Part shown: piece after piece, positions 1-33,517 of the stretch
Numbering within the stretch: the first letter of the stretch is position 1
Layout of the letters: the number at the start of each line of letters is the position of its first letter
Assembly (NCBI GenBank): GCA_017521365.1
Contig: JAFXCT010000130.1
Location: 1 to 33,517 of the forward strand
DNA length: 33,517 nt
Direction of reading: 5' to 3'
Source of the DNA: Clostridia bacterium
Lineage (GTDB): Bacteria > Bacillota > Clostridia > Oscillospirales > Acutalibacteraceae
Notes under the pieces: model-generated
The model's database searches: none
What the model saw: only the letters and a program-made list of their open reading frames with translations
Told to the model about the DNA's origin: nothing
Program-made: the position numbers and the translations under genes

Positions 1-159
1 CGTAGCGTCAGGAACAAGTGACTTAATTAATGCTTTTGCAAAAGGGAACGCAATCGGAGTAAGGTTAAGGAACTTGTCCGTAATATCCGGCGGCAATTTG
101 TAGGCTTTGAAAGATTCCTCTTTCAGTCGGGTGGCAAGTCTTTCAAGATTCTTTTCCAT
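1..159 (-). CDS. Unrecognised protein, N-terminal part (runs off window)
   Basis: This is the first 53 codons of a leftward gene that continues beyond the window. The start ATG is at 159-157. It is preceded by an AAAGGA ribosome site about 9 nt upstream, which fixes the start. The visible protein begins MEKNLERLATRLKEES, has a charged amphipathic helix and then a hydrophobic stretch around residues 33-47. I do not recognise the family. It sits beside a 1.1 kb structured region and two recombinase genes, so it may be mobile-element cargo or a maintenance protein. Its upstream region carries a perfect TTGTC/GACAA inverted repeat (182-195) and three phased ACGTAC boxes, which suggest that its transcription is regulated. 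Confidence 0.55.
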   Translation of the reverse strand, partial: MEKNLERLATRLKEESFKAYKLPPDITDKFLNLTPIAFPFAKALIKSLVPDAT

Positions 160-181
160 TCAATATATCCTTTCATTTGTT

Positions 182-244
182 TTGTCAAAAGACAAGCTAC
201 AGTGTAAAGGATAATTACGTACAAATCACGTACAAAATACGTAC
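182..244 (-). promoter_or_regulatory. Phased ACGTAC boxes plus TTGTC/GACAA inverted repeat upstream of the leftward gene
   Basis: The palindrome ACGTAC occurs three times, at 217-222, 228-233 and 239-244, exactly 11 bp apart, so all copies lie on one face of the helix. Between them and the leftward start codon at 159 is a TTGTC-AAAA-GACAA inverted repeat (182-195). This looks like an iterated operator or iteron set. The protein that binds it is unknown. Confidence 0.5.
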
Positions 245-309
245 GAAGCGCAAATTTATGTAAACAATTAAATTTAAAAAAGTAGTTTTAATAACTGAGT
301 CGTTAAGCT

Positions 310-338
310 CCCTGAAGTGTAATCTCACTCGCTTCGGG
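310..338. repeat. Strong hairpin in the non-coding left region
   Basis: CCCTGAAGTG pairs with CACTCGCTTCGGG around a six-base TAATCT loop, with small bulges. There is no T-tract on either side, so it is not a classical terminator. It lies in the gene-poor DNA between the leftward gene and the integrase. It could be part of an RNA, an oriT-like structure or a regulatory stem. Confidence 0.45.
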
Positions 339-578
339 GGTTGATTTATGCCCAAAAGCAGATAAAAACTTGGGTTTTGCTGAAAATCAGTCTGTTTTTA
401 ATAGTAAAAGCATAAATGAATTTTGTGATGTCCGTCATTCTTACATACTATAGTCGATTAATAAAAGATGTCAGGAGTAAGAATCACAGCGCAAGTGATT
501 GAAAAATCCCGTTTTAGTTCAACCGTCAGGGATAGAAATTGCGAAGGCGGTTGGGTGAAATTAAATTAAGGAGGAAAA

Positions 579-874
579 TTAGTCAGAGGGTACGGTGGTA
601 ATTTTATCTTTTATGATTCGACGAATCTCGGTAGCGGCAAAATCCCCTGAGATATTCAGCCCCAATAGTGTGGTTGTGTTGGAGCGGTATGAGATGAAAA
701 TAACCGCAGCGTATCCTATGCAATTCGTATGGTTATAAACCGTACGGATTGAGAGTGATGAAACAGCCAAAACAAAGATTTTCAGAAGCTTTATTGCGCT
801 GTTTTCATCACGGACACGGCAACTTTTCGAAAGAAAAGAGCCGGTCTTACTAACGGTTATTCAGGTAATTAACC
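579..874 (-). other. Open frame without a convincing start, in the element's non-coding region
   Basis: About 98 codons are open on the minus strand and end at a TAA at 579. The only possible starts I see are a TTG at 770 with no ribosome site, or codons that are not starts. The C-terminal end (SGDFAATEIRRIIKDKI) looks like a real short helix and vaguely resembles the end of the TnpW-like protein at 2371. It may be a decayed small transposon protein or a frame open by chance. I do not claim it as a gene. Confidence 0.2.
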
Positions 875-891
875 GGAATAACCAGTTAGTA
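848..891. repeat. Large imperfect inverted repeat (potential cruciform)
   Basis: The arms at 848-862 and 876-891 are complementary over 15 of 16 positions, with one base deleted in the left arm. They enclose a 13-base loop that itself contains GGT-AATTA-ACC. A separate perfect 14-bp palindrome, TTCCGTATACGGAA, follows at 907-920. Neither is followed by a T-tract. They lie 370 bp upstream of the integrase and are candidates for recombinase or relaxase recognition. Confidence 0.5.
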
Positions 892-1182
892 GGGCGAATG
901 AACGGTTTCCGTATACGGAATTCGTTTTGGCGTTATGGTTTGCATCGACCTTAACGGATGGGTTGTTCTCAACAAGTCATCGCTTCAGGGTGAAGCCCCC
1001 GAACAGTTTAACACTAATTTTTTAGTGGGCGTTTTGGTAAAGTGACGTTGCTATGCAGAACACTTTCCAAATAGGGTTTTTCTGAAAACTCAGGGTGCAA
1101 AGATTGCGTAGTAATTTTTTTTGACAGATTGGTTCAAAAACGCAGGCAATACTTTGTGTATTAACGAGTATTTTGGGACAAT

Positions 1183-1254
1183 ATGGCAGAAAAAGGACAC
1201 GCAAGATTTTGTGCAATGAGTTTTCAGAGAAGCCCAAAACAAAAGAAAGGATAA
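1183..1254 (+). CDS. Possible 23-residue leader peptide upstream of the integrase
   Basis: An ATG frame encodes 23 residues, MAEKGHARFC to QKKG, and ends 8 nt before the integrase start. Its last codons contain the GAAAGGA that would serve as the ribosome site of the next gene, a layout seen in leader-peptide and translational-coupling systems. Its own ribosome site (GGGA) is weak and the peptide is not recognised. It could equally be chance. Confidence 0.2.
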   Translation: MAEKGHARFCAMSFQRSPKQKKG

Positions 1255-1261
1255 AAAGGCC

Positions 1262-2221
1262 TTGAGTAAGAAAAAGAAACATTACAAGCAGAGCATTTCA
1301 GGCAAGCTCAGAAACGATGCTGAGAAACATTTTAAGCAGTACGAAAACAATGTGACAAGAGCGGCATACATAAAGAACTACGACAAGTTTATTCTGTTCT
1401 GCCGTACTGAGTACGACTGCAAAACAAAGGAAGAATGTGCCGAGCATATTGAGGATTACATTGAGTACCTGAAAGAAAAAGACCATACCGCAAGCACAAT
1501 TCATACATATATGGCTCCCGTCGGACTCTACCACGGGATTCCGCTTAATGTGATGAATCTGCCTAAAAGGTATGCGGCAGAAAACACCCGTTCCAGAAAA
1601 GAACGCAAGCATTACCGTTCGGACGGTGATGAAAACAACAGCAAGTATTCAAGAACGGTTGAACTGCAGAGATGTGTCGGAATCCGCAGAAACGAACTTA
1701 AGAACCTTCGCGGAAGTGACCTAAAGGTGGATGAATGCGGCTATTTATGCATTGTTGTTCGCAGAGGTAAGGGCGGCAAAGAAACCTATCAGCGCATTTT
1801 CCCTGAGGATATTGGGACAGTAAAGTCATTCTTTGACGGTACGGAAAACAAAGTGTTTTCTGCACAGGAAATGAACAACAGCATTGATTACCACCATATG
1901 AGAGCTGAACAGGCGGTAAGAGCGTACAACTACTATCTTGACAGAATCAACAACGAGCCCGGATACAGAAAGCAGCTTGAGGATGAAATTATAAAGCGTT
2001 GGAACGAAAAGTGCATTGATAAGAAAACAAAGAAACCGAAGCATCTTGATAAGAACGAAATCCGTGGCAATTATTTTGTGCGCGGAAAGAATAAACAGCT
2101 TGCACTTGAAAAAGGGCTCCCGATTGTCTATGACAGACTGGCACTTATGTCAGTTTCGATCTATCATTTATCACACTGGCGTCTCGACGTAACCGTCTCA
2201 AACTACATGCTGGCGGTGTGA
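1262..2221 (+). CDS. Tyrosine recombinase / integrase
   Basis: This is a 319-residue site-specific integrase of the phage-integrase (tyrosine recombinase) superfamily. An N-terminal SAM-like core-binding domain covers about residues 15-100. The catalytic domain follows, with R142 (in GIRRNEL), K170 (in RRGKGGK), H211-x-x-R214, H305 (in LSHW) and nucleophile Y315 near the C-terminus. All expected active-site residues are present, so it is probably active. About 90 residues separate the HxxR box from the H/Y box, far more than in lambda-type enzymes. I recall this layout from clostridial element integrases. The start is TTG at 1262 with GAAAGGA about 10 nt upstream. No nearby ATG gives a better start. 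With the downstream TnpW-like and serine recombinase genes it forms the integration module of a mobile element. Confidence 0.85.
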   Translation: MSKKKKHYKQSISGKLRNDAEKHFKQYENNVTRAAYIKNYDKFILFCRTEYDCKTKEECAEHIEDYIEYLKEKDHTASTIHTYMAPVGLYHGIPLNVMNLPKRYAAENTRSRKERKHYRSDGDENNSKYSRTVELQRCVGIRRNELKNLRGSDLKVDECGYLCIVVRRGKGGKETYQRIFPEDIGTVKSFFDGTENKVFSAQEMNNSIDYHHMRAEQAVRAYNYYLDRINNEPGYRKQLEDEIIKRWNEKCIDKKTKKPKHLDKNEIRGNYFVRGKNKQLALEKGLPIVYDRLALMSVSIYHLSHWRLDVTVSNYMLAV

Positions 2222-2311
2222 CTACCGCACCCACTGAGGATACGGGAATGGTTTGATTCCTCCCGTTTCAGTTAAACGAAAGCTTGCTTTTCTCAGGATG
2301 AACACGAATAT

Positions 2312-2326
2312 AACTCACTATGAGTT
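2312..2326 (+). repeat. Short hairpin in the integrase-tnpW intergenic region
   Basis: AACTCA-CTA-TGAGTT is a perfect 6-bp hairpin 45 nt before the small gene. A second, weaker pairing (ACGGGA with TCCCGT near 2241-2266) lies just after the integrase stop. Neither has a T-tract. They may slow readthrough or stabilise the downstream message. Confidence 0.3.
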
Positions 2327-2370
2327 CAGATATACAAATCCTCGAAAAATACAATAACAAGGAGTAAATT

Positions 2371-2532
2371 ATGCTCGGTCAAAAGCAAGATAAGTATACT
2401 CTTATCGGTGAACTTAATCTCATGATCGAGGAAAATAAATACGAGGTAACGCTTTTCGGTAACAGCGAAAAGACAGAAGATGTTAATAGAATCATAAGCA
2501 GATTAATCGAAAAAGAAACAAAAAAATATTAA
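2371..2532 (+). CDS. TnpW-like small transposon-encoded protein
   Basis: This 53-residue protein starts at ATG 2371, with an AAGGAG ribosome site 6 nt upstream. It reads as a short beta hairpin (YEVTLFGNSEKTED) followed by a helix ending in RLIEKETKKY. That pattern resembles the TnpW proteins found beside Tn4451-like serine recombinases, which end in a DKI-x-RLI-type helix. It lies 74 bp before the serine recombinase and in the same direction, as expected for that family. Its biochemical role is not established. The family assignment rests on pattern memory, since the protein is very short. Confidence 0.55.
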   Translation: MLGQKQDKYTLIGELNLMIEENKYEVTLFGNSEKTEDVNRIISRLIEKETKKY

Positions 2533-2547
2533 GAACCCTATCGACAA

Positions 2548-2592
2548 GAGCCGACAGCTACGTTACAATCAAGTTGCAATAACTGTCGGCTC
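2548..2592 (+). repeat. Perfect 10-bp inverted repeat in the leader of the serine recombinase gene
   Basis: GAGCCGACAG (2548-2557) is exactly complementary to CTGTCGGCTC (2583-2592) across a 25-nt loop. GTTA/TAAC and CAA-g-TTG pairings nest inside the loop. The right arm ends just before the GGAAAGGAG ribosome site. It could be a translational control hairpin or a recombinase core site. Confidence 0.6.
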
Positions 2593-2606
2593 GGAAAGGA
2601 GAAGAA

Positions 2607-4220
2607 ATGTTAATTAAACATGAGCCTGACAAATCTATCGCTTTATACTGCAGATTGTCAAATGCAGATAAGACGAATAACGACTACAGTATAAGCATCC
2701 AGAATCAGATGGATATTCTGAACAGTTATTCTAAGGAACACGGCTTTACCAACACTCAGTTTTATATTGATGACGGTATATCCGGTGCCTATTCGGACAG
2801 ACCGGGATATATGGATATGATTAACGACATTGAATCCGGCAAGGTGAATACCGTCATTGTAAAAGATCATTCCAGACTCGGCAGAGACAGACTTTCTATA
2901 GGTTATCTGCTTGAAATCCTGTTTCTGGAAAAACAGGTCAGATACATAACCGCTGACGGAAAGGTTGATACCGGTCTGTACGGTGTGCCCGACGGACTCG
3001 CATTTGAAGATTTGTGCAACGAGTGGTATGTCAAAAGCACCAGTGAAAAGGTCAGAAGAACAAAACAGAAGAATTCAGCTGAAGGTAAAAGTCTTCGTTC
3101 AAGAGCGCCTTACGGATATATGAAAGATCCGAACGATAAATTTCATCTGATTCCGAATCCCGAAACAATGAATAACATTGTGCTTATATTTGAAATGTTT
3201 GCAAACGGTACATCTTTAATGGATATATCCAAAGAACTCAGGCACAGAAAAGTGCTTTCACCGTCTGCATACGATTTTCTGACCTTGGGCAGCTACGGTA
3301 CGGCAGAATCAAAAGAAGACCCGTATTATTGGGATATCGGTACTCTGACATATATGCTTGACAATGAAGTATATATCGGCACAACTGTAAACGGATTGCG
3401 TTACAAGCCGTCATACAAATCAAGGAAGATTATTAAAATGCCTAAGGAATCCCATAAGCGTTTTGAAAACACGCATACAGCGATAATAAGCAAGGAGCTC
3501 TGGGAAACTGTTAGGCAGAGGCGTGCAACAAAACAGCGACACAGTAAGACGGGTGAAAAGGATATCTTTTCAGGTAAGCTGATTTGCGCGGATTGTGGAA
3601 GTGTTCTGCACACGAATAAAAGCAGTTATATGTGCGGCAGGTATAAAAAGTATCAGTACCGTGACGGTAACGGCTGTACATCGCATAATATATCCAAGCG
3701 TGCGGTGCGTGAAATTGTTCTCTCTGCAATAAAAGCGGTAACGGAACAGGTAAAAGAACACAAGAAGGATTTTATTCAAGCTGCAACACAGAATTCCGAC
3801 AAGGAAATCTCAAAGGAAAAGGTGCGCATTGAAAGATTTTTAAGCAAAGCCAGAAACGAAGTTGAAGAGCTTGACCGCTATCTGATGAATCTGTATAAGG
3901 ATAAAGCTGACGGCGAAATAACTGCCGAACAGTTCGCTGTTCTTGCAGACGGCTATACCAGAAGCAAAGATGAACAGCAGAACAGGATTGAGGAAGCGAC
4001 CAAGAAACTTCAAGAACTTAACAGTAAGACCATTGATGTAGAAAGGTTTATTTCTGTTGTTAACAAGTATACGGATATATCTGAACTCAATCAGGAAATT
4101 GTAAATGCCTTTATCGAAAAGATTGTTATCCACGAACGCTCCGAACCGCATAAACGCAAAGGCTATGCTCAGAAGGTTGATATATATTTCAACTTCATTG
4201 GTGAGCTTGGTAATAATTAA
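2607..4220 (+). CDS. Large serine recombinase (Tn4451 TnpX-like)
   Basis: The 537-residue protein has the full large-serine-recombinase layout. The resolvase catalytic domain covers residues 10-155, with nucleophile S18 in YCRLS and the arginines of SRLGRDR at 90-95. The Recombinase domain runs from about 165 to 300. A zinc ribbon near 327-358 has CADC followed by two further cysteines. A long coiled coil spans about 390-460, and a DUF4368-like C-terminus ends the protein. These enzymes excise and insert elements through a serine-linked double-strand break, without host factors. The start ATG is supported by an AAAGGAG site 8 nt upstream. It lies downstream of the TnpW-like gene and is the last gene before the chromosomal genes, the usual place near one element end. 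No truncation is seen. Confidence 0.92.
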   Translation: MLIKHEPDKSIALYCRLSNADKTNNDYSISIQNQMDILNSYSKEHGFTNTQFYIDDGISGAYSDRPGYMDMINDIESGKVNTVIVKDHSRLGRDRLSIGYLLEILFLEKQVRYITADGKVDTGLYGVPDGLAFEDLCNEWYVKSTSEKVRRTKQKNSAEGKSLRSRAPYGYMKDPNDKFHLIPNPETMNNIVLIFEMFANGTSLMDISKELRHRKVLSPSAYDFLTLGSYGTAESKEDPYYWDIGTLTYMLDNEVYIGTTVNGLRYKPSYKSRKIIKMPKESHKRFENTHTAIISKELWETVRQRRATKQRHSKTGEKDIFSGKLICADCGSVLHTNKSSYMCGRYKKYQYRDGNGCTSHNISKRAVREIVLSAIKAVTEQVKEHKKDFIQAATQNSDKEISKEKVRIERFLSKARNEVEELDRYLMNLYKDKADGEITAEQFAVLADGYTRSKDEQQNRIEEATKKLQELNSKTIDVERFISVVNKYTDISELNQEIVNAFIEKIVIHERSEPHKRKGYAQKVDIYFNFIGELGNN

Positions 4221-4221
4221 C

Positions 4222-4322
4222 CGGATGGATTGCTTTTAACAAGAACATACCGCTAAAATATTCTTGTGTTATCCGATTAAATGTATTATAATAAAATGGA
4301 AAGCAGAACCCAACCTCTGCTT
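4222..4322. repeat. Pair of inverted repeats at the likely right end of the element
   Basis: The first structure pairs CGGAT (4222-4226) with ATCCG (4271-4275), and inside it ACAAGAA (4239-4245) with TTCTTGT (4261-4267). The second pairs AAGCAGA (4301-4307) with TCTGCTT (4316-4322) around an 8-base loop. Read on the minus strand, the second hairpin is followed by TCCATTTTATTATAA and could be a weak terminator for the methyltransferase gene. Either could also mark the element junction. Confidence 0.45.
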
Positions 4323-4420
4323 GCCATCAAAAACAACGATTTATTTTCTCTATCAGTAACCGGTCAAGACCGTTCCCTACAGCTCTGTTTTGCGTTAATA
4401 AAAATATTAGGTTTCACCTT

Positions 4421-5566
4421 TCAAGAGTTCATCAAAAGCCCGTAAAGCGTTGGCTTTACGTTAAATTCGGCAATTGCCGCATCGACCTCGGCAAGGGCTT
4501 TTTCCTTTGACTTTTTCGTAGCACTCGGGTTGAGCACGGCACGGATGAGCAGGTTTTTCGGCGTATGAGCAAAATCCACAAATTCGAGCACCTGCGTTTT
4601 ATAGCCGCAGTATTCAAGCAGATTTGCACGCACCGAATCGGTAAGCAAAGCGGAAAAGCGCTCCTGAATTATACCGTAGCGGGTGAGAAGCGAAAGGCCG
4701 TCCGTAGCAATCTGATTATTGATTTCGTGCTGACAGCAGGGCACGGAAAAAATCATTTTCGCATTCCAGTTTATTGCGTTGTAAAGCGCAAAATCCGTTG
4801 CCGTGTCGCAGGCGTGCAAAGTAATAACCATATCGACGTCAAACGGACAGGTGTAACCGTTGATATCGCCAAGCTCAAAGCGCAGGCTCTCATAGCCGTA
4901 TTTCCGTGCCGCCTTGTTGCACTTTTCAATTACGTCTTTTTTCAGGTCAAGGCCGATTATGTTTGCCTCGATTTTTCTGACTTGGGTCAGGTAGTAGTAA
5001 ACTATAAACGTAAGATAGGATTTGCCGCAGCCAAAGTCGATAATATTCAACCTTTTATAATTGTTCTGCTTTATGCAGTCGTCAATCAGCTCAACAAAGC
5101 GGTTAATCTGCCTGTACTTGTCGTACATCGACTGCACTACCCTGCCCTCTTTTGTGAATATTCCCATATCCACAAGCGGCTCGATAACCTGACCCTCGGG
5201 CAGAAGATACTGCTTTTGCCTATTGTGCGAGGCAGGCTGATTTTTGGCGGCGGTATTCTTTTTTGCGCCGTAAAAAGCCTTTCCCTTTTTGGAAATGGTA
5301 ACGCAATGCTCCTTTTCTCCGCCCCAGGCATTGAGCTGAAGATACTGCCCGTCGATTATTTCAAGTGTACGCTTAGCAATTTTATCAAAGGGCACGTTTT
5401 CGTGAAAAACCTGCTTTTCGGTGTATTTTGCTATCTGATAAAATTTTGCAAGGCGTTCAACCGTAATTTTGCGGTATTCGGCGTTCTTTTCCTTAGGCTT
5501 GCTTATGACAGCCTTGTATATGCCGTCTTCAAATATTTTATTTATAATTTCCTGAAGCTCATTCAT
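4421..5566 (-). CDS. Class I SAM-dependent methyltransferase, METTL25/GSTCD-like (Methyltransf_32 type)
   Basis: The protein has 381 residues. The N-terminal 170 residues are a charged accessory domain. The methyltransferase fold follows, with the SAM-binding motif I IIDFGCGKSYL at 175-185, the acidic loop IGLDLKKD near 204-211, and further motifs LHACDTATD and PCCQHE near 250-280. The FGCGK and PCC-x-H features match the Methyltransf_32 type known from METTL25 and GSTCD. The substrate is unknown, and RNA or protein is plausible. Its ATG is only 2 nt after the stop of the GNAT gene, so the two are cotranscribed. The gene lies directly against the mobile element, and the C-terminus looks natural rather than cut. 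Confidence 0.75.
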   Translation of the reverse strand: MNELQEIINKIFEDGIYKAVISKPKEKNAEYRKITVERLAKFYQIAKYTEKQVFHENVPFDKIAKRTLEIIDGQYLQLNAWGGEKEHCVTISKKGKAFYGAKKNTAAKNQPASHNRQKQYLLPEGQVIEPLVDMGIFTKEGRVVQSMYDKYRQINRFVELIDDCIKQNNYKRLNIIDFGCGKSYLTFIVYYYLTQVRKIEANIIGLDLKKDVIEKCNKAARKYGYESLRFELGDINGYTCPFDVDMVITLHACDTATDFALYNAINWNAKMIFSVPCCQHEINNQIATDGLSLLTRYGIIQERFSALLTDSVRANLLEYCGYKTQVLEFVDFAHTPKNLLIRAVLNPSATKKSKEKALAEVDAAIAEFNVKPTLYGLLMNS

Positions 5567-5568
5567 TT

Positions 5569-6039
5569 TCAGTCACCTGTTTTAATTGAATAATAGAGTG
5601 CGTCGCCGTCTTCGTGGGCATATTCAAAAACAAAGCCTGCCTTTTCAAAAGCCCTTTGCGAGGCGGTATTGCTCGGGAAGATTACCGCCTCAATTTTATC
5701 GGTCTTTTCACCGACAAGACGGTTTATGTTTTCGGCAAGCTCACGCAAAACGGCAGAGCCTCTGCCTTTGCCTCTTTGTGTCGGGTCAACGATAATTACG
5801 GAAACGGTAACGTTATTCTGATAATACCCGTATTTTACGGCGGCAAACGGCACACCGTTTCCGCACACGATTTTAAAGAAATCCTTACAGCCGGGGAAGT
5901 TTACGGACTCTTTAAGCGTTGCCTGCCATTCGCTGTCAATACCGTCTTCAATGCCCGTCATTTTTACAGCGGTTTCATCCATCCAGGAATCAACCAAAGG
6001 AGCATATTCGGTTGTGTAATCAAGCCAAGTGAAGGTCAT
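5569..6039 (-). CDS. GNAT-family N-acetyltransferase
   Basis: The 156-residue protein starts MTFTWLDYTTEYA at ATG 6039, with a GGAG ribosome site 8-9 nt upstream. The longer open frame reaches back into the repeat at 6084-6119 and is not used here. The acetyl-CoA binding loop is visible as VDPTQRGKGRGSAVL near residues 95-110, the Q/R-x-x-G-x-G/A signature. The C-terminal half has the usual N-x-x-x-x-x-x-FEKAGF pattern. The acceptor is unknown. It is the first gene of a two-gene unit with the methyltransferase, which suggests that both modify related substrates, perhaps ribosomal or tRNA targets. That link is inference only. Confidence 0.82.
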   Translation of the reverse strand: MTFTWLDYTTEYAPLVDSWMDETAVKMTGIEDGIDSEWQATLKESVNFPGCKDFFKIVCGNGVPFAAVKYGYYQNNVTVSVIIVDPTQRGKGRGSAVLRELAENINRLVGEKTDKIEAVIFPSNTASQRAFEKAGFVFEYAHEDGDALYYSIKTGD

Positions 6040-6083
6040 AAAAACTTCTCCGTTGTTTCTATAAAAGTTTGTCGGGCTCTTTT

Positions 6084-6119
6084 TACACCTCATCCACCGC
6101 AGGTGACTGATGAGGTGTA
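6084..6119. repeat. Hairpin repeat, TACACCTCAT / ATGAGGTGTA
   Basis: The perfect 10-bp arms 6084-6093 and 6110-6119 extend by one more pair, and an inner CACC-GCA-GGTG stem adds a second helix. It abuts the MITE-like repeat on its right. I recall similar GC-rich hairpins as dispersed repeats in Ruminococcaceae genomes. Confidence 0.55.
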
Positions 6120-6130
6120 TGCGGAGCATT

Positions 6131-6257
6131 TCCTCCTTTTTAAAGGAGGTGGCACGGCGTAAGCCGTGACGGAGGATTGCAGAATTTTTTGTTGATATAA
6201 ATTTTCACGAACAATCCTCAGTCTCGCTACGCTCGACAGCTCCTTTCAAAAGGAGCT
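6131..6257. repeat. MITE-like element with about 48-bp imperfect terminal inverted repeats
   Basis: The left arm (6131-6179) begins CCTCCTTTTTAAAGGAGG and ends GGAGGATTG. The right arm (6212-6257) is its imperfect reverse complement, from CAATCC to AAAGGAG. Each arm contains its own hairpins, such as CACGGC-GTAA-GCCGTG. There is no coding content. A 32-bp AT-rich centre separates the arms. This is the shape of a miniature inverted-repeat element. It sits between the HIT gene and the GNAT unit, where it may also act as an RNA processing or termination site. Confidence 0.65.
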
Positions 6258-6304
6258 AAAGCCTTACTTTTACATTGATAAAGGAATCAACAAACAGTAA
6301 TTTG

Positions 6305-6757
6305 TCAGCTTAACTCTGCCAAAAGCTTTTGCTTCATTTTTTCGAGTTCATCGGCTGACGGGATATTATTATCATCCCACATTATTTCTTTGGGCAGCCA
6401 CCATACGGGGCCTTTGCCGTTGTTGCCGTATTCGCCCAAATCTCCCGATTCTCTCGGGAAAATATGCCAGTGCAGGTGCGCATCGCCGTTGCCCAGACAT
6501 TCGTAATTAATTTTGTCTGCGTTGAAAGCTTTTTTCACAGCCTCAGCAGCAACAACCATTTCCTGCATATATTTCGTTCTGTAATCAATATCCAAATCAA
6601 AAAGCTCAACAACGTGCTGCTTGCAGATAAAAAGACAGTAACCGTAAAAATGCTGATTCCAACCCAATATAAGGTAACCCGTTTCAAACTCCTTGACAAA
6701 CCAAGGATTTTCTCCCCGTTTGATTTGCTCGATTACTTTGCACATATCACAGGACAT
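6305..6757 (-). CDS. HIT-family nucleotide hydrolase/transferase
   Basis: The 150-residue protein has the histidine triad HLHWH at residues 94-98 (H94, H96, H98), inside the family pattern GDAHLHWHIFPR. HIT proteins hydrolyse or transfer nucleoside monophosphates from dinucleoside polyphosphates or nucleoside phosphoramidates in the cytosol. The pair CDMC at residues 3-6 could bind zinc together with a later histidine, as in several HIT proteins. The ATG at 6757 has a GAGGTGAT ribosome site 4-5 nt upstream. It has its own promoter at 6779-6807 and appears monocistronic. Confidence 0.88.
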   Translation of the reverse strand: MSCDMCKVIEQIKRGENPWFVKEFETGYLILGWNQHFYGYCLFICKQHVVELFDLDIDYRTKYMQEMVVAAEAVKKAFNADKINYECLGNGDAHLHWHIFPRESGDLGEYGNNGKGPVWWLPKEIMWDDNNIPSADELEKMKQKLLAELS

Positions 6758-6778
6758 TTTATCACCTCAATGTTTTTT

Positions 6779-6807
6779 ATTCTATCACACTTACAGCATT
6801 TTTACAA
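6779..6807 (-). promoter_or_regulatory. Sigma-A promoter of the HIT gene
   Basis: On the minus strand, TTGTAA (6802-6807), a 17-bp spacer and TAGAAT (6779-6784) precede the HIT ribosome site. A TG dinucleotide sits just upstream of the -10. Confidence 0.6.
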
Positions 6808-6814
6808 TACGCAT

Positions 6815-6846
6815 AAAAAGGACACCCTGCTTTTGGCAAAGTGTCC
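6815..6846 (-). terminator. Intrinsic terminator of the MerR gene
   Basis: On the minus strand, GGACAC pairs with GTGTCC across a 15-nt loop that can pair further, and TTTTT follows. It lies 16 nt beyond the MerR gene stop. Confidence 0.7.
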
Positions 6847-6861
6847 GATTTTCTTATGCTG

Positions 6862-8097
6862 TTACGTTCTTACGAAAACGTAATAATTCGTGTCATAGCC
6901 GCCGTAGCGATAGTCGCCGCTTTTCCACTCGATAATCAGATATTCTTTTGAGCCGTGAGTTCTGATTTCATATTCGCAGGCTGACCAATTCCACTTGCGC
7001 AGAAGGTAGTTTTTAGTCCAGACCGCCTTGTCGTCGCCCTCGAAAACATCGTCCTCGTAAACTATTCTGCAATGGCCGCCTTCAAAAAATTCAACCTCTT
7101 TGAAGTACAAATCCTCCATAGGCTCTTCCTCGGTCGGGAATTCGTTTTTGCCCTCTTTGTAGCCGAGGAAGGAATGTGCACGCCATTTGCCGATTACCTG
7201 CTCATCGTTGACAAAGGGCTTGTCGATATCGTCCTTACGGGCTATCTGCTCGGGGTTATAACGGTTGCTGTCCAGCTTTTTAAGCACGAGGCAGGTGGGC
7301 TCACCGCCTCGGGTGCACTCGTACTCACGCAGGCTGACAAACATATACAGTTCATCGCCGATTTTCCGGGTTTCGTACTCGTTATATACGGGGCTTATAA
7401 GGTAGCCCTTCGTCCAGCGGAAAGCCCAGTATTGCTCGCCATCGGGCAGGAAATACAGATATTTCTGGTCGCCGCCGTAAAAGCCCTTGTTGTCGCAGAG
7501 TATGCCGTCATAAAAATCCTCCCTGACGGCATAAACACCCAGGATTTCCCATTTGCCGACAACCTCTTCGTCGTTTTTAAACGGCAGATTGAGGTCGGGC
7601 AGGTCTGTTTCTTCGCCAAGCGCAATAACGTCACAGCTTATTTCATTTCCCGTAACACGGTACTGTGACACACGCTGATAATCTGCCGCCTTGATTTCAG
7701 CTTCTGCCAGCGCACAAACGCTCAAAAAATCCTCGTCCGGGTTAAGAGCAAAAACAGCTTTGCCGTTTTTGAAAGTGATATTAAGTTTTGTCATAATCAA
7801 CCTTGCCTCCTTCAGGTTTTCCAGCGCAGAAAGAAGCTCTTTTTCCTTTCTGCAAAACATTTCGTCCGTCTCCTCTTTGGTTTTCGCACAGGAGATAATT
7901 TCACGGATTTCCTGCAAGCTGAAGCCCGCCTTTTTAAGGGCGGTTATACGGCGAAAGACAAGAAGCTGTTCGGACGAATAATACCTGTAGCCCGAAAAAG
8001 CATCCGTATATTCGGGCACAAGCAGCTTTTCCTTGTCGTAGTGGCGAAGCACGGAAATTTTGGTTGAGCACAGCCTTGCAAATTCACCGATTTTCAT
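6862..8097 (-). CDS. MerR-family regulator with duplicated C-terminal domain
   Basis: The protein has 411 residues starting MKIGEFARLC at ATG 8097, with GGAGGATTAAGC as ribosome site. A longer frame to 8175 would place its start inside the promoter, so it is rejected. Residues 1-70 are a MerR winged helix-turn-helix (SVLRHYDKEKLL, GYRYYS), followed by the coiled coil of the family. Two copies of a roughly 110-130-residue domain follow, each opening with PF-x-ND-E-x-V-x-GKW (near residues 180 and 310) and rich in aromatic beta strands (LYFLPDGEQYW, LYFKEVEFFEGG). They look like lipocalin-type ligand-binding barrels, an inference from pattern. The promoter has the 19-bp spacer typical of MerR targets, which suggests autoregulation. 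The ligand is unknown. Confidence 0.8.
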   Translation of the reverse strand: MKIGEFARLCSTKISVLRHYDKEKLLVPEYTDAFSGYRYYSSEQLLVFRRITALKKAGFSLQEIREIISCAKTKEETDEMFCRKEKELLSALENLKEARLIMTKLNITFKNGKAVFALNPDEDFLSVCALAEAEIKAADYQRVSQYRVTGNEISCDVIALGEETDLPDLNLPFKNDEEVVGKWEILGVYAVREDFYDGILCDNKGFYGGDQKYLYFLPDGEQYWAFRWTKGYLISPVYNEYETRKIGDELYMFVSLREYECTRGGEPTCLVLKKLDSNRYNPEQIARKDDIDKPFVNDEQVIGKWRAHSFLGYKEGKNEFPTEEEPMEDLYFKEVEFFEGGHCRIVYEDDVFEGDDKAVWTKNYLLRKWNWSACEYEIRTHGSKEYLIIEWKSGDYRYGGYDTNYYVFVRT

Positions 8098-8144
8098 TTT
8101 GCTTAATCCTCCAAATAAACTAATAAAAGGTACCTTTCGAGCGT

Positions 8145-8175
8145 ATTGTAAACCTGAAGCAAAGTTGAGAGTCAA
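8145..8175 (-). promoter_or_regulatory. MerR-type promoter with 19-bp spacer
   Basis: On the minus strand, TTGACT (8170-8175) and TACAAT (8145-8150) are separated by 19 bp rather than 17. The spacer (AACTTTGC...AGGTT) has partial dyad symmetry. An overlong spacer untwisted by the regulator is the hallmark of MerR-activated promoters. It drives the MerR gene itself. Confidence 0.75.
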
Positions 8176-8190
8176 TAGGTTTTTTAAAAT

Positions 8191-8230
8191 TTTTTCAAAA
8201 AATCCAAGTCACCGTAATGACTTGGATTTT
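8191..8230 (-). terminator. Intrinsic terminator of the phosphatase-antiporter unit
   Basis: A perfect 13-bp stem (8199-8211 with 8218-8230) has a 6-nt loop and is followed on the minus strand by a T-rich tract. It starts a few bases after the antiporter stop. Confidence 0.88.
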
Positions 8231-8235
8231 AAAGA

Positions 8236-9552
8236 TTATGCTTTGTTTTTCTTTTCGGGAATGAAGAAGATGAACACGAGTGAGCTTATCAGAAGCAGGA
8301 ACGGATAGAAAAGGTTTTTGATGATATCGAAGGCTGAAAGCTCAAACCCGAGTGTTGTCACAACCGAAAGCGCAACGAGAAGCTGTGCACCGTAAGGCAG
8401 AAAGCCCTGAACAACACAGGAAAAGGTATCGAGAATTGAGGCCACCTTGCGCTTGTCTATGCCGTAATCCTTCGACATTTCTGCGGCAATGGGGTTAGCC
8501 ATAACTATAGCAACGGTGTTGTTTGCTGTTGCAACGTCCATAAGACCGACGAGCATACCTATGCCGAGCTGACCGCCCTTTCTGCCCTTGAAGATACGGC
8601 GTATGCCGCCAAGCAGGGCTTCAAAGCCGCCGTTATGCTTAATCAGAGCGCAAAGTGCGGCAACGAGCACAGCAACCATTGAGGTTTCAAACATACCCGA
8701 TGCGCCCTCACCCATACTCGAAAGCAGGGTCGGAAAATCAACGGCACCCGTTGCAAGCATTATGATACTGCCCGAAACGATACCGATAATAAGCGTTAAG
8801 AACACGTTGATGCCGATTATACCGCTTATAAGCACGAGGATATACGGTATAATCTGTATCATTTCGTAGTCTCTGACTATGCTGTCCGAAATACCGTAGC
8901 GCAGAGAAAAAGCGATAATCAGCACAAGGGTTACTGCAGCGGCAGGTGCGACGATTGCAAGATTGGTACGGAATTTATCCTTCATTTCACAGCCCTGACC
9001 GTTACAGGCGGCAATTGTTGTATCCGAAATAAAGGAGAGGTTATCGCCGAACATTGCACCGCCGACAACCGTACCCACGCAAAGCGCAAGCGGAAAGCCC
9101 GAGCCCGTTGAAATTGCAACCGCAATGGGGGTAATGAGCGTAATCGTGCCGACGGACGTACCCATAGCGGTGGAAACAAAGGCACTGATTATAAACAGAA
9201 CGGCTATTGCAAATTTAGGCGGAGTTACGGAAAGCAAAAAGTAAGCTACACTTTCGGCAGAGCCTCTGCCGACAACGCCGACAAAACTGCCCGCAAGCAG
9301 GAAGATAAGCAGCATTGTTATAATGTTTTTATCGCCTATGCCCTGCCCCATCAGCTCAAACTTTTGGTCAAGCGAAACGCCCTTTGTCTGCAGCACGGCA
9401 ACGAACAGCGCAACAAGAAACGCAATAATTACGGGCACATTGTAAAAGCCCATAGGTATAGCCATTACGTATTCAAAAATTATGCCCAGAGAAAGATAGA
9501 ACGCAACGAAAACGCCTATCGGAATAAGTGCAAGCGGGTTGGATTTTTTCAT
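8236..9552 (-). CDS. NhaC-family Na+/H+ antiporter-like membrane protein
   Basis: The 438-residue protein is very hydrophobic, with about 10-12 membrane segments. The most typical stretch is GDNLSFISDTTIAACNGQG near residues 170-188, which with the preceding GTSVGTITLITPIA matches the NhaC antiporter family. Members exchange cytoplasmic Na+ for protons, and some exchange organic acids or amino-acid derivatives. The substrate therefore stays open. The ATG at 9552 has only a weak GAGA ribosome site. It lies 20 nt downstream of the histidine phosphatase gene and in the same direction, so the pair probably shares the promoter at 10245-10273. A strong terminator follows. Confidence 0.82.
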   Translation of the reverse strand: MKKSNPLALIPIGVFVAFYLSLGIIFEYVMAIPMGFYNVPVIIAFLVALFVAVLQTKGVSLDQKFELMGQGIGDKNIITMLLIFLLAGSFVGVVGRGSAESVAYFLLSVTPPKFAIAVLFIISAFVSTAMGTSVGTITLITPIAVAISTGSGFPLALCVGTVVGGAMFGDNLSFISDTTIAACNGQGCEMKDKFRTNLAIVAPAAAVTLVLIIAFSLRYGISDSIVRDYEMIQIIPYILVLISGIIGINVFLTLIIGIVSGSIIMLATGAVDFPTLLSSMGEGASGMFETSMVAVLVAALCALIKHNGGFEALLGGIRRIFKGRKGGQLGIGMLVGLMDVATANNTVAIVMANPIAAEMSKDYGIDKRKVASILDTFSCVVQGFLPYGAQLLVALSVVTTLGFELSAFDIIKNLFYPFLLLISSLVFIFFIPEKKNKA

Positions 9553-9572
9553 AAATTATCTCACTTTTCTGT

Positions 9573-10187
9573 TTATTTGTTTACGTAAGTTAAAACAACA
9601 TTACCGTCACGGCAAAATTCAACGCAGGTAACCGAAATATTCTCAAGCGAAAACCTGAACACGTGAGGCTTTACGCCGAGTGCAGTCGGAATAAGGTATT
9701 CGAGCATACCGTGGTGGCTGAAAACAGCAACGGTTTCGCCGAAGGTGAAGCGGTTTTTAATGTAATCAATCACACGCTTTGCACGCTCAACGTTATCCTC
9801 AAAGGCTTCACAGCCAAAGGAATATTCTTCCGTACCGAAAAGGCTTTCGCACATTTTAGTGTTACCGTAATAACGGCGCAGATACTCTTCACCGCAGCCG
9901 AAATAGCCGGGTGTACAGCCGCACTCAATAAGCTCGGGGCAGATTTCAAGCACGGGCTTGTCCTCTATTGCCCTGCAAACACCCGTTGCGGTTTTGAACG
10001 CACGCAGAAGCGAGCTTGAAATAAAGCCGTCTATTTTCTCATTTTTCAGCTTTTCGCCGAGGATGTCGCATTGCTCTTCGCCCTTTGCGGTAAGCTCACC
10101 GTCGCAATTGTCACGGTCGCCGATATCGCCGTAATCCGTTTCTGCGTGACGGATGAAAAGAATTCTCAATGTATCGTGGGTAATCAT
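9573..10187 (-). CDS. Histidine phosphatase superfamily (phosphoglycerate mutase-like) protein
   Basis: The 204-residue protein opens with RILFIRHAETD, where the RHG-type motif places the phosphate-accepting histidine at H14. The second catalytic region SHHGMLEYLIPTALG lies near residues 155-170. These residues define the cytosolic RHG phosphatase/mutase superfamily. The exact substrate, whether sugar phosphate or cobalamin intermediate, cannot be read from sequence. Cysteines are more frequent than usual (about ten). The ATG at 10187 is preceded by AAGGAGAAG. It is the first gene of a two-gene unit with the NhaC-like antiporter. Confidence 0.83.
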   Translation of the reverse strand: MITHDTLRILFIRHAETDYGDIGDRDNCDGELTAKGEEQCDILGEKLKNEKIDGFISSSLLRAFKTATGVCRAIEDKPVLEICPELIECGCTPGYFGCGEEYLRRYYGNTKMCESLFGTEEYSFGCEAFEDNVERAKRVIDYIKNRFTFGETVAVFSHHGMLEYLIPTALGVKPHVFRFSLENISVTCVEFCRDGNVVLTYVNK

Positions 10188-10244
10188 ATATTACTTCTCC
10201 TTAGCAAGCCCCTGCCCTACGTATTATTTAAACAACGGTTTTGT

Positions 10245-10273
10245 ATTATAACATAATCCGCAAATAAAAACAA
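10245..10273 (-). promoter_or_regulatory. Promoter of the phosphatase-antiporter unit
   Basis: On the minus strand, TTGTTT (10268-10273), 17 bp and TATAAT (10245-10250) precede the phosphatase gene. The -35 box overlaps the T-tract side of the AraC operon terminator, so one operon ends where the next begins. Confidence 0.65.
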
Positions 10274-10299
10274 CCGCTGCGGTGTTATTCGCAACGGTT
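10262..10299 (-). terminator. Intrinsic terminator of the hydrolase-kinase-AraC operon
   Basis: On the minus strand, AACCGTTGCG pairs with CGCAGCGGTT (one wobble), and GTTTTTATTTG follows. It begins 2 nt after the AraC stop codon. Confidence 0.8.
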
Positions 10300-10300
10300 A

Positions 10301-11014
10301 TTATCTGAGCATTTTTACATATTCTGTCGGGGTCATATTGTAAAAGCGCTTAAAAGCCGTTACAAAATAGGACTGTGAGGAAAAGCCGAGGGAAGCACAG
10401 ATTTCCTTTGTGCCAATGCCTTGCCGAAGCATTTCCTTTGCCTTTTCGAGCTTTTGGCGCATTATATACGTGCCGAGGTTTTCACCCGTTTCTTTTTTAA
10501 ACACCTGCGAAAGGTAATCCGCCGAAATTCCGCAATGCTCTGCGATATCGGCAACGGTGATTTTGCGTGTAAGATTTTCATTGATATACATTACGCTGTT
10601 TTTCGTATGCGGTGAAAATTCAGGCTTGCATTTGCTCTTTTTTACCTCGTGGGTAAGCTTTACAATTTCCGACCCCATAAGCAGAATTATATCGTTTTTG
10701 TCCGTCAGCTTATCCACAGCCTTTATAACACGGTCGGAAAAAGCATAAGCCTTCGCTTCGTTAAGTCCGCCCTGAATTGCGTAGCGTGTGGCAAGGGTTA
10801 TGGTGCTGACAGCCATATACTTATACTGCATCAGCTCGTCGTCGGACATTTCTCCCATAACGACAAGAGAATCAATGCCCTTTATCTGCTGTAAAAGCGA
10901 GGCAACGTCACCCTGCTGAATACAGGAAAAAAGGCGTATTTCAGCGCTGTAGGGTGTGTGCTTTTCACCTTGTTCGCTAAGAGTTTTAACGCTTATAAGC
11001 TCGCCGATATTCAT
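10301..11014 (-). CDS. AraC-family transcriptional regulator
   Basis: The 237-residue protein has a C-terminal AraC/XylS double helix-turn-helix at about 138-237 (ITVADIAEHCGISADYLSQV; IGTKEICASLGFSSQSYFVTAFKRF). This is the best-conserved part of the family. The N-terminal 130 residues are helical, including a stretch like YKYMAVSTITLATRYAIQGGL. They lack an AraC cupin and instead resemble the helical sensor region of many Firmicutes AraC proteins. The ATG overlaps the stop of the kinase gene (TAATG), so translation is coupled. It is the last gene of the operon and presumably controls it. The ligand is unknown. Confidence 0.87.
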   Translation of the reverse strand: MNIGELISVKTLSEQGEKHTPYSAEIRLFSCIQQGDVASLLQQIKGIDSLVVMGEMSDDELMQYKYMAVSTITLATRYAIQGGLNEAKAYAFSDRVIKAVDKLTDKNDIILLMGSEIVKLTHEVKKSKCKPEFSPHTKNSVMYINENLTRKITVADIAEHCGISADYLSQVFKKETGENLGTYIMRQKLEKAKEMLRQGIGTKEICASLGFSSQSYFVTAFKRFYNMTPTEYVKMLR

Positions 11015-11955
11015 TACATCACATCTTTCAGTTTTTTCATTTCTTTTTTAAGCCTGTTATTATCGAGAACTTCCCACAGCGGCATAATCAGACCGCCGCC
11101 AAGACGGCAATGCGCCTCGTTCATTGCTCCGTAATATGCCACACGGAAATCGGCAAATTCGGGCAAGGCAACGTTTTTCTTGTAGGTTTCGTAAAGCCCG
11201 TATGCATCGCCCCACATATTACGGAATTGAAACAAATCGTATTCTCTGTCCGCCCACATTGAGCCGCACGGGTCAATAAAAGCCGTGAGCTCAAGCGTTT
11301 TGGGGTCAGCCATTATGTTCATTATGTTAAGGTCGCTGTGAATGAGCACGGGCTTCGTGTCCTTCGGGCAGACACGGTCAAAAAGCTCTGTAGCTTCCTT
11401 TAGCAAGGCAAGGTCTTTTTTGCTGTATTTGCCGTTTTCCGCCAGCTTTTCAAGACCGCTCAGCCACGGCTGCTGCATTTCGACTTTATAAAAATCGAAC
11501 CAAGTGTCGTAAACGGGGGCTGACAATAAGCCGAATTTTGAGTTTGTTACACCGTGCCACTCAAGCATACCCGAAACAACGTCGTCGGCAAACTTCTGCT
11601 TTTGCGCTTTGCTTTTTAGAAGAAATGACGGGTCAAGCACGTTTTTACCCTCGACAAAGCTCATTGCAAGAATTGCCGTTTCGGAGTCCTCATAGGTAAA
11701 AAGCACCTCGGGCATTTTCACGCTTGTGTTTTCGGACAGAATTTTAAGCTGCCGTGCTTCTTCATACTGTGAGCCCTGAATTCTGTACGCCTTTATTGCG
11801 ATTGCTTCACCGTAGGAAAGCACGGTTTTATAAACCCTGCCGTAGCTGCCGCCGCCGATGAATTTAATATTTTCCGCCTTTTTATTCAGCTTTTCGGAAA
11901 CAACACGGGGTATAACCTGCAATATGTGCTTGTTGCCGTTGTCTAGAATTTTCAT
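11014..11955 (-). CDS. Aminoglycoside phosphotransferase (APH)-like small-molecule kinase
   Basis: The 313-residue protein has a protein-kinase-like fold. It has a glycine loop GGGSYGRVYKT near residues 34-44, the ATP-binding lysine in IAIKAY near 55, a catalytic loop HSDLNIMNIM near 206-215, and the metal-binding Asp in FIDPCG near 226-231. The pattern fits the APH/choline kinase/fructosamine kinase group, which phosphorylates small molecules with ATP. Resistance should not be assumed from family membership. Its GTG/ATG context overlaps the hydrolase stop by 4 nt (ATGA) and the AraC start by 1 nt. An esterase, a kinase and a regulator are thus made together, consistent with stepwise processing of one small compound. 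Confidence 0.82.
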   Translation of the reverse strand: MKILDNGNKHILQVIPRVVSEKLNKKAENIKFIGGGSYGRVYKTVLSYGEAIAIKAYRIQGSQYEEARQLKILSENTSVKMPEVLFTYEDSETAILAMSFVEGKNVLDPSFLLKSKAQKQKFADDVVSGMLEWHGVTNSKFGLLSAPVYDTWFDFYKVEMQQPWLSGLEKLAENGKYSKKDLALLKEATELFDRVCPKDTKPVLIHSDLNIMNIMADPKTLELTAFIDPCGSMWADREYDLFQFRNMWGDAYGLYETYKKNVALPEFADFRVAYYGAMNEAHCRLGGGLIMPLWEVLDNNRLKKEMKKLKDVM

Positions 11956-12881
11956 CGGTTGTCCTCCATTATTCTTTCTTTAACAAGATTGTATGCTGTT
12001 TTGCTTTCGGGCAGAAACGGAAAAAGCTGAAAGCAATGGCACATCCCCTCATACTTCTGAAGCTTTACATCAACATTTGCATTCTTCATTTTTTCAAACA
12101 CCCTGTCGTTGTCGCTTTCGTCCAATTCAGCCGTTCCGCAAATCAATGTGACTTTCGGGAAATTTTCAAAGCTGCCGAACAAGGGTGAAATATAAGGTGA
12201 TGTTCTGTCAACATTCAGAACGTATTTTGATATTCTTCGCAGTAAATGGAGATTGTCTTCAATCTTTTTGTGCTTTGCAATTCCGTAAAACGGGTCAGTA
12301 TATGCGTTGGTAATTCTGCTTTCACCGCTTGAGGTGGCGTCTGCCCAAAGAGAAAAACAGACTATGTGATTCGGCAACGGATAACCGTTATCCCGAAGCC
12401 ACAGAGATGATGTCATTGCAAGAGTTGCACCTGCGCTGTCACCGATAACTATAATATCTGAACTGTTTATTCCTTCATCTAACAAATGTAAATATATTTT
12501 TACAACATCGTGCATCTGTGATGGAAGCTGATGTTCGGGAAACCTGCCGTAGTCTGCACTTATTACGGTTGCACCGCAGAACGTATTGCTGTATTTTTCG
12601 GCAAGTCTGCGGTAAAAATCGTTTAGCTCTATTTTAAACCCGCCGCCGTGAATCATCAGTATAACCTTTTCGGTCTGACTATTCTTATTTATAATTTTTT
12701 CGTATTTAGCATCTTCAACAGAATGCTTTGTATATATAAAGTTCTTTTTTGGTTTATATCTTGACTTTTTATCCTTTGTCAGCTTTGCGGCATTGTCAGA
12801 CAGTTTTGAACTGTCTGATAACGGCGAATGAAACACAAGGCGCAGTGCACCCATAAAAATTTTTGATATCAACGACTGCAC
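11952..12881 (-). CDS. Alpha/beta hydrolase of the hormone-sensitive-lipase type (esterase)
   Basis: The 309-residue protein has the oxyanion-hole motif HGGGF near residue 76 and the nucleophile elbow GDSAG near 147-151. The acid is probably in GTAELDESD near 256, and the histidine in GMCHCF near 283. This layout is that of HSL-family carboxylesterases. A hydrophobic N-terminus (LISKIFMGALRLVF) may anchor it loosely to the membrane. The start is GTG at 12881, with AGGTGAT just upstream. It is the first gene of the hydrolase-kinase-AraC operon, and its stop overlaps the kinase start. The substrate is unknown, and a short acyl ester is likely. Confidence 0.85.
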   Translation of the reverse strand: MQSLISKIFMGALRLVFHSPLSDSSKLSDNAAKLTKDKKSRYKPKKNFIYTKHSVEDAKYEKIINKNSQTEKVILMIHGGGFKIELNDFYRRLAEKYSNTFCGATVISADYGRFPEHQLPSQMHDVVKIYLHLLDEGINSSDIIVIGDSAGATLAMTSSLWLRDNGYPLPNHIVCFSLWADATSSGESRITNAYTDPFYGIAKHKKIEDNLHLLRRISKYVLNVDRTSPYISPLFGSFENFPKVTLICGTAELDESDNDRVFEKMKNANVDVKLQKYEGMCHCFQLFPFLPESKTAYNLVKERIMEDNR

Positions 12882-12904
12882 ACCATCACCTGTCTTTCAC
12901 TCAA

Positions 12905-12933
12905 ATATTATCACAAGAAAATTTCAATTTCAA
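12905..12933 (-). promoter_or_regulatory. Promoter of the hydrolase-kinase-AraC operon
   Basis: On the minus strand, TTGAAA (12928-12933), 17 bp and TAATAT (12905-12910), with TTGTTGAAA at the -35 and TGTGATAATATTTG at the -10. It is very similar to the promoters at 17981-18009 and 25509-25537. Confidence 0.7.
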
Positions 12934-12980
12934 CAAATGATGCAATTTGATATACGCAAAACGAAACGAGCACGGAAAAG

Positions 12981-13007
12981 CAAAAAAGAGAAGCCGAAGC
13001 TCCTCTT
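12981..13007 (-). terminator. Intrinsic terminator of the five-gene glycan operon
   Basis: On the minus strand, AAGAGGAGC and GCTTCTCTT form a stem with a stable TTCG tetraloop, and TTTTTT follows. The stem overlaps the stop codon of the HAD gene. Confidence 0.85.
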
Positions 13008-13644
13008 ATAAATCTATTTCGCTGTAGTTGTGAATATATATGTCCGATATTTCTTTGAGTTCTTCGGTGTTTTTCTCGCTTTCGTCAAAGATTCCGACAA
13101 GGTTATAGCCGTTTGCCTTTACGGTTTTTGCGGCGTAAAGCGCATCCTCAAACACCCAGGTTGTTTCCTTTCGTGTACCCAGCTTTTCGAGTACAACATC
13201 GTAAACCTTAGGCTCGGTTTTAGCCGCACCGACGGTATAGGTGGAATAAATTTCGGAAAAGTAATCACGCATACCGTATTTTTCAAGCAGGGCTTCAAGT
13301 GCGGATTCGGCCGTAGCGGTGGCTATGCCCATTTTAACACCCTTGGTTTTGAGCTTTTCCAAAAATTCAATTATATCGTTTTTCGGCTCTGCCTGATCAA
13401 GATAAAGCCTTTTTAAATAATTAAAAAAGCGTTCAAAAAGCTCCTCGTAGCTTTCGGGCATATTGAACCGTTCTTTTGCAAGGATAAGCGCCTCACGCAG
13501 GAAAAGGCCCTCAAAATCCTTTTTGTCCTCAGCGCTCAGTTCAAGACCTATAGCGTCGAAAAATTTGAACTTTATGCCCTTCCATATAGGCATAGAATCA
13601 AAAAGCGTTCCGTCAAAATCAAAAATTGCTCCGTCGATTTTCAT
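13006..13644 (-). CDS. HAD-superfamily phosphatase (beta-phosphoglucomutase-like)
   Basis: The 212-residue protein starts MKIDGAIFDFDGTLFDSMP at ATG 13644, with a GGAGAG ribosome site. The upstream open frame runs into the FAD gene and is ignored. Motif I DFDGTL supplies nucleophile D9 and acid D11. Motif II is IATAT near 102-106, and motifs III/IV lie at AKTEPKVY and WVFEDAL near 138-165. An alpha-helical cap between motifs I and II makes it a subfamily I HAD. These enzymes dephosphorylate or isomerise small sugar phosphates. It is the last gene of the operon and could remove phosphate from a sugar product. No signal peptide is present. Confidence 0.86.
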   Translation of the reverse strand: MKIDGAIFDFDGTLFDSMPIWKGIKFKFFDAIGLELSAEDKKDFEGLFLREALILAKERFNMPESYEELFERFFNYLKRLYLDQAEPKNDIIEFLEKLKTKGVKMGIATATAESALEALLEKYGMRDYFSEIYSTYTVGAAKTEPKVYDVVLEKLGTRKETTWVFEDALYAAKTVKANGYNLVGIFDESEKNTEELKEISDIYIHNYSEIDL

Positions 13645-13666
13645 ATTTCTCTCCGTAAATTCTGTT

Positions 13667-14914
13667 TTACAGCACCGCACCGTTTTGGATAAGCTTTGCC
13701 TGAACTGCTTTAACGTCAACCGTGTGTGCGTTTTTACCGCTGTTGAAGGCTGTTGCCGCAGCCGTACCTGCCGCTTCACCCAAACAGCAGCAAATCGGCA
13801 TAATTCTGACCGATGCCTGTGCCTCGTGCGTTGCGGAAAGGCAACGGCCGGCAACAAGAAGGTTGTCGTATTCCTTGGGCAGAAGCGAGCGGTGAGGAAT
13901 TGTGTAATACTCGCCGTCGGCAAAATATCTGTGGCTCGTGCCGGTACCCGTGGGGCTGTGAATATCAATATCGTAATTGCCGAGTGCAACCGAATCCTCA
14001 AAGCGTGTGCAGGCTATAAGCTCCTCAGCCGTTAAAACGTGCACGCCCTTGAGCTTACGGCTTTCACGCACGCCGATATCAACCGCAACGGAAATCAGCG
14101 TGCTGTTGTCAAACGCCTTTGAGTTTTCTTTGAGGAAGCAAATAATCTCGTAAATCTGTCGGCGTGCAAGAGTTTCCGCACGGCTGACGTCAAACGGGTC
14201 AGTCGGGTTGAGCTTTACAATACGGGTGGTATTGAAATGCAGCACGTCGTTGCTGAAGCGGAAAACGAGAATATTTTCTCTCGGGTTGGTTATTTCACCG
14301 CTCACCTGCTTTTCCTTGTAAAGCTGCTGCAAACGGGGCTTTTCCTTGCCGAAAAGCTCAACGTCAACACCGCTTATTCTGAAGCAGGTCGTCATAGGCT
14401 GGCAGAAGCCGTCACCGTCTCTGCCCAGCTGAAAATCACAACCCGCAAGGTAAAACAGCTCACCGTCACCCGTTGCATCAACGAAGAAATCCGCCTCAGC
14501 GGTAATATTACGGCTTTTTGAGGTTATTTCAACGGCGGTAATCTGTCTGCCGTCTGTTTTAACGCCGTAAACAACGCCGTGGAAAAGCACGTCAACACCT
14601 GCCTGTTCAGCCATTTCGTCGAGCACAAGCTTGATATATTCCGAGTTGAATTCCTTATCCTCACAGCCCGGCATATACTTTTCGTGGCGCTGCTTGATTT
14701 CCTTGAATATACCCTGTGAAAGGTATTTTTTACTGCCGTCCTCAGGCATTCTTGTATAAAAAGGCATAAACGGATAAATAAGGCAGTTTGAAATTGCTCC
14801 GCCAAGACAACCCGATTTTTCCACAAGCAGCACCTTAAGACCCTCACGTGCGGCGCTCACGGCAGCCGCAACACCCGTAAGGCCTCCGCCGGCAACAACG
14901 AGATTATATTTCAT
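13667..14914 (-). CDS. FAD-dependent oxidoreductase (FAD_oxidored family)
   Basis: The 415-residue protein opens with a dinucleotide-binding fold, VVAGGGLTGVAAAVSAAREG (GxGxxG-type loop at residues 9-14), and has an acidic residue at the end of strand 2 (LLVEKSG). A second FAD contact, FVDATGDGELFYLAG, lies near 145-160. A C-terminal NLLVAGRCLSATHEA near 350-365 is typical of FAD_oxidored proteins found in carbohydrate loci. The substrate is unknown. A GTG at 14929 overlapping the esterase stop is possible, but ATG 14914 has a GAGGTG site 7-8 nt upstream and gives the normal family N-terminus. It is cotranscribed with the SASA esterase. Confidence 0.82.
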   Translation of the reverse strand: MKYNLVVAGGGLTGVAAAVSAAREGLKVLLVEKSGCLGGAISNCLIYPFMPFYTRMPEDGSKKYLSQGIFKEIKQRHEKYMPGCEDKEFNSEYIKLVLDEMAEQAGVDVLFHGVVYGVKTDGRQITAVEITSKSRNITAEADFFVDATGDGELFYLAGCDFQLGRDGDGFCQPMTTCFRISGVDVELFGKEKPRLQQLYKEKQVSGEITNPRENILVFRFSNDVLHFNTTRIVKLNPTDPFDVSRAETLARRQIYEIICFLKENSKAFDNSTLISVAVDIGVRESRKLKGVHVLTAEELIACTRFEDSVALGNYDIDIHSPTGTGTSHRYFADGEYYTIPHRSLLPKEYDNLLVAGRCLSATHEAQASVRIMPICCCLGEAAGTAAATAFNSGKNAHTVDVKAVQAKLIQNGAVL

Positions 14915-14925
14915 AAGCCAACACC

Positions 14926-15762
14926 TCACAAGTTTATTTTTTCAGCAAAAAGATTGCCGAGCTTCACAGTGCAGTCACAGTCGTAGTGTGCAATATCGGG
15001 CTCTTCCTCAGGCTCGTTGAGAGTGGTCAGCCCACTGCCAATGGTGTCGATATAAAAGCTGTTTTCCGTTTGCTTTGCGTGGCTTTCTTTTATTTCGTTG
15101 ATAGCCTTATACTCCTGCCATATTTCAGAAATACCTGCATCAACGAAAACACAGTTGTTATAGTATTTACCGTAACGCTGCGAAAAATCACTTAATAAAG
15201 CCTTATAGCGTGCCCCGTAGCCGGTGCAATGCTCTTTGTCGGCATCGCTTTCGCCCTGCATCCAGCAAAAGGCGATAATTTCAGGGTCAAAGCCGTTGTT
15301 CACAAAAAAGCTGAGGCTTTCATCCGTTATTGCGGTAAGCTCATTCCAGCACCAGCCCGCCGTGCGGTAGTTCTCGTTCTGATTTTCTTCGTTATTGTGA
15401 GAAGCCTTGCCGTAAGTCTCACCGCCCGAGGGTGTGAGCCAATCGTGAAAAAGGTTCGTTCCCCCGAAGGCACATTTTACGATATAGAATTTTTCATTCG
15501 GATACTTTTCGGAAAGCGTTTGCGCAATACCTACCTCGGGACCGAGAGTGCGTTTGCTGCGCTCGGTACAGCCAACAGTAGTTTTAACAAAGCCGTTGCT
15601 TTTTATATCGTGGGAATTGAAATTAATTAAAATATTATCAAAGCCGTTTGTAAAACGGTCAATCGTGCTTTGGTCAAAATGCTTGGGAAGGTATTGAACG
15701 TGACCTACTCCGACTGCGTTGGACTGACCCGCAAGCACGATTATTTTCGCTTTTTTGCTCAT
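14926..15762 (-). CDS. SASA-type carbohydrate acetylesterase (sialate O-acetylesterase domain)
   Basis: The 278-residue protein has the block I motif GQSN (residues 12-15, nucleophile S14), a middle block KCAFGGTNLFHDW near 96-108, the GESD block at 170-173 (MQGESDAD) and a C-terminal D256-x-x-H259. This is the SGNH/SASA arrangement. Such enzymes remove acetyl groups from sugars of plant polysaccharides or sialic acids. No signal peptide is seen, so it probably acts on imported oligosaccharides. It lies between the GH78-like and FAD genes, 20 nt and about -3 nt away, inside the operon. Confidence 0.85.
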   Translation of the reverse strand: MSKKAKIIVLAGQSNAVGVGHVQYLPKHFDQSTIDRFTNGFDNILINFNSHDIKSNGFVKTTVGCTERSKRTLGPEVGIAQTLSEKYPNEKFYIVKCAFGGTNLFHDWLTPSGGETYGKASHNNEENQNENYRTAGWCWNELTAITDESLSFFVNNGFDPEIIAFCWMQGESDADKEHCTGYGARYKALLSDFSQRYGKYYNNCVFVDAGISEIWQEYKAINEIKESHAKQTENSFYIDTIGSGLTTLNEPEEEPDIAHYDCDCTVKLGNLFAEKINL

Positions 15763-15782
15763 ATTTTCTGCTCCTTAAAATT

Positions 15783-17243
15783 TTACAGACCGTATTTGCG
15801 TATGAAATATGACGGTGTACAACTCCACGCATGGCAAAGGCTGTTTATCATTCTGTCGTCATAGGGTGAAAATTCGGGGTTTTCCGGAACGTAGGCTTCC
15901 CAGAACGTATCCGCACCGAGCTCAATCATACCACCCCAATATTTTTTCAGGTATTGCACCGCTTCGTCACGCATACCCAGCTTGAGCATTGCTTCCGCAA
16001 CGTAATGGCGCATATACGGTGTTACGGGCTGCTTTGCCTCGCCGTCGGAAAGGCAGGAAAGCAGAAGCTCTTTTGCCCTTTCGCCAGCGATTACACCGCC
16101 GAGTATCATCCAGACCTGTGAATGAACGCTGAGCTGATAACCGTCAAGCTCATTTATAAAAGCACAGCTTTCTTTGTCAAAAAGATATTCTTCGGATGCG
16201 GCACGCACCTTTGAAAGAAGTGATGAATATTTTTTGTGCGAGGCATCGCCTATCGATTTGAGCAGACCTGAAAAACGTTCAAGCGTATATAGATATACCC
16301 CCTGAAGTGCGGTGAGGGATTTAAGCCCGGAACACCAGTCAATGAACGAAAACCACCCCTGCTGAGGTGTTACAATCAACCTGCTGTCCAGCACCGCTTC
16401 AAAGCTGTCAAGCTGTACTTTACAAAGCTCCAGTAAATCGTTGACAACGCCGATATCACCCGTATGCTCATAATAATCGCAGACCGAAACTACATACAGC
16501 AAAGCATAATCGGCAATATTAGCGTGACCCGAACAAAAATAGGGCGTTTCATAAACAAATGAGGACAGGAAGCCGAGGCTGTCTGTTTCACCAGCAGCCA
16601 GCAGATAAAGGCAACGCTTTATTATTTCATACTGACGGAAGGTGTAATAATCTGCCAGCGCTTCGAGGCGAAGATCGCCTATCCACAAGCGGCGGTCACG
16701 CTTGGGACCGTCCTCAAAAAAGGTCTGCATACATTCCTTGAGTGTATTTGTTGCCACGGTATCAATTTCACGAAGCATCGAATCGGAAGTTTGTGCAGGA
16801 GAAAGTAAGGAAACGTCAGCACTTGTTGAAGCTGTAAAGCAAAAGCCGTAAAGCTTTACGGGTGCGTTGGTTTTTTCAACGGTAATTTTAATATACCTGC
16901 AACTGTAACGTCTGGGCATTTCCACCGTCTGCGGATAATCAATATTCAGCACTTCCTCCTGAAGCCACGTTTTCGAAAGACCGCCCTGATACTGTGAAAA
17001 ATCAGCATGGATTTCATTTAAGTCCTCGCCGAACTTAATTATAAGCCGGGTAGGCGCATCAATAAATCTGTCAACATTATCAAGGCTGAAAGAAAAACGG
17101 CCCACAGCGTGCTCACCGAGGTCAAGCAAAACGCTTTCCCCGTTTGACATAACACATCCGCTGATATCTGCATTGAGCTTCTTGTAATAAAGCTGCGGAT
17201 AATTCTCCTGCGCCTTAGCTAAAAAATAATTCCTGTCGTACAT
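15783..17243 (-). CDS. GH78-like alpha-L-rhamnosidase, short form
   Basis: With the start at ATG 17243 (GGCGGAG 7 nt upstream) the protein has 486 residues. A start nine codons upstream at 17270 lacks a ribosome site. Residues 1-150 form a beta-sandwich. The (alpha/alpha)6 barrel begins with EDGPKRDR at 177-184 and LWIGDLR, the classic acidic GH78 motif. A second acidic site is TFWEAY near 450, and the C-terminal HAWSCTPSYFI is also typical of the family. GH78 enzymes cut terminal alpha-L-rhamnose by inversion. The protein is shorter than most GH78 members (often 700-1000 residues) because N-terminal domains are missing. The exact sugar should therefore be held open. Confidence 0.78.
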   Translation of the reverse strand: MYDRNYFLAKAQENYPQLYYKKLNADISGCVMSNGESVLLDLGEHAVGRFSFSLDNVDRFIDAPTRLIIKFGEDLNEIHADFSQYQGGLSKTWLQEEVLNIDYPQTVEMPRRYSCRYIKITVEKTNAPVKLYGFCFTASTSADVSLLSPAQTSDSMLREIDTVATNTLKECMQTFFEDGPKRDRRLWIGDLRLEALADYYTFRQYEIIKRCLYLLAAGETDSLGFLSSFVYETPYFCSGHANIADYALLYVVSVCDYYEHTGDIGVVNDLLELCKVQLDSFEAVLDSRLIVTPQQGWFSFIDWCSGLKSLTALQGVYLYTLERFSGLLKSIGDASHKKYSSLLSKVRAASEEYLFDKESCAFINELDGYQLSVHSQVWMILGGVIAGERAKELLLSCLSDGEAKQPVTPYMRHYVAEAMLKLGMRDEAVQYLKKYWGGMIELGADTFWEAYVPENPEFSPYDDRMINSLCHAWSCTPSYFIRKYGL

Positions 17244-17273
17244 CTGCATTCTCCGCCTTTTAAAATCCATAAT

Positions 17274-17945
17274 TTACCAGATGAAAGGTATAAGCCTGTA
17301 CTTTACCTTTTGCTTATATTCTTTGTAGCCCTCAAGCTCTTTTTCGAGGAATGCCTCCTCACCCATTATTCTCTTGGCGATTATAAACGGGTACGCAAGG
17401 AAAATAACAAAGGAATAAACCGAGCCCAGCACAAGGGGCATAGACAAAAACAAAAGCAGGGTCACGCTGTACATAGGGTGCCTGACGATACCGTAAAGCC
17501 CCGTATCGATAACCTTTTGGTTTTCCTGCACCTTTATTGTACGGGAAAGGTAGGTGTTTTCCCGAAGCACCTCGGCATAAAGCGCGTAAGCGGCCAGAAA
17601 AACAACAGCCGCCGCAATTGACACCGCCTTTGGTAAGACAAACCAGCCGAAGCGGTAATTCAGCCCCGCAACAATAAAGCCGGCAAGAAACATAAGACCG
17701 CTGAGCTTTACAACTACGCTCTGGTCGCTCTGCTTTTCCTTTGCATCAAGCCGTGATTCAAGAAGCTGCGGATTTTTGAACATCATAACGATACCTGCAA
17801 TAAACATCGGCACGAACAATACGCCCATAAACAGCCAGCCGTTAAAAAAAGCCAAACTGCCGGCAGGCAGAAAAATGAGCAAGCCGACAAGCACAACGCC
17901 TGCGGCAAACTTTATAAACGCACCAACCAAAAGCTTTCCGCTCAT
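17274..17945 (-). CDS. Isoprenylcysteine carboxyl methyltransferase-like membrane protein
   Basis: The 223-residue protein has about six membrane helices and the family signature GIVRHPMYSVTLL near residues 150-162, the region that binds S-adenosylmethionine in ICMT/PEMT-type enzymes. Residues 60-75 (NPQLLESRLDAKEKQSD) form the cytosolic loop. Bacterial members methylate diverse lipids or quinones, and the substrate is rarely known. The ATG at 17945 has GGAG 9 nt upstream. It is the first gene of a five-gene operon whose other members handle glycans, an unusual pairing. It may modify a lipid-linked or terpenoid glycoside, which is inference. Confidence 0.78.
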   Translation of the reverse strand: MSGKLLVGAFIKFAAGVVLVGLLIFLPAGSLAFFNGWLFMGVLFVPMFIAGIVMMFKNPQLLESRLDAKEKQSDQSVVVKLSGLMFLAGFIVAGLNYRFGWFVLPKAVSIAAAVVFLAAYALYAEVLRENTYLSRTIKVQENQKVIDTGLYGIVRHPMYSVTLLLFLSMPLVLGSVYSFVIFLAYPFIIAKRIMGEEAFLEKELEGYKEYKQKVKYRLIPFIW

Positions 17946-17980
17946 AAAACCACTCCAAAAAAACTTTTATAATCAGTCAA

Positions 17981-18009
17981 ATATTAACACAACCGTTCTG
18001 ACTTTTCAA
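17981..18009 (-). promoter_or_regulatory. Promoter of the five-gene glycan operon
   Basis: On the minus strand, TTGAAA (18004-18009), a 17-bp spacer and TAATAT (17981-17986), in the context TTGTTGAAAA and TGTGTTAATATTTG. Confidence 0.72.
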
Positions 18010-18022
18010 CAACACTACTCCG

Positions 18023-18044
18023 AAAAGAACAAAGCAGTTTGTTC
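18023..18044 (-). terminator. Weak hairpin terminator after the DUF3863 gene
   Basis: On the minus strand, GAACAAA-CTGC-TTTGTTC is followed by TTTT. The stem is AU-rich, so termination may be partial, allowing readthrough into the next operon. Confidence 0.5.
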
Positions 18045-18045
18045 C

Positions 18046-19353
18046 TCACAATACTTTAAATCCGAATTCCGATTGAGCCCGTTTTATCAGGGTTTTTTGT
18101 TCATCCGTCAATTCATCAAGACAAACCGGTGTGTCCTGCACACGCAGACCCTTTTGGTTGATATCGCCAAGCAGACTCCAGTTTCTGTGTATTATACCCT
18201 TGGCGTAATCCGAATCAGGCGGCTCGCAGGCAGGCTTCGTATAATCGGTAAAATCAATCACTTTGCTTTCGCCCGTTTTCATATCGGTACGCACTGCCAT
18301 ACGGAAATATTTATTCATATACCACTCAATCCGCAGATTTTCAAGGCTGCCTCCCGTACCGTTGCCCCTGTGGGTAAAGCGGTAGCAGACGCTGTCGTTA
18401 TTTCTGTGAGCGGCTCTGAACATTTCGCCCACCTCACCGAAGGTTACGACCTGCATATCGGGAAAGCGCTCCTTTAATCTGCAAAAAAGCCTTTGCACGG
18501 TCTTACCGTCTATTCCGATTGAGTGATGACCGTTTTTCTCAATAAGACAAAGCTCCCATATAGCAGTTGCAAAGCCGAAATTATTATTCAGCGCATAGCT
18601 TTCCTCAAACATCTGAGCGGCGGTATCGGCAATAACCTCTATACCCTTTTCTTCTCCGAAAGGGCGCAGGGTTTCTATCGGGCCGCAGCCCATACGGCTG
18701 TTATAGCCTTCCTTTGTAAACCCTGCGTAGGTTGCGTTTATAAAATCGACCGTCCAGCCGTCAAGCACGGCAACGTCGATAAAATCCTCCTCGGCTTGTG
18801 CCGGCTTGCAGAAGTGCTCTTTCGACGGATAATACGGGTAGCACATAGACCCGTCGCCGTCCTGATTATCTATGGCGTACTGGCTGAAAATAACACCCTG
18901 CACGGTGTGAATGCCGAGGCTTGCAATATGCTCCATAACCCTTGCGGGCACAAAGCCGCCCACAACGCAGGCAGGCAGATAGTCCCGACCCATAAACGAG
19001 CGAAGCAGAAAAAGTGCTTCATCAACGTGAGAGCATATAGCCTCCCTCGGGCTGTAGGCACCCGAAAAATAAGCGCCGAGCATATATGTTACGTCGTCAC
19101 CGTAAAGGTCGTGATATTCCTTTGCCTTGAGCCTCAAAGCGGTAAAGTTTTCGCTCTTATCGGTAAGAGCCTCGTGGCTGAAGGCAATTGTTATGCGCGC
19201 CCCGGGAATTGCGGCGGCAATCGCACTGCGGTAGGCAATAAGGTTTTCGAGCGTGTTTTCACCGCACTCATCCTTGCCCAGATTAATCCCCGGTGCAACC
19301 TCAATCTGATTGACACGTACAACAATAGTAAAGCAAAAATACCGTCCGTTCAT
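18046..19353 (-). CDS. DUF3863-type glycan-associated protein (predicted barrel enzyme)
   Basis: The 435-residue protein starts MNGRYFCFTIVVRVNQIEVAPG at ATG 19353, with AGGGGTG as ribosome site. The blocks NLGKDECGENTLEN (residues about 24-37), the DNQDGDGSMCYPYYPS stretch, KEHFCKPAQ, DGWTVDF and NSRMGCGPIET match my memory of the DUF3863/DUF3864 proteins, known mostly from Bacteroidetes carbohydrate loci. The early part looks like a beta/alpha barrel of the deacetylase/GH38-57 kind, with several conserved Asp and His residues. No function is proven. It has its own promoter and lies upstream of the rhamnosidase-esterase operon. No signal peptide is visible, so a cytosolic enzyme is likely. 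Confidence 0.65.
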   Translation of the reverse strand: MNGRYFCFTIVVRVNQIEVAPGINLGKDECGENTLENLIAYRSAIAAAIPGARITIAFSHEALTDKSENFTALRLKAKEYHDLYGDDVTYMLGAYFSGAYSPREAICSHVDEALFLLRSFMGRDYLPACVVGGFVPARVMEHIASLGIHTVQGVIFSQYAIDNQDGDGSMCYPYYPSKEHFCKPAQAEEDFIDVAVLDGWTVDFINATYAGFTKEGYNSRMGCGPIETLRPFGEEKGIEVIADTAAQMFEESYALNNNFGFATAIWELCLIEKNGHHSIGIDGKTVQRLFCRLKERFPDMQVVTFGEVGEMFRAAHRNNDSVCYRFTHRGNGTGGSLENLRIEWYMNKYFRMAVRTDMKTGESKVIDFTDYTKPACEPPDSDYAKGIIHRNWSLLGDINQKGLRVQDTPVCLDELTDEQKTLIKRAQSEFGFKVL

Positions 19354-19390
19354 AAAACACCCCTAAACAATATCCGATATCTTTAAACAG

Positions 19391-19419
19391 ATAATAACAC
19401 AAGCGGAAGATGTTTTCAA
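19391..19419 (-). promoter_or_regulatory. Promoter of the DUF3863 gene
   Basis: On the minus strand, TTGAAA (19414-19419), a 17-bp spacer and TATTAT (19391-19396). The -10 context TTGTGTTATTAT matches that of the next operon downstream. Confidence 0.7.
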
Positions 19420-19423
19420 GCAA

Positions 19424-19454
19424 GTAAAACGGCAGAGAGCAAAACCCTCTGCCG
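19424..19454 (-). terminator. Intrinsic terminator of the ECF sigma gene
   Basis: On the minus strand, CGGCAGAG pairs with CTCTGCCG across a 9-nt loop, followed by TTTTACTT. It directly follows the sigma gene stop. Confidence 0.82.
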
Positions 19455-19460
19455 CCGAGT

Positions 19461-20990
19461 TTACTTAAGTATTATATAAGTTGTGGGTAAAAGACCTTTG
19501 CCGTTGTATGGGTAAAGGACTTTGTTTTCTGCAAGCGTACCGACAGGTACAGAAACCGCATCCTCAAAAATTCTGAAATATGCCATTTGATATGCTTGCT
19601 TTTTTAAGTGAACAGGTATATAGTTCCTGATAATTTTTTCAGCCTCTTTCATTATTGACCTGGCGTTTTTCTCTACCGCTTCAACTGCACCGTCAAGTCG
19701 GCTTTCAAAGCGTTCAAACTCCTCTTTTGTAAAAACGGGAACGTTGACGGTAAGTTTACCGTTATCGTTGAGTACGTAACCCTTTTTAACAAGCTCGGCA
19801 ACAACAACCTTTTCATATTCGTTTTCAAAATCGGTTTTGCCCTTTGCAATGTCCGTAAAGACATTTGTAAAGGCTTTCGAGGAATAAAAGCTGTGGTGCA
19901 CCATTTCGCCGTTAACGGTAAAATCGAAAAACTGTACCCTGTCGCCGCTGCTGCTTTCGGTGTTTGATACGCCGAATTCAAAGCCCTTGTTTCTCATTGA
20001 ATCTGTTGGTTTTTCAACAGCCCAGACAATACAGCTTTCGCCGAATTTATTTTCGGGGAGCTCGATATTAACCTTTGACTGCAAATTCTCAAAAATTGCT
20101 TTATAAAGAATACAGCAAACCGTCAGCCAAGCCTCGGAATTGGAGAGCTTTGTGTTTGTTATAACCTCGGAAAGAGTGTCCGAAATATTTTTTCTGAATT
20201 CTCTTGTTTTGTTGGCAACCTCAACGGCACAGTCAGCAGTAAAAATCACCATATCGGTATAATACCTTCTGCCGTCAAGTCCGAGCGCTTCACACTCAAC
20301 CAGCTCTTTAAGAACATCCTCGATATACGGCAGTGCTATACCCAATTCGAGGCTGATTTCCTCTGCCGTTAGCTTGTCGTTATAACAGGCAAAGAGAATA
20401 TTCTGGCTGATTTTGTTTTCATAAAGTGAGTTATAGGTGTTTTTACCGTTGCCCCAATAAAGAACAGATAGTTCCTTGGGGTTGTAGCTCTGCTGACCGT
20501 AATTTCGTTCCATACTCATACCCTCTTTCAGTATTTGACGTGATTTGAAAAGCAGGTATTTAACCATACTTTCACTGATTGAGAGGTGTTCGGATATTTG
20601 TGAGCAAGACTTGTTTTCCACGTAATACATCACAACGGCTTTGCGGTATTTTTCACAAAGCAAGCTGAGCTCACGGCGCAGCAGACCAACCTCAGAATTA
20701 TCTTCAAAAAGCTCTTCGGAATCAATCAAATTGTCTGTCAATTCACACTCTTTGTTTTTCGCCTTTTTCTTACACCATTGCTTATACACATTGCCTGCCA
20801 CCGACCACATAAAGCCGTAAAACGCTTCGGGATTGCGGATATTGTGGGCAGATTTATAAATTTCCAGTATTATTTCCTGCGCCAAATCCTCTGCCTCAAA
20901 CCGATTTGAAGTACGTATAATACAGTAAGACAGTATTGTTTTTGCCGCCTGTGTAATTTTTGAGTCAAGCTCCGTTTTATCCAATTTCAT
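19461..20990 (-). CDS. ECF-type sigma factor with a large C-terminal extension
   Basis: The protein has 509 residues, about three times the usual ECF length. Region 2 lies at about 10-80 (AEDLAQEIILEIYKS, GFMWSVAGNVYKQW) and region 4 at about 105-160 (SQISEHLSISESMVKYLLFKSR). After a linker comes a probable winged helix at 190-250 (LTAEEISLELGIALPYIEDVLKEL). About 250 residues of unknown mixed fold follow, with helical and aromatic segments and no membrane span. The extension may sense a signal or gate the sigma domains. An AGGAGG sits only 1 nt before ATG 20990, so the in-frame TTG two codons on may be the true start. It is divergent from an XRE-TPR regulator and has a candidate ECF-type promoter. 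No anti-sigma gene is adjacent. Confidence 0.82.
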   Translation of the reverse strand: MKLDKTELDSKITQAAKTILSYCIIRTSNRFEAEDLAQEIILEIYKSAHNIRNPEAFYGFMWSVAGNVYKQWCKKKAKNKECELTDNLIDSEELFEDNSEVGLLRRELSLLCEKYRKAVVMYYVENKSCSQISEHLSISESMVKYLLFKSRQILKEGMSMERNYGQQSYNPKELSVLYWGNGKNTYNSLYENKISQNILFACYNDKLTAEEISLELGIALPYIEDVLKELVECEALGLDGRRYYTDMVIFTADCAVEVANKTREFRKNISDTLSEVITNTKLSNSEAWLTVCCILYKAIFENLQSKVNIELPENKFGESCIVWAVEKPTDSMRNKGFEFGVSNTESSSGDRVQFFDFTVNGEMVHHSFYSSKAFTNVFTDIAKGKTDFENEYEKVVVAELVKKGYVLNDNGKLTVNVPVFTKEEFERFESRLDGAVEAVEKNARSIMKEAEKIIRNYIPVHLKKQAYQMAYFRIFEDAVSVPVGTLAENKVLYPYNGKGLLPTTYIILK

Positions 20991-21019
20991 ACCTCCTAAT
21001 TTTGAATCACCGATGATTT

Positions 21020-21050
21020 CACCTATATAGTGGAACGTTTTTTGTAACGG
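21020..21050 (-). promoter_or_regulatory. Candidate ECF-type promoter of the sigma gene
   Basis: On the minus strand, CCGTTACAAA (21041-21050) is followed by CACTATATAGGTG (21020-21032). This differs from the sigma-A promoters elsewhere in the window and could be recognised by the encoded sigma factor itself. Autoregulation is inferred. Confidence 0.4.
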
Positions 21051-21128
21051 TTAATGTTTGCAATAAAAATTTACGAATTATATCCGTGAACTGAACAGAA
21101 ACTGCGGATGCGGTCGCAAAATGCGATG

Positions 21129-21156
21129 TGGACTTTATGCGGCAAAGGTGTATAAT
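21129..21156 (+). promoter_or_regulatory. Promoter of the XRE-TPR gene
   Basis: TGGACT (21129-21134), a 16-bp spacer and a perfect TATAAT (21151-21156), followed by a 40-nt leader and the GAAAGGAAA ribosome site. Confidence 0.6.
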
Positions 21157-21196
21157 CAAAACAGAAGCTTCTGAAAAACTGAAAGGAAATTTTGAT

Positions 21197-22120
21197 ATGA
21201 ACACCTTATTTTCGGATAACTTAAAAAAATTCAGACAGCGCAAAAATTACACGCAGGAGTTTGTTGCGGATAAGCTCGGTGTCAGCTCGCACACGGTTTC
21301 ACGCTGGGAGTGCGGCACTACCCTGCCCGACGTACTTCTGCTGCCCGAAATTGCAAGGCTGTACGAAGTGACCGTTGACGATTTTTACAAAAAAAGCACC
21401 GTAGCCTACGATAACTACGCGCAACGCCTTTCCTCGGTTTACGAAAATTCCCGTGACCCTGAGGACTTTATGCGCTGCCGAAACGAATACTTAAAGCTGA
21501 TAAAGCAGGGTACGCTTTCAACAGCGGACAAGTGGCAGTACGGCTGGATTCATATGTATATGATGAACTATTGCCGTGATATTGCGGTTGAATGGTATGA
21601 CAAAGCGGTTGCGGACAATCCCGAAGATGACCCGCAGAATTATTCGATTGCGTGTATGCAGAGAATATGGATGTTCTTCCTGCTGAAAAAGGAAGACGAA
21701 ATTATTTCCGAGCTTAAAGAAAAGGTAAAGACAAACCCCGATGACCATATAGCAACGGACAACCTGCTTATTGCTCTGATATGGGCCGAAAAGAACGAAG
21801 AAGCCTACAGTATTTTCAAAAAGGCAATACAAAAATTCCCCGATGACTGGCATATGTACATTTACGGCGGCGATATTGCAAAGGCTCTCAAAAAGTACGA
21901 CGAGGCACTTGAATACTACGACAAAGCCGGTGAAATCGGAACGTATTTCTGTGACGAGATGGACTGCAAATCAAACCTGTACGCAGAAACGGGTGAATAC
22001 GAAAAGGCATATAACGAGAAAATGAAAATGGCCGATATCTACCGCCAAAGAGGCTACGACGTGGAAGCCGAAATGGTAGAAAAGAAGGCAAAGGAATACC
22101 TTGAAAAGATGAATAAATGA
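21197..22120 (+). CDS. XRE-family regulator with TPR-like C-terminal domain
   Basis: The 307-residue protein starts MNTLFSDNLKKFRQ at ATG 21197, with GAAAGGAAA upstream. A longer frame to 21128 starts inside the promoter and is rejected. Residues 5-60 are a Cro/C1-type helix-turn-helix (YTQEFVADKLGVSSHTVSRWECG). Residues 75-307 carry tetratricopeptide-like helical repeats (AVEWYDKAVADNPED, EEAYSIFKKAIQKFPDD, DEALEYYDKAGEIG, YEKAYNEKMKMADIYRQ). This matches peptide- or protein-sensing regulators of the RRNPP-like kind, though no signal peptide gene is evident nearby. It is divergent from the sigma gene and may regulate it or the GH38 region. It ends at a shared bidirectional terminator. Confidence 0.85.
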   Translation: MNTLFSDNLKKFRQRKNYTQEFVADKLGVSSHTVSRWECGTTLPDVLLLPEIARLYEVTVDDFYKKSTVAYDNYAQRLSSVYENSRDPEDFMRCRNEYLKLIKQGTLSTADKWQYGWIHMYMMNYCRDIAVEWYDKAVADNPEDDPQNYSIACMQRIWMFFLLKKEDEIISELKEKVKTNPDDHIATDNLLIALIWAEKNEEAYSIFKKAIQKFPDDWHMYIYGGDIAKALKKYDEALEYYDKAGEIGTYFCDEMDCKSNLYAETGEYEKAYNEKMKMADIYRQRGYDVEAEMVEKKAKEYLEKMNK

Positions 22121-22125
22121 ACAAG

Positions 22126-22162
22126 CACAACCCTCTGAAAAGTCATCGTTCAGAGGGTTGTG
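22126..22162. terminator. Bidirectional terminator between the XRE-TPR and GH38 genes
   Basis: A perfect 13-bp stem (22126-22138 with 22150-22162) lies between two genes that run toward each other, 5 nt after one stop and 11 nt after the other. T-richness is modest on both sides. Confidence 0.78.
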
Positions 22163-22173
22163 TTTACGTTTAA

Positions 22174-25100
22174 TCAATGCCTGTAATAAATATAGATTAT
22201 TCTGTGCACGTTATCGAGCTGAAGGCAATAGCTGAGGAACTTCCTGTAGGCATAGTTAAGCTTCGGCTTTATGCCCTTGATTTTAAAATCAAACTTTCTG
22301 GGCTTAACCGTATCGTAAAGCGGTGTTACACACTTACAGTCCGTATCGCTGTTCACCTGAGTTGCGGCAAGGATAAGCAGGTTTTTATCCTTTGGCAAGG
22401 TCAGAGCCTTTGCGCCGTTTGTTTCAATTTCATATTTGAAAAAGAAAAGCTGATGAGCATAGTTATCGCCCTTTGCCGAGTGGGTGTGAGTGCACTCCCA
22501 GCCGACGGTGTCGGTTTTGATTTTTGCGGTACGCTTAAGGGAATACATATCCCACGCAAAGGGTCTTTCCTCAATATCGCTTACGCTGATTTTTACGGGC
22601 TTATCATCAAGCCCTAAGGTAAACTCTTTATCTCCGTCAAGGCTTGCGCAGAGCAAAACGAGCTTGTTACAATCGGAATTTAAAGCTACCGTCTGACCGT
22701 CGGCAAGAAGACAGTTCTTTTCACCCTTACCGATTTTGAAATTCACTCCGCCGCTTGTGATAGTGTCGGGCACAAGCTCGCTCGGAACGGTATAATTTTT
22801 GCCTAAAATACCGCTTGACGAGCGTGATTTGTTGGAAGAAAAAGCGTTAGTGTTATAAGGCAGGTTGACAGGAATCTGCTCAACGGCGTTTCCTTTGCGT
22901 TCGCAGGGAACAAGAGCCAGCGCAAAGCTTTTTACTTCGTAGGGCTTCATATCGAACACAAGGCTGCCGTCATTTACAGCCGCATCGCAGATATGCTCCT
23001 CGGAAGCGTAAATCTCACGGGCACGGGCAATACCGTTGCCGAGAGTAAGCTTTACGCTACTGTGATGAGTGTTGTTACCCTCGTTTACTCTGACGATTAT
23101 TTCATCGGAGTTTTCCGCCTTTTTGATTGCACGGATAATTATTCCGCTATCCGAAATATTTGCAAAGCTGTAAGAGGTACCGAGAGCTCCCCAGTGCTTA
23201 TCGGCAACGAAGGCTGTAAGCGGTGCGTTGAATTCACGGGCAGAGGTCTGCACCCGTGTCAAATCCGTGCCGCTGTGGGCACAGATTGCATAGCCGTACC
23301 TGTTCAGACCCAAATCCATCATACTCTGCATTGACTGCGGACGAGAGTTATTCTGCGGAGTATGAATAACGGTTAAACGAAGTGTATTATCGCTGAACTT
23401 GTCCCAGCCGCACTTACTGTCGCTGAATACCGACACGCCGTATTCATTGCTTTTATCGGTAATATCTGCCCACTTCTGCGCGGGAACTTCATAGAGCGTC
23501 TTGTCAGCGTTTCCTCGCCTGATTGCACCGAGGCCCAGGTCAAAGGCCGCCTCCTTGTTTTCGCAGGTAAGGCTGAAAACGTTCTTGCACAGAGTTCTTT
23601 GGCTGTTCCAGTAAAACTCGCACTGCACCTCTACCCTGTCAGAGCCTGCGGAAAGAGAAATATTGTTCGTAAAAACAGACTCGTCCGATTTCTGCACGAC
23701 CTGTACCGTACACCTTGCAGGACCCTGCTCAATTATTTTTGAAGAAACCTTTATGGCAATTCTGTCGGGCTTTCTGACCGCATCCTCATAGGTAATCTCC
23801 CAAGCCGGGTAGGTTTTACCGCCCTTATGGTTATCAAAAATACCGAGCGTTACGGGTGCCGAAAGCAGCTCTTTGCCGATAAGCTTATCGTAAACCGAGC
23901 CGACATCGCCGTTTTCATTTAGCGTAACAATATAGCGTTCGTTTTCAAGTGAATTTTCTGTTGCTTTTAATTGTGTTTCAATTTTGCAGGGCTCTTTGCT
24001 TTCGGTAACGTCAAACACTTCAACGGAGCAGGGCTTGACCTTAACGGCAAAGGCAATTTCGGTTTTGTTTTCTTTTGCACTAATAATCTGTGACGGTATT
24101 TCCTCGCCCTTCGAATTATATACCGCGATATTATTGAAGCATCCGTCAATTACCGCCGTTACCGTGCCCGTTCTTTCACACTCTATGGGATTGTTAACGG
24201 CTACGGGCACGCCCTTACAGAAGGACGTGTCAAGCATTGAGATTATTGCAGACATACTCTTTTCGTATTCGTGCGCAAACTGATTGAGTGAAAGGCCGTA
24301 ATCGTTCCACGAGCGCAGATACACCTGATGAATTGATGTACCCGGCAAATCGTCGTGGAACTGGTGGTTAATAAGCCTTTTCCACGAGGTGTTGAGCTGT
24401 TTTTGCGGGTATTCGGCTGCGCCCAGCCACTCGGCAGTTACCGCCGCCCTTTCCGCCATATCGGCAAGCTCCTCGCCCCGCCTGTTCAAGCGCTTGCTCA
24501 AGGCTCTTGAGGTGTATGCGCCTGCGGCGTGAGTGGTAAGCAGCAGCTCATTGTTCCACGAGGGCAGTCTGTCTCTTTGCTCCTCGGTCATCTCGGACAT
24601 AAGCTGTTTGAACACTGTATCCGCCTGCGAGGAATGTACCTTTATATCGGAAGAACCGTTCTTTTTCATATTGCGGTAAAGGCTTCTGACAGACGGGGGC
24701 ATGGGTCCGCCGCCTCTGTCGCCTACACCGTGGAAAATTTCGGTAACGTCAAGCCCGTGAGCCTCGTTTTCCTTCAGCTTATCCGCTATAACCTTGCTCT
24801 TTCGCAAATTCTTGAGCACGGCAACGTAGTTATGCATTTTTATGCTTGCGAGAATGTAGCTGCCGTCAACACCGTACCATTTGCCGATGTCAAACGGCTC
24901 GCCGTAGGCACTGCCCCATTCGAGCTTCTGTGTTGTGAAGCCGTACAGATTGGAATGCCTTGCAATTGAAGGCAAAGCATAGCCGAAGCCGAAGCAATCG
25001 GGCAGAAAAACGTCCTTGCTTCTGATACCGAACTTTTCTTCATAGTAATTGTTTCCGAAAAGGAAATTTCTGAAAAGAGCCTCGGGCGAAGGCGCATTAA

Positions 25101-25377
25101 CATCGCCGTTTTCCCAGGCTGAGCCGCAGGGATACCAATTGCCCCCGGCAACGTATTTCTTAAGCTTTTCAAACTGCTCGGGGTAGTATTCCTCCATAAG
25201 CGAATATCTGTAGGCACCCTCAAAGTTAAAAACATAATCAGGGTACTTTTCAATCAGCGCAAAATTCCAGCGCAGCGTATGCGGTATGTATTTGCTAAGA
25301 GTTGTTTCAAAATCCCAGTTCCAGACGGTATCGAGGTGACCCGTTGCAACGGTATGAACGTGCTTTTGCTTACCCAT
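22174..25377 (-). CDS. GH38 alpha-mannosidase
   Basis: The 1067-residue protein has the family's zinc motif HLD (residues 14-16, in ATGHLDTVWNWD) near the start. The nucleophile region FLPDCFGF places D127 as catalytic Asp. The second zinc site HDDLPGTS lies at 341-348. A helical bundle and large beta-sandwich domains follow, ending in a C-terminal beta domain. GH38 enzymes remove alpha-mannose with retention. There is no signal peptide, so it acts in the cytosol on imported mannosides or N-glycan pieces. The ATG at 25377 lacks a good ribosome site, unlike neighbouring genes. The last about 20 residues are unusually tyrosine-rich, so the natural end may differ. It is divergent from the GPH symporter. 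Confidence 0.9.
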   Translation of the reverse strand: MGKQKHVHTVATGHLDTVWNWDFETTLSKYIPHTLRWNFALIEKYPDYVFNFEGAYRYSLMEEYYPEQFEKLKKYVAGGNWYPCGSAWENGDVNAPSPEALFRNFLFGNNYYEEKFGIRSKDVFLPDCFGFGYALPSIARHSNLYGFTTQKLEWGSAYGEPFDIGKWYGVDGSYILASIKMHNYVAVLKNLRKSKVIADKLKENEAHGLDVTEIFHGVGDRGGGPMPPSVRSLYRNMKKNGSSDIKVHSSQADTVFKQLMSEMTEEQRDRLPSWNNELLLTTHAAGAYTSRALSKRLNRRGEELADMAERAAVTAEWLGAAEYPQKQLNTSWKRLINHQFHDDLPGTSIHQVYLRSWNDYGLSLNQFAHEYEKSMSAIISMLDTSFCKGVPVAVNNPIECERTGTVTAVIDGCFNNIAVYNSKGEEIPSQIISAKENKTEIAFAVKVKPCSVEVFDVTESKEPCKIETQLKATENSLENERYIVTLNENGDVGSVYDKLIGKELLSAPVTLGIFDNHKGGKTYPAWEITYEDAVRKPDRIAIKVSSKIIEQGPARCTVQVVQKSDESVFTNNISLSAGSDRVEVQCEFYWNSQRTLCKNVFSLTCENKEAAFDLGLGAIRRGNADKTLYEVPAQKWADITDKSNEYGVSVFSDSKCGWDKFSDNTLRLTVIHTPQNNSRPQSMQSMMDLGLNRYGYAICAHSGTDLTRVQTSAREFNAPLTAFVADKHWGALGTSYSFANISDSGIIIRAIKKAENSDEIIVRVNEGNNTHHSSVKLTLGNGIARAREIYASEEHICDAAVNDGSLVFDMKPYEVKSFALALVPCERKGNAVEQIPVNLPYNTNAFSSNKSRSSSGILGKNYTVPSELVPDTITSGGVNFKIGKGEKNCLLADGQTVALNSDCNKLVLLCASLDGDKEFTLGLDDKPVKISVSDIEERPFAWDMYSLKRTAKIKTDTVGWECTHTHSAKGDNYAHQLFFFKYEIETNGAKALTLPKDKNLLILAATQVNSDTDCKCVTPLYDTVKPRKFDFKIKGIKPKLNYAYRKFLSYCLQLDNVHRIIYIYYRH

Positions 25378-25439
25378 AGTTTGTTTGCCGAAAGCCTTGG
25401 TCAGGCAATCTGTCCTTTCCTAACGGTATTCTGAGTTTG

Positions 25440-25468
25440 ATTTTAGCACAAACCTTTTCCTTTTTCAT
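25440..25468 (-). promoter_or_regulatory. Promoter of the GH38 gene
   Basis: On the minus strand, ATGAAA (25463-25468), 17 bp and TAAAAT (25440-25445) with an upstream TG. It is one base off the TTGAAA -35 used by neighbouring units. Confidence 0.6.
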
Positions 25469-25508
25469 CACCTTTTTTAAAAAAATATTCCGCAAAGAGA
25501 AAATTTTG

Positions 25509-25546
25509 TTGAAAACCAATATAAGATATGTTAATATTTTAACATA
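25509..25546 (+). promoter_or_regulatory. Promoter with overlapping 20-bp palindromic operator of the symporter gene
   Basis: TTGAAA (25509-25514), 17 bp and TAATAT (25532-25537). The perfect palindrome TATGTTAA-TATT-TTAACATA (25527-25546) covers the -10 box, the right place for a repressor. The AAGGAGG-like ribosome site follows. Confidence 0.72.
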
Positions 25547-25569
25547 AATTTTAGCAGGAGGTTGCTTTT

Positions 25570-27114
25570 ATGTTAAACGGATTAAAAGAACTCTTATGCA
25601 AATCCTATCCTGACGCAACAAAAGACATCGGCGACTACTCGAACAAGGAACGCAACATCTACCTTGTCGGTATGTTCGGCCAGAACATTATTTACGCAAT
25701 TATCGGCTCAGTGCTTCAGGTATTCTACACGGATATTCTGCTCATTCCCACAATTGCCGTAAGCGTAATAATGGGCGTTTCCAGAGTGTGGGACGGCATC
25801 AACGACATTATTATGGGCACGGTTGTTGACAAAACGCACACCCGTTGGGGCAAGTGCAGACCCTACCTCAAATTCGTTCCCATTCCCATTGCGATTACGA
25901 CAATTCTTATGTTCCTGCCGATTATGAATCTTCCCGTCGGCGTAAAAATTGCATTCGTTATCTTCACATTCCTTCTTTGGGAAACGCTTTACACGCTCGG
26001 CGATATTCCGCTGTGGGGTGTCACCTCGCTTATGACTCCCGATGAGGAAAAGCGTTCCAAGCTTATTTCTGCGGCAAGAATAGTTTCCAGCTTCGGCAGT
26101 ATTATCGTTGTCGGCTTCTACCCCATCAAGGATGCACTCGGTGCAATTGACCTTGGCCTGTTTGAAAACACGGGTAAAGCCAACTCCGACCTCGCTTATT
26201 TCTCCGAGCCTCAGGGTTATCTTTTGGCCGTTATTGCAATTGCGCTTGTCGGCGGTATTCTTTTCAGGCTTCCCTTTGCATTCATCCGTGAAAGAATAAC
26301 ACAGGCACCCAAGGAGAAGGACACGGGCTTAAAGGAAAACCTCAAGCTTATGTGGGAAAACAAGCTTTTCCTGCGTGCCCTTGCCTCCAACATTCTCGGC
26401 TGTACGAAGACCCTTCTTCTCTCCGCAGGTATCTACTTCTGCAAATGGGTACTCGGCAACGGCGGCAGCGAAACCGAGTGGCTTATTAAGCTGGGCGGTC
26501 CGTTCCTTGTTGGTATGATTATCGCAATGAACCGCAGCACGTGGTTTGCAAAGAAATTCGGCAAGAGAAAGGTTTACCTTGCTTCCTCTTACCTTAACGC
26601 AATTCCCTACATACTCATTTTCTTCATCGGCTACAACGGCACGGCAAAGCTCGTATTTATGGGCGTTATGCTCTTCATCGGCGGCTTCCTTACGGGTCTT
26701 ACAACCGTTTACAACACCACGATGATTGCGGACAGCGTTGACTATATGGAGCACAAGGTCGGCAAGAGAAACGACGGCGTTTTCTTCTCGGGCCTCAACT
26801 TCACCTCAAAGCTCACGGCAGCTATCACCGCAATTGTAACCAACCTTGTTTTCTCGCTCGTAAATTATACGGACACAATCAACACGCTCACCGAAAACAT
26901 TGCAGCCGCTTCCGCAATCGGTCAGGACTATGCGCTTGATTTTGCAGGCACCTACCCCGAAATCACATCGGCAATGCTCGTGCTTATCACGTTCATTCCC
27001 GCAGCAGGCTGTATCCTTCAGGCACTTCCCATACACGGCTATTCGCTTGACGAAAAGCAGCACGCAAAGATTCTTGAAGAGCTTGAAGAAATCCGAGCCA
27101 ACCACGTTAAGTAA
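25570..27114 (+). CDS. GPH-family sugar:cation symporter (MelB-like)
   Basis: The 514-residue protein has about 12 membrane segments and the family signature at residues 75-100: RVWDGINDIIMGTVVD, then RWGKCRPYLK, where MelB-type proteins have a DP/N-x-x-x-G-x-x-x-D-x-(T/S) pattern. GPH symporters bring in glycosides, disaccharides or glucuronides with Na+ or H+. AGCAGGAGG precedes the ATG at a good distance. Its promoter carries a strong palindromic operator, and it is divergent from the GH38 alpha-mannosidase. A mannoside or plant glycoside is therefore a reasonable substrate, by context only. A terminator follows. Confidence 0.88.
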   Translation: MLNGLKELLCKSYPDATKDIGDYSNKERNIYLVGMFGQNIIYAIIGSVLQVFYTDILLIPTIAVSVIMGVSRVWDGINDIIMGTVVDKTHTRWGKCRPYLKFVPIPIAITTILMFLPIMNLPVGVKIAFVIFTFLLWETLYTLGDIPLWGVTSLMTPDEEKRSKLISAARIVSSFGSIIVVGFYPIKDALGAIDLGLFENTGKANSDLAYFSEPQGYLLAVIAIALVGGILFRLPFAFIRERITQAPKEKDTGLKENLKLMWENKLFLRALASNILGCTKTLLLSAGIYFCKWVLGNGGSETEWLIKLGGPFLVGMIIAMNRSTWFAKKFGKRKVYLASSYLNAIPYILIFFIGYNGTAKLVFMGVMLFIGGFLTGLTTVYNTTMIADSVDYMEHKVGKRNDGVFFSGLNFTSKLTAAITAIVTNLVFSLVNYTDTINTLTENIAAASAIGQDYALDFAGTYPEITSAMLVLITFIPAAGCILQALPIHGYSLDEKQHAKILEELEEIRANHVK

Positions 27115-27120
27115 CACCGC

Positions 27121-27148
27121 AAACGGCATAGGAAACTCTGCCGTTTTT
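27121..27148 (+). terminator. Intrinsic terminator of the symporter gene
   Basis: AAACGGCA (27121-27128) pairs with TGCCGTTT (27139-27146) and TT follows. It lies 7 nt after the stop. Confidence 0.82.
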
Positions 27149-27151
27149 ATG

Positions 27152-27180
27152 TTGTAATTCAGTTCAGGCTGTGGTATAAT
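27152..27180 (+). promoter_or_regulatory. Promoter of the GDPD gene
   Basis: TTGTAA (27152-27157), a 17-bp spacer and a perfect TATAAT (27175-27180). A GAAAGGAAG ribosome site precedes the ATG at 27217. Confidence 0.65.
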
Positions 27181-27216
27181 CAGTTTTAAAGATTACCGAA
27201 AGGAAGTACACGTAAA

Positions 27217-28065
27217 ATGATAACCTTTATCAACAAAATCATAACCCTTATACTCGTACCGATTTATTTCAGCGTATTATCCCCTACTCACCCGATTATC
27301 GTTTTATTCAACCAGCCGCAGGAGCTTATTTCACTTTCGGAAAACGGCGTAGGCTCTGCCGAAGACCCCGTATACCTGACGGCACACAGAGGTCTTCACG
27401 CACTTGCGCCCGAAAACTCTCTGCCGTCGTTTGAAGAAGCGGTAAACAACGGTTACTACTCGGCCGAGTGCGACATCCAGCTGACGAAGGACAAAGAATG
27501 GGTAGTTATTCACAACGCCGAGGTTGACGGCAGATTCTGCCAGTACGGCAAAATTGCAGACCTCACGCTGGAGGAGCTTAAAACCTTCAGCTACAACTGG
27601 GGAGCAAACCTGTGGAAATACAGGGACAGCCGTATTCCCACGCTTGAAGAATATCTCGACGTTTTTGTAGGCACGGACACAAGACCGCAGATTGAAATAG
27701 GCATAGAGGATTACGAGCATCTCGACGATATTGTTGAGGCAATAGAGGAAAGAGGACTTGTCAGACAGGCAATCGTGCTCACCTATAACACAAAGCAGCT
27801 TGCGGCAATTCACGAGCTCAACCCCGAAATTGAGCTGTGGTATCTTGTGGACGAAATGACCGCCGAAGCTATTGCCCAAGCAAAGGCACTCGGCGATAAC
27901 GTCTGGCTTTCTGCAAGCTACGATAAAAACACGGAAGAAAACATCCGCCTTGCAATGAGTGAAAACGTTAATTTTTCCCTGTTTACGGTAAACACGGTTG
28001 AGGAGGCAAAAGTGCTCTACGAAATGGGCGTAAGATATATCGAAACGGATATATTGTGTAACTGA
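27217..28065 (+). CDS. Glycerophosphodiester phosphodiesterase (GDPD), membrane-anchored
   Basis: The 282-residue protein has a hydrophobic N-terminal segment (residues about 3-27, FINKIITLILVPIYFSV) that could anchor it with the catalytic domain outside. The TIM-barrel GDPD motifs are all visible: AHRGLHALAPENS near 54-66 (HRG and PEN), then ECDIQLTKD near 85-93 (E/D metal ligands) and IHNAEVDG near 98-105 (second His). Such enzymes cleave glycerophosphodiesters to glycerol-3-phosphate and an alcohol. External GDPD may use phospholipid head groups or teichoic acid pieces. It has its own promoter and a strong terminator. The link to the surrounding glycan genes is unclear. Confidence 0.88.
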   Translation: MITFINKIITLILVPIYFSVLSPTHPIIVLFNQPQELISLSENGVGSAEDPVYLTAHRGLHALAPENSLPSFEEAVNNGYYSAECDIQLTKDKEWVVIHNAEVDGRFCQYGKIADLTLEELKTFSYNWGANLWKYRDSRIPTLEEYLDVFVGTDTRPQIEIGIEDYEHLDDIVEAIEERGLVRQAIVLTYNTKQLAAIHELNPEIELWYLVDEMTAEAIAQAKALGDNVWLSASYDKNTEENIRLAMSENVNFSLFTVNTVEEAKVLYEMGVRYIETDILCN

Positions 28066-28082
28066 CCGGTTAAAATACAGCC

Positions 28083-28126
28083 AAAAAAGCCCCTGCATCA
28101 AAGCTGAAATGCTTTGGCAGGGGCTT
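28083..28126. terminator. Strong terminator between the GDPD and MocR genes
   Basis: AAGCCCCTGC (28087-28096) pairs with GCAGGGGCTT (28117-28126), and an inner CAAAGC/GCTTTG stem continues it. Six T residues follow on the minus strand, so it serves mainly the leftward MocR gene, and GDPD transcripts run into the same stem. Confidence 0.86.
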
Positions 28127-28170
28127 CGTTATGCCCGGAATTATTGACGTTTTACATTAAGACAAGGTTA

Positions 28171-29274
28171 TCATAAATCCTTGCTTTGAGTGAGCTGTCT
28201 TCTTTTTTTGCGTCGGACACGGTTGATATGCCGTTCAAAATCGCCGTTTGCTATCAGCTCGGCAAGAACGAACTGTATATACGTGGGAACGGTGCACGAA
28301 TAAAAGCCGAGCCGCTCTTCAAATTCTTCTGAAAGGTGCTTTGGGAGCACCATATACCCGACACGCAGGGATGAAGAAACCGTTTTGGAAAAGGTGTTCA
28401 TATAAATAACGTTATCCCTTGCCGAATGGCAGAACAGCGTTTCTTCCGGCTTTCTGGAAACGGAAAATTCCGATTCAAAATCATCCTCGATAATGTATCG
28501 GTCTTCTTTTTCAGCCCATTTCAGATATTCGTGCCTTTTTGATGCAGAGGCGGTTACGCCGCTTGGATAGCTTCTGTACGGAGAGATGTGCAAAGCATCG
28601 GCAGAGCAGCTTTGCAGAGCGGAGCTTTCAATGCCGTTTTTTGAAAGAGGGAGCTTTTGAATTTTGGCACCCGACAGCGAATACACCTGCTCAATCTTGT
28701 TATACGAGGGATATTCTATGGCATAGACACGGTTTCTGCCGAGCAATTCAATAATCAGGCTGTACAGGTATTCCGAGCCTGAGCCGATAACAATCTGCTC
28801 AACGTCAGCCTCAATGCCTCGGCTGTGTGCCAGATACATCTGAATTGCTTTTCTGAGCTCAACGCAGCCCGAATTCGGCGAGCGCACGAGAATACCCTCG
28901 CCCATCATTCCGATAACCTTCCTCATTGCCCTTGCAAGCACCGAAAAAGGAAACTCATCGGCGTTTTCGGGCACGGGGGGCTTGTGCGAAAAAACGTCGA
29001 ACGAGCTTGGCGGCAGCGTAACGAAGCCGTCGTCGGAGCAGAAGGCAACGAAATATCCGCTTCGTTCTCTCGGCTCAATGTACCCCTCGTCACGCAGAAG
29101 GTCGCACGCATGCTCTACTGTAACCGTGCTCACACCGGTTTCGGTTGCAAGCGTACGCTTCGAGGGAAGCTTACTGCCAAAGGCGTAAGCGCCGTCAACA
29201 ATATCCTTCCTGAGCTGATTGTAAAGCTGAAGATAAGCGGGTATCGGCAAATTCTCATCAATTACATATTTCAT
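28171..29274 (-). CDS. GntR/MocR-family regulator, C-terminally shortened
   Basis: The 367-residue protein has an N-terminal GntR winged helix (residues 10-75, FGSKLPSKRTLATETGVSTVTVEHA) and a fold-type I aminotransferase-like domain with the PLP-lysine region NTFSKTVSSSLRVGY near residues 295-310. MocR proteins sense PLP and often control vitamin B6 synthesis or uptake. Typical members have about 450-480 residues. This one stops in a charged run (RRKKRR) where about 90 more are expected. A run of seven A residues on the coding strand lies there, but shifting the frame adds only about 18 codons. Loss of the C-terminal subdomain may weaken PLP binding. It is divergent from an ECF transporter subunit and its operator lies inside its own promoter. 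The ribosome site is weak and far from the ATG. Confidence 0.8.
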   Translation of the reverse strand: MKYVIDENLPIPAYLQLYNQLRKDIVDGAYAFGSKLPSKRTLATETGVSTVTVEHACDLLRDEGYIEPRERSGYFVAFCSDDGFVTLPPSSFDVFSHKPPVPENADEFPFSVLARAMRKVIGMMGEGILVRSPNSGCVELRKAIQMYLAHSRGIEADVEQIVIGSGSEYLYSLIIELLGRNRVYAIEYPSYNKIEQVYSLSGAKIQKLPLSKNGIESSALQSCSADALHISPYRSYPSGVTASASKRHEYLKWAEKEDRYIIEDDFESEFSVSRKPEETLFCHSARDNVIYMNTFSKTVSSSLRVGYMVLPKHLSEEFEERLGFYSCTVPTYIQFVLAELIANGDFERHINRVRRKKRRQLTQSKDL

Positions 29275-29324
29275 CTGGTTATATAAAAATCTCCTTTTCT
29301 GACTATTTTTATATCATCAGACAT

Positions 29325-29353
29325 ATTGTATACTGTTAGCGCAACAGTTTCAA
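29325..29353 (-). promoter_or_regulatory. MocR promoter with an inverted-repeat operator in the spacer
   Basis: On the minus strand, TTGAAA (29348-29353), 17 bp and TACAAT (29325-29330). The spacer contains CTGTT-5 nt-AACAG (29333-29347), which sits exactly between the two boxes. This is the expected place for an autorepressor. Confidence 0.68.
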
Positions 29354-29398
29354 GAGGATATTTTACCAAACAAAGGACAAAAGGCAAAAAATCCTCTT
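29352..29398 (+). promoter_or_regulatory. Leader hairpin upstream of the ECF S-component gene
   Basis: AAGAGGAT (29352-29359) pairs perfectly with ATCCTCTT (29391-29398) across a 31-nt purine-rich loop, and TTTT-like sequence follows the right arm. It lies in the leader of the rightward gene, about 40 nt before its ATG. It may be an attenuator or an aptamer stem, and no known riboswitch consensus was recognised. Confidence 0.4.
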
Positions 29399-29439
29399 TT
29401 GGTGCACCGAAAGAATAAACACAGAATGAAGGTCTTGCT

Positions 29440-29949
29440 ATGAAAACCAAAAGCACGGCGCAAAAGCTCGCCGTTTCCGCATTGTTTGCAGCGTTTGCCT
29501 GCGCAGCAACTATGATTATAAAAATACCGTCACCGCTGAACGGATACATAAATCCTGGCGACTGTATTGTACTTACCGCCGGCTGGATGCTCTCTCCCCT
29601 GTACGGCTTTTTTGCGGCAGGAGTGGGCTCGGCACTTGCCGACCTGTTTTCAGGCTACATAGTGTATGCACCCGCAACCTTTTTAATCAAAGGGCTTATG
29701 GCTTTGACAGCGTGGTTTTTGCACAAAACGCTCAGCAAAAAAACAGGCGGTACAACCGCCCGTATAATAAGCGGTTTTACCGCAGAAACGCTTATGATTC
29801 TCGGTTACTACGTGCTTGAAGGCTTTTTGTATGGTTTTTCAGCGTCGCTCGTAAACATTCCTGCAAACGCCGTTCAAGGCATAGCCGGCCTCGTGCTCGG
29901 CCTTGCTCTTGTAAAAGCGCTGAAAAAAGCAGGGTTTAACTATATGTAA
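29440..29949 (+). CDS. ECF transporter S component, probably for vitamin B6
   Basis: The 169-residue protein has about five or six membrane segments and the PF07155-like pattern of a substrate-specific ECF subunit: an N-terminal helix with alanine-rich turns, then YINPGDCIVL (residues 36-45), GSALADLFSGYIVYAP and TFLIKGLMAL. S components bind a vitamin and work with the shared EcfA/A'/T module. Its divergent neighbour is a MocR regulator, whose ligand is usually PLP, so a pyridoxine-type (PdxU) substrate is the best guess. The ATG at 29440 has GAAGG 7 nt upstream. No EcfA or EcfT genes are in the window, consistent with a group II ECF transporter. Confidence 0.78.
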   Translation: MKTKSTAQKLAVSALFAAFACAATMIIKIPSPLNGYINPGDCIVLTAGWMLSPLYGFFAAGVGSALADLFSGYIVYAPATFLIKGLMALTAWFLHKTLSKKTGGTTARIISGFTAETLMILGYYVLEGFLYGFSASLVNIPANAVQGIAGLVLGLALVKALKKAGFNYM

Positions 29950-29983
29950 TTCCGATGAAAAAAGTTAGCAGAGCCTTTTTCAC

Positions 29984-30012
29984 TTGAAAGTTTTACCATT
30001 AAACACTATAAT
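29984..30012 (+). promoter_or_regulatory. Promoter of the GH116 gene
   Basis: TTGAAA (29984-29989), a 17-bp spacer and a perfect TATAAT (30007-30012). A GGGAG ribosome site lies 8 nt before the ATG at 30042. Confidence 0.75.
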
Positions 30013-30041
30013 ATTATCAATCATAATCGGGAGTTGATAAT

Positions 30042-32504
30042 ATGGCAAAGATTACAACCGTAAAAACACACGCAAGCGGCATTGCTTTAGGCGGTATCGG
30101 CGCAGGCAGCGTTGAGCTTTTACCGGACGGTGAGTTTCACTTCTGGCAGATAGCAAATCCGCCGAGGCTTACACGGGTATGCTTTGAGGATAAGGTTGAC
30201 GACGGCGAAAGCAGCACGGGCGCTCTGTCTTTTTACGTGCGTGAAAAAAAGTGCGGCAATGCTCCCGTTGTGCGAAAGCTCGGTATGAAAACCGATGCCG
30301 ACGATTTTTCGTACAGAATGTTTGCGTGGAACAAGCCCGTTGAAAAAATTGATTTTGACGGCAGATTTCCGACGTGCGGCATTGAATATACCGACAGCGC
30401 TCTTTCCTGCAAGTTGAGCCTTCGTGCGGTTTCACCCCTTGTGCCCTTTAACTCCGACGTTTCATCAACTCCGGGCTTTTATATGGACTTCACCGCTGAA
30501 AACCCCACAGATAACGATATTGAGCTAAGCCTTCTGGGTACGCTTGTTCCCGACTTTGCCAACAAAAGTGAGGGAAACGCAAACTCACTTCACACCGTCG
30601 GCAACGGTTACGCCGTTCATATTCAGCCCGTGAACAAATCGGAGTCACCCTGCTGCGGAGACGTATGCCTTTCCGTAAGCGGTGACGGCGAAAAGTCTTA
30701 CATCACGGCAGACTACTACCGCTTTTTGAAGGAATTTATTGCCGATTCAAGGCTTGGCGTTACGCAGGAATCTGTTCTGTTCGGCTTCAGAAAAGACGGC
30801 ACCCTGCCCGATACCGAAATCGGAACGAAGCCCGAGCCCCTGCCCGAAAATTTGGCTTCGTTGACCGATGCCGAGCTTGACAAGCTGTGCGAGGAATTCA
30901 AAAAATACCCCTATGTTGCCTCAATCCTCAGCCGTATTTTATACTGCAAGCCCGACTTTCTTGCTTCAAGAGAAAATAAAATCTTCTTCCTCGACAACTG
31001 CTACAACCGCAACAAGAGAAGGGGTGAGGATTTCGGCGGCTGCGCCCTTTGCTCTAAGGTAACGCTCAAGCCCGGCGAAAAGAAAAGCATCCGCTTTATT
31101 CTCACGTGGTATTTCCCGAATCTTACGGCTAAGGACGGCGAATTGCTCGGACACTACTACGAAAACCTATACAAAAGCTCGCTTGATGCCAACCGCTTCC
31201 TTGAAAAGAGCTACGACAGCGTTTTCAAGGCTGCCGTCGGCTTTTCCGAGCTTCTTTACTCGACGGACTTACCTTCAATTTATCCCGATGCGTGGTCAGC
31301 CAATCTTTCTCCCCTGATAAAATGCTCCGTTTACCTTAAAAACGGAAAATTCGGCCTTTGGGAGGGCTTGGGCTACTGCGGACTGCACACTACCGATATA
31401 ACCTACCACGCATCTTTTTCTCTTGTCAGTCTTTTTCCCGACTTGCAGAAAAAGCAGATGAAAATGGGAGCCGAGTACCAACAGGAAAACGGCAGAGTAC
31501 ATCATTCCTTCAAGCCCGATATGAAATGCTCGGACAACGGCTATGATCGCGTTGACCTTAATATGCAGTTTGTTCTGATGGTGCTTCGTGACTACCTCTT
31601 TACGGGTGATAAGGATTATCTTTTATCGCTTTGGGACAATGTAAAAAAAGCGATGGATTCCACGGGATTGCTCGACACAGATAACGACGGTCTGCCCGAT
31701 TACGATACCAAGCGTAACACCTATGACGCCTGGAATTTCTCGGGAACACCCGTATATATTTCTATACTCTGGCTGGCTGCGCTGAAAGCTGCTGTGCTCA
31801 TTGCCGACAGAGTCGGTGATAAATCCCGCTCTGACCAATGGAGCAGTATACTCCTTATGGGCAAAAAAGCCCTTGAGGAAAAGCTCTGGAACGGCGAATA
31901 CTATAACCTCTGGAGAAACAACGGCGAAACCGACGAATCGCTTATGACTGACCAGCTTGACGGCGAATGGTTCCTGCGTATGACAGGGCTTGACGGCAAC
32001 CTGCCGGACGAAAGAGTGCGTGCTGTGACGGACTGTATTTTCCGCAACAATTTTGACGTTGAGCAGGGACTCGTCAACGCCACCGTACCCGAAAACAGAC
32101 GGACAAGCATTGACACGTACAACAACTGCCAAACAATAGCCGTGTGGACGGGCATAGGCTATGCCTTCTCTGCCCTTGCGCTTTCCGTGGGCAGCAGCGA
32201 AATTGCCGACACGGTAATAAATTCAATTCACGATAATCAGCTGAGATTCGGCCATTTCTGGGACCATTGGGAATGCGGACACCACTATACAAGGCCTATG
32301 TCGAGCTGGAGTACGCTTATCGCCGCATCGGGGCTTAAAATTGACTTTGAAAACAAAAAGCTCAGCTTCAACCCGATACGCCGTAACGTCACCTTACCCC
32401 TCGTCATACCGGGTGTGCTTGCAAAAGTAACGTTCACCAACGGCAAACCTAACATCAACTGTATCTACGGCAAGCTCAGCGATTGGGAAATAACCGCAGA
32501 ATAA
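30042..32504 (+). CDS. GH116-family beta-glucosidase/glucosylceramidase-like enzyme
   Basis: The 820-residue protein has an N-terminal beta-sandwich (IALGGIGAGSVELLPDGEFHFWQI at the start is typical) and a C-terminal (alpha/alpha)6 barrel. FGLWEG places a candidate nucleophile at E441, aligned by eye with the GYLEG motif of human GBA2. NTYDAW places the acid/base at D562, and DQLDGEW follows. GH116 enzymes hydrolyse beta-glucosides or beta-xylosides, including glucosylceramide and plant glycosides. No signal peptide is visible, so it acts in the cytosol. It has its own sigma-A promoter of the type used by the nearby glycan genes. The length fits the family. Confidence 0.82.
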   Translation: MAKITTVKTHASGIALGGIGAGSVELLPDGEFHFWQIANPPRLTRVCFEDKVDDGESSTGALSFYVREKKCGNAPVVRKLGMKTDADDFSYRMFAWNKPVEKIDFDGRFPTCGIEYTDSALSCKLSLRAVSPLVPFNSDVSSTPGFYMDFTAENPTDNDIELSLLGTLVPDFANKSEGNANSLHTVGNGYAVHIQPVNKSESPCCGDVCLSVSGDGEKSYITADYYRFLKEFIADSRLGVTQESVLFGFRKDGTLPDTEIGTKPEPLPENLASLTDAELDKLCEEFKKYPYVASILSRILYCKPDFLASRENKIFFLDNCYNRNKRRGEDFGGCALCSKVTLKPGEKKSIRFILTWYFPNLTAKDGELLGHYYENLYKSSLDANRFLEKSYDSVFKAAVGFSELLYSTDLPSIYPDAWSANLSPLIKCSVYLKNGKFGLWEGLGYCGLHTTDITYHASFSLVSLFPDLQKKQMKMGAEYQQENGRVHHSFKPDMKCSDNGYDRVDLNMQFVLMVLRDYLFTGDKDYLLSLWDNVKKAMDSTGLLDTDNDGLPDYDTKRNTYDAWNFSGTPVYISILWLAALKAAVLIADRVGDKSRSDQWSSILLMGKKALEEKLWNGEYYNLWRNNGETDESLMTDQLDGEWFLRMTGLDGNLPDERVRAVTDCIFRNNFDVEQGLVNATVPENRRTSIDTYNNCQTIAVWTGIGYAFSALALSVGSSEIADTVINSIHDNQLRFGHFWDHWECGHHYTRPMSSWSTLIAASGLKIDFENKKLSFNPIRRNVTLPLVIPGVLAKVTFTNGKPNINCIYGKLSDWEITAE

Positions 32505-32519
32505 GCATTAAATAAGCAG

Positions 32520-32551
32520 ACCGCACGGGTTTTTACGCCCGTGCGGTTTTG
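32520..32551. terminator. Terminator of the GH116 gene
   Basis: A perfect 10-bp stem ACCGCACGGG/CCCGTGCGGT (32520-32529 with 32538-32547) is followed by TTT. It lies 16 nt after the GH116 stop and may also end the leftward repeat-protein gene. Confidence 0.85.
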
Positions 32552-32575
32552 TTGGTTTAATGGGTTAATTCAATT

Positions 32576-33517
32576 TCAGAAAATCCAGTTGAAGATGAAC
32601 ACAAAGTGAGATGAGAGCCAATGAAGTGCATCCCAAACGAAGTAGAACAGGCGCATTGAGAAATATGCCTTCGGTGTGTTGATAATCTCGATGAGGTTAT
32701 CACATTCCGCTTTGTATTCTTCAAGCTTTGCTTTTTCTGTTTCGCCCATATTCTCGTCTGCAAGGATTTCGTCAATCTTTGTTTTGAGAGCTTCGATTTC
32801 GTCTTCGTGGAAGATAGTTACTCTTTCATCATCAAACATTTCGAGTTCAGCGCCGATTGCTTCAACCTGAGCACCTGCGGCTTCAATTTTCTCAAGGAGA
32901 GCTTCAAAGCCCGACTTGATTTCATCATATTCTTCCCTTTGCTCATCGGTGAGATTATCGGAATTTACAGCTTCGATTTCAGCAATAGCGTTTTCGATAG
33001 CTGCCTTATCATCGCTTGTTACGGTTTCGGGGTTGTAAACGTTTTCGATACCTGCGATTCTTTCGAGCTGTGTTTCGATTTCTTCAATCTTATCTTCAAG
33101 ACCTTCAACCTTTTCAATCATTTCACCGAGTGCGGTCTTTTCGTTTTCGGTTGTGTTACCGCTGTCGATAAGTGACTGAATATCCTCTTTGAGCTGTGCA
33201 AGGTCCTCGCTGTCGGAGGACTTGACTGTATCTTCGTCATAGGACTTAACGGCTTCATCAGCCTTCTTGATTTCCTCTGCAACCTCTGCGAGCTTTTCAA
33301 CGAGCTCGTCTATTGCCTTGTCTGCTTCTTCAAGAGCCGCTCTTTCATCTTCGGTAAGATTATCGCCGTCTGTGATAGCCTTTATATCCTCGATGAGCTT
33401 GCCGAGTTCGGGAACATCAGCTGATGTTACTGTTTTCTTATCGTAGCCGTTTACAGCTTCATCAATTCTTTCGATTTCATTTGCGGTATCATTGATTTTT
33501 GAAAGAAGTTCATCGCA
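32576..33517 (-). CDS. Helical 68-residue-repeat protein with hydrophobic C-terminal tail (start outside window)
   Basis: The frame is open from the window edge to the stop at 32576, giving at least 313 residues. The internal ATG at 33121 is not the start, because the repeats continue upstream. It consists of acidic helical repeats with exact 68-residue spacing: YDKKTVTSAD, YDEDTVKSSD, YNPETVTSDD and a divergent FDDERVT, each followed by a NLTEDER-like turn. The last about 24 residues are very hydrophobic and aromatic (LFYFVWDALHWL, then FVFIFNWIF), with no positive tail and no LPxTG motif. It resembles surface coiled-coil proteins of gut Firmicutes, and the tail may insert in membrane or bind a partner. 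The function is unknown. Confidence 0.75.
   Translation of the reverse strand, partial: CDELLSKINDTANEIERIDEAVNGYDKKTVTSADVPELGKLIEDIKAITDGDNLTEDERAALEEADKAIDELVEKLAEVAEEIKKADEAVKSYDEDTVKSSDSEDLAQLKEDIQSLIDSGNTTENEKTALGEMIEKVEGLEDKIEEIETQLERIAGIENVYNPETVTSDDKAAIENAIAEIEAVNSDNLTDEQREEYDEIKSGFEALLEKIEAAGAQVEAIGAELEMFDDERVTIFHEDEIEALKTKIDEILADENMGETEKAKLEEYKAECDNLIEIINTPKAYFSMRLFYFVWDALHWLSSHFVFIFNWIF

What the first reader, a model, noticed from the sequence alone, without database searches (positions are those of the whole stretch)
19461..20990. ECF sigma factor fused to a winged helix and about 250 residues of unknown fold
The sigma regions 2 and 4 end near residue 160, yet the protein runs to 509. 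A second DNA-binding-like module (190-250) and a large soluble domain follow, and there is no adjacent anti-sigma gene. This suggests a one-protein signalling device in which the C-terminal part senses or gates the sigma domains. It also has a promoter unlike its neighbours' and a divergent XRE-TPR partner.
Basis: partly seen in the sequence, partly recalled or inferred. Interest (0 to 1): 0.72.

Follow-up and report, generated by a model that had tools for sequence, protein, structure and literature searches.

The report
Self-addressed sigma factor with fused regulator
This is a stand-alone bacterial gene switch, a sigma factor joined to two winged-helix-like modules and carried with its own private start site, from a large, little-studied family of gut Clostridia whose targets beyond the gene itself could not be found.

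Summary
The gene is real: an intact minus-strand ORF (19461-20990; probable start TTG 20984) with ECF sigma regions 2 and 4 and a ~350-residue extension. It is not a frame error: 78 of 80 fetched relatives are open throughout; the other two are cut by contig ends. Profile comparison splits the extension into two diverged copies of one winged-helix-plus-helix module (about 168-282 and 331-452). The gene appears monocistronic, has no anti-sigma neighbour, and the XRE-TPR 'partner' is adjacent only here. The main new result is upstream: TTAACC-N15/16-CACTATA, found at 72 of 80 relatives, followed in many at 12 or 16 nt by a perfect palindrome whose sequence changed at least 19 times on a tree of 86 while staying symmetric. 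-10-plus-operator sites lie at family genes in 12 of 13, 15 of 15 and 14 of 15 cases for three operator classes (the last counted at canonical spacing). No regulon was visible. Eleven match-rich genomes hold 4-11 members each. Best reading: a self-activating sigma factor whose palindrome is a start-site operator, most likely bound by a dimer of the same protein. Operator reader, signal and output are inferred or unknown. It may be group ECF262 (not testable here).

The parts
19461..20990 (-). Sigma factor gene with C-terminal extension (509 codons as listed; probable start TTG 20984, 507 aa)
   Evidence: Open frame; 78 of 80 relatives open; start codon by comparison with L008 and spacing to AGGAGGT (inference)
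20760..20939 (-). Sigma region 2 (residues 18-77)
   Evidence: Pfam PF04542, E 3.2e-6
20535..20681 (-). Sigma region 4 (residues 104-152)
   Evidence: Pfam PF08281, E 6.1e-11
20451..20525 (-). Family signature behind region 4 (residues 156-180: EG..M.R..G..SY.P........G)
   Evidence: Invariant positions in 20 relatives
20145..20489 (-). Repeat unit 1 (residues 168-282): winged helix (about 190-250) plus long helix
   Evidence: Weak Pfam winged-helix hits; hhalign match to unit 2
19635..20000 (-). Repeat unit 2 (residues 331-452): diverged copy of the same module
   Evidence: hhalign 96.7% probability, score 56.4; five column-shuffled controls at most 12.4
19464..19565 (-). C-terminal tail (residues 476-509), end well conserved (P502, T503, T504)
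   Evidence: Nearly invariant in 51 relatives
20991..20997 (-). Ribosome-binding site AGGAGGT
   Evidence: Sequence
21005..21018 (-). Dyad operator AATCATCGGTGATT (one mismatched pair), over the expected transcription start
   Evidence: fixed offset 12 or 16 in relatives
21026..21032 (-). -10 element CACTATA
   Evidence: Conserved upstream of relatives
21049..21054 (-). -35 element TTAACC
   Evidence: Conserved upstream of relatives
19430..19454 (-). Terminator-like hairpin behind the stop codon
   Evidence: CGGCAGAGGG..CTCTCTGCCG followed by T run

Best explanation
The gene encodes an orphan ECF-type sigma factor with a built-in regulator. Sigma regions 2 and 4 direct RNA polymerase to the gene's own promoter (TTAACC - 15/16 nt - CACTATA). 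Behind them sit two diverged winged-helix-plus-helix modules. A symmetric operator lies over the expected start of transcription; its most likely reader is a dimer of the same protein through its C-terminal half, which would block polymerase there. One polypeptide would thus be activator and repressor of its own gene, a self-limiting or hysteretic switch, presumably tuned by a ligand or partner of the C-terminal modules. Shown here: the architecture and its inheritance, the internal repeat, the conserved promoter and dyad operator, their near-exclusive occurrence at family genes, the orphan setting. Inferred: that the sigma factor uses this promoter, that the protein binds the operator, that binding represses, that a signal exists. 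Unknown: any output beyond the gene itself.
For: Fusion conserved. TAACC..ACTAT upstream of 72 of 80 relatives; of the eight misses L039, L043 and L047 lie at contig ends, L079 and L080 carry variant boxes, L098 and L115 do not fit the pattern though one search shows an operator at both, and L095 has the pair about 200 bp upstream. Only six other matches in 1.06 Mb of flanks (one is L095's own) against 15 for the reversed control. Own genome: the only perfect match is its own; at up to 2 mismatches 32 against 31 control. Perfect 10-bp dyads: offset 12 in 52 of 155 genes, offset 16 in 24 of 153, 0-6 at every other offset from -34 to 21; arms of 5 or more in 98 of 154 upstreams against a shuffle mean of 13.7, maximum 23, and 18 of 154 further upstream; at least 19 changes of operator sequence on a tree of 86. 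-10-plus-operator sites at family genes: 12 of 13 in 14 genomes, control 0; 15 of 15 in 16 genomes, control 1; 14 of 15 at canonical spacing in 11 genomes, control 0, matched by coordinates, while the six sites at other spacings all lie inside reading frames. No conserved neighbour gene that could encode a dedicated repressor. -35 distance is best predicted by region 4 (beta 0.51, z 5.6), operator distance by residues 251-380 (beta 0.81, z 9.5).
Against: The region-by-region covariation is not independent of phylogeny and was not reproduced on disjoint sister pairs (50 for the operator, 77 for the -35). The -10 distance is not predicted by sigma-2 (beta 0.00) but by region 4 and winged helix 1 (0.31, 0.36). 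Winged helix 1, the expected reader, has an acidic recognition helix (mean charge -3.1 in 79 proteins) and does not track the operator (beta -0.19); the association of residue 226 with operator offset rests on 3 independent pairs and is not significant. 59 of 167 family genes have no qualifying palindrome. No visible regulon is odd for a sigma factor. One GAAAGCTTTC site follows a sigma-A-like promoter before a contig-cut gene (L251). No structure prediction was obtained.
Confidence: 0.5

Rival explanations
1. An ordinary extension-bearing ECF sigma factor with a regulon whose promoters have drifted too far to be seen by pattern, and a palindrome bound by a separate, unlinked repressor.
For: Sigma factors usually have regulons; winged helix 1 does not track the operator; the winged-helix recognition helix is acidic; a sigma-A-like promoter in L251 carries the GAAAGCTTTC palindrome.
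Against: No linked regulator is conserved; operator-plus-minus-10 sites lie at family genes; no excess of promoter matches elsewhere.
Confidence: 0.22
2. The palindrome is part of the promoter: the C-terminal modules of the transcribing holoenzyme grip the DNA around the start and help open complex formation, so the protein is only an activator.
For: Fixed offset of the palindrome from the -10; operator distance best predicted by the extension.
Against: The extension hangs behind region 4, which sits at -35, so the reach is long (inference); 59 of 167 genes lack the palindrome.
Confidence: 0.1
3. The palindrome acts in the mRNA as a 5'-end hairpin.
For: It lies at the expected 5' end of the transcript.
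Against: Symmetry runs through the centre four bases, which would be an unconstrained loop in RNA, and most units have 10 bp only.
Confidence: 0.05
4. A self-perpetuating gene without cellular output: it transcribes itself, spreads by duplication and transfer, and is lost without cost.
For: Patchy presence (80 of 295 genomes of the order); deletion remnant in a same-genus genome; a member on a plasmid typed conjugative; no visible regulon.
Against: Long-term conservation of the whole extension and its C-terminus suggests selected function.
Confidence: 0.1

Closest known systems
ECF262 (listed example SFB89493.1 of Ruminococcus albus)
   Same: ECF sigma with an extension and no anti-sigma factor, in Ruminococcus, mechanism listed only under 'Others' (PMC8999054 Table 2). 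R. albus 7 plasmid pRUMAL02 carries a member of the present family, 32.9% identical over 99%, with a variant -10 (CATTATA) and a CAGAAGCTTCTG operator.
   Different: Whether group and family are the same could not be tested: the classification paper is not held and the named protein was not available.
ECF41 (SigJ, Ecf41Bli) and ECF56
   Same: ECF sigma with a fused regulatory domain and no anti-sigma partner (PMC8999054 section 3.5).
   Different: Their extension is a SnoaL-like domain; here none is detected and the extension is ~350 residues with two winged-helix-like modules.
ECF238 / CorE of Myxococcus xanthus
   Same: One-protein sigma switch controlled by its own C-terminal extension.
   Different: Cysteine-rich metal-binding extension there; here C202 is the only invariant cysteine of the extension.
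ECF42
   Same: Long C-terminal extension (about 200 residues), no anti-sigma.
   Different: TPR-rich there; no TPR match in the extension here.
Sigma-I / RsgI of cellulolytic Clostridia
   Same: Many paralogs with distinct promoter specificities; its C-terminal DNA-binding domain is likened to winged HTH domains (PMC10575876, passages only).
   Different: Sigma-I lacks region 4 and pairs with the anti-sigma RsgI; this family has region 4 and no partner gene.

Membership tests
ECF sigma factors (sigma-70 group 4) | Regions 2 and 4 present within about 160 residues, no region 3 (definition recalled) | tested here: met
   Pfam r2 18-77 and r4_2 104-152; TIGR02937 62.9 bits against a cut-off of 42.9
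Canonical ECF with anti-sigma partner | Anti-sigma gene next to the sigma gene | tested here: not met
   None among five window neighbours scanned; apart from the sigma gene itself the widest neighbour cluster is in 13 of 81 loci and looks like an XRE-type HTH family by its sequence (not scanned)
ECF41 / ECF56 | SnoaL-like C-terminal domain | tested here: not met
   No SnoaL match in the window protein nor among the 25 of 46 families shown for 20 relatives
ECF238 (CorE-like) | Cysteine-rich C-terminal extension | tested here: not met
   C202 is the only invariant cysteine of the extension among 51 relatives
ECF42 | TPR-rich C-terminal extension | tested here: not met
   No TPR hit in the window protein nor among the 25 of 46 families shown for 20 relatives
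ECF262 | Falls in the ECF262 profile or clusters with SFB89493.1 | not testable with these tools
   Classification paper not held; only a table entry seen; R. albus has a family member, suggestive only
Sigma-I | No region 4; own C-terminal domain; RsgI partner | tested here: not met
   Region 4 present; no conserved partner gene
Winged-helix transcription regulators | Helix-turn-helix followed by a wing | tested here: inconclusive
   Weak Pfam hits (TrmB 0.011; HTH_20 best 5e-5 among 20 relatives); profile match of unit 1 to the HTH of region 4 (88.9%); no structure could be predicted

The most novel reading that the evidence does not exclude
A family of sigma factors each of which serves only its own gene: closed one-gene circuits in which the same polypeptide is activator (sigma) and start-site repressor (operator-binding tandem winged helix), present as up to about eleven copies in one genome with differing private promoters and, in part, differing palindromes.
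Probability: 0.22. Interest if true: 0.85.

Novelty: new variant of a known kind. Interest (0 to 1): 0.62.

Why it matters
Extension-bearing ECF sigma factors are a recognised but mostly uncharacterised class. This family offers many natural sets of protein, promoter and operator in which the -35, -10 and palindrome differ from copy to copy. Two questions become directly testable: how a sigma factor and its promoter stay matched while diverging, and whether one protein can be both sigma factor and operator-binding repressor of its own gene. The lack of any visible regulon would surprise a specialist. Self-promoters that are not shared with other genes could also be useful parts for gene circuits in gut Clostridia.

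Tried and rejected
XRE-TPR as partner: rejected; its cluster is in 3 of 81 loci and it is adjacent only in the window. The widest neighbour cluster (17 genes in 13 of 81 loci, 9 minus and 8 plus) also looks like an XRE-type family from its sequence; it was not scanned, and its varied strand and low share argue against a partner. Frame error or chance fusion: rejected. Operon with downstream genes: not supported; terminator-like hairpin behind 38 of 77 genes against 22 of 243 random stretches; next gene on the same strand in 35, opposite in 35, none in 7 of 77.

Regulon search: own genome, nine near genomes, twelve genomes, and -10-plus-operator in 14, 11 and 16 genomes. No excess of non-family promoter sites. 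In one search six sites with other spacings had no counterpart in the reversed control; I fetched all six, and each lies inside a reading frame, so I take them as chance. Limits: exact or near-exact patterns, draft genomes (own genome 86% complete).

Which domain reads the operator: winged helix 1 was my first guess. Region-distance regression pointed to 251-380 (its operator set still held some mis-picked sites overlapping the -10), sliding windows to 161-200 and 261-320, disjoint sister pairs to nothing, residue 226 to nothing independent. Left open.

In one search every one of 167 promoters passed the score limit, and the spacer score favoured 15-16 nt. The sister-pair count of symmetric changes (13 symmetric, 24 one-sided, 8 unmatched) used only pairs already chosen as palindromic and is biased; I rely. 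Paralog counts (4-11) were made by hand from the rows, sigma-only rows left out; four fragments or contig-end members were not fetched with the 72. The script crashed at its last rows after printing the others. In-frame stops: L184 was read only in its open part and left out of the alignment; L017 was used only up to its stop.

Structure prediction and fold search could not be done. Papers: PMC8999054 outline with abstract, first part of section 3.5, and its tables and legends; PMC10575876 nine passages; all others search listings only; the classification paper is not held. Seven searches listed no paper on this family or its promoter; most subscription journals are missing from the library.

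Full report
What is there. The minus-strand ORF at 19461-20990 is open and encodes 509 residues. Residues 18-77 and 104-152 match sigma regions 2 and 4, and 13-156 scores above the curated cut-off of the sigma70-ECF model. Beyond that only sub-threshold hits appear, among them TrmB at 204-235, E 0.011. AGGAGGT abuts ATG 20990 and relatives such as L008 begin two codons downstream, so the start is probably TTG 20984 (inference). A terminator-like hairpin follows the stop codon (19430-19454).

The fusion is inherited. The part behind the sigma domains, used alone as query, matches in 80 of 295 genomes of the same order, the window's own included. A profile scan of named genomes kept the best 80 loci (432 of 544 pattern hits encode relatives); 78 are open over the matched length and two are cut by contig ends. 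In a sample of 398 genomes of the phylum 12, the own genome included, have a match at E 1e-40 or better, with at most three candidates scored per genome. The window's genome has one member; eleven genomes picked because they had many matches have 4 to 11 each, sigma-only hits left out (counted by hand). A same-genus genome (G209) keeps only about the last 26 codons and the terminator, so the gene can be lost. R. albus 7 plasmid pRUMAL02, typed conjugative by PLSDB, carries a member, 32.9% identical over 99%. No record of the phage collection matches at 1e-6.

What the extension is. A segment just behind region 4 is strongly conserved (E156, G157, M160, R162, G165, S168, Y169, P171 and G180 invariant in 20 relatives). 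Comparing the family profile of 165-300 with that of 330-480 gives a match over 115 columns (168-282 with 331-452) at 96.7% probability and score 56.4; five column-shuffled controls score at most 12.4 and the stretch 291-394 scores 9.8 (first seen). So the '250 residues of unknown fold' hold a second, diverged copy of the winged-helix-plus-helix module. Unit 1 also matches the helix-turn-helix of region 4 (88.9%). Against PDB sequences the profile gives only sigma factors below E 0.3. No three-dimensional model could be made.

The promoter. The pair TAACC..ACTAT is upstream of 72 of 80 relatives, whose proteins go down to about 38% identity; the eight misses are contig-end genes, variants, and one copy placed further upstream. 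It is also seen at many of the more distant members printed, though not all: L023, L033 and L035 have another -35. In 167 scored family promoters the spacer is 15 or 16 nt in 155, with a score that favours this range.

The operator. Behind the -10, centred 12 or 16 nt after CACTA, lies a palindrome: TCACCGGTGA or TCATCGATGA near the window, AGAAGCTTCT, GAAAGCTTTC, AGATGCATCT, GGAACGTTCC and others elsewhere. Scored at fixed offsets without choosing palindromes first, perfect 10-bp dyads occur in 52 of 155 genes at offset 12, 24 of 153 at offset 16, and 0 to 6 at each other offset from -34 to 21. On a tree of 86 members built without the winged-helix columns the operator sequence changed at least 19 times and the offset 3 times. 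The centre four bases are self-complementary too, which fits a DNA site for a dimer better than an RNA hairpin. The window's copy, AATCATCGGTGATT, has one mismatched pair. 59 of 167 family genes have no qualifying palindrome.

Private addresses. In the window's genome the only perfect promoter match is the gene's own; at up to two mismatches there are 32 matches against 31 for the reversed pattern. In nine near genomes 10 of 20 matches lie at family genes (nine at the gene itself, one at a second member in G298); the other 10 compare with 15 controls. In twelve genomes 11 of 26 matches are at family genes and 15 elsewhere, against 34 controls. The -10 with the operator is sharper. TCAYCGRTGA class: 12 of 13 sites in 14 genomes at family genes, one per genome, control 0; two genomes have none because their operator differs. 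AGAAGCTTCT class: 15 of 15 sites in 16 genomes, one per genome, control 1; one genome has none. GAAAGCTTTC class in 11 genomes: 26 rows hold 15 distinct sites of the canonical spacing (three listed twice), 14 at family genes by coordinates and one at a contig end (L251); two rows are family operators read backwards; six sites with other spacings lie inside reading frames; control 0. This class is shared by several members of one genome. Some genomes were searched under two handles. No regulon was seen at this stringency.

Setting. The genes have no common neighbour: after the sigma gene itself the widest cluster is in 13 of 81 loci. The window's XRE-TPR gene belongs to a cluster in 3 of 81 loci and is adjacent only in the window. 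Terminator-like hairpins follow 38 of 77 genes against 22 of 243 random stretches, and the next gene lies on either strand equally often.

How it probably works. The -35 and -10 belong to one rare gene and differ among paralogs, and -35 distance is best predicted by region 4 of the same protein (beta 0.51, z 5.6); the simplest reading is that each sigma factor transcribes its own gene. Against this, -10 distance is not predicted by region 2. A protein bound over the start site would block polymerase, so the palindrome is most simply a repressor site. A copy bound to polymerase through region 4 at -35 could hardly reach it with its short linker (inference), so I propose a free dimer of the same protein as repressor. 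Operator distance is best predicted by residues 251-380 (beta 0.81, z 9.5), not by winged helix 1, but disjoint sister pairs reproduce neither covariation, and the recognition helix of unit 1 is acidic. That the protein reads its own operator is therefore inferred from the absence of a linked regulator and from the near-exclusive occurrence of the sites at family genes; it is not shown.

What is known. A review lists ECF262, with an R. albus example, among extension-bearing groups without described mechanism (PMC8999054 Table 2). This family may be that group; it could not be tested. SnoaL (ECF41, ECF56), cysteine-rich (ECF238) and TPR (ECF42) extensions do not fit. Seven searches of the open library listed no description of the family, the promoter or the operator.

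Verdict. The surprise lies in the upstream DNA: a private promoter-operator that travels with the family genes and was hardly found elsewhere.

Noticed in passing
L251 (G277:C19:70500-72318), last ~130 bases: A GAAAGCTTTC palindrome at operator-like distance behind a sigma-A-like TTGAAT-16-TATAAT promoter, before a gene cut by the contig end; possibly a target in trans.
   Followed up: partly
L250 (G209:C52:16500-19293): A same-genus genome keeps only about the last 26 codons of the sigma gene and its terminator, near the contig end: the rest of the gene is missing there.
   Followed up: yes
L264 (R. albus 7 pRUMAL02), about 4900-4990: A family member on a plasmid typed conjugative in a cultured, named species, with a CATTATA -10 and a CAGAAGCTTCTG operator: a practical test organism.
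   Followed up: partly
window 18046-19353 and 22174-25377 (minus), 25570-27114 (plus): DUF3863/DUF3864 protein, GH38-type alpha-mannosidase and MFS_2-type sugar transporter around the sigma gene; mannosidase and transporter relatives also lie near the sigma gene in L037 and L045.
   Followed up: partly
L161, L162, L167, L172, L173, L033 upstream regions: A subfamily with another -35 (about CACCCAAATTC or CAACCAAATTC), the same CACTATAT and no palindrome; the operator position is taken by GAAAGGAG, probably the ribosome-binding site.
   Followed up: no
G034:C12, G127:C87, G127:C98, G117:C35: Two family members lie close together on one contig in each case, suggesting tandem duplication.
   Followed up: no
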